Under the pieces are notes generated by a model. The model saw nothing but the letters and a program-made list of their open reading frames with translations. It was not told where the DNA came from and made no database searches. This document shows positions 1 to 64,000 of a stretch of DNA of 64,000 nt, in pieces. The stretch lies in contig NZ_AUFV01000002.1 of the NCBI RefSeq assembly GCF_000426685.1, positions 62,001-126,000 on the forward strand, in the 5' to 3' direction. How positions within the stretch are numbered: the stretch's first letter is position 1; every line of letters begins with the position of its first letter. The position numbers were made by a program, and so were the translations under genes. This DNA comes from Solimonas flava DSM 18980. Lineage in GTDB: Bacteria; Pseudomonadota; Gammaproteobacteria; Nevskiales; Nevskiaceae.

Positions 1-1446
1 ATCGCGATGCTCGCGGCCTGCGGCGGAGAGGACCGCTCCGGCGCCGAGACGACGCCGGCGGCGAGCCGGATCGTCAACACGCCGGCGCAGATCGCGCAGG
101 AGTCGGCGGACGACTACGACGACAACCGCAGCGGTCTCATCACTGGCAAGACCCTGAAGCGCTGGAAGGACAACTGGCTGCAGGAGCGCCCGGCCGGCAT
201 CAAGGGCAATCTGGTGATCTTCCAGATCGGCAAGGGCCCGGCCGGCGCCGAGTTCATCAAGGCCGACCACGAAACGGTCTTCTCCTACCAGGAGAACGCC
301 TGGCAGGAAGAACGCTCGAACGGCGTGATCAAGACGCCCGGCATGGTGCTCTCCGGGGCGCAGATCGATGCGCTGCTGCGCCGCTACGGCGTCAATCCCA
401 GCGAGGATCTCATCGTCTGCGCGCCGGGTACGGGCAGCGCGTCCAACGCGATGATCCAGGGTCGCTGCTGGTACACGCTGCGCTACTGGGGCGTCGCCGC
501 GGATCATCTCGCCGTCCTCAACGGCGGCAATCAGTATCTGGCTTCGAGTGAAGGCGGCTGGAGCGCCGCTGATTTCTCGACGGATGCGAGCCCGGTGACG
601 AACAAGTACGCCGGCAGCGTGCGCGACCTCAAGGAAGACAACACGGCGCTGCAGGCCACGCTCGAGGACGTCATCAACGTCCTGCCGCTGGAGGATGGCA
701 ACCGCAGCACGGACGGCATCTTCCTGTGGGATGCGCGCAGCCTGGATCAGTTCAGCGCCGGCGAGCTGCTGGAGAGCGGCGCGCCGCCCGAGGGCTACAA
801 CTACACCAGCAGCTTCCAGAACGGCGGCTCGCGGCAGGGCCATCCGCGCGGCGCGCTGCAGCTGCAGTACACCAACGTGCTGGTGAACGGCGGCGCGGAC
901 GGACGCTACAAGTCCAAGGCGGAGATCAAGGCCTACCTCGACGGCGAGGTCGACGCGGCGGGCAAAGGCTTCCGCGACGGCACGCTGCAGCCGGTCGGTT
1001 CCGGCAACGCCTACCAGCCGGGGGACGTGGTCTACACCTACTGCGAGACGGCGGTGCGCGCGGCGATCACGACCGTCGCTAGCGCCGTGATCCTCGGCCA
1101 TCCGACGCGCCTCTACGACGGCTCGATGATCGAGTGGAACTCGCTGTCGTACATCGCCGACAAGAACGGCAACTTCATCCTGCCGGCCAAGTCGGTGTGG
1201 CGGACCGACGTGCTGTCGTTCTTCAAGCCCGGTGTGCAGGCGCAGATCGCGCCGCGCAACGACGCCAGCGCGACGCCTTACGTGGTCGATGCCAGCGCCG
1301 AGCATGCGGACGAGGCCATCCTCGCCGACAAGGCCTACGCACGCGCCAACGATCCGGTCGACGACGGCGGCACCACCGGCGGGACGACCACCGGCGGCAG
1401 CACCACCGGCGGCACCACGGCGCCGCCGAATCCCTGCGGCGGCTAG
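1..1446 (+). CDS. Rhodanese-like lipoprotein, ExtH-like (5' end outside window)
   Basis: The reading frame is open to the left edge. A lipobox (LAAC) lies only four residues after the first visible ATG (position 7), so the real start and signal peptide are upstream and the lipidated Cys is at 19-21. The mature protein is about 475 residues. It has a rhodanese-like fold with a CETAVR active-site loop; the Cys codon is 1042-1044. It ends in a Gly/Thr-rich tail. Rhodaneses carry sulfur or selenium as a persulfide or perselenide on that Cys. The genes that follow (cytochromes, porin, YedE, TusA) match the make-up of the Geobacter ext loci for selenite/tellurite reduction, where ExtH is a rhodanese-like lipoprotein. 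The rhodanese and lipoprotein calls are firm; the chalcogen role is inferred from neighbours. Confidence 0.8.
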   Translation: MAMLAACGGEDRSGAETTPAASRIVNTPAQIAQESADDYDDNRSGLITGKTLKRWKDNWLQERPAGIKGNLVIFQIGKGPAGAEFIKADHETVFSYQENAWQEERSNGVIKTPGMVLSGAQIDALLRRYGVNPSEDLIVCAPGTGSASNAMIQGRCWYTLRYWGVAADHLAVLNGGNQYLASSEGGWSAADFSTDASPVTNKYAGSVRDLKEDNTALQATLEDVINVLPLEDGNRSTDGIFLWDARSLDQFSAGELLESGAPPEGYNYTSSFQNGGSRQGHPRGALQLQYTNVLVNGGADGRYKSKAEIKAYLDGEVDAAGKGFRDGTLQPVGSGNAYQPGDVVYTYCETAVRAAITTVASAVILGHPTRLYDGSMIEWNSLSYIADKNGNFILPAKSVWRTDVLSFFKPGVQAQIAPRNDASATPYVVDASAEHADEAILADKAYARANDPVDDGGTTGGTTTGGSTTGGTTAPPNPCGG

Positions 1447-1511
1447 CCGTTCCGTGCCGATGGGCGCGGCGTATGCCGCGCCCCTTCTTTCGCTCTCTCA
1501 TGGAGAATCCG

Positions 1512-1823
1512 ATGCGCCATGCCAGTCGCGCCGCGGCAGCGCTCTGCCTGTTCCTCGCCGGCCTGTCCGCCGCGCATGCCGACGAGCCGCGAGCGGCCGC
1601 CCGTGCGCCGGCCGCCGTCAAGCAGTACACCGTCAGCTTCGGTTCGCAGCCGCCGCCGCCCTCGTCGCGGCTCAAGTACCGCCAGGGCCCGGTCTGCATG
1701 TGCAGCGGCGGCCTGAGCGAGGCCGACATCAGCGCCGCGCAATCGCCGCTTCAAGCGTCCACCGCAGCCGCGGCGGATAGCGCTGAACCCACGCACGGTG
1801 CGGCCCGCGGAGAGACGCCATGA
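1512..1823 (+). CDS. Small secreted protein with Cys-X-Cys motif (ExtJ-like position)
   Basis: A 103-residue protein with a Sec signal peptide (cleavage near AHA/D, about residue 24). The only striking motif is GPVCMCSGGLSEADI in the middle, a Cys-X-Cys pair in a Gly-rich loop that could bind a metal or chalcogen. The C-terminus is low-complexity Ala-rich. GGAGA about 6 bases upstream supports the ATG at 1512 over an in-frame ATG at 1500. The stop overlaps the next start by 4 bases (ATGA), so translation is probably coupled to the triheme cytochrome. A small periplasmic protein sits at the same place in ext-type operons (ExtJ), but I could not confirm homology. Confidence 0.65.
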   Translation: MRHASRAAAALCLFLAGLSAAHADEPRAAARAPAAVKQYTVSFGSQPPPPSSRLKYRQGPVCMCSGGLSEADISAAQSPLQASTAAAADSAEPTHGAARGETP

Positions 1824-2338
1824 ACAAGCTTCGTGGTCTCGGCCGCCGTGCCGGCGCCTGGCTCGGGCGCGGCCTGCTGTTGTGGTTGCTGCTGCTGCTG
1901 GTCGGTGCCGGCGGCTGGATCTTCTCGACCGCGGGCGAGCCGCCGCGCGCGGCAGCGCCGGCCGCCGCCTGGGGCGACGAAGCGCTGCAGGCCTGGGGCG
2001 AAGACCTCGCGGCGCTGTCGCCGGTCGCGCCCGCCAATGCCTGCGGACTCGGCGCGTCCAGCTGCTTCAAGTGCCACAACGGCAAGCGCGCGCCGTCGCC
2101 GTCGCTCGACGCCAAGCTGCATCCCTGGCACGTCGACCACCAGGCGGTGAACTACTCCTGCGCCGGCTGCCATCAGGGCAATCCGCGCATCCTCAAGCAG
2201 GAAATCGCGCACGAGAAGCTGGTCGCCCGGCCGCTCGCCGCGCCCGAGAAAACCTGCGCGACCTGCCACAACCCGGCGCAGGTCGAGTCCTTTACCCGTC
2301 GTTATCAGCAGGTCCTGAACGGAGGCCCGCAGTCGTGA
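1820..2338 (+). CDS. Membrane-anchored triheme cytochrome c
   Basis: A 172-residue protein with one N-terminal membrane segment (about residues 18-36) and a periplasmic domain carrying three CXXCH haem sites: C82-H86, C114-H118 and C146-H150. Extra His residues around 101-107 could be distal ligands. It overlaps the upstream small gene (ATGA) and the downstream porin (GTGA) by 4 bases each, so it sits inside one translationally coupled operon. Its likely role is electron transfer from the inner membrane towards a periplasmic or outer-membrane reductase. The haem motifs are seen directly; the substrate is inferred from context. Confidence 0.85.
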   Translation: MNKLRGLGRRAGAWLGRGLLLWLLLLLVGAGGWIFSTAGEPPRAAAPAAAWGDEALQAWGEDLAALSPVAPANACGLGASSCFKCHNGKRAPSPSLDAKLHPWHVDHQAVNYSCAGCHQGNPRILKQEIAHEKLVARPLAAPEKTCATCHNPAQVESFTRRYQQVLNGGPQS

Positions 2339-3528
2339 ACATCCCGAGTACCCCGAAGCCGCCATCGAAGGCCGTCCCGCTGCCGCAGTGGGCGGTCAAG
2401 GCTTGCGTGCTGGGCGCCATGGCCTGGGCCGGCACGGCGCAGGCCGGCGTGACGATCAACGTCGACGACCAGCGCTATCTGACGATCGACTATTCGCTGC
2501 AGGCCTGGGCGCAGGCGAGCAGCTACACGTCGGCCACCGACGGCGGCAGCAGCACCGACTTCTTCCTGCGCCGCAACCGCCTGACGTTCAGCGGCCAGTA
2601 CAACGACCTCATCGGCTTCTACGCGCAGCTCGAAGCCGGCAACGAAGGCAAGGACGGCGACAATGACAAGTCGGTCTACTACCGCGACGCCTATGTGACG
2701 ATCGACTACGCCGACGGCGCGCGCTTTATCCTCGGGCGCTTCAAGAACACGTTCTCGCGCGAGAACCTGGAAGGCTGCCTGGAACCGCTGACGCTCGATC
2801 GCTCGCTGATGTCGTACACGCCCTTCGGCGGCACGCGCGACGACGGCATCGCGATCTGGGGCAATCTGGCCGACGCGGTGCTGCAGTACCGCGTGATGGT
2901 GGCCGACGGCCGCGAAGGCGACGAGGTTGCCAAGAAATCGCCGCGCGTCACGGCGCGCGTTCACTGGAGCGCCCTGGACCCCGAGTTCGACTACGGCTAT
3001 CGCGGCACGTATCTGGGCACGCGCAAGATTCTCACGATCGGCGCCGCCTACGACTACCAGCCGGACGTGGCCTACGCGAACTACGCGGCGCGCAGCGACG
3101 CCAAGGACTACAAGGCGTGGACCGTCGACGGCTTCTTCGAGTATCCGTTCGACTTCGGCACGGTGACGCTGTCGAGCGCCTATCTGCACTACGGCGTCGG
3201 CGATGCCATCAACCAGGCGCCGGACGCGAATCTGCCGAGCAACACCGAGCTGCACGCTTCCTACGTGAAGGGCGGCTATCTGTTCCCGCAGAAAATCGGC
3301 ATCGGCCGCCTGCAGATCTTCGCCCGCCACGACCGCTCGGACTACAACCTGAACAGCGGCTACCTCGACAATCAGCTCAACGGCGGCGGCCTCAACTACT
3401 ACCTCGACGGCCAGCAGCTGAAGCTGACGCTGGAGTACGACGACGTCGATTACCACCGCGCCGATCCATCGAGCCAGGCCGCGCAGGACAACTGGCAGCT
3501 GACGCTCGGCTTCCAGCTGATCCTCTGA
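2335..3528 (+). CDS. Outer-membrane porin, OprP/ExtI-like
   Basis: A 397-residue protein with a signal peptide ending at AQA/G (about residue 37), followed by alternating aromatic/polar beta-strand sequence and a C-terminal strand typical of 16-stranded porins of the phosphate-selective OprO/OprP superfamily. The start is GTG at 2335, preceded by AACGGAGG and overlapping the cytochrome stop. A porin between cytochromes and a rhodanese lipoprotein is the hallmark of ext-type selenite/tellurite operons (ExtI), where it is thought to let oxyanions or electron carriers cross the outer membrane. The porin fold is confident; substrate specificity is not readable from sequence. Confidence 0.8.
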   Translation: MNIPSTPKPPSKAVPLPQWAVKACVLGAMAWAGTAQAGVTINVDDQRYLTIDYSLQAWAQASSYTSATDGGSSTDFFLRRNRLTFSGQYNDLIGFYAQLEAGNEGKDGDNDKSVYYRDAYVTIDYADGARFILGRFKNTFSRENLEGCLEPLTLDRSLMSYTPFGGTRDDGIAIWGNLADAVLQYRVMVADGREGDEVAKKSPRVTARVHWSALDPEFDYGYRGTYLGTRKILTIGAAYDYQPDVAYANYAARSDAKDYKAWTVDGFFEYPFDFGTVTLSSAYLHYGVGDAINQAPDANLPSNTELHASYVKGGYLFPQKIGIGRLQIFARHDRSDYNLNSGYLDNQLNGGGLNYYLDGQQLKLTLEYDDVDYHRADPSSQAAQDNWQLTLGFQLIL

Positions 3529-3542
3529 GGAGCCGACGCGAT

Positions 3543-4979
3543 ATGGCTGTCTTCAGCGAATCCGGCGCGTGGTCGCCGGCCGGCGGGCGCGCGGGCCTGC
3601 TCAGCGCCGCGGGCATCGTCCTCGCCGTCGCGCTGGTCTCCGGCGTCTATCTGGCGCTGGACACGCGCTACGTCTACCTGCTGGTCTACGCCTGGTTCGG
3701 CGTCGCCTACGGACTGCTGCTGCAGTACGGCCGCTTCTGCATGGCGTCCGCGGTGCGCGACCTCTTCATGGTGCGCGTGCCGCGCATGGCGGTCGGCGTG
3801 ATCGTCGCGATCGTGCTGTACGCATTGATCGCCGCGATCGTGCACGTGGTCGGCGTCAACACCTTCGCGCCGCATCCGCTCGGCTGGCACGTGCTGATCG
3901 GCGGCGCGATCTTCGGCTTCGGCATGATCTTCACCGGCGGTTGCGCGTCGAGTTCGCTGTACAAGAGCGGCGAGGGCAACGTGGCGTCGATGCTGGTGCT
4001 GCTGGCGATCTCGGTGTCGCAGGCGCTGTTCGTCAGTGCCGGCAGCTGGAGCAACCGCGGGGTGCCGAAGGCCTGGGCCGAAGCTGCCGCCGCGCAGGAC
4101 ATGCCGGCCGCGCTCGGCATCACCGACGGCTGGTTCGACCAGTTCACCGCCGGCTATCTCTGGACGTTGCCGGCGGAAACCGTCGCGCAGGCGCTCGGCG
4201 TGCAGGGCGCGGTGGCCGGCGCCGTCGCCAATGCGCTGCTGACGGCGCTGCTGCCGGCGGCGGCGCTGCTGGTGCTGCTCTACGCGACGGCCTGGCGTAA
4301 GGGATACCTGCGCCGCGCCAAGCTCGCGCAGGCGCGGATCGGCGACCATCTGCGCGGTATCTGGGCGATGCTGACGGCCTCCAAGCGCACGGCGCTGGTC
4401 GGCCTCGGCCTGGGCGCGCTGGCGGGGCTGCAGATGTGGATCACCAGCGCGCTGCGCGACCACTACGGCATCTTCAATTTCGGCGAGATGCTGGCGCAGA
4501 TGGGCCACAGCGAAGGCCTGTCACTGCAGGACACGGTGTTCGATCCGGGCTACTGGTACATCACCACGCAGGAAGCGCAGTGGGCCGGCTGGGCGCTCGA
4601 CAAGCTGGGCCTGTCGATGCGCGACAATCTGTTCTTCGGCCTCGACAACGGCGTGCCCGCGCCTTGGCTCAACGCGCCGGGACTGATGTCGATCGGCATC
4701 ATCGCCGGCGCCGCCGTGATCGCCAATCTGAACGGCGAGTTCAAGTGGAAGCTGCCGAGCGCCGAGACCGCTGCGTTCGCGCTCGTTGGCGGCGCGCTGA
4801 TGGGGCTCGGCTCGCGCATCGGCATGGGCTGCAACATCGGCGCGTTCTTCGCGACCGTCACCAACGGCGATCCGAGCGGCTGGATCTTCTTCGCCGGCCT
4901 GGTGGCGGGCGGCTACGGCGGCGTGCGCGCATTCAAGTGGTGGATCGACCGCCGGCTCGCCGCCGCCGGTCCGGCCTGA
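3543..4979 (+). CDS. YeeE/YedE family transporter, duplicated domain
   Basis: A 478-residue polytopic inner-membrane protein with two YeeE/YedE repeats joined by a linker. The conserved family cysteines are visible: C66 in GRFCMAS, C134 in GGCASSSLY and C430 in GMGCNIGAFF. In the characterised thiosulfate transporter YeeE, equivalent cysteines relay the substrate through the membrane. YedE relatives are linked to selenium metabolism. The gene starts 14 bases after the porin and is followed 17 bases later by a TusA-like gene, the usual YedE/YedF pairing. Likely role: import of thiosulfate or a reduced sulfur/selenium species that is handed to the TusA protein. Confidence 0.85.
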   Translation: MAVFSESGAWSPAGGRAGLLSAAGIVLAVALVSGVYLALDTRYVYLLVYAWFGVAYGLLLQYGRFCMASAVRDLFMVRVPRMAVGVIVAIVLYALIAAIVHVVGVNTFAPHPLGWHVLIGGAIFGFGMIFTGGCASSSLYKSGEGNVASMLVLLAISVSQALFVSAGSWSNRGVPKAWAEAAAAQDMPAALGITDGWFDQFTAGYLWTLPAETVAQALGVQGAVAGAVANALLTALLPAAALLVLLYATAWRKGYLRRAKLAQARIGDHLRGIWAMLTASKRTALVGLGLGALAGLQMWITSALRDHYGIFNFGEMLAQMGHSEGLSLQDTVFDPGYWYITTQEAQWAGWALDKLGLSMRDNLFFGLDNGVPAPWLNAPGLMSIGIIAGAAVIANLNGEFKWKLPSAETAAFALVGGALMGLGSRIGMGCNIGAFFATVTNGDPSGWIFFAGLVAGGYGGVRAFKWWIDRRLAAAGPA

Positions 4980-4996
4980 ACATCGGAGTCATCGGC

Positions 4997-5248
4997 ATGG
5001 CCTACAAACTCGAACGCGTCGGCGACGGCGCCTATCTGCTCGACATCACCGGATACGGTTGCCCGCACGTCCAGGTCTACACCGACAAGGCGCTGCAGGA
5101 CCTCGCCAGCGGCGAGCGGCTGACGGTGCGTTTCGACAATCCGTCGTCCGGCGAATCGATCCTCTTCATGTGCGAAACCGAAGGGCACGAACTGGTCGGA
5201 CGCGACAAGCAGGGCGGGACCTTCACCTGGACGATCACCAAGGCCTGA
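4997..5248 (+). CDS. TusA/YedF-like sulfur (selenium) carrier protein
   Basis: An 83-residue protein of the TusA/SirA/YedF family. The first strand leads to YGCPHV, aligning with the canonical CPxP sulfur-carrier motif; the Cys is kept but the second Pro is replaced by Val. TusA proteins accept a persulfide on this Cys and pass it on. YedF relatives sit beside YedE transporters, as here. The start at 4997 gives the normal family length. The position between transporter and pentaheme cytochrome argues for a dedicated cytoplasmic acceptor for sulfur or selenium entering through the YedE protein, rather than the tRNA-thiolation TusA. Confidence 0.75.
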   Translation: MAYKLERVGDGAYLLDITGYGCPHVQVYTDKALQDLASGERLTVRFDNPSSGESILFMCETEGHELVGRDKQGGTFTWTITKA

Positions 5249-5262
5249 GCGCGCGCGGCCGC

Positions 5263-6495
5263 GTGCGTCAACGACTGCCGCTGCGGATCGCGGCCGCGGG
5301 GCTCGCCGCGGCGGCGGTCGCCGTGGCGGCGTGGTACGGGTTCGGACGCGACACCGACGCGACGTCGGCGTTCCTCGCGCAGCACTGGCAGCGCCCGCTG
5401 CCGGCGCAGGGCGATCCGCCGGCCGCGTACTCGGCGCTCGAGCGCTCGCTCGATCCCGCGGCCTGCGGCAGCTGCCATGTGCAGCAGCACGAGGACTGGC
5501 GACGCAGCCTGCACAGCCGCGCGATGGGGCCGGGCATCGAGTGGCAGTTCCATCTGATGACGCAGGCGCAGGCCAACCGCTGCATGGACTGCCACGCGCC
5601 GCTCGCCGAGCAGAAGGCGCTCGTCGCGCAGGCCTTCGCCTGGCCGCAGCGGCCGTCGTCGTCAGCGCCGGACCATGTGCCCGAGACGCTCGCGCACGAC
5701 GGACTGGTCTGCGCGGCCTGCCACGTGCGCGCGCACCAGCGCTACGGGCCGCCGCCGCGGTCGGGCGGTGCCGCGCAAGGCGCGCCGCACGGCGGCTTCG
5801 TCGCCGCCGCCGCGTTCGAGGACAGCCGCTTCTGCGCGGCCTGCCATCAGTTTCCGCCGGACGGCCCGGCCACCGCCGGCAAGCTGCACGAGGACACCTA
5901 CGCGCAGTGGCAGGCGAGCCGCTACGCCGCCGAGGGGCAGTCCTGCCAGAGCTGCCACATGCCGGATCGCCGGCACCAGTGGCAGGGCATCCACAGCAAG
6001 GACATGGTGCTCAAGGCGCTCGACGTGCGGCTCGAACTGGAGCCGGGCGCGGACGGTCGCTGGCGCGCGCAGGCCAGCCTGCGCAATGTCGGGGCCGGCC
6101 ACTTCTTTCCGACCTACATGGTCCCGGAGGTCACTGCGACGCTGATGCTGGTCGATGCGGACGGGCGGGAGATCCGCACGCTGGCGCAGCGCGTCATCGG
6201 CTGGCGCGTCGGCCTCGATCTCGATCGCGAGATCTACGACACGCGACTGCCGCCCGGCGCGGCGCTGCAGTTCGACGCACCGCTCGATGTCGCCGCGGAC
6301 GGCAGCGTCGTCGAATTGCGCGTCGACGTCGCGCCGCGCGAGCACTATGTGCGCCTCTTCGAACGCTCGCTCGCCCGCGATGGCGCGCGGCTCGACGCCG
6401 GGACCCTGAACCTGCTGCGCCGGGCGCGCGACGAAGCGGCGGCGACCCGCTACGAAGCCCTGCGCCTGCGCGCGCCGCTGCGCCGCGAGCGCTGA
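5263..6495 (+). CDS. Pentaheme cytochrome c, cytochrome c554-like
   Basis: A 410-residue exported protein with an N-terminal hydrophobic segment (about residues 7-25) that may act as an uncleaved anchor. Five CXXCH haem sites are visible: C68, C107, C150, C191 and C228. The C-terminal half (about 245-410) lacks haem motifs and is beta-rich; it may be a substrate or docking domain. The GTG start at 5263 lies 14 bases after the TusA stop and is the only start that keeps the N-terminal segment. It is the last gene of the operon; the next gene lies 89 bases downstream and is unrelated. Multihaem lipoproteins or anchored cytochromes with about five haems (ExtK, ExtL) occur in ext loci. The redox role is firm; the identity of the acceptor is inferred. 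Confidence 0.82.
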   Translation: MRQRLPLRIAAAGLAAAAVAVAAWYGFGRDTDATSAFLAQHWQRPLPAQGDPPAAYSALERSLDPAACGSCHVQQHEDWRRSLHSRAMGPGIEWQFHLMTQAQANRCMDCHAPLAEQKALVAQAFAWPQRPSSSAPDHVPETLAHDGLVCAACHVRAHQRYGPPPRSGGAAQGAPHGGFVAAAAFEDSRFCAACHQFPPDGPATAGKLHEDTYAQWQASRYAAEGQSCQSCHMPDRRHQWQGIHSKDMVLKALDVRLELEPGADGRWRAQASLRNVGAGHFFPTYMVPEVTATLMLVDADGREIRTLAQRVIGWRVGLDLDREIYDTRLPPGAALQFDAPLDVAADGSVVELRVDVAPREHYVRLFERSLARDGARLDAGTLNLLRRARDEAAATRYEALRLRAPLRRER

Positions 6496-6584
6496 CTGCG
6501 CGGCACGATGGTGCGCCTGAGCGCGCCGTCACACCGTGCCGCGGCCTGCCGTAGCATGCTCGCCGCGCTAACGGGAGAACGACG

Positions 6585-8834
6585 ATGGCCAAAGCCGCGA
6601 CGGGGAAGAAGGGTTCACGCCAGCCGGTCGACGGGCGCCACGCCCGCGCGGTGCAGGCCCGGCAGGCGGAGCGCGCGCCGACCGCGTTGAACACGCGGCT
6701 GTTCGATGCGCGTCCGGACCGACTCGATTTCCGCGACCTGCCGTACCGCCCGCCGCTGCAATCGCTGCCGCCGCGCTTTCCGGACGATGCGATGGTCGCC
6801 AGGCTGTTGCCCGCCTACGTGCGCGCCGGCCTCGTGCTCGACCAAGGCCGCGACGGCGCCTGCACCGGCTTCGGCCTGGCCTGCGTCGCCAATTACCTGC
6901 TGTGGCGCCGCCACGTCGGCGCCGGGCTGCGCGCGCGCTTTGCGCCGGTCAGTCCGCGCATGTTCTACGAGCTGGCGCGCCGCTACGACGAGTGGCCTGG
7001 CGAGCGCTACGAAGGCTCCAGTTGCCGCGGCGCGCTGAAGGGCTGGCACAAGCACGGCATCTGCAGCGAGGCGCGCTGGCCGTACCGCTTCGACGCCGAG
7101 GGCAAACCGTTGTTCGTGCCGCCGCTCGACGGCTGGGAGACCGACGCCGCTTCGCGCACGCTCGGCGTCTATTACCGAGTCGAGCGCGCCTCGGTCGTCG
7201 ATCTGCAGGCGGCGATCGCCGAGATCGGCGCCGTCTACGTCTCGGCGCAGGTGCATGACGGCTGGGAGACGCTGGTCAGCGCGCGGCCGCGGGCGGCGCC
7301 GCGCCGGCATCGCGATCTGCCCGTGATCGCGCCGCCGAAGCAGCCGAACAAACTCGGCGGCCACGCCTTCGCGCTGGTCGGTTACAACGAGCGCGGCTTC
7401 GTCGTGCAGAACTCCTGGGGCCGCATCTGGGGCGCCGGCGGCTTCGGCCTGCTGCCGTATGAGGACTGGATCGCGCACGCGACCGATGCCTGGGCGGTCG
7501 CACTCGGCGTGCCGGTGCTGCCGTCGGACGCGCGGCTGGCCGGCGCGCGCTGGCCGGTGCCGGGTGGCCAGGCGCTCGGCGCGCTCGACCCGGCGACGCG
7601 CGCCGCGAACAATCCGCCGGACGATCCGTGGCCGGTCGACCATCCCTATGATTACGCGCCGTACGAGCCGTGGAGCACGGCACGCGCCTACGCGCACACG
7701 CTGGTCAGCGGCAACAACGGCCAGATCATGGTCCGCGACTTCACGCACGGCGTCGACGCCGGCGCCCAGGACTACGTCCGCGAGATCGCCTACGACTCGC
7801 CGTGGCGGCAGTTCGGCGCCGACCGCACGCGGGCGCCGGTGCTGGCGATCTACGCGCACGGCGGCCTCAACAGCGAGGACGACTCGATCCGCCGCATCCG
7901 CATGCTGGCGCCGGTGTTCGCTGCCAACGGCATCTATCCGCTGTTCCTGACCTGGCGCACCGGCCCCGGCGAGACGCTGGCCGACATCGTTCAGGACTGG
8001 GCGCGCAAGGCGCTCGGCGGCGAAGCGCCGGAACGCGCTGCCGGCGCGCTCGAAGTGCTCGGCGACGTGCGCGACCGCGCCGTCGAAGTGCTCGCGCGCC
8101 TGTTCGGCCGCGGCGTCTGGAGCGAGATGCGCGAGAACGCCGCGCTCGGCGCGCAGCCGGGGCGCGGCCTCGACCTGCTCGCGCAGAACCTGCTGCGCCT
8201 GTCGCAGCGTGCTGCCAAGGCCGGCCGGCCGCTGCGCCTGCATCTGATCGGCCATTCGGCCGGCTCAATCCTGCTCGGTCACCTGCTGTCACGGCTCAAC
8301 GAGCTGGGCGCGGCCGGTGCCGGCCTGACGGTGCAGAGCTGCAGCCTTTACGCCGCGGCCTGCTCGGTGCGCTTCGCCGTCGATCATTACCTGCCGGCCG
8401 CCGACAGCGGCCTGCTGCCGCTCGAACGCCTGTTCCTGCATCACCTTTCGGACCCGAACGAGAAGGCCGACGCGTTGCCGTCGCCGACACTGCAGGCCTA
8501 CGGCAAGTCGTTGCTGTACCTCGTCTCGCGGGCGCTCGACGACCAGCGCAAGATGCCGCTGCTCGGCATGGAGCGCGCGCTCGATTCGCGCTACGCGCGC
8601 AGCACCGACCACTGGGCCGAGACCGAGCTGGCGTCGATGCAGGCCTGGCAGGCGCGCTGGCCGGCCGGGCAGGGCGCGACCTGGCGCGATCCGACCGTGC
8701 TGACGACGCGGCGCGGCGACCGCATCCCGGCCACGCACGGCTCTTTCGACGCCAACCTCGAGGTCATCACCGAAACGCTGCAGCGCATCCGCGGCGAGCC
8801 GCTGGTGGCACCGCTGGAGTGGCTCGACTACTAG
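6585..8834 (+). CDS. Papain-like cysteine peptidase fused to alpha/beta hydrolase
   Basis: A 749-residue two-domain protein without a signal peptide. Residues about 45-300 form a C1A papain-like domain: oxyanion Q87, nucleophile C93 (GACTGFG), catalytic H260 (GGHAFALVGY) and N276 (NSWG). Residues about 410-680 form an alpha/beta hydrolase domain with an HGG oxyanion motif (425-427) and a GHSAG nucleophile elbow (S558). The linker between them (about 320-410) is Pro/Asp-rich. The first 45 residues are basic and Ala-rich. The ATG follows GGGAGAACGACG. Both catalytic centres look intact. It stands alone after the cytochrome operon. It could modify or degrade a peptide-linked substrate, but no specific function is known to me. 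Confidence 0.75.
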   Translation: MAKAATGKKGSRQPVDGRHARAVQARQAERAPTALNTRLFDARPDRLDFRDLPYRPPLQSLPPRFPDDAMVARLLPAYVRAGLVLDQGRDGACTGFGLACVANYLLWRRHVGAGLRARFAPVSPRMFYELARRYDEWPGERYEGSSCRGALKGWHKHGICSEARWPYRFDAEGKPLFVPPLDGWETDAASRTLGVYYRVERASVVDLQAAIAEIGAVYVSAQVHDGWETLVSARPRAAPRRHRDLPVIAPPKQPNKLGGHAFALVGYNERGFVVQNSWGRIWGAGGFGLLPYEDWIAHATDAWAVALGVPVLPSDARLAGARWPVPGGQALGALDPATRAANNPPDDPWPVDHPYDYAPYEPWSTARAYAHTLVSGNNGQIMVRDFTHGVDAGAQDYVREIAYDSPWRQFGADRTRAPVLAIYAHGGLNSEDDSIRRIRMLAPVFAANGIYPLFLTWRTGPGETLADIVQDWARKALGGEAPERAAGALEVLGDVRDRAVEVLARLFGRGVWSEMRENAALGAQPGRGLDLLAQNLLRLSQRAAKAGRPLRLHLIGHSAGSILLGHLLSRLNELGAAGAGLTVQSCSLYAAACSVRFAVDHYLPAADSGLLPLERLFLHHLSDPNEKADALPSPTLQAYGKSLLYLVSRALDDQRKMPLLGMERALDSRYARSTDHWAETELASMQAWQARWPAGQGATWRDPTVLTTRRGDRIPATHGSFDANLEVITETLQRIRGEPLVAPLEWLDY

Positions 8835-8851
8835 GGAACTTCTGAGTAAAT

Positions 8852-8953
8852 CCGTCATCGCGAGGCCGCGCAGCGGCCGCGGCGACCCAGAGACGCCGCT
8901 TGCTCAGGGCGCTGCTGGATGGCTTCGTCGCCTGCGGCTCCTCGCCATGACGG
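8852..8953. repeat. Dispersed palindromic repeat, copy 1
   Basis: About 102 bases beginning CCGTCATCGCGAGGC and ending with its inverted counterpart CGCCATGACGG. The inner part contains a short palindrome (GCGCAGCGGCCGC), CCAGAGACGCC and GGATGGCTTCGTCGCC. A second copy with the same ends, the same inner blocks and the same length is at 63532-63633. This is the layout of the widespread intergenic repeats of proteobacteria that begin CGTCATTGCGAGG, and here each copy sits just after a stop codon. It may form a long hairpin and act as a terminator for the gene at 6585. Confidence 0.75.
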
Positions 8954-8975
8954 AATGGGGATGCGGATTCAACCG

Positions 8976-9054
8976 ACCGACGCAACGGATTGTCGATATC
9001 GCTCAGTTGGCATTTCGTAGTTCAAAGCCTTCCGTGGACGTTCGTTGCGTCGGT
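8976..9054. repeat. 12-bp perfect inverted repeat flanking 55 bases
   Basis: ACCGACGCAACG at 8976-8987 is matched exactly by its reverse complement at 9043-9054. The 55 bases between are less GC-rich than the surroundings. The rest of the 350-base gap between 8835 and 9184 holds the dispersed repeat and no plausible gene; the frame open from 8947 is an out-of-phase shadow of the HDOD gene. The inverted repeat may be the ends of a tiny mobile element, a regulatory hairpin or an operator pair upstream of the HDOD gene. Confidence 0.45.
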
Positions 9055-9184
9055 GCGCCACGGCGTTCAGCTTGGCCTGGCGATGGCGGAGTGATGCAGG
9101 CCGTGCCGGGCGCAGAGGAGAAGGAGGGGGCTCAAGTTCTGCGCCGCGCGGCCGCTAGCGGAGAGGCAATCCCGGTACTGACGC

Positions 9185-10021
9185 ATGGCCCTGCAAGAAC
9201 GCTTCCACCGCATCGTCGTCGACGCCCTGACCCGCGACCGGCTCGTGCTGCCGACCTTGCCGGAGATCGTCCTGCACGTGCGCCAGCTGGTGCAGCGCGA
9301 GGACGTCTCGGCGGCGACGCTGGCCGCCGAGCTGCAGAAGGACCCGGCCCTGGCGGTGCGCCTGATCCGCGTCGCCAACAGCGCTGCACAGCGCGGCGGC
9401 CACCGCGTCGACAACGTCCGCCAGGCGGTGACGCGGCTCGGCTTCGACTACACCCGCCTGCTGGTGTCCGGTCTGGCGATCGAGCAGATGTTCGCGCGCG
9501 GCGCGCCGTGGCTGGAGGCGCGTCTGCGCCGGACCTGGCGGCAGAGCGTCGACGTCGCCGCCGCCGCCCAGGTGCTCGCCGCGCACTGCACGCTGCTGAA
9601 TCCGGAAATGGCGATGCTCGCCGGCCTGGTGCACGACATCGGCACGCTGCCGATCCTGCGTCTCGCCGAGATGAACCAGGCTTCGATCGACAACGAGCGC
9701 GAGCTCGACGAAGTGCTCGATGTGCTGTCGCCGCGCATCGGCCGGCTGGTGCTGCAAGCCTGGCACTTTCCACCCGAACTGATCGACGTGCCCGAGCGCT
9801 GGCGCGACTTCCGCGACGACCACGATGGCGCGCCGACGCTCGCCGACGTGGTCCGCGTCGCCCTGCTGCAGAGCGCCGCCGGCCGCGAGAAACCCTACGC
9901 GCTGATCGACCGCGCCGGCGTGCCGGCCTACCGCAAGCTCGACGTCAGTCCGGACGTCGACGTGATGAAGATGGACGGCTACGTGTCGCTGTTCGACGGC
10001 GGGCAGTCGGCGGCGGCGTGA
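9185..10021 (+). CDS. HDOD domain protein
   Basis: A 278-residue cytoplasmic protein. The N-terminal two thirds match the HDOD domain, an HD-related helical domain that usually lacks full metal-dependent phosphohydrolase activity and acts in signalling. An HD doublet is visible in LAGLVHDIGTLPIL (about residue 151-152), and LPTLPEIVLHVRQLV at the start is characteristic. HDOD proteins often affect motility, biofilm or chemotaxis output. No partner kinase or GGDEF domain is adjacent. The upstream region carries repeats and no clear promoter was recognised. Confidence 0.8.
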   Translation: MALQERFHRIVVDALTRDRLVLPTLPEIVLHVRQLVQREDVSAATLAAELQKDPALAVRLIRVANSAAQRGGHRVDNVRQAVTRLGFDYTRLLVSGLAIEQMFARGAPWLEARLRRTWRQSVDVAAAAQVLAAHCTLLNPEMAMLAGLVHDIGTLPILRLAEMNQASIDNERELDEVLDVLSPRIGRLVLQAWHFPPELIDVPERWRDFRDDHDGAPTLADVVRVALLQSAAGREKPYALIDRAGVPAYRKLDVSPDVDVMKMDGYVSLFDGGQSAAA

Positions 10022-10072
10022 GATTGTGGAAGTCTATGCGCTTTATCTGTTCGCAGGGATGCCTGACAGTGG

Positions 10073-10462
10073 CTACTCGCGCTTGGGTAAAGAGCATTTA
10101 CATATGGATTCAGTAAAGTCCATGGAGCCCTTGTCCAAATACTTGGATGGAGCGCTTCTTTGCCATTCCCGCGCGGAGCCTTTCACTGCAGCAGTCACCT
10201 CCCGGTTCAGTTCCGGGTGATTGAGCCAGGTATCGGTCTCGATGATCAGATAGGTGATCTGCGTCTGCATCATCGCATCGACAAGATCAAGCGTTTCTCC
10301 TCCTTCCGCGATTCCGCTCCGAATTCGATTGAGCATCATCAGGTCGACGGCGGTTTTCTGAATCAGCAGCTTCCTGTAATCGCCGTCGAAGTAACGCGCA
10401 TCTTCCGCGAAGGAAGCGCAAGAGTTTATGAGCAGAAAAACAGACAGTAGCGTGCGGCTCAT
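10073..10462 (-). CDS. Secreted hypothetical protein in accessory island
   Basis: A 129-residue protein with a clear signal peptide (cleavage near SFA/E, residue 19). The mature part is helical and charged, with two late cysteines in CKC. AAAGGA just upstream of the ATG supports the start. Base composition is visibly lower in GC than in the core genes. It lies immediately downstream of an IS3 transposase fragment and of a broken Rhs tip, so it may be an orphan immunity protein or cargo left by Rhs rearrangement; that is inference only. I do not recognise the family. Confidence 0.55.
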   Translation of the reverse strand: MSRTLLSVFLLINSCASFAEDARYFDGDYRKLLIQKTAVDLMMLNRIRSGIAEGGETLDLVDAMMQTQITYLIIETDTWLNHPELNREVTAAVKGSAREWQRSAPSKYLDKGSMDFTESICKCSLPKRE

Positions 10463-10471
10463 ATATCCTTT

Positions 10472-10558
10472 CTATAGGGTAATAGTGGCGGCGTCCGCTT
10501 CCTTCAAAAAACCGATGATCTGCTCTTCGCTGAACCGCTTCTTCACGTCCAATCTCAT
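10472..10558 (-). pseudogene. IS3-family OrfA transposase fragment
   Basis: On the minus strand this reads MRLDVKKRFSEEQIIGFLKE and then ADAA before diverging to a stop. KKRFSEEQIIGFLKEA is the well-known N-terminus of OrfA transposases of IS3-family elements. Only about 25 codons remain; the helix-turn-helix continuation, OrfB and terminal inverted repeats are absent. The stop lies just upstream of the ribosome-binding site of the secreted hypothetical gene. Nothing else recognisable is present between 10559 and 10757. Confidence 0.7.
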
Positions 10559-10757
10559 TGATGAAAGGGATTGGATTCCAAACCGATCCGCTACTCAGCT
10601 ACGGGGGACGTCGGCGGCAGTATCGCAACAGAAGCGACAATGAAGCACGCGAGGCCGCTCATGGCACGCATAAAGTTCTCCAGCGATTGGCCGCGAAAAG
10701 CGGCACGAAGTTACTGAATAGATATATCGCCGCTATGTCGCGATAAGTTCGTGCACT

Positions 10758-11092
10758 TCACACTCGCTCCCCGATACGAACGTCGGAAGCGCGAGCCTTG
10801 ATCTGGACAAACTGAGAGCTGAGAGAGCGGAAATCGGTCTTCGTCGCGCCCGCTTCCGTGCAGACCAGATCGCCGGCTTGGTCGTAGAGGGCGTATTCGG
10901 TGTTACTGCCCCTGACGGTCTTGATCCGCTCGCCGTTGCCGTCGTAGCCGTAGCTGGCAATGCCGGTGATGCTGCTGATCTGGCCCTTGGCGTTGAGCGT
11001 GAAGTTTTTCGTCCCGTCGTCGGTAATCTCGCCCTTGGCATGGTAGCTATAGCTAGCGTATAGGCGGATTTGTACCTGCTCTACTTGTTGGG
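10758..11092 (-). pseudogene. Displaced Rhs core fragment
   Basis: The minus strand encodes SYSYHAKGEITDDGTKNF, then an ITGIASYGYDGNG stretch, then TKTD. These align nearly residue for residue with the intact Rhs protein (same YD-repeat block encoded near 12230-12440). After TKTD the sequence diverges, continues for about 20 residues and stops at 10758. The fragment has no start and begins directly after the immunity-gene stop at 11093. This is the relic expected when a new toxin tip recombines into an Rhs gene and pushes the older 3' end downstream. Confidence 0.8.
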
Positions 11093-11317
11093 CTATTCAA
11101 TTTCCATATTACCGTGGCCTGCATGCGTTCCCAGTGAAAATTCGACATCAGCTACTCCTTCATTCTTAGAAAAATCGTCCGTTCTCCAATGAAAATGTTG
11201 AAGACGGCCATCTTTCAGATCGGAGAGTTTTTTTATCATTCTCTCTATATCGGAGGCAGTAAGTTCAACGGCCAGCCCAATCCAACCGCTGTTAAATTTT
11301 TCATGTCTAACAATCAT
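11093..11317 (-). CDS. Candidate immunity protein for the Rhs toxin
   Basis: A 74-residue acidic cytoplasmic protein, starting about 10 bases after the Rhs stop on the same strand. It is predicted alpha+beta, with LQHFHW in the centre. Base composition is AT-rich like the Rhs tip and unlike the core genome. Small acidic proteins directly 3' of an Rhs tip are almost always the cognate immunity protein, which binds and blocks the toxin. I could not assign it to a named immunity family; the call rests on position, size and composition. Confidence 0.65.
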   Translation of the reverse strand: MIVRHEKFNSGWIGLAVELTASDIERMIKKLSDLKDGRLQHFHWRTDDFSKNEGVADVEFSLGTHAGHGNMEIE

Positions 11318-11327
11318 TAATTAATCC

Positions 11328-14300
11328 TTATTGCGACCCTAATTCTTTAGATAATTTCATTGAATCGAGGCGGCCGCCAACTTCAAAGAAGCCTTCAAAG
11401 CCCTTGGATCCATTGTTGCTGGTGGCTTCCATTTTTGGTCCGCCGCCAGCGTTCCCGCCGCTCTCTGGCGCACTTCCATCTGGCTCAATGTGTTTCTTTC
11501 CTCTGGTTTCGTCGTCCGTATCATGCCAGTGCGGCCCTCGCTCCTTGCCACCTTCCCGCCCTTCACGGTCCCACCGCCTGCGGATTTTCCCATCCCCGTC
11601 CTTCCATTGCCGATGTTTACCACCAGTCTTTTGGCCTGCGTCGGTCTCTGTCCATCCGTCTGGTGGAGTCCAATCGTCGGGATTGCCAGGATAATCAGGT
11701 TTATTATTATTCGGCGCTGTAGGGATACTTGGCGAATTTTCCTTAGTGCCCTCGTTCATAACCCAGGCAGTAATTCCGGTTCCGATTATTAATGCACCCT
11801 CTACGATACTCGGCAAAAATGGGACAATCGCAACCACGAACTTTCCGTTGGGATCAGCATACCGATACGGATTGGCATTTCCGTATAAGTATCGACTGAA
11901 TGAAAACGCACTGGCCTCGGTGAATCCGACCGGATCGTCCGACAGGAACCGCCCCACTGCCGGATCGTAGAACCGCGCCTGCATATACGTGAGGCCTGAT
12001 TCGGCGTCGAAAGCGTGGCCGGTGTAGCCGATTTTTTCGCCGACGCCGTTGAGCTTCTGCCCGTACGGGTCGTAATGCTCCTCCCACACGATATCGCCGC
12101 TTGCGCTGGTCGCCTTTCTGGGCGAGCCGAGCAAGTCCGGATGCAGGTACGTCGCTGTCGTCGTGCTGCCGTTGAGCTTCAGTTCGGCGATGACGGAATT
12201 GCCTAAGCGCAGATAGTCGGTCTTCGTCGTGCCTTGCTCGCTGTAAACCAACCCTCCGGAGAGGTCGTACAGGACGTATTCGACTGCGCCGCTCTTGGAA
12301 GTCTTGATCCGCTTGCCGTTGCCGTCGTAGCCGTAGCTGGCGATGCCGGTGATGCTCGTGATCTGGCCATCGGCGTTGAGCGTGAAGCTCTTGGTGCCGT
12401 CGCCTGTGACCTCGCCCTTGGCGTTGTAGCTGTAGCTGCGGCTTTGCGATCCGCTGACGCTGCTCAGGCGGTTGTTCGAGGCGTTGTAGCTGTATGTCAG
12501 CGCATTCGGGCCCGTTCTCGCTTGAATGTTGTTCAGCGGATCGTAGACGTAGCCATACGTGCCCCACAGGCCTGTCGCGGATTTTAGGCGGTGCAGGTTG
12601 TCATAGGCCAGCGTGGTGTTGTCGGCTTCATCGTCGTCATCGATGCTCAGCAGATCGCCGCCGTCGCTGTAGCTGTACTGGTAGCGCTGCACGACGGTTC
12701 CGCCATCCAGCGTGGTCTGGACCTGGGGCCACTGGCGGTTGTTGAGCGTTTGCAGGTAAGTCAGGCCGTTGCCGAGGGTGTAGTTCTTCGGCAGGCCGTT
12801 GGCGTAGTACTGAACGCCGGTCGCCCAGGTGCCAACCTGTGTTGGCCTCCCCCACGCGTCCGGAGCGTAAGCGATGGTCCGGGCCGGCGTTGTCAGGCTC
12901 TGGACATGAGCGAGGCTGTCGTACGTCGGGTTCAGGACGAAGGTCTTGCCATCGATGACCGCCTGCTCGGTCTCGATGAGGCCGCGCTTGTTGTAGCCAT
13001 ATGTCCACGTCGCCGTCGGGTTCGTGACGCTGGTGGGATTGCCGGCCGCGTCGTAGCCGAAGCTCACGTCGTCCGCAGTGCCTGGCTCGTCGTCCAGCGT
13101 CTTGCGACCGCGCGTGTCGTAGCCGAAGAGCGTGGCGCCCGCAGGCTGCGCCGTCACGCAACCCGTGCCGCTTTGCCCTTTGAGCTGCCATTTCAGCTGG
13201 CTCGCCGCGTCGTACCCCAGGATCACGCTGCCGGTTTCCGGCTCGGTCTTGCGGCAGAGGCGCTGATAGGCGTCGTAGGTCCACGTTTGCGTGGCACTGA
13301 CGTTGCCGCCGCTCCATATGCCGGATTGCGTCACGCCGATGATCTTGCCGTAGAGATCGCGCTCAATGACGGTGAGCTGGTTCTCCGGCGCTTCAATGCG
13401 AATCGGACGGCCGTAGGCGGGGCTGTCGAAGACCTGGTGGCCTACGGTCGTGATCTTGCCGTCCGCATCGGTCGTCTGCACCTTGGCCCCCGTCAGATAC
13501 GCCGTCTGGCTCAGGGTGACACCGTCCGTCGTCTGTCGCAGGGTCAGGCGTCCGAGTGCGTCGTAGATGCTGTTGGTGCCGGACGTTGCGGTGTAGGTGT
13601 CGGACGGATAGGAATCGAATAGGTGATGGCTTTCATGGTCGTAGGCCGTTCTCTTGTAGACCACCTTGCCCGTCGTCGTGTCCTTCTCTTCGACGAGGAC
13701 GGGACGCCAGCGAGCGTCGTAGTAGGTGCTGGCCTGCGAGCGGCCCGTCGTCGTGCGCGCACGCCAGGTTCCGACCGGCATGCCGAGTTCGGATGCCGCA
13801 AGGACGGTATATGTCGTGATGGTCGGCGCCCAGGCAACGGTATCGCTGCTCGGATAATCGGTACGCAGCAGCAAGCCCATGCTGTCGTATTGGTAGCTCG
13901 TCGTCGCTCCGTTCTCGTTGGTCAGGCTCGTGACTTCGCCGAAGTCTGAAACGACAGCGATCCTCGTACTGTTATCGGCAAAGGTGACGAGACGCGGGAT
14001 GTCGAACCGGTAGTTGCTGAGTGTCGTCGTGCGGTTCAGCCCATCCTTGAACGTGGAAAGCCGTCCCTGCGCATCCCAGGTGTAGCTCATGACCTTCAGG
14101 CCGAAGGCATAGCGGTCCTGAGGCAGGCCGTTGGCGTTGTAGGTCGTCGAATAGACCGTCTGTCCCAGTGTCTGATTGACCTTCCGTTTGACTTGGCCCA
14201 GTACCCATTTCGCCTGGTTGTAGGCGTCGTCATTGGCGAGCGTGACCTGCTCCTGGATCGGCGTCTGGCCGGGGATGCTGTTGAAGCGCTTGGTCTGCAC

Positions 14301-16142
14301 GGCGTTGCCGTAGCGGTCGAACGCCAGTGCTTGCCACGTGTACGTGTCGCCGTCTTGTTGGACGGCGCGTTGATTCAGCGGCGCGAGCTTAGTGAGCAGA
14401 TCGGTATTGAGGGTTGTCGTGAACAACGTGCCGATCTGCGCAGGGTAGGGGCCCGCGCTCGGACTGTTGTATAGCTGATTCGCGCTCCGCACCGTCGTTG
14501 CGTTAGCGGCCGAGACGGCAGAGCTGAGAAGCTGTCCCTCTGTGATGCCCCAGCGGTTGCTGAAGGTGTAGGTGGTCGAGCTGGAATCGGGTTCGGTGAC
14601 TTTCGTCCAGATCTCCGTCGGGCACGTTGTTGTCGAGCAATCCACCGCAAAACTCGCGTTGGGCGCGGAGTACTGATAAGTCCAGGTTTGCGCGGGTAGC
14701 GATGGACCCGCCAGAGAACGCGAAAGCAGTGTCGGTGTTCTGGAAGCGGCAGGAGAGAGTGCCCACGACCCCCCTGCTGCCGGCATCACGCTGACGCAAC
14801 GCAACGGTACGTACGATTTGCCGTGTGTCTGGGATGAAATCTGGAACGTGCCGACGACCCCAGATGGATGCGTGATAGTGACGGTGCCGCTACCAAAGTA
14901 GCTGTCTCCCGCGTCTTTGCATGCCGGGAAAGGAAGGTCGTTGCGATCTCCGGGAGAAGACGAAGCGACCGTTTCAAGATTGAAGATCCACAGGCGCGAG
15001 TCCGGCTGGGTCAAGGAACTTAGCCGTACCGGGGCGGCACTCTGGGTGGGATTCTGATACTGGTATGTCCATGCCCGCGGGGCGCCGCTTGAAGGCTGGG
15101 CGGTGATCTTGGCGATAAGGTCAGCATCGGAGCGCCACTCGATGCTGAGTGCGCGTCCGTCGCTGGAGCTAATCGCGGTCAGCTTGGCGCCGTTATAGGA
15201 GTAAGTGACATAGTTTCCGAAGCGGTCTTCGATGCGGCTCGGAAGCATCGAGGCTTCATACTGCGGAAGGCTCCAGGTATAGCCGGGTCTGGAGGCGGTA
15301 GCCGTCATTCGCGCATACCTGATGCTTGGCTTCCCCTTGAACACTAGCCGGTCCATCCAGTATTTCGTTCCGCTGGGATCAACGACCAAGAAGCCCTCGC
15401 CCGGCTGCCCATTGGAAGTGGAAGGCAGGCAAGCGATCATCCAGTGCTGTTTGGTGACGAGCGGAAAGCTGGTCGGAAGACCAGCACCTAGGCCTGTGGG
15501 AGCGAGCGTGTTCGAGGCGGTGCGCTTCAGCAACTGCTGTGCGCCCTGCCCAGGAACAATGAGGTTATAGCCGTTCCACCACCATTCGGTGGAAAACTCT
15601 AATGGCCCCCCACCGTACCAATTCTGTATGTATGCCGAGCTGTCCGGCATGGCCATTTGTGAGCATCGAGCGCCAGGGTTCCACGCGGCGCTTCCCATCG
15701 TGGTCGTGATGCGGGGAAGCTCCAGAACCCAGTCGCCGAATTCGCCATTGCGTTTTCGCCAAATAGTAACGCTTCTATCCAACCATCGCCCAGGCGAGAA
15801 CGAACGCGTAACGGCGACAGCCGGGCCGACGCCGGGTAACGAAACGTCAGTTTGCTCGAATGTAATTCCCCCCGAGTAGAGATCTATCTGCTCGCCGAAG
15901 GGAGTGTCGCTCAATGGCTGGAGCGTTCCTCCGGCCTTCATTCTCTGCTCGTAGAGCGACTCCGGACCAACGCCGTCATCGGATGTTGTGGAGCCTCCAC
16001 CACTGCTTCCGCCGCCGCCGTCCTCAGGGTCGCAGCCGGGGCAGAGGGCCGACACGGAGGGAGCCCATGCGGTAGCTGCCATGAACAGCAAAAGGGACGT
16101 AAGGAGACGGCCCATGGTGCGGGCGGCGAGTGTCTTGAGCAT
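11328..16142 (-). CDS. Rhs repeat polymorphic toxin
   Basis: A 1604-residue protein with an N-terminal signal sequence ending near VSA/LC (about residue 31), a Gly/Ser-rich stretch and a long series of YD repeats, closing with the Rhs core signature: GHAFDAESGLTYMQARFYDP, then GRFLSDDPVGF and a final YADPNGK near residue 1434. The last 170 residues are the variable tip: a hydrophobic helix (AIVPFLPSIVEGALIIGTG), a Pro-rich linker and a basic/His-rich block with GPHWHD that could be catalytic. Rhs cages shield and deliver toxins in bacterial competition. The ATG has AGGGGG upstream. No VgrG, PAAR or other T6SS gene is in the window, so export may use Sec. Tip GC is lower than core GC. Confidence 0.9.
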   Translation of the reverse strand: MLKTLAARTMGRLLTSLLLFMAATAWAPSVSALCPGCDPEDGGGGSSGGGSTTSDDGVGPESLYEQRMKAGGTLQPLSDTPFGEQIDLYSGGITFEQTDVSLPGVGPAVAVTRSFSPGRWLDRSVTIWRKRNGEFGDWVLELPRITTTMGSAAWNPGARCSQMAMPDSSAYIQNWYGGGPLEFSTEWWWNGYNLIVPGQGAQQLLKRTASNTLAPTGLGAGLPTSFPLVTKQHWMIACLPSTSNGQPGEGFLVVDPSGTKYWMDRLVFKGKPSIRYARMTATASRPGYTWSLPQYEASMLPSRIEDRFGNYVTYSYNGAKLTAISSSDGRALSIEWRSDADLIAKITAQPSSGAPRAWTYQYQNPTQSAAPVRLSSLTQPDSRLWIFNLETVASSSPGDRNDLPFPACKDAGDSYFGSGTVTITHPSGVVGTFQISSQTHGKSYVPLRCVSVMPAAGGSWALSPAASRTPTLLSRSLAGPSLPAQTWTYQYSAPNASFAVDCSTTTCPTEIWTKVTEPDSSSTTYTFSNRWGITEGQLLSSAVSAANATTVRSANQLYNSPSAGPYPAQIGTLFTTTLNTDLLTKLAPLNQRAVQQDGDTYTWQALAFDRYGNAVQTKRFNSIPGQTPIQEQVTLANDDAYNQAKWVLGQVKRKVNQTLGQTVYSTTYNANGLPQDRYAFGLKVMSYTWDAQGRLSTFKDGLNRTTTLSNYRFDIPRLVTFADNSTRIAVVSDFGEVTSLTNENGATTSYQYDSMGLLLRTDYPSSDTVAWAPTITTYTVLAASELGMPVGTWRARTTTGRSQASTYYDARWRPVLVEEKDTTTGKVVYKRTAYDHESHHLFDSYPSDTYTATSGTNSIYDALGRLTLRQTTDGVTLSQTAYLTGAKVQTTDADGKITTVGHQVFDSPAYGRPIRIEAPENQLTVIERDLYGKIIGVTQSGIWSGGNVSATQTWTYDAYQRLCRKTEPETGSVILGYDAASQLKWQLKGQSGTGCVTAQPAGATLFGYDTRGRKTLDDEPGTADDVSFGYDAAGNPTSVTNPTATWTYGYNKRGLIETEQAVIDGKTFVLNPTYDSLAHVQSLTTPARTIAYAPDAWGRPTQVGTWATGVQYYANGLPKNYTLGNGLTYLQTLNNRQWPQVQTTLDGGTVVQRYQYSYSDGGDLLSIDDDDEADNTTLAYDNLHRLKSATGLWGTYGYVYDPLNNIQARTGPNALTYSYNASNNRLSSVSGSQSRSYSYNAKGEVTGDGTKSFTLNADGQITSITGIASYGYDGNGKRIKTSKSGAVEYVLYDLSGGLVYSEQGTTKTDYLRLGNSVIAELKLNGSTTTATYLHPDLLGSPRKATSASGDIVWEEHYDPYGQKLNGVGEKIGYTGHAFDAESGLTYMQARFYDPAVGRFLSDDPVGFTEASAFSFSRYLYGNANPYRYADPNGKFVVAIVPFLPSIVEGALIIGTGITAWVMNEGTKENSPSIPTAPNNNKPDYPGNPDDWTPPDGWTETDAGQKTGGKHRQWKDGDGKIRRRWDREGREGGKERGPHWHDTDDETRGKKHIEPDGSAPESGGNAGGGPKMEATSNNGSKGFEGFFEVGGRLDSMKLSKELGSQ

Positions 16143-16250
16143 GATTGAACCCCCTGTTCTCGGGGTTGAATCTACGCCACGGAACTTTGCACTGACTGTA
16201 CAGCTGGCGGTGAGTTTGTGACGCAGTGCTCCTTGGCTTCGCGGTTCACG

Positions 16251-16292
16251 AAAATAAAGACGCCCCGCGGAACCAGGTTCGCGCGAGGCGTC
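16251..16292 (-). terminator. Rho-independent terminator of the M28 peptidase gene
   Basis: On the minus strand a GACGCC...GGCGTC stem, extended by CGCG pairing, is followed by TTTATTTTC. It lies about 20 bases after the stop of the M28 peptidase gene at 16314 and in front of the Rhs promoter region (16143-16250). Confidence 0.8.
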
Positions 16293-16313
16293 ATGTAGAG
16301 CGGCGAGGGCGAT

Positions 16314-18032
16314 CTACGGCGCGGCTTTCAGCTGCGCCTCGCGGATCGCCTTGAACTCCGAGCCGTCCTTCCACGTCGGCCAGATCGTGCCGTTGGCGAC
16401 GGCGTAGCCGGTTTCGAACAGCAGACGCGCGTCGGCGGCGCCGCCGGACAGGTCCCAGTCCGGTTTCACTTCGTCGGACGGCTTGTGATAGTCGTTGGCC
16501 GTGTACTCCGCGCGTTTGGCGGCGCCGTAGCCGTCCGGCTTGCCGATCACCTGTTCGCCCGCCTTCGGATACAGCGCTGGCACGCCGCGCTTGGCGAACT
16601 CGAACTGGTCGGAGCGGTAATAGAAGCCCTTCGGCGTGTCGGTGTCCGGCACCACGACGCGGCCGTGCTTCGCCGCGATCGCCGTGAAGCTGTCCTCGAG
16701 CGTGTTCTGGCCGGTGCCGATGATCTGGATGTCCTTCGTCGGGCCGAGCGTGTTGAGCACGTCCATGTTGAAGTCGGCCAGCGTTCGCGTCAGCGGATAG
16801 AGCGGGTGCGCCGCGTAGTACTGCGCGCCGAGCAGGCCCTGTTCCTCGGCGGTGACGGCGGCGAACAGTACGGAGCGCTTCGGCGCCTGCGGCAACGCCG
16901 CGTAGCCCTTGGCGATCGCCAGCAGGCCGGCGGTGCCGGAGGCGTTGTCGGCGGCGCCGTTGAAGATCGGATCGGGCAGCGAGTCGTCGCGGCCGAGGTG
17001 ATCCCAGTGCGCGGTGTAGACGATGTATTCGTTCTTCAGCTGCGGATCGTTGCCGGGCAGCACGGCGACGACATTGTGCGACTGCACTTCACGCACCTTG
17101 TTGCGGATCGTGAAGCCGGCCTTGGCCTTCAGCGCGACCGGCTTGAAGTCGCGCGACAGTGCCGCCTTTTTCAGCGTGTCGAAATCGTAGCCGGCGGCGC
17201 TGAAGAGCTCATGCGCCTTGTCGAGCGTGATCCACGACTGCACCGGCACGCGGCTCATGTTCTTGTCGGCGGCGGCGAGGCTGAACTGCTCGCCGCCCCA
17301 GCTGTGCTCGACCACTTCCCACGGATACGCGGCCGGAATCGTCTCGTGGACGATGATCGCCGCCGCCGCGCCGAGCGTGGAGGCGATCTCGTACTTGTAG
17401 GTCCAGCGCCCGTAGTACGTCATCGCCGGGCCCTTGAAGTAGCGGGCATCGAGCTTGGACGGATCGTTCGGGTCCGGCACCGCCGGATCGTTGATCAGCA
17501 TGACGAGGGTCTTGCCATGCACGTCGAGGCCTTTGTAGTCGTCCCAGCCGTACTCCGGCGCCTGCACGCCGTAGCCGACGAACACGATATCGGAGTCCTT
17601 CACCTTCACTTCTGGGACGAAGCGCTGCGTGGCGGCGACGAAGTCGTGCTTGGGTTCGAGTTTGATCGACTTGCCGCCGACCTTCAGCTGCATCGTCGGC
17701 GTGCCGCTGATGCCGACCATCGGCACGTTTTGCACATAGCTGCCATCCGGATTGCCCGGCGCGAGGCCCAGCGTCTTGAACTGCGCCGTGAGGTAGGCGA
17801 CGGTCTTGTCCTCGCCGACGGTGCCCGGCAGGCGGCCCTCGAACGCGTCCGAGGCCAGCACCTTGATGTGGTCGAGGATCAGATCGCCGGTGATCGCCTG
17901 GCCGGCCTGTGCGACCGGGTCGATCGGCGCGGGCGCCGGTGCCGCTGCCGGCGCAGGCGCGACCCCGGATGGCGGCGTCGCGCAGGCCGCGAGCGCGGCG
18001 GCGGCGATGCCGATCAGCAGTTGTTTCATCAT
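16314..18032 (-). CDS. M28 family zinc peptidase with PA domain, lipoprotein
   Basis: A 572-residue lipoprotein (lipobox LAAC at about residue 17) followed by an Ala/Pro linker, a protease-associated domain inserted in an M28 aminopeptidase fold, and zinc ligands visible as AHWDHLG (His), GAADNASG (Asp), AEEQGLLG (Glu) and NMDVLN (Asp); the final His is in [10 protein letters not shown]28 enzymes release N-terminal residues from peptides at the cell surface. The start ATGATG at 18032 follows ACGGAGC with 7-base spacing. The gene lies 57 bases downstream of an S9 peptidase on the same strand and is probably co-transcribed with it, forming a peptide-degrading pair. Confidence 0.88.
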
Positions 18033-18088
18033 CGTTTTGCTCCGTGGATTCAAGCCGGGAACGTCGAAGCGGGATCGCGCGCGGCGGC

Positions 18089-20170
18089 TCATTCGCCGCC
18101 GCCGATCCAGCGTTTCAGCCAGGCCTGCACGGTGTCGTGCCACTGCACGCTGTTGTGCGGCTTGAGCACCCAGTGGTTCTCGTCCGGGAACACCAGCAGC
18201 TCGGATGGCACGCCGCGGCGCTGCAGCGCGGTGAACGCGGCGATGCCCTGTTCGACCGGGATGCGGAAGTCCTTCTCGCTGTGGATGACGAGCATCGGCG
18301 TCTTCCAGTTCTTCACGTAGTTCGCCGGATTGAAGCGCTCGTAGGCCTGCGGATCTTCGTACTGCGGCTTGCCGTGCTCCCACTCGTCGAACCACAGTTC
18401 CTCGGTGGCGTAGTACATCATGCGCGCGTCGAACACGCCGTCGTGGTTGACGATGGCCTTGAACGCATCCGGCCAGTTGCCGGCGATCCAGTTCATCATG
18501 AAGCCGCCGTAGCTGGCGCCGAGCGCCGCGGCCTTGTCGCCGTCGAGAAAGTCGTAGTGCTTGAGCGCGTGCGCCCAGCCCTTCTGGAGGTCTTCGAGCG
18601 GCTTGCCGCCCCAGTCCTTCGAGATCGAATCGGTGAAGGCCTGGCCGTAGCCGGTCGAGCCGTGGAAGTCGATGAACACCACCGCATAGCCCATGCCGGC
18701 GTAGATGGCCGGGTTCCAGCGGTAGTGCCAGTCGTTGCCCATGCTGCCCTGCGGGCCGCCGTGGACGATGAAGGTGACCGGATACTTCCTGCCCTTGACG
18801 TAGTTCCACGGCTTCATCACGTAGCCGTAGACGGGTTCGTCGTTCCAGCCGGCGAATTTGAACTGCTCGAAGGCGCCGAAGCGGACGTTCTTCAGGCGCT
18901 CGGCGTTGACCTGCGTGAGGCGCGTCGCCTGGGCCGGCGCGGCGAGGTCGGCGAGATAGAAGTCGGCCGGCGCGTTGAGGTTGTCGAGCGCGTAGACCAG
19001 CGTGCGGCCGGCGAGGTCGAAGCCGCCGACGTGGCCGTCGCCGGTCAGCGCCTGCGCCGCGCCGCTGGCGACGTCGATCGCGAAAATGCGGTGCTGGCCG
19101 AGATCGTCGGCGTGCGTGTAGATCGTCTTGCCGTCGGCCGAGAAGACAATGCCGCTGGCGGAGCGGTCCCAGCCTGGCGCGACTTCGCGCACCGCACCGG
19201 TCGCCAGATCGCGCAGCATGATGCCGTAGCGGTCGGCCTCGAAGGTTGGGCGCTTCATCGCCAGGTAGGCGAGGCTGCGGCCGTCCGGCGAGAACACCGG
19301 CACGGTGTCGGTCGCTTCGTTGGCGGCGGTCAGGTTGCGCGGCTTGGCGGAACCGTCGGCCGGCACCTGCCACAGATCGAGATTGGTGCTCCAGGCTTCG
19401 GTCTTGCCTGCGATGCGCGCGGCGAAGACCACGGTCTTGCCGTCCGGCGAGATCGTGTATTCGGTGTCGTCGCCGAACGGCTTGCTCGGCACGTCGCCGT
19501 CGATGTCCTGGCTCAGCAGCACCGGCGCGCCGAGCTTGCCGTCGGCGCCGAGCGCGGCGCTGAACAGCTGCGAGCGGCTGCCGTTGGACCAGGTGTCCCA
19601 GTGCCGGATGAACAGGCGGTCGTAGGTGGTGCCGGTGCTCTTGCGCGCGGCGAGTTCGTCGAACTTCTTCTTGCTGCAGGCGAGGTCGCCCTTGCAGTCG
19701 GTGAAGACCTCGACCGAGAACACGACGCGCCGGCCGTCCGGCGACAGCACGAAGCTGCCGACGTCGAGCGGCAGCTCGCTGACCGGCAGCGCTTCGCCGC
19801 CGGCCATCGGCAGGCGCCAGATCTGCTGGCTGCCGCCGCGCGCCGACAGGAAGTACACCGACTGTCCGTCGGCCGACCAGCGTGCGCCGACGTTGGAGCC
19901 CTTGCCCGACGTCAGCGGCCGCGACTGCCGCGTGCCGAGATCCTGCAGCCAGATCTGCGTGATGCCCTTGTTGGCGTCGTAGTCGGTCGTGCGCAGTGCG
20001 TAGAGCAGCTGCTTGCCGTCCGGCGACAGGCGCGGATCGGAGACGCGGTCGAGCATGACGAGGTCGCGCGCCGTGATCGGCTGACCTTTGGATTTGTCGG
20101 ACATGGGGGTGGCGCTGAGGGCGGAAAGCGACATCGTGGCGAGCAGCGCGCCGGCGAGCAATCGGGTCAT
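18089..20170 (-). CDS. S9 family prolyl oligopeptidase / acylaminoacyl peptidase
   Basis: A 693-residue exported protein (signal peptide about 1-20). Residues about 35-400 form a WD40-like beta-propeller with repeated SPDG motifs that filters peptide-sized substrates. The C-terminal 260 residues are an alpha/beta hydrolase with [11 protein letters not shown] (nucleophile Ser) and a catalytic His in [27 protein letters not shown] is the usual oxyanion region of this family. The start at 20170 has CTGGAGA upstream. Longer in-frame extension upstream lacks a signal peptide and was discarded. With the M28 gene after it and the divergent POT importer, it fits extracytoplasmic peptide utilisation. 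Confidence 0.9.
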
Positions 20171-20357
20171 GAAATCTCCAGGTAGGGCGGCGCCCGCGCA
20201 GCCGGCGCCGCCTGAAACAAGCTGCGATGGTAAACGCTCGCGCTGCCGTCGCACTGAGGGAATCACCCCAGCGGCGGGACCGCGATCGCGCCTCGCGCTC
20301 GCGCGACGGTCGGGCCGCTGACTACACTGCGGCGATGCCGACCCGCACGATGCCGAC

Positions 20358-21950
20358 ATGACCCGCAGCGCCCGCTCCGTTGCCGACGGTGATTTCCTCG
20401 GCCATCCGAAAGGCCTCTACGTCTGCTTTCTCACCGAGATGTGGGAGCGCTTTTCGTTCTACGGCATGAAGGCGCTGCTGCTGCTCTACTTCATCAAATA
20501 CCACCGCTTCAGCGACGACCACGGCTACAACCTGATCGGCGCCTACGGCGGGCTCGTCTATGCGGCGCCGGTCTTCGGCGGCATGGTCGCCGACCGCTGG
20601 CTCGGCATGCGCAAGAGCATCCTGCTCGGCGGTGTGCTGCTGTGCCTCGGCCATTTCGCGATGGCGGTCGAAGGCCATCCGGCGCGCGTCGTCGACGGCG
20701 CGATCGTGCGCGACGAGGCGGCGCTGCAGGTTTTCTATTTCGCGTTGGCGCTGATCATCGTCGGCGTCGGCTTTCTCAAGGCCAACGTCTCGACGCTGGT
20801 CGGCCGGCTCTACGACGAGCAGGACCCGCGTCGCGAAGCGGGCTTCTCGATCTACTACGCCGGCATCAACGTCGGCGGCCTGTTCTCAGGCCTGCTCTGC
20901 GGCTGGCTCGCCGATCGCTACGGCTGGGGTTACGGCTTCGGCGCCGCCGGCATCGGCATGCTGTTCGGTCTCGCCAGCTTCACGCTCGGCCAGCGCTATC
21001 TGCTCGGCCGTGCCGAACCGCCGCAGCCGGCGCGGCTGCGCGAGCGCCTGGCGGCCGGCGTGTCGCGCGAAGGGTGGATCTATCTGGCGACGCTCGCCGG
21101 CGTCGTCGCCGGCTGGCAGCTGATCCAGCGCCATTCACTGATGCTTGCCGTGCCGGGCCTGCCGGCGATGAGCGCGGTGCTGTGGGGCATGCACGCGATC
21201 GCACTCACGCTGCTGGCCTGGATCGCCTGGTTTCTCGTCGTGCGCTGCAACCGCGTGCAGCGCCAGCAGATGCTCGTGCTGCTGCTGCTGATCGGCTGCT
21301 GCCTGGTGTTCTTCACGCTGTACGAGCAGACCTACGGATCCTGGGTGCTGTTCTCGGACCGCGTGATGAATCGCGAGACCGTGCTGCTCGGCTGGCGTTA
21401 CGAGTGGAGCGCCGAGCAGCTGACCTCGCTCGGCTCGCTGTTCATCCTCGCGTTGGCGCCGCTGCTCGCGTGGCTATGGCCCTGGCTCGACCGGCGCGGC
21501 CTCAATCCGGGCAAGCCGGCGAAATCGGCGCTGGGCCTGATGCTGGCCGGACTGTCGTTCGTCGTGCTGGTCTGGAGCGCGCGGCATCCGCAGGCCAACG
21601 GCCTGACGGCGCTGTGGTGCTTCGTGTTCGCGTACTTCGTGCTGGAGCTCGGCGAGATGCTGCTGTCGCCGATCGGGCTCGCCGCGGTGACGGAGCTGTC
21701 GGTCGCCAGCGTGGTCGGCGTGATGATGGGCGCGTGGTGGCTCGGCACCGCCTATTCGGAAGTGCTGGCCGCCGCGCTCGGCAAGCTGTCGGCGATCGAA
21801 TTGCCGGAAGACGGCACGCTCGTCGTCGCCGCCGCGCTCGCCAAATACGACGCGCTATTCGTGTGGTCGGCGCAGATCGGTATCGGCGCCGGCTTCGTCG
21901 TGCTCGCGCTCGTGCCGCTGCTCAGGCGCGGCATGCACGGCGTGAAGTAG
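20358..21950 (+). CDS. POT/PTR family proton-coupled peptide transporter
   Basis: A 530-residue polytopic MFS protein with the POT signature EMWERFSFYGMKALL near the N-terminus (the ExxER proton-coupling motif) and the second signature at FYFALALIIVGVGFLKANVS. About 14 membrane helices can be traced, as is normal for prokaryotic POTs. It imports di- and tripeptides with protons. It is divergent from the S9-M28 peptidase pair, with about 187 bases between, which suggests shared regulation of peptide breakdown and uptake. Confidence 0.9.
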   Translation: MTRSARSVADGDFLGHPKGLYVCFLTEMWERFSFYGMKALLLLYFIKYHRFSDDHGYNLIGAYGGLVYAAPVFGGMVADRWLGMRKSILLGGVLLCLGHFAMAVEGHPARVVDGAIVRDEAALQVFYFALALIIVGVGFLKANVSTLVGRLYDEQDPRREAGFSIYYAGINVGGLFSGLLCGWLADRYGWGYGFGAAGIGMLFGLASFTLGQRYLLGRAEPPQPARLRERLAAGVSREGWIYLATLAGVVAGWQLIQRHSLMLAVPGLPAMSAVLWGMHAIALTLLAWIAWFLVVRCNRVQRQQMLVLLLLIGCCLVFFTLYEQTYGSWVLFSDRVMNRETVLLGWRYEWSAEQLTSLGSLFILALAPLLAWLWPWLDRRGLNPGKPAKSALGLMLAGLSFVVLVWSARHPQANGLTALWCFVFAYFVLELGEMLLSPIGLAAVTELSVASVVGVMMGAWWLGTAYSEVLAAALGKLSAIELPEDGTLVVAAALAKYDALFVWSAQIGIGAGFVVLALVPLLRRGMHGVK

Positions 21951-21977
21951 GGCGTTCGATCGCGGCGCGTGCCGGCA

Positions 21978-23465
21978 TCAGCGTGGGCGCCGACGCCACA
22001 ACGCGGCGAATGCCAGCGGCGTGAGCAGCAGGCCGAGCGCACCGCCGCCACCGCCACCACCGCTGTCCGAGCCGGTGGTGCCGCCCGTCGTCGAGCCGCC
22101 GGTCGTCGTGCCGTTGCAGTCGATGGCGCTCGCCGTGCCCGGATTCTTGCCGTCGAGGCTTGTACAGCCGCTGCTGGCGGCGAGCACGGTCTTGAGCGTG
22201 GTGCCGGTGGTGCTGGTCGCGGTCCAGGCTCTGTCGAGACGCGCGAAGTAATCCGGATCGCCGTTGTTCGCGGTGCCCGAGCAGGCGCCGGCGCCGCCGG
22301 ACAAGGTGCCGACGATGCGCTTGTTCTGGTTCAGCAGACCGGAGCCGGACGAACCGCCCTCGGTCGTGCCGGTCGCCCAGTAGACCTCCCAGCTGTCGAC
22401 GCGAAAGCCGTCGCTGCAGTTGCTGGCGGTGCCGATGCAGATATTGCTCTGCGCGGTCGCGGCCTGCGTGTAGAGGCTGATCTTCTTGTCGTCGCCGGAC
22501 GGGTGGTGGATCACCGCACCGGAAGTCGGGGCCGTGCCGCTGACTTCCCAGCCGGCGTAGTACACGTCGTAGCTGGTCGGCGGCACGCTGTTCAGCTCGA
22601 ACAGGCTGTAATCGGTGACGGTCGAGCCGCCAGCGTCGGCGAGCAGCGTCTTGCCGTGGATGTTCTGGGTGACCGAGCCGTAGAGCAGGCCGTTGCAGTT
22701 TGCGCGCTCGACGTTGAAGTAGGCGATCGACTGCGTGACGTTGGCGGCGGTGATCTCGCAGTGATGCGCCGTCAGCACCAGCGCGCGGTCGTCGCGCGCG
22801 GCGTTGTTGATGAGCGAGCCGGAGCACAGGTAGGTGTCGCCGCCGCTGACGATGGTCAGCAGCACGGTCGAGCGGATCTGATCGCGGTAATTGTCGCCGG
22901 TGGAGCAGGCGACGTCCTTCTCGCAGGCGCCGGACGTGCCATTGGTGCTCGCAAAGCTCTTGGCGCTGAGTTCGCGATAGGCGTGGAAGGCGCGCGCGAC
23001 GCGCAGGCCGAATGCCGATTTCTCGCCGCTCGGCATGCGCACTTCAAGCACGGCCTCGTCGCTGCGGGCGATCGGCGTGACGAGACGGCTACCGTCGGTG
23101 GCGCGATACGGGCCCTGCACGTCGTCGCCGCCGGCGGTGTAGAAGTACAGCGCGGCGTCGGCCGGCAGCCTGAGGTCTTCGAGCTGCAGGCTCAGCGATT
23201 TGGCTCCGCTGGAAGCGATGCGCAGGCGCCAGCGCGCGATGCCGCTTTCCGGCTCGTCCCAGGCGCCGGTCGCGGTCGTCGCCGACAGGGCGCTGCCGAC
23301 CGCGAACTTCAGCGGCTGGCCCTTGGCCTGCGCGACCGCCGCCTTCAGGGTGCTGGCGTCGAGCTGCACGCGCGGCACGGCCGACAGGTCGCTGACGTCC
23401 GGCGTATAGGCCCACGCGGCAGCCGGCAGGAGCAGTGACAGCAGGGCAAGGATCATCAGGCGCAT
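21978..23465 (-). CDS. Lysyl-endopeptidase-like S1 serine protease with GlyGly-CTERM tail
   Basis: A 495-residue secreted protease. It has a signal peptide (about 1-19), an N-terminal beta-rich domain (about 30-165) and a trypsin-like domain with H235 (VLTAHHC), D285 (TDYSLFEL) and S373 (GGSSGSG). The C-terminus has a TTGGSTTGG-type linker, a poly-Gly run, a hydrophobic helix and a basic RRRPR end. This is the GlyGly-CTERM layout cleaved by rhombosortase and linked to type II secretion. Several paired cysteines suggest disulfides. No rhombosortase is in the window. A lipoprotein at 57307-57876 is homologous to its N-terminal domain. Confidence 0.88.
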   Translation of the reverse strand: MRLMILALLSLLLPAAAWAYTPDVSDLSAVPRVQLDASTLKAAVAQAKGQPLKFAVGSALSATTATGAWDEPESGIARWRLRIASSGAKSLSLQLEDLRLPADAALYFYTAGGDDVQGPYRATDGSRLVTPIARSDEAVLEVRMPSGEKSAFGLRVARAFHAYRELSAKSFASTNGTSGACEKDVACSTGDNYRDQIRSTVLLTIVSGGDTYLCSGSLINNAARDDRALVLTAHHCEITAANVTQSIAYFNVERANCNGLLYGSVTQNIHGKTLLADAGGSTVTDYSLFELNSVPPTSYDVYYAGWEVSGTAPTSGAVIHHPSGDDKKISLYTQAATAQSNICIGTASNCSDGFRVDSWEVYWATGTTEGGSSGSGLLNQNKRIVGTLSGGAGACSGTANNGDPDYFARLDRAWTATSTTGTTLKTVLAASSGCTSLDGKNPGTASAIDCNGTTTGGSTTGGTTGSDSGGGGGGGALGLLLTPLAFAALWRRRPR

Positions 23466-23601
23466 CGCGTGTCTCCTCCGCGATCTTGGAATGGGCGCTA
23501 CTGTAGCGCGCCGCCGTGGCCGGGATGTTTCGATTTGTGATGTGCGCCATGCGCGGCTGCGACCGGCCGATCGGCGCTTGCGGCGGGCGGCGGCGGCCGG
23601 C

Positions 23602-24519
23602 TTACGCGGGCGGCGCTGCGCTGGTGAGCGTCAACGAAGTGCCGGGCTCGCCGACGCGCAGCGCTGCATCGAGCGCGCCGAGCTGCAGCACGAGGCTGGC
23701 GACGGCGCCGTCGCCGGCCGGCACCGCGTCGACGATCTCGCCGACCGCTTGCGTCTCGCCTTCGGCGTGCACGGCCGTGCCCGGCGCCGGCGCCGGGCCG
23801 TCGATCCGCGCCGTGAACAGGCGCCGTTTGAGCTGGCCGAGGTAGTGCAGGCGGGCGACGATTTCCTGGCCGGTGTAGCAGCCCTTGTCGAAGCTGATGC
23901 CGCCGAGCAGGTCGAGGTTGGCCATTTGCGCGACGAAATGATCGCGCGTCTCCGGCAGCACGACGGGGATGCCGCACTCGATGTCGGCGCGCCGCCAGAG
24001 CAGGCCTTCCGGTTCGTGCATCGCCTCCGGGATCTGTGCGCGCAGCGCGGCGATCGCCGCGCGCGGGCCGAGCACCGTAAAGCGCGTCAGCCGGCCGAGG
24101 CGGCGCACGACGGTCAGGCCGCGCGCCTCGTCGCGCAGGCACTGCAGCGGCGCCGCGGGCACTGGCAGCTTGAAGAACGGCATCATCGCCGGCGCGTCGT
24201 CGCCGATCAGCGCCAGCGCGTCGAGATCGTCGGCCGGCGCGATCGTGACCTTGGCGCGCAGCACGAACATCTTCAGGCGCGCCAGCGTCGCGTCGGCGAT
24301 CGCGCGCGGCAGTTCGATGAGGATGTCGTCGCCGTCGCGCACGAGATGCAGCACCGCCAGCATGCGGCCCTTGGCGCTGTTGTAGCTCGACAGCTGGGCG
24401 TGTTCGGCGCTCAGCCGGCGCACGTCGTTGCTGAGCTGGCCCTGCAGGAAGGTCTCGGCGTCGGCGCCGGAGACGCGCAGCCAGGCGAGTTCGCGGGTGT
24501 CGGTGATCAGCAGGTTCAT
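23602..24519 (-). CDS. ygfZ: YgfZ/GcvT-family Fe-S cluster maintenance protein
   Basis: A 305-residue protein with the diagnostic KGCYTGQE motif (about residues 212-219) whose Cys is required in YgfZ. The fold is that of folate-dependent aminomethyltransferases. YgfZ uses tetrahydrofolate to help assemble or repair [4Fe-4S] clusters in enzymes such as MiaB and succinate dehydrogenase. In Escherichia coli ygfZ sits beside sdhE-ygfX; here it lies close upstream of the sdh operon on the other strand, so the association is conserved. The 136 bases between it and the S1 protease gene contain nothing recognisable. Confidence 0.92.
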   Translation of the reverse strand: MNLLITDTRELAWLRVSGADAETFLQGQLSNDVRRLSAEHAQLSSYNSAKGRMLAVLHLVRDGDDILIELPRAIADATLARLKMFVLRAKVTIAPADDLDALALIGDDAPAMMPFFKLPVPAAPLQCLRDEARGLTVVRRLGRLTRFTVLGPRAAIAALRAQIPEAMHEPEGLLWRRADIECGIPVVLPETRDHFVAQMANLDLLGGISFDKGCYTGQEIVARLHYLGQLKRRLFTARIDGPAPAPGTAVHAEGETQAVGEIVDAVPAGDGAVASLVLQLGALDAALRVGEPGTSLTLTSAAPPA

Positions 24520-24605
24520 GAGTCTGCGGCGGGTCCGGGCGCTCGGCCGGCCGGGGCGGGGCGGGCGCTTCGTTGCGGGATCGGGCGGAAATTTGTCACA
24601 CTATT

Positions 24606-24884
24606 ATGGATGCATCGCTCGCATCTTCGGATGCACATAACGCATTTGACCGCCTGATGTCCTCCATGCCCGACGATTCCCAGCCCGCTTCCGCCGCCAG
24701 CGCGGAACCGATCGCGCTGGCGGATCTGTTGCGGCAGCAAACGCCGGCCGAGGCAGCGCCGGACAGGAGTCCGGCAGCGCCGCCGGCTCCGGGCCAGGTC
24801 CGCGAGATCGGCGGACGCCGCGACGGGCCCGAGCCGACCCGATACGGCGACTGGGAAAAAAACGGGCGCTGCATCGACTTCTGA
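24606..24884 (+). CDS. Succinate dehydrogenase assembly factor 4 (SDHAF4/DUF1674) family protein
   Basis: A small protein of about 92 residues with a disordered Ala/Pro-rich N-terminal half and the family signature at the extreme C-terminus, RYGDWEKNGRCIDF. In mitochondria SDHAF4/Sdh8 binds flavinylated SdhA and promotes its joining to SdhB. The gene lies 57 bases upstream of sdhC. The start is uncertain: ATG codons at 24606, 24657 and 24666 are all in frame, none with a strong ribosome site; the signature is unaffected. Location next to sdhCDAB strongly supports the assembly role. Confidence 0.8.
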   Translation: MDASLASSDAHNAFDRLMSSMPDDSQPASAASAEPIALADLLRQQTPAEAAPDRSPAAPPAPGQVREIGGRRDGPEPTRYGDWEKNGRCIDF

Positions 24885-24941
24885 GCCTCGTCGCACACCG
24901 CTGTTGAATCCGTCGCTAATCACGTCCCCATGGGAGCCGGA

Positions 24942-25343
24942 ATGACTACGAAAACACCCGCGCAAAGTCGCCCCTTGTCGCCGTTCATGCTGGGGCAGTA
25001 CTACCGCTTCCAGTGGACCTCGCTGCTGAGCTTCGGCCACCGCATCACCGGTGTCGGCCTGGCGCTGGGCACGGCGCTTGTCGCGCTGTGGCTGATCGCG
25101 CTGGCTGCCGGCCCGGCCACCTACGAGGCCGTCGCCCCGCACATCAAGGCCTGGTACGGCCAGGTCCTGCTGTTCGCCTGGACCTGGGCGCTGATGTACC
25201 ACCTGTGCAACGGCATCCGCCATCTGTTCTGGGACGTCGGCATGGGCTTCGATCTGAAGACCGCCGAACGCTCCGGCTATGCGGTCGTCGTCGTTTCCAT
25301 CGTTCTGACCGCGGCCGCCTGGGCGGTTGCATATCTCGGCTGA
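24942..25343 (+). CDS. sdhC: Succinate dehydrogenase cytochrome b556 subunit
   Basis: A 133-residue inner-membrane subunit with three helices. It shows the SdhC features [28 protein letters not shown] (quinone-site Ser/Arg region) and a haem-ligand His in [13 protein letters not shown]. The GGAGCCGGA ribosome site favours ATG at 24942 over 24930. It heads the sdhCDAB operon and anchors complex II for ubiquinone reduction. Confidence 0.93.
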
Positions 25344-25351
25344 GGACTGTC

Positions 25352-25747
25352 ATGGCCAAGACTTCCAAGGATCTGCGCTCTCCGCTTTCGCGCGCCCGCG
25401 GCCTCGGCGCGGCGAAGGACGGCGTCCATCACTTCTGGGTCCTGCGCGTTTCCGCGCTGGCCCTGATCCCGCTGTCGCTGTGGTTCGTGTTCTCGGTCGC
25501 CTGCCTCGCCAGCGGCCCGGCCGATTTCTATGCCGTGCAGCACTGGGTGTCGGCGCCGTCGGTCGCCGTGGCGCTGGTGCTGTTCCTCGCCACCGCGCTG
25601 TATCACTCGGTGCTCGGCGTCGAGGAAGTGATCCTCGATTACTCCACCGGCCCGGCGCGTCTGACGCTGCTGCTCGCCTCCAAATTCCTCCACGCGATCG
25701 TCGCGGCCGCCGGCATCTTTGCCGTGCTCAAGGTCGCGCTCGGTTAA
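25352..25747 (+). CDS. sdhD: Succinate dehydrogenase hydrophobic membrane anchor subunit
   Basis: A 131-residue protein with three membrane helices and [16 protein letters not shown] near the N-terminus. [14 protein letters not shown] carries the second haem-ligand His and the conserved Asp-Tyr near the quinone site. It starts 8 bases after sdhC and lies 17 bases before sdhA, so it belongs to the same transcript. Confidence 0.92.
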
Positions 25748-25764
25748 CGCATCGGGATCACGCA

Positions 25765-27558
25765 ATGTCTGCTTACGAAATCGTCCATCACGAATACGAC
25801 GCGATCGTCGTCGGTGCCGGCGGCGCCGGCCTGCGCGCGACGCTGGGCCTCGCCGAGGCCGGCCTGAAGACGGCCAACATCACCAAGCTGTTTCCGACGC
25901 GCTCGCACACCGTCGCCGCGCAGGGCGGCATTTCCGCCGCGCTCGGCAACATGGGCCGCGACGACTGGCGCTGGCACTTCTACGACACGGTGAAGGGCTC
26001 CGACTGGCTCGGCGACCAGGACGCCATCCAGTACATGACGCGCGAGGCGATCCCCGCGATCATCGAGCTCGAACACTACGGCGTGCCGTTCTCGCGTACG
26101 CCGGAAGGCAAGATCTACCAGCGTCCGTTCGGCGGCATGACCACCGAGTTCGGCAAGGGCCCGCCGGCGCAGCGCACCTGCGCCGCCGCCGACCGCACCG
26201 GCCACGCCATGCTACACACGCTTTACCAGCAGTCGCTGAAGTGCAAGGCGCAGTTCTACATCGAGTACTTCGCGCTCGACCTGCTGACCGACGACGACGG
26301 CTCGATCAAGGGCGTGCTCGCCTGGGACATGGCCACCGGCCAGCTGCACCGCTTCCGCGCGCACCTCGTCATCCTCGCCACCGGCGGCTACGGCCGCGCC
26401 TACTTCTCGGCGACCTCGGCGCACACCTGCACGGGCGACGGCGGCGGCATGGTGCTGCGCGCCGGCCTGCCGCTGCAGGATCTCGAATTCGTGCAGTTCC
26501 ACCCGACCGGCATCTACGGCTCGGGCTGCCTGATCACCGAAGGCGCGCGCGGCGAGGGCGGTTACCTCACCAACAAGTCGGGCGAGCGCTTCATGGAGCG
26601 CTACGCGCCGAGCGTCAAGGATCTGGCGCCGCGCGACATGGTGTCGCGCGCGATGGCGACCGAAATCCGCGAAGGCCGCGGCGTCGGCGAGGAAGCCGAC
26701 CACATCCATCTGCACCTTGAGCACCTGGGTCCGGAAGTGCTGCATCAGCGTCTGCCGGGCATCTCGGAGTCGGCGAAGATCTTCGCCGGCGTCGACGTCA
26801 CCAAGGAGCCGATCCCGGTGGTGCCGACCGTGCACTACAACATGGGCGGCATCCCGACGCTGTGGACCGGCGAAGTCGTCACCAAGCGCGACGGCAATCC
26901 GGACAGCGTCGTGCCGGGCCTGATGGCGGTCGGCGAAGCGGCCTGCGTGTCGGTGCACGGCGCCAACCGTCTCGGCTCGAACTCTCTGCTCGACCTCGTC
27001 GTGTTCGGCCGCGCCGCGGCGATCCGCGCCGCCGAGCTGGTCAAGCCGGACACTCCGCACAAGAAGATCTCGGGCGCCTCGGAAGAGCGCGCGCTCGCGC
27101 GTCTCGACGGCTTCCGCAACGCCAAGGGCGGCACGCCGACGGCGAAGATCCGCCTCGACATGCAGAAGACCATGCAGAAGCACTGCGCGGTGTTCCGCGA
27201 CGGCCCGACGATGCAGGAAGGCGTCGTCAAGCTCAAGGAAGTCATCAACAATTACCGCGAGGACGTCAGGGTTTCCGACCGCGGCATGGTCTGGAACTCG
27301 GATCTGGTCGAAACGCTGGAGCTCGACAATCTGCTCGGCCAGGCGCTGCTGACGATCGTCGGCGCCGAGAACCGCAAGGAATCGCGCGGCGCCCACGCCC
27401 GCGACGACATCAAGGATCGCAACGACCAGGAGTGGATGAAGCACACGCTCGCCTGGCGCACCGGCGACACCGAGGTGAACATCGACTTCCGTCCGGTTCA
27501 CCTGCAACCGCTGGACAGCGAGGTGGAACACATTCCGCCCGTTGCCCGCAAGTACTGA
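25765..27558 (+). CDS. sdhA: Succinate dehydrogenase flavoprotein subunit
   Basis: A 597-residue flavoprotein, normal length. [19 protein letters not shown] is the dinucleotide fold. [12 protein letters not shown] carries the His that binds FAD covalently. [20 protein letters not shown] and [18 protein letters not shown] are active-site and family motifs. It oxidises succinate to fumarate in the TCA cycle. FAD attachment would be aided by SdhE encoded downstream, and joining to SdhB perhaps by the SDHAF4-like protein upstream. Confidence 0.97.
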
Positions 27559-27582
27559 TCCTTTAGCCAGGAAGAACCAGCC

Positions 27583-28368
27583 ATGGCTCAGTTTTCGCTC
27601 CCGCAGAACTCGAAGATCGACAAGTCCGCCGGCAAGACCTTCAAGGCGCCGGCCGGCGCCAAGAAGGTCAAGACCTTCAAGATCTACCGTTACGATCCGG
27701 AAACCAACGCGAACCCGCGCGTCGACACCTATGAAGTCGACATGGGTAGCTGCGGTCCGATGGTTCTCGACGCGCTGATCAAGATCAAGAACGAGGTCGA
27801 CGCCACGCTCACGTTCCGCCGTTCGTGCCGCGAAGGCATCTGCGGCTCGTGCGCGATGAACATCGACGGCACCAACACGCTCGCCTGCATCAAGCCTTGC
27901 GACGAGATCAAGGGCGACGCCAAGATCTACCCGCTGCCGCACATGCCGGTGGTCAAGGATCTGGTGCCGGATCTCACGCACTTCTACGCCCAGCTCGCCT
28001 CGATCGAGCCGTGGCTGAAGACCGACACGCCGGCGCCGACGCGCGAGCGTCTGCAGTCGGAAGAGGACCGTGCCAAGCTCGACGGCCTCTACGAGTGCAT
28101 CCTCTGCGCCTGCTGCTCGACCTCGTGCCCGAGCTACTGGTGGAACGGCGACCGCTACCTCGGTCCGGCGATCCTGCTGCAGGCCTACCGCTGGCTCGTC
28201 GACTCGCGCGACGAGGCCACCGGCGAGCGCCTCGATGCGCTCGAGGATCCGTTCAAGCTGTACCGCTGCCACACGATCATGAACTGCTCGCGCACCTGCC
28301 CGAAGGGACTCAATCCCGCCAAGGCGATCGCCGAGACCAAGAAGATGCTCGTGGAGCGCAAGGTTTGA
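27583..28368 (+). CDS. sdhB: Succinate dehydrogenase iron-sulfur subunit
   Basis: A 261-residue protein. The N-terminal ferredoxin domain has C82, C87, C90 and C102 for the [2Fe-2S] cluster (CREGICGSC). The C-terminal domain has [12 protein letters not shown] and later [14 protein letters not shown] for the [4Fe-4S] and [3Fe-4S] clusters. It passes electrons from SdhA to quinone. It is followed by a small stem-loop that may partly end the transcript before sdhE. Confidence 0.96.
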
Positions 28369-28390
28369 TCGCAGTCGTCGTCACGCACAG

Positions 28391-28416
28391 GGGCGGCTTT
28401 GCCGCCCTTGTCGTTT
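28391..28416 (+). terminator. Stem-loop with T-rich tail after sdhB
   Basis: GGGCGGC, a three-base loop and GCCGCCC, followed by TTGTCGTTT, form a compact intrinsic-terminator-like hairpin 22 bases after the sdhB stop and 14 bases before sdhE. The tail is interrupted, so it may only attenuate, lowering sdhE-ygfX expression relative to the dehydrogenase. Confidence 0.6.
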
Positions 28417-28429
28417 GCGGGGGTTCGGC

Positions 28430-28669
28430 ATGAGCGCGAACGAAGGCCGCCTGCGCTGGCTGCTGCGCCGTGGCATGAAGGAACTCGACGTGCTGATGGA
28501 GCGCTACTACGCGCACCGCTGGCCCGAGGCGCCGGCCGACGAGAAGGCCGCTTTCCTGCGTCTGATCACGCTCGTCGAGGATCCGGACATCTGGGCCTGG
28601 GCGATGGGCTACGAGGATCCGCCGCCCGAATATGTCGGCATCATCGAACAGCTTCGCGTCTACCGTTGA
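28430..28669 (+). CDS. sdhE: FAD assembly factor SdhE
   Basis: A 79-residue helical protein with RRGMKELDVLMERYY, the conserved RGxxE surface that docks on SdhA and promotes covalent flavinylation (SDHAF2/Sdh5 family). The ATG at 28430 gives the standard size. It lies directly after the sdh operon and overlaps ygfX by 38 bases. Confidence 0.93.
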   Translation: MSANEGRLRWLLRRGMKELDVLMERYYAHRWPEAPADEKAAFLRLITLVEDPDIWAWAMGYEDPPPEYVGIIEQLRVYR

Positions 28670-29072
28670 CCTGCGCCTGCGCCCCTCGCTCGGGGCGCTG
28701 CGCGCGATCTTCGCCGTGCACGTCGCCGCGCTGGCCCTGCTGCCGCTGGCGATGCGTCCGGGCTGGCCGCTGGTGGTGCTGGTCGCCGCGTTCGGCGTCT
28801 CGTGGTTCTGGCTGCGCCACCACCCGGCGCTCGGCTTCGGGCCGCGTGCGATCACACGCCTGGTCTGGCACGCCGACGGCGCCTGGAGCCTGTTCCGCGG
28901 CGAGCGCGAGCTGCGCGCCGAGTTGCAGCCCGACAGCCTCGTGCATCCCTGGTTGCTGGTGCTGAACTTCCGCGATCCGCAGGGGCGGCGCAGCGTTCGC
29001 GTCATCGCCGGCGGCGAAGCCGACGCCGAGCCGCTGCGGCGGCTGCGCGCGCGGCTGAAGGTCGGCGCCTGA
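28632..29072 (+). CDS. ygfX: YgfX/CptA family membrane protein
   Basis: A 146-residue protein with two close membrane helices (about residues 24-62) joined by a very short turn and a C-terminal cytoplasmic beta-domain. This is the YgfX/CptA layout. In E. coli the homologue was described as affecting cell division proteins and is encoded in an overlapping pair with sdhE, exactly as here. Its start inside sdhE suggests translational coupling. Sequence similarity across the family is weak, so the call leans on topology and neighbourhood. Confidence 0.75.
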   Translation: MSASSNSFASTVDLRLRPSLGALRAIFAVHVAALALLPLAMRPGWPLVVLVAAFGVSWFWLRHHPALGFGPRAITRLVWHADGAWSLFRGERELRAELQPDSLVHPWLLVLNFRDPQGRRSVRVIAGGEADAEPLRRLRARLKVGA

Positions 29073-29086
29073 GGTCTCAGGCGCCG
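29063..29086. terminator. Perfect palindromic hairpin shared by two convergent gene ends
   Basis: CGGCGCCTGAG (29063-29073) is followed by GT and its exact reverse complement (29076-29086). The stem contains the last codons and stops of both ygfX (plus) and nadB (minus), which both end Gly-Ala-stop. There is no T-run on either side, so a classical intrinsic terminator is not complete. Confidence 0.6.
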
Positions 29087-30681
29087 GTGCCGCGGCCCGG
29101 CAGGATCGTCGGTTTGGCCTCGGTGAGCGTCTGCGGGTAGTCCAGCGTGTAGTGCAGACCGCGCGATTCCTTGCGCGCGAGCGCCGAGCGCACGATCAGG
29201 TCGGCGCAGGTGACCAGGTTGCGCAGCTCGATCAGATCGGCGCTGACGCGGTAGTTGCCGTAGTACTCCTGGATTTCACGCGTCAGCATCTCGACGCGGT
29301 GCTGCGCGCGCTGCAGGCGCTTGGTCGTGCGCACGATGCCGACGTAGTCCCACATGAAGGTGCGCAGTTCCAGCCAGTTGTGGCTGACGACGACGTCCTC
29401 GTCGGAGTCGGTGACGCGGCTTTCGTCCCAGGGCCGCAGGTTCTGCGGCATCTCGCGCTGCGGCAGTGTGGCGATCAGGTCGTCGGCGGCGGCCTTGCCG
29501 AACACCAGGCATTCGAGCAGCGAGTTCGAGGCCAGACGGTTGGCGCCGTGCAGGCCGGTGCAGGCGACTTCGCCGACCGCATAGAGGCCGTCGATGTCGG
29601 TGCGGGCCGATAGATCGGTCAGCACGCCGCCACAGGTGAAGTGCGCCGAAGGCACGACCGGGATCGGCTGCTTGCAGATGTCGATGCCGAGCGACAGGCA
29701 ATGCGCGTGGATGCTCGGGAAGTGGTGCAGGATGAAGCTCGCCGGCTTGTGCGTGATGTCGAGGTAGACGTGGCGCAGGCCGAGCCGCTTCATCTCGTGG
29801 TCGATCGCGCGCGCGACGATGTCGCGCGGCGCCAGTTCGGCGCGCGGATCGAAGCGCGGCATGAAGCGTTCGCCGGCCGAGCCGTCCGGGTTGACCAGGC
29901 GCAGCAACGCGCCTTCGCCGCGCAACGCCTCGGAGATCAGGAAATTGCGCGCGTCGCGATGGAACAGCGTGGTCGGGTGGAATTGCATGAATTCCATGTT
30001 CGCGATGCGGCAGCCGGCGCGCCAGGCCATGGCGATGCCGTCGCCCGACGCGCCGTGCGGGTTGCTCGAATAGAGGTAGACCTGATTGGCGCCACCGGTC
30101 GCCAGCACCACGGCCTTGGCGCCGACGGCGATCACGCGGCCATTGGGGACGTCATAGAGATAGGCGCCGAGCACGCGTCGCGCGCTGCGGTCGACGATCA
30201 GGTCGACCGCGCTGCAGAACTCGCGGATGCGGATATTGGGATGGGCAGCGGCGACGGTGGCCAGCGTGGTCTCGACGGCGCGTCCGGTGGCATCGGCGGC
30301 GTGCACGACGCGGCGATGGCTGTGGCCGCCCTCGCGTGTCAGGTGCAGGCGCTTGCCGCGCTCCTCGCCGTCTTCCTCGGTGAAGGCGACGCCCTGCTCC
30401 AACAGCCAGGCGATGCCGCCGGGGCCGCCTTCGACGGTGAAGCGCACCGCGTCTTCCTTGCAGAGTCCGGCGCCGGCGACCAGCGTGTCGCGGACATGGT
30501 TCTCGGTCGAATCCTCGGCGTCGAGCACCGCCGAGATGCCGCCCTGCGCCCATAGCGTGCTGCCGGACTGCAGGCTGGTCTTGGAGACGACGACCACGCG
30601 GTGGCCGGCCTTGGCGAGGCGCAGGGCACAGCTCAGCCCGGCCGCGCCGCTGCCGATCACCAGGACTTCTGCTTTGTTCAT
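29077..30681 (-). CDS. nadB: L-aspartate oxidase
   Basis: A 534-residue FAD flavoprotein of the SdhA/FrdA superfamily. [20 protein letters not shown] is the FAD fold; [11 protein letters not shown] and [10 protein letters not shown] are typical of NadB rather than SdhA, and the SdhA covalent-FAD His motif RSHT is absent ([10 protein letters not shown] instead). [18 protein letters not shown] is the family active-site region. It oxidises aspartate to iminoaspartate, the first step of de novo NAD synthesis with NadA. In many gammaproteobacteria nadB is divergent from rpoE, as here (168 bases between). Confidence 0.95.
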
Positions 30682-30849
30682 GGACCGTTCGGGGGAAGAG
30701 AGGGGTACAATGACGGACTTTTTTGCGCCATCCGGTCCGAAAGCCGGGCGCTGCGGCCGCAAAGGCCGTGCGGTGACATGGCTCGAATCGTTATTCTGAC
30801 GTGACGCGGGAGTGTAGCCGGTTTCGCTGGGTGCGAGACCGCGGAGAGC

Positions 30850-31422
30850 ATGAGCGAGACCAGTACGGACGAACAGCTGGTGGTACGCGCCCAGGCGGGC
30901 GACGCGCGGGCGTTCGAGCTGCTCGTGCGCAAGTACCAGCACAAGATCGTGCAGCTGGTCAGCCGCCTGGTCGGCGAGGCGGACGCGCCGGACGTCGCCC
31001 AGGAAACCTTCATTCGCGCCTACCGGGCCCTCAACGGCTTCCGCGGCCAGTCGGCGTTCTACACCTGGCTGTACCGCATTGGCATCAACACGGCGAAAAA
31101 CTACATCGTCTCGCGTGGCCGTCGGCCGGCCGATCAGGACATCGACATCGCCGACGCGGAACTGTATGGCCATACCGAGCATCTAAGCGATGTCGAGACG
31201 CCGGAAGCCGCGCTGCTGACCGATGAGATCCGCAACGCGGTGGCGGCGACGATCGCCAAGCTGCCGCCGGATTTGCGCAAGGCGATCACGCTGCGCGAAC
31301 TCGAAGGCCTGTCGTACGAGGAGATCGCCGAGATCATGGACTGCCCGATCGGTACCGTGCGTTCGCGGATCTTCCGCGCCCGCGAGGCGATCGACGCGGT
31401 GTTAAAGCCTTTGCTCGACTGA
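30850..31422 (+). CDS. rpoE: Extracytoplasmic-stress sigma factor RpoE/AlgU
   Basis: A 190-residue ECF sigma factor. Region 2 includes [17 protein letters not shown] and [17 protein letters not shown]; region 4 includes [20 protein letters not shown]. The latter is the sigma-E type -35 recognition helix. It directs the envelope-stress regulon and is held inactive by RseA/MucA encoded next. The order rpoE-rseA-rseB-mucD confirms the identity. Confidence 0.95.
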
Positions 31423-31458
31423 TTTCGGGAGCCGGACATACCGTCTGTCTTCCGCCGG

Positions 31459-31474
31459 GGAACTTTCCCGGGAA
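31459..31474 (+). promoter_or_regulatory. Sigma-E-like -35 box and palindrome upstream of rseA
   Basis: GGAACTT, the classic -35 element of sigma-E promoters, occurs at 31459-31465 in the 108-base gap between rpoE and rseA. It overlaps the perfect palindrome TTCCCGGGAA (31465-31474). No good sigma-E -10 element (TCTGA type) is seen at 16-17 bases; a TATATT lies further down at 31489. It may be a weak autoregulatory promoter, or chance. Confidence 0.3.
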
Positions 31475-31530
31475 TTTGAGGTTAAGGGTATATTCAGCCC
31501 CTCCAGGTCTTCAGGGCCAGGTGCATCGGA

Positions 31531-32124
31531 ATGTCGCAAGAATCGCTGTCCGCATTGCTCGATGGTGAGTGTTCCGACCAGGAATTGGATGCGCTGCTCG
31601 ACGCGCTCGACCGCTCGCCCGAGCTGAAGGCGCTGTGGAGCCGGCAGCAGGTCGCGCGGCACGCGCGCGCCGGCGTGCCGATCCGCCGGGTCGATATCTG
31701 TGCCGCCGTGATGGCGCGCCTCGACGAGGCGCCCGACGCCGGGCACGCCAAGGTCGTCGAGCTGGCGCGGCGCCGCCCGCGTCTGGCCTGGCGTCCGGTC
31801 GCCGGACTCGCCGCCGCGGCTTCGGTCGCCGCCGTCGCCGTCACGCTGGGGCTCAACTTCGGCGCCGTGCAGACGGCCGGCGCGCCGGCCGCCAATGATG
31901 TCGTCGCGGCGGCGCCGGCTTCCGGATTGCAGCCGGTCGCCTACGGCGCTCCGACCGACAACGCAGTGGTCGACGAGGACCTGCGCAACTACATGATCGA
32001 GCACAGCAACACGCTGGCCGATCGCGGCGTGGGCGGCGCCCTTTCGTATGCCCGCTTCGCGGCCCGCGCCGCGGACGACTCCTTCGTGCAGCCGGTGGCG
32101 CTGACGGCCGGCGGGACGCCCTGA
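31531..32124 (+). CDS. rseA: Anti-sigma-E factor RseA/MucA
   Basis: A 197-residue inner-membrane protein. The N-terminus (SQESLSALLDGECSDQELDALLDAL) is the cytoplasmic sigma-binding domain. A membrane helix follows at about 88-111, then a periplasmic domain. RseA sequesters RpoE and is destroyed by regulated proteolysis when envelope proteins misfold. It overlaps rseB by one base (ATGA-type junction). Confidence 0.92.
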   Translation: MSQESLSALLDGECSDQELDALLDALDRSPELKALWSRQQVARHARAGVPIRRVDICAAVMARLDEAPDAGHAKVVELARRRPRLAWRPVAGLAAAASVAAVAVTLGLNFGAVQTAGAPAANDVVAAAPASGLQPVAYGAPTDNAVVDEDLRNYMIEHSNTLADRGVGGALSYARFAARAADDSFVQPVALTAGGTP

Positions 32125-33149
32125 TGCGGTCACTCGCTGTACTGGGGCTCGCCGCCGCCGGCTGGAGCCTCGCCGCTGCCGCGGCCGATCCGTCGGACTG
32201 GCTTGCCAAGATGAGCGAGGCGGCGCGCACGGCCAACTACCAGGGCGTGATCGTCTATCAGACGCAGAACCGTCTCGAGACGATGCGCGTCGTGCACCGC
32301 TACAAGAACGGCGACGAAGTCGAGCGCGTGCAGACGCTGACCGGCGCGCCGCGCGAGATCCTCAAGCAGGGCAATCAGGTGATCTGCCTGCTGCCGAAGG
32401 ACCGCAAGGTCACGCTCGAACTGCCGACGCCCAAGGGCCTGTTCCCGGGCCTGACGCCGGAGCGCGTGGCGCAGATCGCCCGCTACTATGAGTTCCAGGA
32501 CGTCGGTACGGCGCGCATCGCCGGCCGCAGCTGCCGCGGCATCACCATCGCGCCGCGCGACCAGTTCCGCTACGGCTACGAGATCTGGGCCGACGCCAGC
32601 ACCGCGGTGCCGGTCAAGGTCAACCTGATCGGCCGCGACAACCGCGTGATGGAACAGCTGATGTTCACCGAGATCGAGTTCCCGAAGTCGATCCCGGACA
32701 GCGCGCTGCAGACCGAGCTCGATCCGCAGCAGTTCCAGAAGATCACGCGCGTCGTCGAGGATCCCAGGCCGTTCGACGCCGCCGACAGTACCGCGGACAT
32801 GCAGTTCGCGAACCTGCCGCCGGGCTATCACGTGACGATGCGCGACGTGCGGCCGACCGCCGACGGACAGGGCATCGTCGAGCATCTGCTGCTGTCCGAC
32901 GGGCTGTCGGCGATCTCGGTCTTCAGCGCGCGCCGCAAGGTGCCGGCGCAGGCCTTCCAGGGCGCCTCGCAGATCGGCGCCATGCACGCCTACGGCCGGG
33001 TCGTCGGCCAGGTGCACATCACCGTGGTCGGCGAAGCCCCGTCGGAAGCCGTGCGCCTGATCGGCGAAAGCGTGCAGCCGGCGCCGTCGGCACCCGTGCC
33101 GGCGCTGGACGGTGCCGTGCCGCCGGCCGCGACGCCGGCGCCGCGCTGA
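32124..33149 (+). CDS. rseB: Sigma-E regulator RseB/MucB
   Basis: A 341-residue periplasmic protein with a signal peptide (about 1-20) and the two-domain MucB/RseB fold related to lipoprotein carriers. NYQGVIVYQTQNRLETMRVV is a characteristic stretch near residue 39. RseB binds the periplasmic part of RseA and protects it from the first protease. The C-terminal 30 residues are Pro/Ala-rich and probably disordered. Confidence 0.93.
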   Translation: MRSLAVLGLAAAGWSLAAAAADPSDWLAKMSEAARTANYQGVIVYQTQNRLETMRVVHRYKNGDEVERVQTLTGAPREILKQGNQVICLLPKDRKVTLELPTPKGLFPGLTPERVAQIARYYEFQDVGTARIAGRSCRGITIAPRDQFRYGYEIWADASTAVPVKVNLIGRDNRVMEQLMFTEIEFPKSIPDSALQTELDPQQFQKITRVVEDPRPFDAADSTADMQFANLPPGYHVTMRDVRPTADGQGIVEHLLLSDGLSAISVFSARRKVPAQAFQGASQIGAMHAYGRVVGQVHITVVGEAPSEAVRLIGESVQPAPSAPVPALDGAVPPAATPAPR

Positions 33150-33163
33150 GCCGCCCGCGTCCC

Positions 33164-33202
33164 GGCGCGGTTTGAAATTCCGCGCCGAATCCTTTGAAAT
33201 TC
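33164..33202 (+). promoter_or_regulatory. Hairpin and tandem TTTGAAATTC repeats between rseB and mucD
   Basis: GGCGCGG (33164-33170) pairs with CCGCGCC (33180-33186) around an AT-rich loop. The 10-base sequence TTTGAAATTC occurs twice, at 33171-33180 and 33193-33202, exactly 22 bases apart, i.e. about two helical turns. The arrangement fits either an attenuator after rseB or paired protein-binding sites upstream of mucD. Confidence 0.4.
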
Positions 33203-33246
33203 GAGCTTATTGCGTGCGGGCTCCCGCCGTGCGCCGGAGTCCATGC

Positions 33247-34725
33247 ATGAAGCTCGCCGCCGTCCTGCGGCTGTCCCTCGCTCTGGCTGTCATGGCCGTC
33301 GCTGCTTGTCAGCGCGACGCCGGGCAGCCGCCCGCCGGTGGCTATCCCGATTTCGCCGACCTCGTCGAGCGCGTCTCGCCGTCGGTCGTCAACATCAGCA
33401 CGGTGCCGGCCGACGTGCCGCAGGAGCAGGCGCGCGCCGATGCCCGCGCCGACAGCGACGCCGACGCGCTGAAGAACGCGCCGGAGTGGTTCAAGCGCTT
33501 TATCGAGGAACACCCGGAGGAAGCGCCGGCGCCGGATGACAATGCCGACCTGCCGCCGGGACCGCAGTCGCTGGGCTCCGGGTTCGTGCTGTGGAGCGAC
33601 GGCTACGTGCTGACCAATTTCCATGTCGTGCGCGATGCCAAGGAAGTGATCGTGCGCCTGCTCGACCGCCGGCAGTTCACCGCGCAGGTGGTCGGCAGCG
33701 ACGAGGCTACCGACGTCGCGCTGCTGAAGATCGCCGCTGAAGATCTGCCGGCGGTGAAGATCGGCGATGCCTCCCGGCTGCGGCCCGGGCAGTGGGCACT
33801 GGCGATCGGCTCGCCGTTCGGCTTCGACTACTCGGTGACCGCCGGCATCGTTTCGGCGAAGGGCCGGGCGCTGATCACCGAGCAGTACGTGCCCTTCATC
33901 CAGACCGACGTCGCGATCAACCCGGGCAACTCCGGCGGCCCGCTGTTCAACATGGCGGGCGAGGTGATCGGCATGAACTCGCAGATCTACTCGCAGTCCG
34001 GCGGCTATCAGGGCCTGTCGTTCTCGATTCCGATCGACGTCGCCGCCAAGGTCGCGCGCCAGCTCAAGGACAGCGGCAAGGTGACGCGCGGCTGGCTCGG
34101 CGTCGTGGTGCAGGAGGTCGATCGCGATCTCGCCCAGCAGGCGCGCATGGACAAGCCCGAAGGGGCGCTGGTCGCCCGCGTCATCGCCGAAAGTCCGGCG
34201 GCGCGCTCGGGCATTCGCGAGGGCGACATCATTCTCAGCTACAACGGCCAGGAGCTGCCGAGCTCGTCGGCACTGCCGCCGATGGTCGGCATCACCGATC
34301 CGGGTACGGTGGCGACGCTGAAGCTGCGCCGCGACGGCAAGACGCTGACCGTGAAGGTCGACGTCGGCACGCTGGGGCCGGACGGCGATCAGCTGGACCT
34401 GCCCGACACGCCGCCGCCGCCGGCGCCGGTCGGTCCGCTCGGGCTGGTCGTGCGTCCGATGAGCGCCGATGAGCGCAGCAAGGCGCAAGTCGTCAACGGT
34501 GGCGTGCTGATCGTCAGCGTCGGCGACGGCCCGGCGGCGCGCGCCGGCATTCGCGCCGGCGACGTGCTGCTGCAGATCTCGGGGCAGGAGATCGATACGC
34601 CGGACCGGCTGCGCGTGGTCGCCGGCCGCCTGACGCCGGGATCGAGCGTCCAGGCGCTCGTGCAGCGCCGCGGCGCGCCGCTGTTCCTGATGATCGACGT
34701 GCCGGACGCGGCGCCGGCTTCATGA
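33247..34725 (+). CDS. mucD: DegP/MucD-type periplasmic serine protease
   Basis: A 492-residue HtrA-family protease/chaperone. The N-terminus has a signal sequence ending in a possible lipobox (VAAC, C21). The trypsin-like domain has H126, D156 and S229 (NPGNSGGP). Two PDZ domains follow (about 265-365 and 385-480), separated by a Pro-rich linker. It degrades misfolded envelope proteins and dampens sigma-E signalling. It is the fourth gene of the rpoE cluster, and its stop overlaps the glutaredoxin gene. Confidence 0.94.
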   Translation: MKLAAVLRLSLALAVMAVAACQRDAGQPPAGGYPDFADLVERVSPSVVNISTVPADVPQEQARADARADSDADALKNAPEWFKRFIEEHPEEAPAPDDNADLPPGPQSLGSGFVLWSDGYVLTNFHVVRDAKEVIVRLLDRRQFTAQVVGSDEATDVALLKIAAEDLPAVKIGDASRLRPGQWALAIGSPFGFDYSVTAGIVSAKGRALITEQYVPFIQTDVAINPGNSGGPLFNMAGEVIGMNSQIYSQSGGYQGLSFSIPIDVAAKVARQLKDSGKVTRGWLGVVVQEVDRDLAQQARMDKPEGALVARVIAESPAARSGIREGDIILSYNGQELPSSSALPPMVGITDPGTVATLKLRRDGKTLTVKVDVGTLGPDGDQLDLPDTPPPPAPVGPLGLVVRPMSADERSKAQVVNGGVLIVSVGDGPAARAGIRAGDVLLQISGQEIDTPDRLRVVAGRLTPGSSVQALVQRRGAPLFLMIDVPDAAPAS

Positions 34726-34988
34726 CCCCGGAGCCGGGGGGCACCGCGCCGGCGCCGTGGCTGCTGCTGTCGCGCCCCGACTGCCATCTTTGCGAGGCCT
34801 TCGAGGCCGCGCTGCGCGTGCATCTGGGGCCGGCGCTGCCGGCGCTGGACTACGCCTGCGTCGACGAGCGCGGCGAGTGGCGGATGCGCTACGGCCACCG
34901 CATTCCGGTGCTGCTCGATGCCGACGGCCGGGTGCTCGCCGAGGGCGTGTTCGAGGCGGCCGCCTTCGAGCGGGCGCTGCGCAGCTAG
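34722..34988 (+). CDS. Glutaredoxin-family protein
   Basis: An 88-residue thioredoxin-fold protein (DUF836 type) with a CHLC redox motif (C21, C24) after the first beta-strand and the cis-Pro region RIPVLLDADG. It overlaps the mucD stop by 4 bases (ATGA). A similar small glutaredoxin-like gene commonly lies between mucD and lepA in gammaproteobacteria. No signal peptide, so cytoplasmic. Confidence 0.85.
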   Translation: MTPEPGGTAPAPWLLLSRPDCHLCEAFEAALRVHLGPALPALDYACVDERGEWRMRYGHRIPVLLDADGRVLAEGVFEAAAFERALRS

Positions 34989-35091
34989 CGGCCGGCAAAC
35001 CGCTATACTGCGCGATCTTCGCTGACTTTCCCTGCAAATAGCCGCTGCCTGTCCGGCGCGACTTCCAGAAAAACTAAACTTCCGACCTTCC

Positions 35092-36894
35092 GTGCGTCAG
35101 GATCACATTCGCAATTTCTGCATCATCGCGCACATCGACCACGGTAAGTCGACGCTCGCCGACCGCTTCATCCAGCTCACCGGCGGCCTGGAGCAGCGCG
35201 AGATGCAGGCCCAGGTGCTCGACAACAACCCGATCGAGCGCGAGCGCGGCATCACGATCAAGGCGCAGGCGGTGCAGCTGCACTATCGCGCGAAGGACGG
35301 CGAGCTCTACCAGTTCAACCTGATCGACACGCCGGGACACGTCGACTTCAGCTATGAAGTCAGCCGCTCGCTGGCCGCCTGCGAGGGCGCGCTGCTGGTC
35401 GTCGACGCCTCGCAGGGCGTCGAGGCGCAGTCGGTCGCCAACTGCTACACCGCGCTCGAGCAGAATCTCGAGGTGCTGCCGGTGCTGAACAAGATCGACC
35501 TGCAGAACGCCGAGCCCGAGCGCGTCTGCGACGAGATCGAGCAGGTCATCGGCATTCCGGCGACGGACGCGCTGCGCATCTCGGCCAAGACCGGTCTCGG
35601 CGTGCCGGACGTGCTCGAGGCCGTGGTCGAGAAGCTGCCGCCGCCGAAGGGTAATCCCGAAGGCAAGCTGCAGGCCTCGATCGTCGATTCCTGGTTCGAC
35701 AACTATCTGGGCGTGGTATCGCTGGTGCGCATCTTCAACGGCTCGGTCAAGAAGGGCCAGAAGATCCGCGTGATGTCGACCGGCAAGGACTACGAAATCA
35801 CGATGATGGGCGTGCACGCGCCCAAGCGCGTGTTCAAGGACCAGCTCGAATGTGGCGAGGTCGGCTTCATCGTCGCCGGCATCAAGGACATCTTCGGGGC
35901 GCCGGTCGGTGACACGCTGACGCTGGCCAGCAACCCCTGTGCCGAGGCGCTGCCCGGCTACCGGCAGGTGCAGCCGCGCGTGTTCGCCGGCATGTTCCCG
36001 GTCGATGCCGACGATTTCGAGGATTTCCGCGAGTCGCTGCAGAAACTGCGTCTCAATGACTCGGCGCTGCAGTTCGAGCCTGAGAACTCGACGGCGCTGG
36101 GCTTTGGCTTTCGCATCGGCTTCCTCGGCATGCTGCACATGGAAATCGTGCAGGAGCGTCTGGAGCGCGAGTACGACCTCAATCTGATCACGACCGCGCC
36201 GTCGGTGGTCTACGAGGTCGAGAAGAACGACGGCGAGGTCATCAAGGTCGACAATCCGGCCGAGCTGCCGGAGCCCGGCTTCATCAAGGAGCTGCGTGAG
36301 CCGATCATCAATGCCCGCATCCTGATGCCGCCGGATTACGTCGGCTCGGTCATGCAGCTGTGCATGGAAAAGCGCGGCGTGCAGAAGAACCTGCGCTATC
36401 TCGGCAGCCAGGTGCAGATGGAAGTCGAGATGCCGATGGCCGAGGTCGTGCTCGACTTCTTCGATCGCCTCAAGAGCGTGTCGCGCGGCTATGCCTCGTT
36501 CGAGTACGAGTTCGTGCGCTTCCAGGCGGCCGATCTGGTCAAGCTCGACGTGCTGGTCAACGGCGACAAGGTCGATGCCCTGGCTTCGATCGTGCATCGC
36601 GACAGCGCCTACCCGCGCGGCCGGGACCTGTGCGAGCGCATGCAGGAAGTCATCCACCGCCAGATGTTCGACATCGCCATCCAGGCGGCGATCGGCGCCA
36701 AGATCATCGCCCGCTCGACGGTCAAGGCGCTGCGCAAGGACGTCACCGCCAAGTGCTACGGCGGCGACACCTCGCGCAAGAAGAAGCTTCTCGAGAAGCA
36801 GAAGGAAGGCAAGAAGCGGATGAAGCAGGTCGGCTCGGTGGAAATTCCGCAGGAAGCCTTCCTTGCGGTGCTGGGCGTCGAAAAGAAAAAGTAG
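35092..36894 (+). CDS. lepA: Elongation factor 4
   Basis: A 600-residue translational GTPase, full length. [14 protein letters not shown] is the P-loop, [13 protein letters not shown] is switch [13 protein letters not shown] is G3 and NKIDL is G4. The C-terminal domain unique to LepA includes the basic end with [20 protein letters not shown]. The start is GTG at 35092. It back-translocates or remodels ribosomes under stress. A TATACT hexamer at 35004 could be a -10 element, but no matching -35 was found. lepB follows after 34 bases. Confidence 0.97.
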
Positions 36895-36928
36895 TCATTC
36901 ACGACAGACACGGACTCAAAGACAGGCC

Positions 36929-37723
36929 ATGCAGGGGATACATTGGGATTTCGCCGTCATCCTGACGGTGCTGACGCTGGTGACCGGCGTCGTCTGGCTG
37001 CTCGACAAGCTGTGGCTCGGGCCGCGGCGCCGTGCCAAGCTGGCACTCGATGCGGCCGACCAGCCGAGCAGTTTCGTCGACTTCTGCCGCTCGTTCTTCC
37101 CGGTGATCTTCGCCGTGCTGATGCTGCGCTCGTTCATCGCCGAGCCGTTCCGCATTCCGTCCGGCTCGATGATCCCGACGCTGCTGGTCGGCGATTTCAT
37201 CCTCGTCAACAAGTTCACGTACGGACTGCGCGATCCGGTGTTCCATCACAAGTTCGTCGAACTCGGCGAACCGCAGCGCGGCGACGTCGTCGTGTTCCGC
37301 TGGCCGGTCGATCCGACCAAGGACTTCATCAAGCGCATCATCGGCCTGCCGGGCGACCATATCGTCTACCGCAACAAGCAGCTGTTCGTGAACGGCGAGC
37401 CGGCGACGCTGGATCCGGACGGCGCCTACACCGCGCCGGGCCTGCCGCCGCCGGGCGTCGTCTACCGCATGAAGGAACACTTGGGCCCGGTCGAGCACGA
37501 CATTCTCGTCAACCCGGAGCGCCCGGCCGACGATTTCGAGTTCATCGTGCCGCCGGGCGAGTATTTCGCGATGGGCGACAACCGCGACGGTTCCGACGAC
37601 AGCCGCCGCTGGGGCACGGTGCCGGAGCGCAATCTGGTCGGCAAGGCCTTCTTCATCTGGATGTCCTGGGACAGCGACAACACCCGCGTCGATTTCTCGC
37701 GTATCGGCCGCAGCGTCCGGTAA
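36929..37723 (+). CDS. lepB: Signal peptidase I
   Basis: A 264-residue inner-membrane protease with an N-terminal helix and a second membrane segment (about 54-70). The catalytic dyad is S80 (PSGSMIPTLL) and K135 (DFIKRIIGLPGD). GDNRDGSDDSRRWG is box E of the family. It removes signal peptides from exported proteins. It lies in the usual lepA-lepB-rnc-era order. Confidence 0.96.
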   Translation: MQGIHWDFAVILTVLTLVTGVVWLLDKLWLGPRRRAKLALDAADQPSSFVDFCRSFFPVIFAVLMLRSFIAEPFRIPSGSMIPTLLVGDFILVNKFTYGLRDPVFHHKFVELGEPQRGDVVVFRWPVDPTKDFIKRIIGLPGDHIVYRNKQLFVNGEPATLDPDGAYTAPGLPPPGVVYRMKEHLGPVEHDILVNPERPADDFEFIVPPGEYFAMGDNRDGSDDSRRWGTVPERNLVGKAFFIWMSWDSDNTRVDFSRIGRSVR

Positions 37724-37755
37724 GCTTGCGTCGCGCAAACGGGAGGGGATTTTCT

Positions 37756-38136
37756 ATGCGTTCGCTACGCCGTCAACGCGGTCTGGGCTGGTTCGGGCTG
37801 CTGTTCGTGCTGGGCATCATCGCTTTCGTGGCGATCGTCGCCGTCAAGACCATGCCGATGTACCTGAACCAGATGAAGGTGGCCTCGGCCGTCAACAAGA
37901 TCGCCGCCGATCCGGACAACGCCAACGCCGATCCGGCTTCGATCCGCAGCGACTTGCAGAAATACTGGGACATTGACGACGTGCAGTATCTGGCGGTGTC
38001 CGACGTCAAGGTCAAGCGCTCCGAGCGCGGCCGCTTCCTCAGCTACGACTACGAAGCGCGCGAGCGGCTGTTCTACAACATCTACATCGTCATCCATTTC
38101 GCGGCCGACGTGCCGCTGGCGAACGTACAGTCTTGA
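37756..38136 (+). CDS. DUF4845 family membrane protein
   Basis: A 126-residue protein with one N-terminal membrane helix (about residues 10-30, preceded by a basic RSLRRQRGLG that resembles pilin-like leaders) and a small periplasmic domain. This family is regularly encoded between lepB and rnc in gammaproteobacteria and has no known function. The stop overlaps the rnc start (TTGA). Confidence 0.85.
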   Translation: MRSLRRQRGLGWFGLLFVLGIIAFVAIVAVKTMPMYLNQMKVASAVNKIAADPDNANADPASIRSDLQKYWDIDDVQYLAVSDVKVKRSERGRFLSYDYEARERLFYNIYIVIHFAADVPLANVQS

Positions 38137-38816
38137 CGACAGCGGTTCAGAAGCTCGAGCGCCGGCTCGGCTACCACTTCAACGATGCGGCGTTGCTGTC
38201 GCAGGCGCTGACGCATCGCAGCGTCGGGCATCTCAACAACGAGCGCCTCGAATTCCTCGGCGACGCGCTGGTCAACTTCGTCGTCGCCGACGCGCTGTTC
38301 CGCGCCAAGGCCAAAGCCGAGGAGGGCGCGCTGTCGCGCCTGCGCGCCAGCCTCGTGCGCGAGGAAACGCTGGCCCGGCTGGCACGCGAGCTGGACCTGA
38401 GCGATGCCCTGACGCTCGGCGAAAGCGAGTTGAAGTCCGGCGGTTTCCGCCGCGACTCGATCCTCGCCGACGCCTTCGAGGCCATGCTCGGGGCGGTCTA
38501 TCTCGACGGCGGTTTCGCGGCTGCCAGGGACGTTTGCGAGCGTCTGTTCGCGGCGCTGCTCGCGGATCTGCCCGACGCCGATGCCCTCAAGGACGCCAAG
38601 ACGCGGCTGCAGGAGTGGCTGCAGGCACGCGGCCGGCCCCTGCCGCGCTACGAGGTGATCGAGGAAAGCGGCCCCCCGCACCGTCGCCGTTTTCACGTGC
38701 GCGCGAGCCTGTCGGACGCCGAGACGGTTGCCGCCGCGCACGGTTCCAGCCGCCGCTCTGCCGAGCAGGACGCCGCGCGCGCGCTGCTGCAGGCCTTACA
38801 ATCGGCGCATGAGTAG
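38133..38816 (+). CDS. rnc: Ribonuclease III
   Basis: A 227-residue double-strand RNA endonuclease. NERLEFLGDALVNFV is the RNase III signature with the metal-binding acidic residues; FEAMLGAVYLDGG is the second catalytic motif; the C-terminal 75 residues form the dsRNA-binding domain. The start is TTG at 38133, overlapping the upstream stop; no later start keeps the conserved N-terminus. It processes rRNA and mRNA. It is followed by era, a conserved pair. Confidence 0.95.
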   Translation: MTTAVQKLERRLGYHFNDAALLSQALTHRSVGHLNNERLEFLGDALVNFVVADALFRAKAKAEEGALSRLRASLVREETLARLARELDLSDALTLGESELKSGGFRRDSILADAFEAMLGAVYLDGGFAAARDVCERLFAALLADLPDADALKDAKTRLQEWLQARGRPLPRYEVIEESGPPHRRRFHVRASLSDAETVAAAHGSSRRSAEQDAARALLQALQSAHE

Positions 38817-38836
38817 CGGCATCGCGGGCATGGAGC

Positions 38837-39775
38837 ATGCCCATCGCGCCGGCGTTGCCCGCCGGCGCCCCGAATTCAACGGAGCAGGTCTTGCATAGCG
38901 GCATCGTGTCCATCGTCGGGCGGCCCAACGTGGGGAAGTCCTCCCTGCTCAATGCGCTCGTCGGCCGCAAGGTCAGCATCGTTTCGCACAAGCCGCAGAC
39001 GACGCGGCATCGCATCCAGGGCGTCGTCAACCGCGATGCCGGGCAGATCGTGTTCGTCGACACGCCGGGCCTGCATCGCCGCGAGACGCGCAAGCTCAAT
39101 CGCGTGATGAACGAGCAGGCGGCGGCGAGCCTGCACGACGTCGACCTGATCGTGCTGGTCGTCGAGGCCGGGCACTGGACCGACGAGGACGCGGCGGTGC
39201 TCAAGCGGCTCGACGGCGTCGAGGCGCCGGTCGGGCTGGTCGTGAACAAGGTCGACCGGATCGAGGACAAGGCGGCGCTGCTGCCGGAGCTGCAGAAGCT
39301 CTCGGCCTTGCGCGATTTCGCGTTCGTCGTGCCGCTGTCGGCGCTCAAGCGCAACAACGTCGACGCGCTGCTCGGCGAGCTGTTCCAGCGCCTGCCGGAT
39401 GGCCCGCCGCTGTATCCCGAAGACCAGATCGTCGGCTACGACGACGCCTTCCTGGTGTCCGAGATCGTGCGTGAGAAGCTGACGCGCAATCTGCATCAGG
39501 AGTTGCCGTATTCGCTGACCGTCGGCGTCGAGCAATACGAGCGCGAAGGCCGTCTCGACCGCGTCGAGGCGGTGATCTGGGTCGAGCGCGAAGGCCAGAA
39601 GAAGATCGTCATCGGCGAGGACGGCGAGACGCTCAAGCAGGTCGGCACCAGCGCCCGCCGCGAGCTGGAGCGCCTGCTCGGACGCAAGGTCTTTCTCAAG
39701 CTGTGGTGCCGCGTGCGCGAGAACTGGAGCGACGATCTGAAGGCGCTCAAGCAGTTCGGCCTGACCGGCGAATAA
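38837..39775 (+). CDS. era: GTPase Era
   Basis: A 312-residue GTPase needed for 16S rRNA maturation and 30S assembly. G1 is GRPNVGKSS, G3 is DTPGLH and G4 is NKVD. The C-terminal KH domain includes VIGEDGETLKQVGTSARREL. The ATG at 38837 has GGAG only one base before it. An in-frame TTG at 38891 with GGAG at ideal spacing would give a protein beginning LHSGIVSIVGRP, closer to typical Era starts, so the start is open. Confidence 0.95.
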   Translation: MPIAPALPAGAPNSTEQVLHSGIVSIVGRPNVGKSSLLNALVGRKVSIVSHKPQTTRHRIQGVVNRDAGQIVFVDTPGLHRRETRKLNRVMNEQAAASLHDVDLIVLVVEAGHWTDEDAAVLKRLDGVEAPVGLVVNKVDRIEDKAALLPELQKLSALRDFAFVVPLSALKRNNVDALLGELFQRLPDGPPLYPEDQIVGYDDAFLVSEIVREKLTRNLHQELPYSLTVGVEQYEREGRLDRVEAVIWVEREGQKKIVIGEDGETLKQVGTSARRELERLLGRKVFLKLWCRVRENWSDDLKALKQFGLTGE

Positions 39776-39862
39776 GGGCGATCCGGCGATGCACCGCGCC
39801 GCGCCACCGGACGGCCTGCCGCCGCGCCGAACGGGCGCGTGCCGCGTGGCGATGAGGGGCTG

Positions 39863-40579
39863 ATGCGCGCGCGCGCCTCGCTGGAGCCGGCCTATTTGCT
39901 CAACCGCCGGCCGTACAGCGACAGCAGCCTGCTGCTCGAAGCCTTCACGCGCGAGCACGGCCGCATCGGTCTGGTCGCGCGCGGCGCGCGCGGGCCCAGG
40001 TCCAAGCTGCGCGGTCTGCTGCAGCCGTTCGTGCCGCTGCTGCTGAGCTGGCACGCCGGCGGCGAGCTGGCGACGCTGAGCGGTGCCGAGAGCGCCGGGC
40101 CGCCGCTCGCCGTCGAGGGCGAGCGCGTGTTCTACGGCTGGTATCTCAATGAGCTGCTGCTGCGGCTCCTGCAGCGTCAGGACGCGCACCCGGCGCTGTT
40201 CGATGCCTACGTGCTGGCGCTGCAGCAACTGCCCGGCGAGGCCGGCCATGCCCAGGACGCGCTGCGGATCTTCGAGAAGACCCTGCTCGCCGAGATCGGC
40301 TACGGCCTGCTGCTGCCCGACGATCTGGACGCTGTGCGCCGCTATCACTACGACCCGGACATGGGGCCGCGGCCGGCGGCCGATACCGACGCCAGCGCCT
40401 ATGCGGGCGCCAGTCTGATCGCGCTGCGCGACGAGCGGCTCGATACGTCCGAGGCGCGCGGCGATGCGCGGCGGCTGCTGCGCGCGGCGCTGGCCGTACA
40501 TCTCGGAGCGCGACCCTTGCAGACGGCACAGCTGCTGCGCGAGATGCGCGGCGCGCCGCCGCGATCCCCGCCGGCGTGA
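39863..40579 (+). CDS. recO: DNA repair protein RecO
   Basis: A 238-residue RecO with an N-terminal OB fold (AYLLNRRPYSDSSLLLEAFTR) and a helical C-terminal domain. It helps load RecA on SSB-coated DNA with RecR. The ATG at 39863 has AGGGG four bases before it and is preferred over an upstream GTG. It sits between era and pdxJ, the standard order. Confidence 0.92.
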   Translation: MRARASLEPAYLLNRRPYSDSSLLLEAFTREHGRIGLVARGARGPRSKLRGLLQPFVPLLLSWHAGGELATLSGAESAGPPLAVEGERVFYGWYLNELLLRLLQRQDAHPALFDAYVLALQQLPGEAGHAQDALRIFEKTLLAEIGYGLLLPDDLDAVRRYHYDPDMGPRPAADTDASAYAGASLIALRDERLDTSEARGDARRLLRAALAVHLGARPLQTAQLLREMRGAPPRSPPA

Positions 40580-40636
40580 ACTGGCCCTAGAATGGCCAAC
40601 CCGATTTCCGCCTCACGCCTTCAGATCCGATCCGCC

Positions 40637-41386
40637 ATGTCCTCGCGCCGCGTGCCTCCCGCCATCCGCCTCGGCGTCAACGTCGACCACGTCGCCACGA
40701 TCCGCCAGGCACGCGGCACCGACTATCCCGATCCGGTCGAGGCGGCGAAGATCGCGCTTGCCGCCGGAGCGGCCAGCATCACCCTGCACCTGCGCGAGGA
40801 TCGTCGCCACATCCAGGACCGCGACGTCGCCGCGCTGGTCGCGCACGACGCGCGCGTCGTCAATCTGGAAATGGCGGTGACCGAGGACATGCTGCGCCTG
40901 GCCTGCCGCTGGAAGCCGGCCTGCGTCTGTCTGGTGCCGGAAAAGCGCGCCGAGCTGACGACCGAAGGCGGCCTCGATGTCGCCGGCCAGCTCGATGCCG
41001 TGCGCGAGGCCTGCGCGCGGCTGGCGCGCGCCGGCATCCAGGTCGCGCTGTTCATCGACGCCGATCCGCTGCAGCTCAAGGCCGCGCGGCGCAGCGGCGC
41101 ACCGCATCTGGAAATCCATACCGGGCGTTACGCCGACACGCGCGGCCGCACGCAGGCGGCCGAGCTGCAGCGCATCGCCACGTTCGCGCGCGCCGCGCGC
41201 CGCGCGGGTTTCGAGGTGCATGCCGGCCACGGCCTGACGGTCGACAACGTCGGCGCGATCGCGCGCATCCCCGACATCGTCGAGCTCAACATCGGCCACG
41301 CGATCGTCGCGCGCGCGCTGACGCTCGGGCTGCCGGCGGCTGTCGCCGAGATGCGCCGCGCGATGCACGAGGCGCGCACGGCATGA
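40637..41386 (+). CDS. pdxJ: Pyridoxine 5'-phosphate synthase
   Basis: A TIM-barrel enzyme of 249 residues from the ATG at 40637. [20 protein letters not shown] and [13 protein letters not shown] are family motifs; EIHTGRYAD and [11 protein letters not shown] carry substrate-binding residues. It condenses aminoacetone phosphate and deoxyxylulose phosphate to pyridoxine 5'-phosphate. An in-frame ATG at 40592 would add 15 residues not typical of PdxJ; TAGAAT just before it looks more like a -10 box. The stop overlaps acpS. Confidence 0.94.
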
Positions 41387-41787
41387 CAGCGGCGCCGCCG
41401 TCCGCGCCGGGCGTGTACGGCATCGGCGTCGACGTGCTGCGCGTCGAGCGCATGCAGAAGCTGCTCGACAAGCACGGCAGCAAGCTGCTGCTGCGCCTGC
41501 TGGCACCGCGCGAGCTGCGCGAGGTGCGCGCGCGCAGCAACCGCGCGCGCGCGCTGGCGATGTGCTGGGCGGCCAAGGAGGCCTTCGTCAAGGCGCTCGG
41601 CACCGGCTTCGATGGCATCGGCTGGCGCGAGGTCGGCGTGATTCGCGAGGCGAACGGCCGGCCGGCGCTGATCTACGACCGCAAGATGCGCGCGCGGCTC
41701 AAGGCGCTCGGCGTCGGCGCCGCGCATGTCTCGCTCAGCGACGACGGCGGCCTGGTCTGCGCCTACGTGGTTCTCGAACGCGCCTGA
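41383..41787 (+). CDS. acpS: Holo-[acyl-carrier-protein] synthase
   Basis: A 134-residue phosphopantetheinyl transferase. [12 protein letters not shown] and [16 protein letters not shown] contain the Mg-binding Asp and Glu-Lys residues. It activates ACP for lipid synthesis using CoA. It overlaps pdxJ by 4 bases (ATGA), the usual pdxJ-acpS pair, and is convergent with the gacS-like gene. Confidence 0.94.
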
Positions 41788-41811
41788 CGCGCTTGCCGCG
41801 CGCCGCGGCGT

Positions 41812-44085
41812 TCAGGCCGAGCGGCGCATCGCCGCGAGCGTGTCGTCGACGGCGGTGCGCACGCTGTCGAGCTCGCGGCGCGCGGCGGGGCCCTTTTTCA
41901 GCGAATCGGCGTGGCGCAGCCATTCCTCGACCGCGGCCGCCGTCTGCCGCAGCTGGGCGAGGTGGTAGAAGGCCGCAGTGCCGCGCAGCGTGTGCGCGGC
42001 CTCGCGCGCCCGTTCGAGTTCGCCGGCCGAGAAAGCCTTCTCGAGTTCGGCAAACTGCAGCGGCAGCTCCTCCTTGAGCAGGGCCAGCAGTTCCGGGTCC
42101 TCGGTCAGCTTGGCGGCGGCGTGACTGGGCCGCTGCGAGCTCGGGGCGAGGGCCGCGAGCAGCTGCGAATCGTCGAACGGCTTGATCAGCACCGCGTCGG
42201 CGCCGGCATCGAGAAAAGCCTGGCGCTCGTCGGGATCGAGATGGGCGCTGACCGCGAGGATGCGGCAGCGCGCCGCCGATCCGCTCTCGGCATCGCGAAT
42301 CGCGCGCGCGCAGCCGGGACCGTCGAGCTTGGGCATGTGCGCGTCGATCAGCGCGATATCCGGGCGTTCGTCCTGCCAGCGTTCGAAGGCGTCGCGCCCG
42401 TCGACGGCCTCGGAGGTCTTCAGGCCCAGATGCGCGCATAGCGCGGCGAGGTAGCGGCGGTTGGCGGCGTTGTTGTCGGCGATCAGCGCGTGGCGGCCGG
42501 CCAGCGGCAGGGCGGTGCCGTCGTGGTCGCTGAGCAGGCGGGCGATGTCTTCGTAGAGCCGCTTGCGCGTCACCGACTTGGGATGACACAGCGTCGCGCC
42601 GGCCTGACGGATCTGCTCGAGCACCGGCGGCGACACCGAATTGACGAGCACGACGGTCGAGGTCGTGCCGCGGCTGCGCTGCAGCAACTCGGCGATCGCC
42701 GGCTGCTCGATGTCGCGCGGCATCAGGCCGAGCACGACCAGCGCCGGGCGGCGCTCGACCGCGGTGTTGAACAGGGCCTCGGACAGCGCGTCGGCCGATT
42801 CGAAGCTGTCGACCGACAGGCCCCAGAACTCGAACCAGTGCAGCCAGGCCAGGCGCGCCGCGGCGTGCGGCTCGTAGAGCCAGACGCGCTGTTCGCCGAG
42901 CGGCTCGTCGTCATGCGGCGCCGACTCGGCGGCGGCGATCAGCTTGAACGGCAGCAGCACGCTGAAGGTCGAGCCTTTGCCGACCTCGCTGTCGAGGCTG
43001 ATCTCGCCGCCCATCAGCTCGGCGAGCTTGCGCGAGATCGACAGGCCGAGGCCGCTGCTGCCGACCTGCGTACCGCCGATCTGGCGGAACGGCTGGAACA
43101 GGCGCGCGCGCGCGTCCGGCGCGATGCCGATGCCGGTGTCGGAGACCGCGAAGCGCAGCCAGGTGCGGCCGGTTTCCTCGCGTTCGCCCATCACGCGTAG
43201 CACCACGGCGCCGCGCGGCGTGAACTTGATGGCGTTCGACAGCAGGTTGGTGAGGATCTGGCGAAGGCGCTGGCTGTCGCCGCGCAGCTCGCGCGGCACG
43301 TCGTGGTAGATGATGCGGACCAGCTCCAGCTCCTTCTCGTAGGCCAGCGGCGCGAGCAGGGCGATGGTGCTCTCGACCACGTCGTAGAGGTCGAAGCGCA
43401 GTTCGTCGAGCTTGAGGCGGCCGGCCTCGATGCGGCTCCAGTCGAGCAGGTCGTTGATCATCGACAGCAGCGCGCGTGCCGACTTGTCGAGCGTGTCGAG
43501 GTGCTCGCGCTGCTCGTGGTCGAGCGGCGTGCGGCGCAGCAGATCGGCGTAGCCGAGGATGCCGGTCAGCGGCGTGCGCAGCTCGTGCGACATGCTGGAC
43601 AGACGCTCGCTCTGGGCGCGCGCCTCGTCCTGTTCGCGCGCCGCGGCGCTGCGCAGTTTCTGGTTCTGCTCGGCGTATTCGTCGCGCTCGCGCTTGAAGC
43701 GCAGCGTCTGTTCGGCGACGCGCGCGTCGAAGCCGGCGCGCAGCTCGGCGTACTGCTGGGCGACGCGGTTGAGGTCGCGGGCCAGATCCTGGGCGAGGCC
43801 GGGCAGGTCGTCCGGCGCGCGCACTTCGAGGCGGCCGCTGGCCAGGGCGCGCAGCGTCAGGCCGATCGCGCCGAACGCGCGCCGCGCGGTGCGCGCGAAG
43901 GCCAGCGCCAGCGCCAGGCCGGCGACGGCGACGCTGAGCGCCAGCATCGTGCGCAGCAGCGGCGGGATCTGCATCGGGCCGCTCCAGGTCGTCAGCGCCA
44001 CGGTGAAGGCGATGCCGACCAGGGCCAGGAACGCCCAGGCGCCCGGCAGCAGACGACGGCTGTAACCACGCTCGGCTTCGCGCAA
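41812..44085 (-). CDS. gacS: GacS/BarA-like hybrid sensor histidine kinase
   Basis: A 757-residue tripartite kinase. It has two N-terminal membrane helices (about 14-33 and 45-63) with only about 12 residues between them, a HAMP-like linker, HisKA with H167 (SMSHELRTPL), HATPase_c, a degenerate receiver (VVLGLMP where the phospho-Asp should be), a true receiver with D581 (ALIDAHMPKLDG) and an Hpt domain with H698 (AHTLRGTAAFY). The start is TTG at 44085; the next ATG would delete the first helix. Neighbouring cysM and rlmD match the Pseudomonas gacS locus. It would phosphorylate GacA/UvrY to control csr small RNAs. Confidence 0.85.
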   Translation of the reverse strand: MREAERGYSRRLLPGAWAFLALVGIAFTVALTTWSGPMQIPPLLRTMLALSVAVAGLALALAFARTARRAFGAIGLTLRALASGRLEVRAPDDLPGLAQDLARDLNRVAQQYAELRAGFDARVAEQTLRFKRERDEYAEQNQKLRSAAAREQDEARAQSERLSSMSHELRTPLTGILGYADLLRRTPLDHEQREHLDTLDKSARALLSMINDLLDWSRIEAGRLKLDELRFDLYDVVESTIALLAPLAYEKELELVRIIYHDVPRELRGDSQRLRQILTNLLSNAIKFTPRGAVVLRVMGEREETGRTWLRFAVSDTGIGIAPDARARLFQPFRQIGGTQVGSSGLGLSISRKLAELMGGEISLDSEVGKGSTFSVLLPFKLIAAAESAPHDDEPLGEQRVWLYEPHAAARLAWLHWFEFWGLSVDSFESADALSEALFNTAVERRPALVVLGLMPRDIEQPAIAELLQRSRGTTSTVVLVNSVSPPVLEQIRQAGATLCHPKSVTRKRLYEDIARLLSDHDGTALPLAGRHALIADNNAANRRYLAALCAHLGLKTSEAVDGRDAFERWQDERPDIALIDAHMPKLDGPGCARAIRDAESGSAARCRILAVSAHLDPDERQAFLDAGADAVLIKPFDDSQLLAALAPSSQRPSHAAAKLTEDPELLALLKEELPLQFAELEKAFSAGELERAREAAHTLRGTAAFYHLAQLRQTAAAVEEWLRHADSLKKGPAARRELDSVRTAVDDTLAAMRRSA

Positions 44086-44125
44086 GCTTTAGGTCCCCTC
44101 GTGCAACTCGCGTAAAATTCGTCGC

Positions 44126-45016
44126 ATGACCTATGCAACCCTGGCCGATTTTATCGGCAATACGCCGCTTGCCCAGCTCAAGCGCCTGCCCGGCGTCGGC
44201 AACAACACCCTGCTCGTCAAGCTGGAGGGCAATAATCCGGCCGGTTCGGTCAAGGACCGGCCCGCCTATTCGATGATCCGGCGCGCCGAGGAGCGCGGCG
44301 AGATCCGTCCGGGCGACGTGCTGATCGAGGCGACCAGCGGCAATACCGGCATCGCCCTGGCGATGGCGGCGACCGTCAAGGGCTACAAGATGGTGCTGAT
44401 CATGCCCGAGCACCTGTCGGTCGAGCGCCGCGCGGTGATGAAGGCCTTCGGCGCCGAGCTGATCCTGGTCAGCAAGGCCGAAGGCATGGAAGGCGCGCGC
44501 GACCTCGCGCTGAAGATGCAGGCCGAAGGGCGCGGCAAGGTCCTCGACCAGTTCGCCAATCCGGACAACCCGCGCGCCCACTACGAGGGCACCGCGCCGG
44601 AGATCTGGAAGGCGACGCAGGGCCGCATTACCCACTTCGTGTCGAGCATGGGCACGACCGGCACGATCATGGGCTGCTCGCGCTACCTCAAGGAGCAGAA
44701 CCCCGGCGTGCAGGTGATCGGCGTGCAGCCGGACGGCGAATCGTCGATTCCCGGCATCCGCAAGTGGCCGGAAGCCTATCTGCCGGCGATCTTCGACCGT
44801 TCGCGGGTCGATCGCGTCATCGAGGTCTCGGCGCAGGATGCCGAGGACACCATGCGTCTGGCCGGCACCCGCGAGGGTCTGTTCTGCGGGCCGTCGTCCG
44901 GCGGCGCGCTGTGGGCGGCGCTGCAGCTGTGCCGCGAAGTCGAGAACGCGACGATCATCAGCATCGTCTGCGATCGCGGCGACCGCTACATCTCGACCGG
45001 CGTGTTTCCGTCGTGA
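44126..45016 (+). CDS. cysM: Cysteine synthase B
   Basis: A 296-residue PLP enzyme. The PLP lysine is K43 in NPAGSVKDRP, and TSGNTGIALA and SMGTTGTIMG bind substrate carboxylate and phosphate. Length and the ERRAVMKAFGAE region fit CysM rather than CysK. It makes cysteine from O-acetylserine with sulfide or thiosulfate. It is divergent from gacS (40 bases between) and overlaps the exonuclease gene (GTGA). Confidence 0.94.
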   Translation: MTYATLADFIGNTPLAQLKRLPGVGNNTLLVKLEGNNPAGSVKDRPAYSMIRRAEERGEIRPGDVLIEATSGNTGIALAMAATVKGYKMVLIMPEHLSVERRAVMKAFGAELILVSKAEGMEGARDLALKMQAEGRGKVLDQFANPDNPRAHYEGTAPEIWKATQGRITHFVSSMGTTGTIMGCSRYLKEQNPGVQVIGVQPDGESSIPGIRKWPEAYLPAIFDRSRVDRVIEVSAQDAEDTMRLAGTREGLFCGPSSGGALWAALQLCREVENATIISIVCDRGDRYISTGVFPS

Positions 45017-45810
45017 GCGGGCGTGCGCCATTCGCCGAGCCGGTACTGGTCTTCGATATCGAGACCATCCCGGACCTCGACGGCGGTCGCCGCATCCTCG
45101 GCCTCGACAGCATGGGCGACGCCGAGGTCTGGGCGGCGATGCAGAGCCTGCGTCGCGCCGAGAAGGGCAGCGACTTCATGCCCGGGCACCTGCAGCGCGT
45201 GGTCGCGATCTCGGTCGCGCTGCGCCATCAGGACGGCTTCAAGTGCTGGTCGATCGGCGACGAGACCGCCGAAGAGGGTGAGCTGATCCAGCGCTTCTTC
45301 GATGGCATCGAAAAGTACCGGCCGATCCTCGTTTCGTGGAACGGCGGCGGCTTCGACCTGCCGGTGCTGCACTACCGCGCGCTGGTGCATGGCTGCACGG
45401 CGCCGCGCTACTGGGACACCGGGCACTTCGACCGCGAGGCGAAGTGGGACAACTACCTCGGCCGCTACCAGTTCCGCCACACCGATCTGATGGACGTGCT
45501 GGCGCTCTACACCGGCCGCCAGAACGCACCGCTCAACGAGATCGCGCTGCTGCTCGGCTTCCCGGGCAAGCTCGGCATGGACGGCTCCAAGGTCTTCGAC
45601 GCCTACCGCGCCGGCGATCTGGCCGGCATCCGCGCCTATTGCGAGACCGACGTGCTCAATACCTGGCTCGTCTACCTGCGCTTCGAGCTGATGCGCGGGC
45701 GCCTGACGCACGAGCAGCACGAGCGCGAGGAAGCGCGCGTGCGCGAGTTCCTGGAGGCCAGCGACGCCGCGCACTGGTCCGAATTCTCCGACGGCTGGCT
45801 CAGCGCCTGA
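45013..45810 (+). CDS. Predicted 3'-5' exonuclease, DNA polymerase B-like
   Basis: A 265-residue DEDDy-type nuclease. Exo I is VFDIETIPDLDG, Exo II is SWNGGGFDLPVL and Exo III is YCETDVLNTW. This matches the stand-alone family of exonucleases related to DNA polymerase B proofreading domains. The GTG at 45013 overlaps the cysM stop. It is a conserved neighbour of cysM and rlmD in gammaproteobacteria. The physiological substrate is not known. Confidence 0.88.
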   Translation: MSGRAPFAEPVLVFDIETIPDLDGGRRILGLDSMGDAEVWAAMQSLRRAEKGSDFMPGHLQRVVAISVALRHQDGFKCWSIGDETAEEGELIQRFFDGIEKYRPILVSWNGGGFDLPVLHYRALVHGCTAPRYWDTGHFDREAKWDNYLGRYQFRHTDLMDVLALYTGRQNAPLNEIALLLGFPGKLGMDGSKVFDAYRAGDLAGIRAYCETDVLNTWLVYLRFELMRGRLTHEQHEREEARVREFLEASDAAHWSEFSDGWLSA

Positions 45811-45821
45811 TCATCAATCCC

Positions 45822-47156
<1,335 letters not shown>

Positions 47157-47283
47157 TGGCTCGGATGAACGGCCGTGCCGGTTTCCCGACCCGCCAGCTG
47201 CGGCGGCGCGGGGCGTGGTCGCGGCTCGCGTCTGGCGCCGCAGATGCTCGTTCTTCTGACGCGTTGCTTGATCGGGCTTTTGG

Positions 47284-47835
47284 TTTCGCGCTGACGCGCG
47301 CCCTACTTCTCTTTGCTTGTGCAAAGAGAAGTAGGCAAGAGAAACACACCCCTGGCTTACGCGCCGGCCCTCGCAGTAGCTCGGGCGTTCGCCGGGGCGG
47401 ATGTCCACCGGACATCCGCAAACCCCCGGCTCACCCTGCGATGCTCGCCGGTCCGGCCGGCGCTGAAACTCGCGGTGCTGCGCACCGCTCAAACAGTCAG
47501 CGCCGGACAACCCCGGACCGTCTGCGCTTCTCGGCGCTGCGCAAAGGGGACCCAAAAGAAAACAGCAAAGCCTCCTCGCCGCCACACTCTGCCGTTGCCG
47601 TTGACGTTCGGGTCCCCTTGGGCCGCACCGAGCAGCGCAGCGCGCGCAGGGAATGGCCGGCCAGGACGGCCGGCCAAGTCGCCGCCGCGGCAGGGATGCC
47701 GCGTCGGCGACGGTCCCGAGCACGTGAGCAGCACAGGGCACTTCGCGCAGCGAAGTGCGGCCCCAGGGGTGTGCTTTCTTTTGCTTACTTTTCTTTGCAC
47801 AAGCAAAGAAAAGTGAGGCGCGCGATAGCGCGAAA
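47284..47835. mobile_element. 552-bp intergenic element with long inverted-repeat hairpin ends
   Basis: The left arm (47284-47355) and right arm (47763-47835) are reverse complements over about 70 bases with few mismatches. Each arm holds its own hairpin: CTTCTCTTTGC / GCAAAGAGAAG on the left and TTTTCTTTGC / GCAAAGAAAA on the right, both with a four-base loop. Between them about 400 bases are GC-rich with no credible gene. Apparent frames across it give the low-complexity products often misannotated around such repeats in Xanthomonas relatives. The element fills the 721-base gap between rlmD and the CYTH gene. It is probably a non-autonomous, MITE-like repeat; no target duplication was recognised. 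Confidence 0.75.
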
Positions 47836-47877
47836 CGAAAGTTTTACCCAAGCCATCATGGTCGGAGTACTGAACTG

Positions 47878-48372
47878 ATGCCGCTCGAAATCGAACGTAA
47901 ATTCCTCGTCGTCGGCGATGCCTGGCGGGCCGCGGTGACGCGCTCGCTGGACATGCGCCAGGGCTATCTGACGCGCGAAGGCCAGGCTTCGGTGCGCGTG
48001 CGCCTTGAAGGCGACGACGCCAAGCTCAACATCAAGGCGGCGGTCGTCGGCAGTGCGCGCGCCGAGTACGAATACGACATTCCGCCCGACGAGTGCCGCG
48101 AGATCCTCGCCACGCTGTGCGTCGGCCGCGTCGAGAAGACCCGCCATTACGTGCCGGCATCGGGCGCGCCGGCGGGCACGGTGTGGGAGATCGACGAGTT
48201 CGTCGGCGACAACGCCGGTCTGGTCGTCGCCGAGATCGAGCTGCCGGCGGTGGACGCGCCGTTCGCGCGTCCCGCCTGGCTCGGCCGGGAGCTGACCGAC
48301 GATCGCCGCTACTACAACCACTACCTGGCGCTGCATCCGTACGCCAGCTGGCCGGCGGCCGAGCGCGCGTGA
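47878..48372 (+). CDS. CYTH domain protein (inorganic triphosphatase-like)
   Basis: A 164-residue protein that opens with the CYTH signature EIERKFLV. Charged residues continue through VRVRLEGDDAKLNIK, forming the triphosphate tunnel, and end with DDRRYYNHYLA. Small CYTH proteins hydrolyse inorganic triphosphate or related compounds with Mg. The ATG at 47878 lies 42 bases after the inverted-repeat element, and the stop overlaps the next gene. Confidence 0.88.
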   Translation: MPLEIERKFLVVGDAWRAAVTRSLDMRQGYLTREGQASVRVRLEGDDAKLNIKAAVVGSARAEYEYDIPPDECREILATLCVGRVEKTRHYVPASGAPAGTVWEIDEFVGDNAGLVVAEIELPAVDAPFARPAWLGRELTDDRRYYNHYLALHPYASWPAAERA

Positions 48373-48845
48373 GGATCGACGTCGACATCGGCGCGCAGCG
48401 TCTGCGTCTCTACGACGGCGCCGTGCTGCTGCGCGAGTATCCGGTCTCGACCGGCGCCAACGGCGCCGGCGAGATCCAGGGCTCCGGCTGCACGCCGCGC
48501 GGCCGCCATATCGTGCGCGCCCGGATCGGCGCCGGCCTGCCGAGCGGCGCGGTATTGCGCGCGCGGCGCTGGACGCGGGAAGTCTGGTCGCCGGCGCTGC
48601 ATGCGCACCATCCCGGCCGCGACTGGATCCTGTCGCGCATCCTCTGGCTGTCCGGCTGCGAGCGCGGCCGCAACCGCCTCGGCTGCGTCGACACCTTCCG
48701 CCGCTACATCTATGTGCACGGCACACCGGACGTCGAGCGCCTCGGCCAGCCGGCCTCGCACGGCTGCGTGCGCATGCGCAACGAAGACGTCATCGAATTG
48801 TTCGATCTTGTTCCTGCAGGTACCGAAGTTGAGCTCCACGAATAA
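48369..48845 (+). CDS. YkuD (L,D-transpeptidase fold) protein without signal peptide
   Basis: A 158-residue YkuD domain with the catalytic motif intact: H117 and S130-HGC-VRM (H131, C133). The GTG at 48369 overlaps the CYTH stop, and the domain begins at residue 2, so no signal peptide or anchor exists. A cytoplasmic YkuD protein cannot crosslink peptidoglycan. The Acinetobacter protein ElsL is a signal-less YkuD enzyme that acts as an L,D-carboxypeptidase in muropeptide recycling. With nagZ directly downstream (overlapping), the same role is likely here. Confidence 0.82.
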   Translation: MRIDVDIGAQRLRLYDGAVLLREYPVSTGANGAGEIQGSGCTPRGRHIVRARIGAGLPSGAVLRARRWTREVWSPALHAHHPGRDWILSRILWLSGCERGRNRLGCVDTFRRYIYVHGTPDVERLGQPASHGCVRMRNEDVIELFDLVPAGTEVELHE

Positions 48846-49848
48846 CACTCCCAGCCGCGCGGTGTCGCGGACGCGCAGCCGGCTGCTCGGCCCGCTGATG
48901 ATCGACGTCGGCGGCCTCGAGCTGACGGCCGAGGATCGCGAACTGCTCTGCCACCCGCTGGTCGGCGGCGTGATCCTGTTCACCCGCAACTACCGCGATC
49001 CGGAGCAGCTGAAGAAACTGTGCGACGATCTGCTCGCGCTGCCGCGCCAGCGCCTGCTGCTGGCCGTCGACCACGAGGGCGGCCGCGTGCAGCGCTTCCG
49101 CGTCGGCTTCACGCGCATCCCGGCGATGCGCACGCTCGGCCAGCTCTACGCCGAGAAGCCGGTGCGGGCGCTGGCCGAGGCGCGCCTGCAGGGCGAGACG
49201 ATCGGCCGCGAGCTGTCCGCCTATGGCATCGACCTGTGCTTCGCGCCGGTGCTCGATATCGACCACGGCCTCAGCCAGATCATCGGCGACCGCGCGTTCG
49301 GCGATCGCAGCGAGGTGATCGTCGAGCTGGCGCGCGCGTTCCGCGCCGGCCTCAACGCCGAGGGGCTCGCCGCCACCGGCAAGCATTTTCCGGGGCACGG
49401 CGCCGTCACCGCCGACTCGCATCACGAACTGCCGGTCGACCGCCGCCGCGAGGAGGAGATCCGCGCGACCGAGCTGATGCCGTTCAAAGCCCTGATCGGC
49501 GACGGCATCGAATCGCTGATGATGGCGCACGTGCGCTACACCAGCGTCGATACGCAGCCGGCCTCGCTGTCGAAGCGCTGGGTGCACGACATCCTGCGCC
49601 AGGAACTCGGCTTTCGCGGCGCGATCTTCTGCGACGACCTGTCGATGGGCGGCGCCGCCGTCGTCGGCGACATGGAGGCGCGCGCGCGCCTGGCGCTCGA
49701 GGTCGGCAACGATATGCTGCCGGTCTGCAACGATCGCGCCGCGGCGATCCGGCTGATCGACGCGCTGGCCCAGGATGTGTCACCGGACCGCGCCGCGTCG
49801 GCGCGACTCAAGAAGCTCTATGGCCGCCACGGCCGGGGAACCCCATGA
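48829..49848 (+). CDS. nagZ: Beta-N-acetylhexosaminidase NagZ
   Basis: A family 3 glycoside hydrolase of about 320-339 residues. LLGPLMIDVGGLELT and VGGVILFTRNY are the usual N-terminus. ATGKHFPGHGAV carries the catalytic His loop and IFCDDLSMGGA the nucleophile Asp. It removes GlcNAc from anhydro-muropeptides in the cytoplasm. The start is uncertain: TTG 48829 (with CAGG upstream, overlapping the YkuD gene), GTG 48862 or ATG 48898. The stop overlaps hpt by 4 bases. Confidence 0.93.
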   Translation: MSSTNNTPSRAVSRTRSRLLGPLMIDVGGLELTAEDRELLCHPLVGGVILFTRNYRDPEQLKKLCDDLLALPRQRLLLAVDHEGGRVQRFRVGFTRIPAMRTLGQLYAEKPVRALAEARLQGETIGRELSAYGIDLCFAPVLDIDHGLSQIIGDRAFGDRSEVIVELARAFRAGLNAEGLAATGKHFPGHGAVTADSHHELPVDRRREEEIRATELMPFKALIGDGIESLMMAHVRYTSVDTQPASLSKRWVHDILRQELGFRGAIFCDDLSMGGAAVVGDMEARARLALEVGNDMLPVCNDRAAAIRLIDALAQDVSPDRAASARLKKLYGRHGRGTP

Positions 49849-50402
49849 CCGATCTCTATCAGGAAGCACTGACCGTGCTCGACGAGGCCGACGTGCTGCA
49901 TGACGCCGGCGCCGTCGACAAGGCCTACGACGAACTCGCCGCGCAGATCACGGCGCGCTACGAAAAGCTCAACCCGGTCATCCACTGCGTGATGAACGGC
50001 GGCCTGTACGCGATGGCGGAGATCACGCGCCGCCTGAACTTCCCGTTCGAGATGGATTACTTCCACGCCAGCCGCTACCGCGGCGCGACGACCGGCGGCG
50101 GCCTGGTCTGGAAAGTGCAGCCCAAGCCCGAGAAGCTGAGCGGCCGTCACGTGCTGGTGATCGACGACATTCTGGACGAAGGCCACACGCTGGCGGCGAT
50201 CCGCGCCGCGCTGACGCAGTTCGAGCCGGCTTCGCTGGCGATCGCCGTGCTGCTGCGCAAGCGTCACGACCGCTGCGCGCCGGGCGCGCAGGCCGAGTAC
50301 ATCGGCCTCGAAGTCGGCGACCGCTACGTGTTCGGCTGCGGCATGGACTACAAGGAATACTGGCGCCAGCTGCCGGCGATCTACGCCGTCAAGGGCATGT
50401 GA
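49845..50402 (+). CDS. hpt: Hypoxanthine-guanine phosphoribosyltransferase
   Basis: A 185-residue purine phosphoribosyltransferase with the PRPP loop VLVIDDILDEGHT and MNGGLYAMAEITRRL. It converts hypoxanthine or guanine plus PRPP to IMP or GMP. It overlaps nagZ (ATGA) and precedes a methylthioinosine phosphorylase, whose product hypoxanthine is its substrate. Confidence 0.88.
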   Translation: MTDLYQEALTVLDEADVLHDAGAVDKAYDELAAQITARYEKLNPVIHCVMNGGLYAMAEITRRLNFPFEMDYFHASRYRGATTGGGLVWKVQPKPEKLSGRHVLVIDDILDEGHTLAAIRAALTQFEPASLAIAVLLRKRHDRCAPGAQAEYIGLEVGDRYVFGCGMDYKEYWRQLPAIYAVKGM

Positions 50403-50443
50403 GACGCGGCCCGGCCTTGACCCGGCCGGCAGGAATCGGATTG

Positions 50444-51193
50444 ATGAGCACGAACATCGCAGTGATCGGCGGCACCGGCATGAACCAGTGGCCGGGCCTG
50501 GACATCGAGCGCCGCCTCGTGGTCGACACGCCGTACGGGCCGGCCAGCGCGCCGCTGCTCGAAGGGCGCGTCTACGGCACGCGCGCGATCTTCCTCGCGC
50601 GCCACGGCGAGGGCCACAAGATCCCGCCGCACGCGATCAACTACCGCGCCAATCTGTGGGCGCTGCATCAGGCCGGCGTGAAGTCGGTGATCGCGATCGC
50701 CGCGGTCGGCGGCATCGCGCCGTGGTTCAAGCCGGGCGAGATCGCGGTGCCGGCGGATCTCGTCGACTACACCTGGGGCCGCGAGCACAGCTATTCGGAC
50801 GGCCGTCCGGGATCGACGCTGCAGCATGCCGAGTTCGCCGAGCCCTACGCGCCGGCGTTGCGCCGCGCGCTGATCGAGGCCGCCGCGCGCGCGGCGACGC
50901 CGCTCGCCGGCGAAGGCGTGCTGGCGGTGACGCAGGGGCCGCGGCTCGAAACGGTTGCCGAGATCCGCCGCTGCGCGCGCGACGGTTGCGACATGGTCGG
51001 TATGACCGGCATGCCGGAGGCCGCGCTGGCCCGCGAGCTGGGACTCGACTACGCCTGCCTCGCGGTGTCGGTGAACTGGGGTGCCGGCGTGCAGGGCGTC
51101 GGCGACATCCACGCCGAGATCGCGCAGTCGATCGAAGCCGGCATGGTCAGGGTGCGCGCCGTGCTCGGGCAGCTCTTGCCGGCGCTGGCCTGA
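50444..51193 (+). CDS. S-methyl-5'-thioinosine phosphorylase (PNP/MTA phosphorylase family)
   Basis: A 249-residue phosphorylase of the MTAP/PNP type. IAVIGGTGM and FLARHGEGHKIPPHAINY bind phosphate, and EGVLAVTQGPRLETVAEIR and MVGMTGMPEA contact the nucleoside. The Pseudomonas aeruginosa enzyme next to nagZ (PA3004) is an S-methyl-5'-thioinosine phosphorylase, and the same neighbourhood occurs here. It would yield hypoxanthine and methylthioribose 1-phosphate. An ordinary MTA phosphorylase cannot be excluded from sequence. The ATG at 50444 has AGGA upstream. Confidence 0.82.
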   Translation: MSTNIAVIGGTGMNQWPGLDIERRLVVDTPYGPASAPLLEGRVYGTRAIFLARHGEGHKIPPHAINYRANLWALHQAGVKSVIAIAAVGGIAPWFKPGEIAVPADLVDYTWGREHSYSDGRPGSTLQHAEFAEPYAPALRRALIEAAARAATPLAGEGVLAVTQGPRLETVAEIRRCARDGCDMVGMTGMPEAALARELGLDYACLAVSVNWGAGVQGVGDIHAEIAQSIEAGMVRVRAVLGQLLPALA

Positions 51194-51237
51194 GGGCCGC
51201 GAAACCGGCGCTGCGGGCCGGATGGCGCGGTGACGCA

Positions 51238-51267
51238 AAGAAAGGCGGGCCCTGGCGCCCGCCTTTT
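51238..51267. terminator. Bidirectional terminator between the phosphorylase and P450 genes
   Basis: GGCGGGC (51244-51250), a six-base loop and GCCCGCC (51257-51263), followed by TTTT on the plus strand; an A-rich AAAGAAA run precedes it, giving a T-tail on the minus strand. It serves both convergent genes. Confidence 0.85.
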
Positions 51268-51292
51268 GCGTTGCGGCGCGGGGTCCGGCCGG

Positions 51293-52573
51293 TCAGGAAG
51301 CCTTGCGCAGGGCTTGCAGACCGGTCTGCACGTTCAGGCGGACGATGCGGCGGGCGTTGTGGTGCTGGTAGTCGTACTCGACGTCCCCATCGCCGTTGCT
51401 CAGCGTCGCGTTCGGGAAGCGGCGCATGAATTCCTGCAGGGTGATGGCGGCCTGCGTGCGGGCCAGATAGGTGCCGATGCAGAAGTGCGCGCCGGCGCCG
51501 AAGATCAGATGCCCGTCGAGATTGCGCGTGATCTGCACTTCGTTCGGCTGCACCCACTTCGCAGGGTCGTGCCAGGCGGCGGTCAGATTGACGCAGATCG
51601 CCTGTCCCTTGCGGATCGGCTGCCCGTCGAACTCGATGTCCTCGGCGGCGAAGCGGAAGAACGGCAGCTTGCCGAACGCGCTCCAGCGCAGCATTTCGAG
51701 GATGGCGTTCTCCATCAGCTCCGGCTTCTTCTTGAGCAGCTCGTACTGATCGGGATGCCGCAGCAGCGCATAGATCAGGTACGAATAGAGGTCCGTGGCG
51801 GTGTCGGAGCCGGCGGTGATCAGGGCCGATATCACGGCGATGATGTCCCAGTCCGACAGCGAATCGTCGCCGTCCTTGGCGCTGATCAGGCTGCCCAGGA
51901 AGTCCTCGCCCGGGTGCGGCAGGGCGCGGCGCCGCGCGATCTCCTGCTTGAAGTAGGCGAAGCCTTCGAGACTGTCCTGGATCGCCTGATCGCGCTGCCG
52001 GGGCGGCAGATTGATGCGGGTGGCCAGGACGCAGCTGTTCGAGAATTTGTGGAAGATCGCGTCGTCCTTTTCCGGCACGCCGACCATGCGTGCGACGGCG
52101 CGGGTCGGCAGCTTCGTCGAAAGGCAGGTGTAGACGTCGAAGGCCTCGGCGCTGCCGATCGCATCGAAGGCCTCGACGATCAGGCTGCGGATCGTGGCGT
52201 CGATCTTGTGCATGACCGGCCGGCCGAAGGCGGGTAGCGTCAGCTTGCGCAGGCGCAGGTGTTCGGCGGGCGTGACCATGAACAGCGAGTGGTCGGTCAT
52301 CAGGTCGAAGTCGTTCTTCTCGGTATCCGGCTTCGGCGCCGGCGCGTGCTCCCAGACGCGATAGTTCGGCGTGAAGCGATTGTCCTTGAGCATCCGCTCG
52401 CACAGCGCATGCGAGTTGACGAACCACATCTGCAGATCCTTGTGCCAGGCGATCGGGTGATCGCGCAGCAGCATCTGCCAGACCGGGTCCGGGTTGCGAA
52501 TGAAGTCGCGCGAGAAGGGATTGAAGATGCGGCCGTCGATTTCGGCGCGGCCGCTCTGGGTCGAGGTATTCAT
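51293..52573 (-). CDS. Cytochrome P450
   Basis: A 426-residue soluble bacterial P450. The I-helix is ALITAGSDTAT (AGSDT at 254-258), the K-helix ExxR is E293-R296, and the haem loop is FGAGAHFCIG with ligand C365. No redox partner is encoded nearby. It is the last gene of a minus-strand group with an amidohydrolase and a KshA-like oxygenase, so a steroid or other terpenoid is the likely substrate. The particular hydroxylation cannot be read from sequence. Confidence 0.93.
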   Translation of the reverse strand: MNTSTQSGRAEIDGRIFNPFSRDFIRNPDPVWQMLLRDHPIAWHKDLQMWFVNSHALCERMLKDNRFTPNYRVWEHAPAPKPDTEKNDFDLMTDHSLFMVTPAEHLRLRKLTLPAFGRPVMHKIDATIRSLIVEAFDAIGSAEAFDVYTCLSTKLPTRAVARMVGVPEKDDAIFHKFSNSCVLATRINLPPRQRDQAIQDSLEGFAYFKQEIARRRALPHPGEDFLGSLISAKDGDDSLSDWDIIAVISALITAGSDTATDLYSYLIYALLRHPDQYELLKKKPELMENAILEMLRWSAFGKLPFFRFAAEDIEFDGQPIRKGQAICVNLTAAWHDPAKWVQPNEVQITRNLDGHLIFGAGAHFCIGTYLARTQAAITLQEFMRRFPNATLSNGDGDVEYDYQHHNARRIVRLNVQTGLQALRKAS

Positions 52574-52600
52574 GGGCAGATCTCCGCTGCGCAGACGCGG

Positions 52601-53707
52601 CTACTGGAGGCTGAAGGCGCGCAGGCCGTTTTCCGAGGTGATCTTGCGGCGGTCGGCGTCGGGGATGCCGGCTTCCTTGAACTGGCGGACCACCTGTTCG
52701 CGCGAATTCGGCCAGCAGGTGGCCGGATGCGGAAAGTCCGTCGACCAGTACAGGCAGTCGGCGCCGAAGTACTCGTACGCCGCCTTCAGGCCGGACGGCT
52801 CGTACATGAAGGTGGCGCCGCATTGCGCGCGGAAGGTGTCGCTGGGCATGCGCTTCACGCCCGGGAATTCGTAGTGCAGGTTCATGCGCCCGTCGAGCAG
52901 GGTTTCGAAGAACCAGGGCAGCCAGCCCAGGCCCGGCTCGACGAACAGCACCTTCATCTTCGGATACTTCTCCAGCGTGCCGGTGAGGATCCACATGCAG
53001 ATGCTTTCCGCCATCGGCGTCCAGGCCAGACCGGTGAAGATGCCTTTCTGCGGCGTCGGGTCGCGGCGGAACACGTTCCACAGATCGGCCTTGAGATCGA
53101 GGTGATTCAGCACCGTGAGCCCGGCTTCCTCGATGGTCTTCCATAGCGGGATGTAGCGGGCGTCGTAGACGTCCGGCAGGCCGTAGTCGGCGGGGAATGG
53201 CGTGATCTGCACACAGCGCGCCTTCTTGTCGCGCGCCAGACGCTCGACCTCCCGGACCGCGAAGTCGATGTCGTACAGGGGCAGCTGATAGGCCGTGAGC
53301 AGACGCACCGGGTCATACGACGAGAAGTCCGCCATGGCGTTGTTGTAGCCCTGGAAAACTTCCTTCCAGTCTTGGCCCATCAGGCTCGGGTTGACGATCT
53401 TGGCGCCGGCCAGTTCGGGGAAGATCACTTCGGCGTAGACGCCGTCGCGATCCATCGCCGCCAGCTTGGCCGCCGGTTCGAAATGGCCGGGATCCTTGGC
53501 CGCATCCGGATCGACGAAGTCTTCCAGTTCGAGATTCTTCTGACCGCCGCGCAACACCTTGGCGGCGTATTCCTCGGCCTTGCGGTTGGCTTCGTCCCAT
53601 AACAACTGCAGGTCCTTGCGCAGGCGGGCTTTCACCCACGCGTCGGTGAAGTGGACGTGCGAGTCGACCGAAACGAGACGGTCCTGGGATTCGGTGGTGC
53701 TGTTCAT
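52601..53707 (-). CDS. Amidohydrolase family 2 protein
   Basis: A 368-residue TIM-barrel hydrolase of the PF04909/ACMSD group. SVDSHVHF near the N-terminus is the metal-binding HxH motif, TVLNHLDLK supplies another His and YWSTDFPHP the catalytic Asp. Members hydrolyse or decarboxylate ring-cleavage products. The ATG at 53707 follows CCGGAG. It lies 27 bases before the P450 gene and 53 bases after kshA on the same strand, so it probably acts in the same catabolic route. Confidence 0.88.
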   Translation of the reverse strand: MNSTTESQDRLVSVDSHVHFTDAWVKARLRKDLQLLWDEANRKAEEYAAKVLRGGQKNLELEDFVDPDAAKDPGHFEPAAKLAAMDRDGVYAEVIFPELAGAKIVNPSLMGQDWKEVFQGYNNAMADFSSYDPVRLLTAYQLPLYDIDFAVREVERLARDKKARCVQITPFPADYGLPDVYDARYIPLWKTIEEAGLTVLNHLDLKADLWNVFRRDPTPQKGIFTGLAWTPMAESICMWILTGTLEKYPKMKVLFVEPGLGWLPWFFETLLDGRMNLHYEFPGVKRMPSDTFRAQCGATFMYEPSGLKAAYEYFGADCLYWSTDFPHPATCWPNSREQVVRQFKEAGIPDADRRKITSENGLRAFSLQ

Positions 53708-53760
53708 CTGTGTTTCTCCGGTGAAGCGGGGGCGACGCTGAGACGGGAAAGAGAGCCGGG

Positions 53761-54870
53761 TTACAGGCCGAAGACGTGCTGCAGGGCGGGCGGCGGGTCT
53801 GCGAGACCGAGGTCGATCTCGACCGTGCGGCGCTGTGCGAGCCTGGCCGGCACCTGGCGCCGGTCGGTGTAGAACTGCTCGTACCATTCGCGCAGCTGCA
53901 GCAGCGGACCATCGCCGGCGCACAGCAGCGGATTGTCGACGCGGATCTTGTTGTGCCAGACCGCGACATCCTCGGTGAAGGCCTGGATGGTCAGCTCGAC
54001 GTACCGCTCGGCGAGCGCGCGGTTCTGCTCTTCGCTGAGCGCCGGTTGCCTGCGCACCATGACGCCGAAATCGAGTTCGAAATGCTGCTGGTCGATCGGC
54101 ACATGCGTGACCAGCAGGATCGATTCGACCGGCAGGCCCTCGGCTTCGCCGCGCATGCCGCAGATCAGCACGGCCGGCCCGAAGTAAGTGGCGACGGTGG
54201 TCAGGTGATTGCGCGTGCCGCCGAGGCGCTCGTTGATGCCGACCATCACCTGCGTGGCCTTGCCGCCTTCGAAGATGTTGGCGAAGTACTTGACGTCCGA
54301 CGAGCCGTGCACGGGACCGAAATGGCCGAGGTCGGCGAGGTTGTCGACCAGCTCGCGGCAGTTGTTGTCGATCACCCAGCGCGACATCGCCCAGTCCGAC
54401 CAGTCGGCGGCGCCGACCTGCGGCAGCTGCGGAATGTCGGCTTCCGGCGGCGGCGGTTCTTGCTCCGGGTCGTTCCAGACGAACAGCAGTCGGTTGACTT
54501 CCCGGGTCGGCCAGCTGCGCACGCGCGCTTTCGGCGGAATGGTCTTGCTGTACGGAATGTGCGTGCAGGCGCCGTCGCCGGCGTAGCCCCAGCCGTGGAA
54601 GCGGCAGACCACGGTATCGCCTTCGATGCGACCGATCGACAGATCGGCGCCCATGTGCGGGCACCAGGCGTTGAGCGCGCGCAGTTCGCCGTCGTCGCCG
54701 GCGAACACGACCAGACGCGTGCCGAAGGCGCTGACGCCGTGCGGCTTGCCGTCGCGGAATTCGCTGGCGCGTCCGAGGCAGTGCCAGCCGCGCGCGTAGC
54801 GCTCCGGCATGGGCTTGGTTTCGATGGTGTGGAGCGGCGCTGAACTCGCCGTGTGGATTGCAGTGGCCAT
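53761..54870 (-). CDS. kshA: Rieske non-haem iron oxygenase, KshA-like
   Basis: A 369-residue oxygenase. The Rieske centre is C70-P-H72 and C89-R-F-H92. The mononuclear iron site includes H183 and H188 in DNLADLGHFGPVHG. WHCLGRASEFRDGKPHGVSA and GDGACTHIPYSKTIP match the 3-ketosteroid 9-alpha-hydroxylase oxygenase (KshA) pattern. KshA opens steroid ring B together with a dehydrogenase. The reductase KshB is not in the window. HsaA- and HsaC-like genes diverge from it, which supports the steroid assignment. Confidence 0.82.
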   Translation of the reverse strand: MATAIHTASSAPLHTIETKPMPERYARGWHCLGRASEFRDGKPHGVSAFGTRLVVFAGDDGELRALNAWCPHMGADLSIGRIEGDTVVCRFHGWGYAGDGACTHIPYSKTIPPKARVRSWPTREVNRLLFVWNDPEQEPPPPEADIPQLPQVGAADWSDWAMSRWVIDNNCRELVDNLADLGHFGPVHGSSDVKYFANIFEGGKATQVMVGINERLGGTRNHLTTVATYFGPAVLICGMRGEAEGLPVESILLVTHVPIDQQHFELDFGVMVRRQPALSEEQNRALAERYVELTIQAFTEDVAVWHNKIRVDNPLLCAGDGPLLQLREWYEQFYTDRRQVPARLAQRRTVEIDLGLADPPPALQHVFGL

Positions 54871-55186
54871 GTGTTCGACTCCGGGTGATGCGTGCAGCGC
54901 AATGTCGTGTCACGGCTTGAGGTCGAGCTTCATCTGTTCGCAGGAGAAGCGGCGTTTTGGGGCCTGTTTGAGCCTGACCTGGATCAATGAAACGCACGGC
55001 AGGCTCGTGATAGCGCGCGCGAGATGTCGACGCACACGCAAAAAACCTCGACGCCAAGCGCGCTTAGCTGCGATGCGGCGCGATCACGTGCATGGCGGTG
55101 CGAATGACGGCTAGTCAGTTCGGGTGAATTGGCGTCTTCGCCCTGCGGCGATAAGTAGGCCGCCCGCCGACCGGAGACTCACCGTG
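54871..55186. promoter_or_regulatory. 316-base divergent intergenic region of the steroid cluster
   Basis: This gap separates kshA (minus) from hsaA (plus) and must hold both promoters. No gene was found in it. A CACGTG site lies in GATCACGTGCATGG at about 55083-55096, and GGAG at 55172 is the ribosome site of hsaA. I could not recognise convincing -35/-10 pairs or a clear operator. Confidence 0.5.
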
Positions 55187-56392
55187 ATGAACCAAGCCGC
55201 AAGCCGTTTCGAGGAACCCATCGAACACATCAGCGCCGCCGAACTCGTGCAGCGCGCCCGCGATCTCTTGCCCGAGCTCGACGCCTGCGCGCGCCAGACC
55301 GCGCAGCAGCGTCGCGTTCCCGAAGAGATCGTGCGCAAGATGCAGGCGGCCGGCCTGTTCCGCGTGCTGCAGGCGCGCCGCTACGGCGGCTACGAGATGG
55401 ATCCCGAAGTGTTCTACGACGTGCAGATGACGCTGGCGCAGGCGTGCATGTCGACGGCCTGGATCTACGGTGTGATCGCTGTGCACAACTGGCAGATGGC
55501 GCTGTTCGACGATCGCGCCAGCCAGGACGTGTGGCGTGACGACCGCTCGGTGCTGATCTCGTCGAGCTACATGCCCAAGGGCGAGGTGCAGCGCGTGCCC
55601 GGCGGCTTTCGCTTCAGCGGCCGCTGGGGCTATTCCAGCGGTGTCGATCACTGCCAGTGGGCGCTGCTCGGCGGGCTGGTGCCGTCGGCCACGGGCGGGG
55701 CGCCGGAGTACCGCGCCTTCCTCGTGCCGCGCGGCGATTTCGAGGTGCTCGACACCTGGGACACCATGGGCCTGCGCGGCACCGGCAGCCACGACGTGGT
55801 GGTGCACGATGCCTTCGTGCCGGAGTACCGCACGCACAAGTCCGCGGACGGCTTCGCCGGCACCAGCCCGGGCCTGGCCGTCAATGACGCGCCGCTGTTC
55901 CGGCTGCCGTTCGGGCAGATCTTCGTGCGCGCCGTGTCGAGCTCGTCGATCGGCGCGCTCGAAGGCGCGCTGCAGAGCTTTCGCGAATTCGCCCGGACGC
56001 GCGTCGGCGACATGGGCACGCGCACCGCGGAGCAGGCCGTGGTGCAGACCGCCGTCGCCGAGACGGCGGTCGCGATCGACGAAATGAAACTGGTCCTGCG
56101 CCGCAACTTCGCCGAGATGCAGGCACGCATCCGCCGTCAGCAAGCGCTCGACATCGAGACGCGGCTGCACTACCGCTGCCAGGCGGCGATGGTGTCCGAG
56201 CGCTGCGCGCAGCTGGTCTATCGCTTGTTCATGGCGTCCGGCGCCCGCGGCCTGTTCAACGACAGCCCGCTGGTGCGGCACTTCCTCGACATTCATGCCG
56301 GGCGCTCGCATTACGCCAACAACCCCGACACCTTCGAACGCAACTACGGCGGCGTGCTGCTGGGGCGCGAGAACACCGACTTCTTCATCTGA
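55187..56392 (+). CDS. hsaA: Flavin-dependent monooxygenase oxygenase subunit, HsaA-like
   Basis: A 401-residue protein with the acyl-CoA-dehydrogenase fold used by two-component flavin hydroxylases. VPGGFRFSGRWGYSSGVDHC and DTWDTMGLRGTGSHDVVV are HsaA/HpaB-type motifs. HsaA hydroxylates 3-HSA, the aromatised A-ring product of steroid breakdown, to a catechol. The catechol dioxygenase gene follows 12 bases later. Its flavin reductase HsaB is not in the window. GTG at 55184 is an alternative start one codon earlier. Confidence 0.85.
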   Translation: MNQAASRFEEPIEHISAAELVQRARDLLPELDACARQTAQQRRVPEEIVRKMQAAGLFRVLQARRYGGYEMDPEVFYDVQMTLAQACMSTAWIYGVIAVHNWQMALFDDRASQDVWRDDRSVLISSSYMPKGEVQRVPGGFRFSGRWGYSSGVDHCQWALLGGLVPSATGGAPEYRAFLVPRGDFEVLDTWDTMGLRGTGSHDVVVHDAFVPEYRTHKSADGFAGTSPGLAVNDAPLFRLPFGQIFVRAVSSSSIGALEGALQSFREFARTRVGDMGTRTAEQAVVQTAVAETAVAIDEMKLVLRRNFAEMQARIRRQQALDIETRLHYRCQAAMVSERCAQLVYRLFMASGARGLFNDSPLVRHFLDIHAGRSHYANNPDTFERNYGGVLLGRENTDFFI

Positions 56393-56404
56393 AAGCCGAA
56401 GCCC

Positions 56405-57310
56405 ATGATCAGGATCGAACAACTGGCCTACGTGGTGGCCGCGAGCACCGACATCGAAAGCTGGCGGCGCTTCGCCGAGGATGTGGTCGGCCTGTGTGCG
56501 CGCGACGCGCCCGACGGCGGCCTGTATCTGAAGCTCGACGAGCGACGCTATCGCCTGCTGATCGTCCGTGGCGAGCGGAACCACTACGTCGCGAGTGGCT
56601 GGCAGCTCGCCGACGAGGCCGCCTTCACCGCCGCCGCGCGCGTCCTGGAGGAAAAGGGCGTGCCGTTCGCGTACGGCGCTGCGCAGCTGTGCGCGCAGCG
56701 CGGCGTGCAGGCGCTGCTGCTGCTGCAGGATCCGGCGGGCAATTGCCACGAACTGTTCTGGGGGCATGCCGCGGATTTCGGGCGCTTCGTCTCGCCGGCC
56801 GGCGTTCCGGCGTTCGTGACCGGCAGCCTCGGCGTCGGCCACACGGTGCTGCCGGCGCCGAACTTCGATGCCTGCTGGACCTTCTACCGCGACGTGCTCG
56901 GCTTCGGTCTGGCCGACTTCTATCGCCATCGCTACACGCAGGACCCGCAGGAACCGCTCAAGCGCATCTACTTCACGCACTGCGCCAACGCGCGCCATCA
57001 CAGCCTGGCGCTATACGAGGGCGAGGTGCCGAGCGGCTGCGTGCATCTGATGCTCGAACTGACGAGCATGGATGAAGTGGGGCGCGCCTACGACCGCATG
57101 CTCAGGCACGGCGCCAGGCTGATGGCGACGCTCGGTCGCCACGTCAACGATCAGGTGATTTCGTTTTATGTCGCGACGCCGTCGGACTTCGCGCTGGAGA
57201 TCGGCTACGGCGGCGCGCTGATCGACTGGGAGCGGCACAGCGTGTTCGAGGCCGAGGCCGTCAGCCAGTGGGGGCACGACTTCTCGGTCGGCTTCGGAGC
57301 GTCGGCCTAG
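56405..57310 (+). CDS. hsaC: Extradiol catechol dioxygenase, HsaC/BphC-like
   Basis: A 301-residue two-domain vicinal-oxygen-chelate dioxygenase. Iron ligands are H146 (GVGHTVLP), His198/199 (ARHHSLAL) and E265 (FALEIGYGG), close to BphC numbering. It cleaves the catechol made by HsaA at the meta position. It is co-transcribed with hsaA. Its stop overlaps, on the opposite strand, the stop of the next gene. BphC-type biphenyl enzymes are the alternative; the kshA neighbour favours the steroid route. Confidence 0.87.
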   Translation: MIRIEQLAYVVAASTDIESWRRFAEDVVGLCARDAPDGGLYLKLDERRYRLLIVRGERNHYVASGWQLADEAAFTAAARVLEEKGVPFAYGAAQLCAQRGVQALLLLQDPAGNCHELFWGHAADFGRFVSPAGVPAFVTGSLGVGHTVLPAPNFDACWTFYRDVLGFGLADFYRHRYTQDPQEPLKRIYFTHCANARHHSLALYEGEVPSGCVHLMLELTSMDEVGRAYDRMLRHGARLMATLGRHVNDQVISFYVATPSDFALEIGYGGALIDWERHSVFEAEAVSQWGHDFSVGFGASA

Positions 57311-57876
57311 CGGTAGCTGCCGTAGACGTCGGTGAGCAGCGCGCTGAACGCGCCGTGGCTCGCGGTTGGCGCCCAGACCTCGATGCGGGCCTGTGCGCCG
57401 CTCAGTGCCGTGGTCCACAGTTCGCCGTCCGGCGCGTCCGTATACGGACCCTGGCGCAGCTTGCCGTCGACCGAGCACAGCCACAGCGCGCTGCCCTTCG
57501 GCAGATGCACGTCGTGCAGGCGCACGGCGAGCGAGCGCGCCCGTTCCGAGCCAAGCTGCAGCGTCAGCACCGACCAGCCGCCGGCGGCTTCGCTCCAGAC
57601 GCCGATGTCCTGCAGCGGGCGATTGACGGTATGGATCTGCGAGATGTCGACCGAGGGCGCGTTCTTGTCGGCCGGCACGCGCTTGGGCGCGTCGGTGCGC
57701 GGCAGGCGCAGCACCGGCGGCTGCAGTTTCAGCGAAGCGTCGCAGGCCGGCGCCGGTGCGGGCGGCGGCGGCGCCTCGGCTTCGGCGGTTTCGCTGCCCT
57801 GCCAGGACTGGCAGCCGGCGAGCAGCAGGGCCGGCAGCAGTGCCGCCAGCGTCGGCAGGGTGCGCACGCGCGTCAT
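57307..57876 (-). CDS. Lipoprotein homologous to the S1 protease N-terminal domain
   Basis: A 189-residue lipoprotein (lipobox LLAGC, C22) with a Pro/Ala linker. Residues about 85-189 align by eye with residues 60-164 of the protease at 21978-23465: RSLAVRLHDVHLPKGSAL against KSLSLQLEDLRLPADAAL, then QGPY and a closing YxxYR/HAYR. There is no protease domain. It could be a free propeptide-like inhibitor, chaperone or cell-surface anchor. It lies 2 bases after csiV-like and may be co-transcribed with it. Confidence 0.65.
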   Translation of the reverse strand: MTRVRTLPTLAALLPALLLAGCQSWQGSETAEAEAPPPPAPAPACDASLKLQPPVLRLPRTDAPKRVPADKNAPSVDISQIHTVNRPLQDIGVWSEAAGGWSVLTLQLGSERARSLAVRLHDVHLPKGSALWLCSVDGKLRQGPYTDAPDGELWTTALSGAQARIEVWAPTASHGAFSALLTDVYGSYR

Positions 57877-57878
57877 CG

Positions 57879-58454
57879 TCAGTTGCCCTCGGCCTTGGTC
57901 ACGCGCGCGAGGACGCCGAGCCGCGCGCTGTCGAGATGGTGCAGCTCGTCGCGCCGCATGCGGCGGCGCGTGTCGAGTGTCCAGCTGCTGCTGCCGCTCG
58001 TGTACTGCAGATCGGCGTCGAGCGTCAGGTAGCGGTTGACGATCAGCAGCATCACGCGGCCGTCGAGCGGGGCGAGATCGCCGGTGCCGGGCTCGCCCCA
58101 GCGCACGCGGATCGCCGGGCCGTTGGCTTCCGGCGGGTCCTTCTGCGTCCAGGCCAGCCGCACCAGCGGCTGGAAGCGCTTCGAATTGCGCAGCCGCTGC
58201 CATTCGTCCTGCAGTGCGAAGGCGCTGTCCGGCAGCAGCGTGATGCCGGACGCCTGCAGCGCCGCCGGATTGTCCGGCAGCGTCGCGCCGGCGAGGTTCG
58301 GCAACTGCGGCGGCCGCCCGGCCTCGGTCGGCGCGTAGCGGTCGAGAAAGACGATGAGGTCCATGCGATAGGTCTCGGCATGGACCGGCAGTGCGACCAG
58401 CAGTCCGAACAGCAGGGCCGTGAAGGAATGTCGGCGGCGGAACGTGGCAGCCAT
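57879..58454 (-). CDS. CsiV family periplasmic protein
   Basis: A 191-residue secreted protein (signal peptide to about VHA/E, residue 26). YRMDLIVFLDR after the signal and the QPLVRLAWTQ region match the CsiV family, which in Vibrio binds peptidoglycan and helps resist D-amino acid stress and is also found near mfd. It lies about 105 bases downstream of mfd on the same strand. Confidence 0.7.
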   Translation of the reverse strand: MAATFRRRHSFTALLFGLLVALPVHAETYRMDLIVFLDRYAPTEAGRPPQLPNLAGATLPDNPAALQASGITLLPDSAFALQDEWQRLRNSKRFQPLVRLAWTQKDPPEANGPAIRVRWGEPGTGDLAPLDGRVMLLIVNRYLTLDADLQYTSGSSSWTLDTRRRMRRDELHHLDSARLGVLARVTKAEGN

Positions 58455-58559
58455 CGGGTCTTGGTTCAGGTTGGAATAGCGATCTGCGTGCGGCCGGGCC
58501 GCGCGCGGATCGGTGCAGTGTAAGCCATGCCGGCGGCGCTGCGGACGGGAGCCGACGCT

Positions 58560-62006
<3,447 letters not shown>

Positions 62007-62143
62007 GGAAAAACCACCCACGACGCTTCGGCGGCGCGGGGATATAGTGACGGGCGCCGCGCAGCGCGCGGCATATCCATTATCTCACGTGCATCCGCCG
62101 GCGCCGGGACTTCGTCCACGGCGCGGCGCAGGAGTTTTCGAGC

Positions 62144-63526
62144 ATGAAGCTGCTACGCGCGCTGGCGCTGCCGGCGCTGTGGGTCTTGTCGCTGCCGTCG
62201 TTCGCCGCCGATGCGGTCGTGACGCGGCTGCAAGACAAGATCGCGCAGGACCCTTATCCGGAATACCTGGCGAGCACGCTCGTCAACGAGGTCGGTCCGC
62301 GCTTTGCCGGCTCGGACGGCTATGAACACGCCGTGGTCTGGGCGCTGCAGAAGCTCGACGCCGCCGGCCTCAAGAACGTGCACGCCGAGCCGGTGATCCT
62401 GCCGCGCTGGGTGCGCGGCGCCACCAGCGTCGAGCTGGTGACCTCCGGCGTCGACAGCCTGCCGCTGAACGCGGTCGCGCTCGGCGGCAGCGTCGGCACC
62501 GACAACTACGGCATCGAGGCCGACGTCGTGCGTGTCGAGTCGCTCGAACAGCTCCAGCAGCTGACGGTCGCGCAGGTGCGCGGGCGCGTCGTCTTCATCG
62601 ACTACCGCATGCCGCGCACGCGCGACGGCTCCGGTTACGGGCAGGGCTATCCGGTGCGCGCCTTCGGGCCGGCCGAGGCCGGGCGCCGCGGCGCCGCGGC
62701 GATCCTGATCCGCTCGCTCAGCACCGCCGGCGACGATGCGCCGCATACCGGTGCGACGCAGTACGGCGACGCGCCGAAGATTCCGGCGCTGGCGCTGTCG
62801 CCGCAGGCGGCCGACCGCCTGTCGGCAGTGGTGCGCGCCGGTGGCGCGACCGTGCGTATCAAGCTGTTCACGCGCGAACTCGGCGCCGTCTACAGCTCGC
62901 AGGTCGTCGCCGAGGTCCCGGGCAAGACCGACGAGGTCGTGCTGCTCGGCGCGCATCTCGATTCCTGGGACATCACGCCGGGTGCCGACGACGACGCGGC
63001 CGGCGTGGCGATCGTCACCGGTGCGGCGCGGGCGATCATGAAGTACGGCAAGAAGCCGCTGCGCACGATCCGCATCGTGCTGTACGCCAACGAGGAGTTC
63101 GGCGTTTCCGGCGGTCGCGCCTATGCCGAGGCGCACGCTGCCGAGCTGGATCGGCATGTGCTGGCGATGGAATCGGACGTCGGTTCGGCGCCGGTCTGGC
63201 GCGTCGGCAGCAAGCTGCCGGAGCAGGCCGAGCCGTTCCGCAGCGCGCTGCTCGCCGCGCTCGCGCCGCTCGGCGTGGCGGACGGTCCGCGCGACGACGG
63301 CGGCGGCACCGACATCGGGCCGCTGGTGCGCGCCGGCGTGCCGGCGCTGGCGCCGCTGCAGGACACCTCGCGCTACTTCGACGTCCATCACGCGGCGACC
63401 GACACGCTCGATCATCTCGATCGCGCCGGCCTGCGCCAGAACGTCGCCGTTTATGCGACGGCGGCGTGGATGGCGGCGAACTGGCCGGGGCCGCTCGGTC
63501 GTCTGCCGGCGGGCGAGGGGCACTGA
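62144..63526 (+). CDS. M28 family zinc aminopeptidase with PA domain
   Basis: A 460-residue exported peptidase with a signal peptide (about 1-22). A protease-associated domain lies around 110-240. The zinc ligands are in GAHLDSWDITPGADDDAAG (His and Asp), NEEFGVSGG (Glu), AMESDVG (Asp) and YFDVHHAATDTLDHLD (His). It resembles carboxypeptidase Q/plasma glutamate carboxypeptidase-type M28 enzymes. Divergent from mfd. It is only distantly similar to the lipoprotein M28 at 16314. Confidence 0.88.
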   Translation: MKLLRALALPALWVLSLPSFAADAVVTRLQDKIAQDPYPEYLASTLVNEVGPRFAGSDGYEHAVVWALQKLDAAGLKNVHAEPVILPRWVRGATSVELVTSGVDSLPLNAVALGGSVGTDNYGIEADVVRVESLEQLQQLTVAQVRGRVVFIDYRMPRTRDGSGYGQGYPVRAFGPAEAGRRGAAAILIRSLSTAGDDAPHTGATQYGDAPKIPALALSPQAADRLSAVVRAGGATVRIKLFTRELGAVYSSQVVAEVPGKTDEVVLLGAHLDSWDITPGADDDAAGVAIVTGAARAIMKYGKKPLRTIRIVLYANEEFGVSGGRAYAEAHAAELDRHVLAMESDVGSAPVWRVGSKLPEQAEPFRSALLAALAPLGVADGPRDDGGGTDIGPLVRAGVPALAPLQDTSRYFDVHHAATDTLDHLDRAGLRQNVAVYATAAWMAANWPGPLGRLPAGEGH

Positions 63527-63531
63527 AAAAC

Positions 63532-63633
63532 CCGTCACCGCGAGGCCGCGCTGCGGCGGCGGCGATCCAGAGACGCCAGTTGCGTCGTGCGCCGCGGGAT
63601 GGCTTCGTCGCCTACGGCGCCTGGCCATGACGA
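63532..63633. repeat. Dispersed palindromic repeat, copy 2
   Basis: It begins CCGTCACCGCGAGGCCGCG and ends CTGGCCATGACG, with CCAGAGACGCC and GGGATGGCTTCGTCGCC inside, in the same order and over the same length as the copy at 8852-8953. It starts 5 bases after the M28 stop and probably forms a hairpin at the end of that transcript. The remaining bases to 63706 show no gene. Confidence 0.75.
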
Positions 63634-63706
63634 GGCATGCGCTTTTCAGAGGTTCCCCAGTTCGCCGCGAACCGTTTCGCGCGGCGCTGCGCTGCCGGTG
63701 GCCGCC

Positions 63707-63907
63707 TCAGCGGTGGAAGCGGATCGGCTGCTCGGCCTTCTTCGGCGTCGACGCGTCGCAGCAGCTGCCGCCGCTGCAGCCGTCGCAGCCCGGCCCCTTG
63801 GCGCCGCCGCGGCGCAGCTTCGGCACGAAGCGCGACGCTAGGTTCCAGGCGGCGTAGCCGACGACGCTGCCGACGACCAGGATCTCGAAGACGTGGTAGG
63901 CGTTCAT
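63707..63907 (-). CDS. Small Cys-rich membrane protein, FeoB-associated type
   Basis: A 66-residue protein with one N-terminal membrane helix (about 5-22) and a cytoplasmic tail with C41, C44, C49 and C50 (CDGCSGGSCC). FeoB-associated Cys-rich proteins have this layout. It starts inside the stop of the upstream feoB (ATGA overlap), so it is translated with it. It may bind iron or act as a FeoC-like accessory. Confidence 0.78.
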   Translation of the reverse strand: MNAYHVFEILVVGSVVGYAAWNLASRFVPKLRRGGAKGPGCDGCSGGSCCDASTPKKAEQPIRFHR

Positions 63908-64000
63908 GACAGGGCGCTCGCGATCTGGAACGTGACGAACGAGGCGGCGTACGCGAGCGCGAACAGGTAGCCGGTGGCGATCGCGACCATCTTCCACGAG
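63904..64000 (-). CDS. feoB: Ferrous iron transporter FeoB (C-terminal end only)
   Basis: The last 31 codons of a frame that continues past the right edge. They read as a membrane segment ending ALAYAASFVTFQIASALS, which matches the final transmembrane helix of FeoB. Identification rests on this short stretch and on the Cys-rich gene that overlaps its stop. Confidence 0.6.
   Translation of the reverse strand, partial: SWKMVAIATGYLFALAYAASFVTFQIASALS

Follow-up and report, generated by a model that had tools for sequence, protein, structure and literature searches.

An ext-type operon joined to a YedE-TusA pair in Solimonas flava, a candidate line for sulfane-sulfur acquisition

Introduction

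The extHIJKL(MNOPQS) genes of Geobacter sulfurreducens encode, among other products, the porin ExtI, the rhodanese lipoprotein ExtH and the five-haem protein ExtKL. Geobacter ext clusters have been studied as putative electron conduits (PMC6148476), and deletion of extI in Geobacter, the only relative tested, impairs the reduction of selenite and tellurite (PMC5877670). A list of selenoprotein families includes ExtKL (PMC13188914), and it has been proposed (PMC11976967) as a member of the PHC family, the family of penta-haem cytochrome c552 of Thermochromatium tepidum.

A separate set of systems is built on an importer of the YedE family and a TusA-like partner, such as TsuA-TsuB and SoxT. The characterised YedE-TusA pairs import (PMC11582611, PMC11073785), and three cysteines of the importer are essential in SoxT1B (PMC11582611). 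The pair is also part of the yeeE-tusA-dsrEFH type II, or YTD, cluster of Desulfobacterota and cable bacteria, where it is accompanied by small dsrEFH-II genes (PMC13293266). The word 'porin' is absent from three papers on YTD clusters. Here, we describe a locus of Solimonas flava DSM 18980 in which elements of both kinds stand in one operon, and we consider what it may do.

Gene content and organisation

The window, that is, the whole stretch of 64,000 nucleotides analysed, opens with seven tightly packed genes (positions 1-6495) for a rhodanese lipoprotein, a CxC protein, a three-haem cytochrome, a porin, a YedE importer, a TusA-like carrier and a five-haem cytochrome (Table 1). Genes 1 and 2 lie 53 or 65 bases apart, depending on the start chosen for gene 2, genes 2/3 and 3/4 overlap by 4 bases, and the later gaps measure 14, 17 and 14 bases. 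As the earlier note had held, the operon is compact and its start falls outside the window, gene 1 beginning 60 bases upstream. The coordinates and gaps bear this out, as does the identical seven-gene order in all four other genomes of the host family with ExtI above cut-off; with the order kept in four of four, chance can be dismissed. In three of these genomes, ExtH, ExtI, YedE and the five-haem protein are 56-68% identical to those of the window, while in the fourth, a close relative, identity is 95-99%.

Table 1. Features of the operon, in window coordinates
Feature	Position	Strand	Remarks
Gene 1, ExtH-like tandem-domain rhodanese lipoprotein, 501 aa	-59 to 1446	+	
G+C hairpin, 9 pairs, then T-rich stretch	1462..1483	+	between genes 1 and 2
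Gene 2, small exported CxC protein	1500- or 1512-1823	+	motif RLKYR..GPVCMC..GL.E.DI
Gene 3, three-haem c-type cytochrome, N-terminal hydrophobic segment	1820-2338	+	CFKCH, CAGCH, CATCH; Cytochrome_C7 1e-5
Gene 4, ExtI porin (Porin_O_P barrel), 397 aa	2335-3528	+	NF040900 349 bits; PF07396 1.5e-13
Gene 5, YedE/YeeE-family importer, 478 aa	3543-4979	+	PF04143 2.8e-43
Gene 6, TusA-like sulfur carrier	4997-5248	+	PF01206 2.2e-15; CPHV replaces CPxP
Gene 7, five-haem cytochrome (five CxxCH), beta-rich C-terminal domain	5263 (GTG start)-6495	+	

The hairpin after gene 1 is possibly an attenuator or an mRNA end, and the region holds 9 terminator-like sites against 2.4 expected. A search upstream of the operon found no sigma-70 promoter; the regulator of the fuller, type A loci described below carries a sigma-54 domain, and 3 of 46 loci have strict sigma-54 sites close to genes of the operon. 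The two genes upstream encode a PfkB/cytidylyltransferase and an aminotransferase, and the one downstream a protein with a papain-family domain; no sulfur gene was seen among these three.

Relationship to the ext genes

Gene 4 passes the curated ExtI model (NF040900 porin_ExtI, cut-off 150 bits). Gene 1 scores below the ExtH cut-off (NF040901, 8e-30, 104 bits versus 200), with a match that spans most of its length; gene order and a terminal cysteine that it has in common with the Geobacter-type proteins support a relationship to ExtH despite this score. Gene 7 also falls under its model (ExtKL, NF040886, 1.9e-15, 56 bits versus 250) and matches MccSep (PDB 9wt8, 3.4e-6), for which a literature search found no paper; it is a distant relative of ExtKL/MccSep that has no selenocysteine. 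Thus, an ext-type operon joined to a YedE/TusA import pair, as proposed earlier, is upheld, with ExtI above cut-off and ExtH and ExtKL related below theirs. The likeness to Geobacter had been placed in genes 1, 2 and 4; it holds for the first and the last, and gene 7 takes the place of gene 2. The latter resembles ExtJ in size and rough position and has no NCBIfam match. A kinship with ExtJ found no support in sequence: the CxC-protein profile has no match in the 20 loci from Geobacter, Nitrospirota and Vicinamibacteria. The same profile matches in 44 of 46 Pseudomonadota loci, and relatives of gene 3 are likewise found in 44 of 46, the remaining two being cut by the contig in each case. Compared with the G. 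sulfurreducens cluster, then, the window operon has no selenocysteine and adds the CxC protein, the three-haem cytochrome and YedE-TusA.

The studies of Geobacter ext clusters as conduits might suggest a porin-cytochrome complex for extracellular electron transfer to minerals here too. Such a role is very improbable and was set aside: the ExtI barrel appears small for a conduit, no haem protein has an evident surface role, and the published Geobacter phenotype is against mineral reduction.

The terminal cysteine arm of ExtH

The product of gene 1 bears a lipobox (LAAC) and a rhodanese active-site cysteine in the loop CETAVR, which is invariant in a 40-sequence ExtH alignment that includes Geobacter-type ExtH. 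Fold searches return thiosulfate sulfurtransferases (best E 7.5e-12) and a tandem rhodanese fold. The protein ends in a Gly/Thr-rich tail, closing with PPNPCGG and predicted to be disordered (pLDDT below 50 at residues 451-479 of the window copy). A terminal cysteine after a variable linker is present in 55 of 57 ExtH tails, against 67 of 955 other ORFs, and is a new observation of this work. It is absent from two Nitrospirota ExtH proteins, and locus L053 has no ExtH at the expected position. The 57 tails are what is left of 60 proteins after L080, L068 and L103 (broken or in the wrong frame) were removed; start selection also dropped L064 and L100, leaving 55.

This arrangement recalls the Sox system, in which the SoxAX haem proteins adjoin SoxYZ, a sulfur carrier whose cysteine sits at a Gly-rich C-terminus. 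The cysteine of the SoxY GGCGG terminus binds sulfur (PMC6067878). Whereas SoxY is recognised by its own fold and terminal GGCGG, the carrier here is a rhodanese lipoprotein ending in NPCGG, with no sequence relation seen, and the resemblance would be one of mechanism only.

The importer and its TusA-like partner

YedE matches the TsuA structures 6leo and 8k1r. Its Cys66, Cys134 and Cys430 align with the three TsuA cysteines (alignment to 6leo), which correspond to those essential in SoxT1B, and are kept in 39 of 41 relatives, the other two being cut by contig starts. While it matches PF04143, it stays under the curated TsuA/YedE models (best NF033796, 127 bits versus 350). The likeness to TsuA-TsuB and SoxT extends to the adjoining TusA-like partner; the differences are length (478 aa versus about 330-350 aa, PMC11582611), the junction with outer-membrane and haem components, and the CPHV motif of the partner. 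CPHV had been a candidate mark of the whole family and is ruled out as such: CPHP is the rule (37 of 41 loci), and CPHV is confined to four Solimonas/Hydrocarboniphaga loci, as in the window, where PF01206 is matched. Divergence is correlated among ExtI, YedE, ExtH and the five-haem cytochrome (Mantel r 0.66-0.92, 0 of 999 permutations), with species phylogeny uncontrolled.

The five-haem cytochrome and selenium

The fold of gene 7 matches penta-haem c552 (5ze8, 1.1e-10; model pLDDT 78), from which it differs in its N-terminal helix or lipobox and in operon context. The start of the five-haem protein is readable in 37 type A loci; its lipobox is standard in 25 of these, of a looser SGC/AGC form, judged by eye, in six, and absent from six.

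At the selenocysteine site of ExtKL, gene 7 has Tyr285, and tyrosine, neither selenocysteine nor cysteine, occupies this site in all 44 Pseudomonadota relatives with a match. Profile searches of the window genome returned no SelD and no SelB above cut-off. Given the missing SelD and the tyrosine, selenium use by this organism, one option of the earlier note, is unlikely. These results also bear on the name that automatic annotation suggests, a selenite/tellurite reduction operon, in which ExtI would admit the oxyanion and the cytochromes would reduce it in the periplasm. In its favour are the ExtI score, the NCBIfam names of the closest models, the Geobacter extI phenotype and the place of ExtKL among selenoprotein families. 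We nevertheless judge it unlikely, given the tyrosine at the selenocysteine site and an operon that includes a sulfur importer and TusA, often together with YTD-like genes; the absence of SelD from five of the six compact-type genomes argues against SelD-dependent use, not against detoxification.

Distribution in Pseudomonadota

The two peptide patterns used to gather ExtI loci derive from only four, closely related sequences, and the resulting sample of 46 Pseudomonadota loci in 45 genomes (L103 and L078 belong to the same MAG, on separate contigs), or 46 genomes with that of the window, is biased and rich in MAGs. Five loci are cut before YedE (L064, L065, L070, L078 and L079). The alignments take 40 (A8) and 23 (A9) of the available sequences. 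Searches for SelD, SelB, DsrA and SoxB covered 5 of the 18 Geobacter-, Nitrospirota- and Vicinamibacteria-type genomes, and the search for small genes close to YedE covered all 18.

Wherever the contig of a Pseudomonadota locus extends far enough (41 loci), YedE-TusA adjoins the ext genes, and neither gene was found in the 20 Geobacter, Nitrospirota and Vicinamibacteria loci, within at most 10 kb on each side (less in 8 of the 20). Far from being unusual, as first supposed, this fusion is the rule in Pseudomonadota. In 36 of the 41 loci (type A), TusA is followed by two small genes, with a third in 25 of them; the other five are compact. The window operon is of the compact type, with yedE and tusA of the YTD cluster and neither a dsrE-like gene nor the two small genes; none was seen in the compact loci examined either.

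The small type A genes occupy the position of the YTD (dsrEFH-II) genes, in an order that matches the published cluster (PMC13293266), and are probably DsrEFH-II. As they match no Pfam or NCBIfam family, this identity rests on gene order and on a relative of the first small gene, found at a distance of 2-3 kb from YedE in two of two Nitrospirota genomes. That gene, labelled 'DsrE-like' by eye, gave nothing against PDB sequences (matches at E 0.06-0.11 are unrelated), and no relative of it was found in the genome of locus L094 or in that of the window.

DsrA is present in 37 of 40 type A genomes against 52 of 398 sampled Pseudomonadota (Fisher p 1e-25, the genomes not being independent), and SoxB in 35 of 40. 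The association partly reflects shared ancestry. Neither DsrA nor SoxB exceeds its cut-off in any of the six compact-type genomes. In the YedE tree, the compact loci form a single clade (100/98); in the five-haem tree, in which long branches come together, they do not. Since the full cassette lies mostly in genomes with both DsrA and SoxB, sulfur acquisition or oxidation is favoured over respiratory reduction of an oxyanion. Of the scheme first put forward, the passage of reduced sulfur from outside to the cytoplasm thus stays as the likely theme, and the oxyanion reduction is disfavoured. The cassette does accompany the genes of a characterised pathway, sulfur oxidation, though as an uncharacterised part of it.

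A proposed route for sulfur

On balance, the operon probably encodes a line for acquiring sulfane sulfur that starts at the outer membrane with ExtI/ExtH and leads through YedE to TusA in the cytoplasm, with the cytochromes handling electrons. ExtI would admit sulfur anions, such as polysulfide or thiosulfate, across the outer membrane, and ExtH, anchored there, would bind the sulfur at its active-site cysteine, as a persulfide, and pass it to, or load it on, the cysteine at the end of its long flexible tail, as in SoxY. The five-haem and three-haem cytochromes may exchange the electrons of S-S bond making and breaking, in a direction that we infer together with the inward course of the sulfur, and would form the link to the respiratory chain. 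Past the three cysteines of YedE, the sulfur would cross the inner membrane to TusA as the recipient, and from there it may reach a final acceptor in Solimonas. Its oxidation in Thiobacillus-type relatives would fall to the small YTD-like proteins, followed by the Dsr pathway. Several points count against this line: the compact type itself, with no DsrA, SoxB or small YTD-like genes; the CPHV motif, shared by the window and four relatives; the selenite/tellurite phenotype of Geobacter ExtI; and the absence of sulfur genes next to the operon.

The same parts and carriers could also run outward, with periplasmic sulfane sulfur handed over via ExtH, deposited outside the cell and later fetched back. 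SoxB and DsrA occur together in most type A genomes, a set that accompanies stored sulfur. However, Solimonas is not known to deposit sulfur, and the characterised YedE-TusA pairs import (PMC11582611, PMC11073785); the chance that the line exports is slim. For the compact Solimonas operon, one may think instead of thiosulfate or polysulfide assimilation or clearance, by a TsuA/TsuB-like pair with a porin and a surface rhodanese that would supply sulfur for cysteine synthesis or tRNA thiolation. The lack of DsrA and of SoxB above cut-off and the match of YedE to TsuA fit such a role, but assimilation needs no two multihaem cytochromes, and ExtI exceeds its cut-off in only 5 of 58 genomes of the family, which makes it distinctly unlikely.

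A wider form of the acquisition line can be offered tentatively, and we consider it rather doubtful as a whole: the missing outer-membrane machine by which neutrophilic sulfur oxidisers activate and import extracellular zero-valent sulfur, made up of a surface rhodanese whose mobile, SoxY-like cysteine arm takes on sulfur, multihaem cytochromes that supply or withdraw electrons as SoxAX does, and a second, dedicated entry to Dsr through YedE-TusA and DsrEFH-II-like proteins, with the compact Solimonas form as a stripped-down version kept by heterotrophs.

Implications

The Geobacter ext loci and the YTD clusters, two literatures that are unconnected in the cited parts of the texts, are joined in this operon, and the automatic name 'selenite/tellurite reduction operon' is probably misleading in Pseudomonadota. 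The operon offers one sharp prediction, the terminal cysteine of ExtH, and a defined, compact and knock-out-ready candidate for the bacterial uptake of sulfur from outside the cell.

Operon and Distribution

All seven genes described in the earlier note, encoding in order an ExtH-like rhodanese lipoprotein, a CxC protein, a three-haem cytochrome, an ExtI porin, YedE, a TusA-like protein and a five-haem cytochrome, were found in place when the window was checked, and the operon start, placed outside it by the note, is 60 bases upstream. Among named genomes, that of Solimonas variicoloris DSM 15731 is the closest, with 95–99% identity across the seven proteins, and the co-occurrence survey that had been called for returned the identical order in all four other family genomes with ExtI over the cut-off (Hydrocarboniphaga effusa AP103, Solimonas sp. 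BWSM_106, S. fluminis HR-BB and S. variicoloris). The spread is patchy: ExtI passes the cut-off in 5 of 58 family genomes, the window's own counted, which is also the only one among 398 sampled Pseudomonadota with an ExtI match at E ≤ 1e-40. Weak ExtI-like matches, many across the family genomes, are presumably ordinary Porin_O_P proteins. A hairpin follows extH and may raise its abundance above that of the genes downstream. Nothing indicates that the peptidase-domain protein directly after the operon is part of it; farther on, the repeat protein could be a polymorphic-toxin type gene.

Coordinates of the operon start and of other features observed (G000, the window's own genome, with contigs C2 and C4; L003, the window locus plus upstream DNA, where window position = L003 position − 8000; L063, a type A locus)
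Feature	Coordinates	Strand	Remarks
Gene 1 start	L003:7941		200 bases past a PfkB/cytidylyltransferase gene (rfaE/hldE-like); on G000:C2
Hairpin	window 1462–1483		Strong G+C, T-rich tail; past extH and ahead of the CxC gene
Papain-family peptidase domain protein	window 6585–8834		749 aa; PF00112
YD/RHS-like repeat protein	window 11328–16142	−	1604 aa; repeats judged by eye
Second PF04143 match	G000:C2:252187–252369		Weak; within a 1048-aa open frame
ExtI-like match	G000:C4:159240–160127		Weak, 65 bits; under cut-off
Small conserved proteins	L063:5297–6060		Three, after TusA; equivalents in 36 type A loci

Two Architectures of the Cassette

One scan with an ExtI alignment, at one genome per species, gave 66 loci, a sample leaning toward near relatives because the scan was built on two short peptides. 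They comprise 46 loci from Pseudomonadota (ExtI identity at least 52% over the best segment) and 20 others (38–43%) from Geobacter kin, Nitrospirota, Vicinamibacteria and similar. YedE and TusA adjoin the ext genes in 41 of the 46, the remaining five ending at a contig edge, and the CxC gene is present in 44, the rest being contig-cut. Neither YedE nor TusA was found in any of the 20 non-Pseudomonadota loci, whose available sequence extends 10 kb either way in 12 and less far in eight; 7 of the 18 genomes behind them have a PF04143 match anywhere.

The full cassette (type A; 36 loci reaching the yedE block and five contig-cut) runs tusA2, yedE, tusA, two or three small genes, extH, five-haem, CxC, three-haem, extI, histidine kinase and sigma-54-type response regulator. 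The first two small genes occur in all 36 and the third in 25, and the yedE block lies on the opposite strand in five (L051, L053, L061, L062 and L067). In L053, from a Rubrivivax MAG, YedE, TusA, the cytochromes and ExtI are present and an ExtH match is missing at the expected place. The compact type B, without the small genes and the two-component pair, comprises the window operon (L003), L038, L045, L056, L075 and L074 of Rubrivivax gelatinosus. Type B forms one clade in the YedE tree (support 100/98); the five-haem tree sets L074 apart from the others, on long branches. Divergence is correlated among the genes (Mantel r 0.66–0.92, from 36 loci plus the window), as expected of a working unit, though shared species history alone could suffice.

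Protein Identities

The note's likeness to Geobacter ext genes held for gene 4, an ExtI by the curated cut-off; ExtH and ExtKL were the top curated matches of genes 1 and 7, both under their cut-offs. Gene 7 also matches MccSep, a multihaem selenoprotein of solved structure (PDB sequence search), and a fold search with the gene 7 model (pLDDT 78) gave a single match at E ≤ 0.001, to the penta-haem cytochrome c552 of Thermochromatium tepidum. ExtKL, cable-bacterial cytochromes and this c552 are grouped together in the accessible part of a published analysis (PMC11976967). Tyr285 of gene 7 aligns with the selenocysteine (Sec) of MccSep, and all 44 Pseudomonadota relatives that gave a match have tyrosine at this site. 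Gene 7 found matches in seven Geobacter-type loci, and in these the frame stops after 323–330 codons, in agreement with the Sec (TGA) reading in the published text available. An adjacent cysteine pair, PTQCCTS, occurs in Geobacter-type ExtK (L081, L084, L087, L089, L090, L092 and L099) and is absent from the Pseudomonadota five-haem proteins compared alongside.

Where its start could be read, in 37 type A loci, the five-haem protein shows a standard lipobox in 25 and a looser one in another six, by which it would sit on a membrane, perhaps next to ExtH; that of type B has a plain N-terminal helix. Gene 5 retains all three TsuA cysteines, and gene 6 is TusA-like by its Pfam match.

A Terminal Cysteine Arm on ExtH

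A cysteine lies within the last four residues of 55 of 57 ExtH proteins, from Solimonas through Geobacter and Vicinamibacteria. The end reads NPCGG or NPCG in Pseudomonadota (NGCG once), and elsewhere the cysteine is final, as in GGGGC. The two exceptions are from Nitrospirota (L082 and L091), where the tail cysteine lies 14–18 residues from the end, preceding rather than following the Gly-rich stretch. By comparison, 67 of 955 other predicted ORFs of the loci (a rough control from a simple ORF predictor) have such a cysteine, as does one of ten with a similar Gly/Ser-rich end. In an alignment of 40 ExtH sequences the lipobox and rhodanese active cysteines are invariant and the tail cysteine nearly so, while the stretch ahead of it varies in sequence and length (counted from an ADKAY-like motif to the C-terminus, 18–35 residues in the 46 of 57 measured). 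The core is a tandem rhodanese by fold search; in the window ExtH model it is confident, and residues 451–479, including the cysteine, are predicted to be disordered. SoxY bears sulfur on the cysteine of a terminal GGCGG, according to the accessible text of PMC6067878, which cites a work with a peptide swinging arm in its title. A literature search, with most subscription papers outside its reach, turned up no paper describing the ExtH arm.

Sulfur Versus Selenium

Sulfur-oxidation genes accompany the full cassette. DsrA matches at E ≤ 1e-40 are present in 37 of the 40 type A genomes (over cut-off in 33), and strong SoxB matches in 35 (over cut-off in 32, contig-cut in three); DsrA occurs in 52 of the 398 sampled Pseudomonadota (Fisher p 1e-25 against type A, related genomes not being independent). 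Eight type A genomes (G458, G460, G461, G463, G464, G466, G476 and G485) each carry a pair of long, separate DsrA matches over cut-off, those of G464 on two short contigs. In the six type B genomes, neither DsrA nor SoxB over cut-off was found. DsrE-family genes, which might supply the sulfur acceptor in type B, occur once elsewhere in G000 and once in R. gelatinosus, and none was found in the other four Nevskiaceae type B genomes. Among the 40 type A genomes, 33 have SelD and 14 have SelB over cut-off, against one of six for each in type B, so that selenium use is frequent in type A yet not general; from its gene content, the window genome would lack it. The operon is real and conserved, and the note's proposal of a selenium or sulfur oxyanion system was partly right.

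Proposed Working and Known Systems

In the proposed scheme, surface sulfur would pass ExtI and form a persulfide on ExtH, whose arm would offer it, on the periplasmic side, to either the CxC protein or YedE; YedE and TusA would carry it inward, with the cytochromes balancing the electrons. Both the substrate and the direction are proposed elements, as the most likely reading; the sulfur may instead move outward. Read as inward transport, the window operon would work like a Sox-type carrier system coupled to a YTD importer, but made of ext parts. With scores under two of three curated cut-offs and without Sec, it falls short of full ExtHIJKL membership, as it does, in its compact form, of YTD membership. 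According to the accessible text of the MISO paper (PMC12545173), Desulfurivibrio alkaliphilus transcribes and/or upregulates genes that include those for YeeE, a rhodanese and TusA while oxidising sulfide with Fe(III).

The small type A genes equal YTD cluster genes in place and size, and that cluster is now read as dsrEFH type II, cable-bacterial proteins of which are transfer-active in vitro, according to the available portion of PMC13293266. No Pfam or NCBIfam model matched the small proteins. Cysteines are invariant in the first of them, which also bears the motif CFLTDTGV. Searched with its profile, the two Nitrospirota genomes covered yielded a single gene each, at distances of 2.1 and 3.2 kb from a co-directional YedE gene; G000 and the genome of L094 yielded none. 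Place, size and these matches near YedE make a YTD-like naming well based, and the genes are likely DsrEFH-II. The missing model matches weaken this identity and the genes near YedE partly support it; the odds for the reading of the window operon are unchanged, since it is without these genes. Complete YTD clusters are confined to Desulfobacterota and Nitrospirota among the genomes of a sulfur-disproportionator survey, in its accessible text (PMC12998232), and the dsrEFH-II type is counted in 985 genomes of 20 phyla in the portion available of PMC13293266. The 36 YTD-like Pseudomonadota loci agree with the wider dsrEFH-II distribution and contribute ext genes to the picture.
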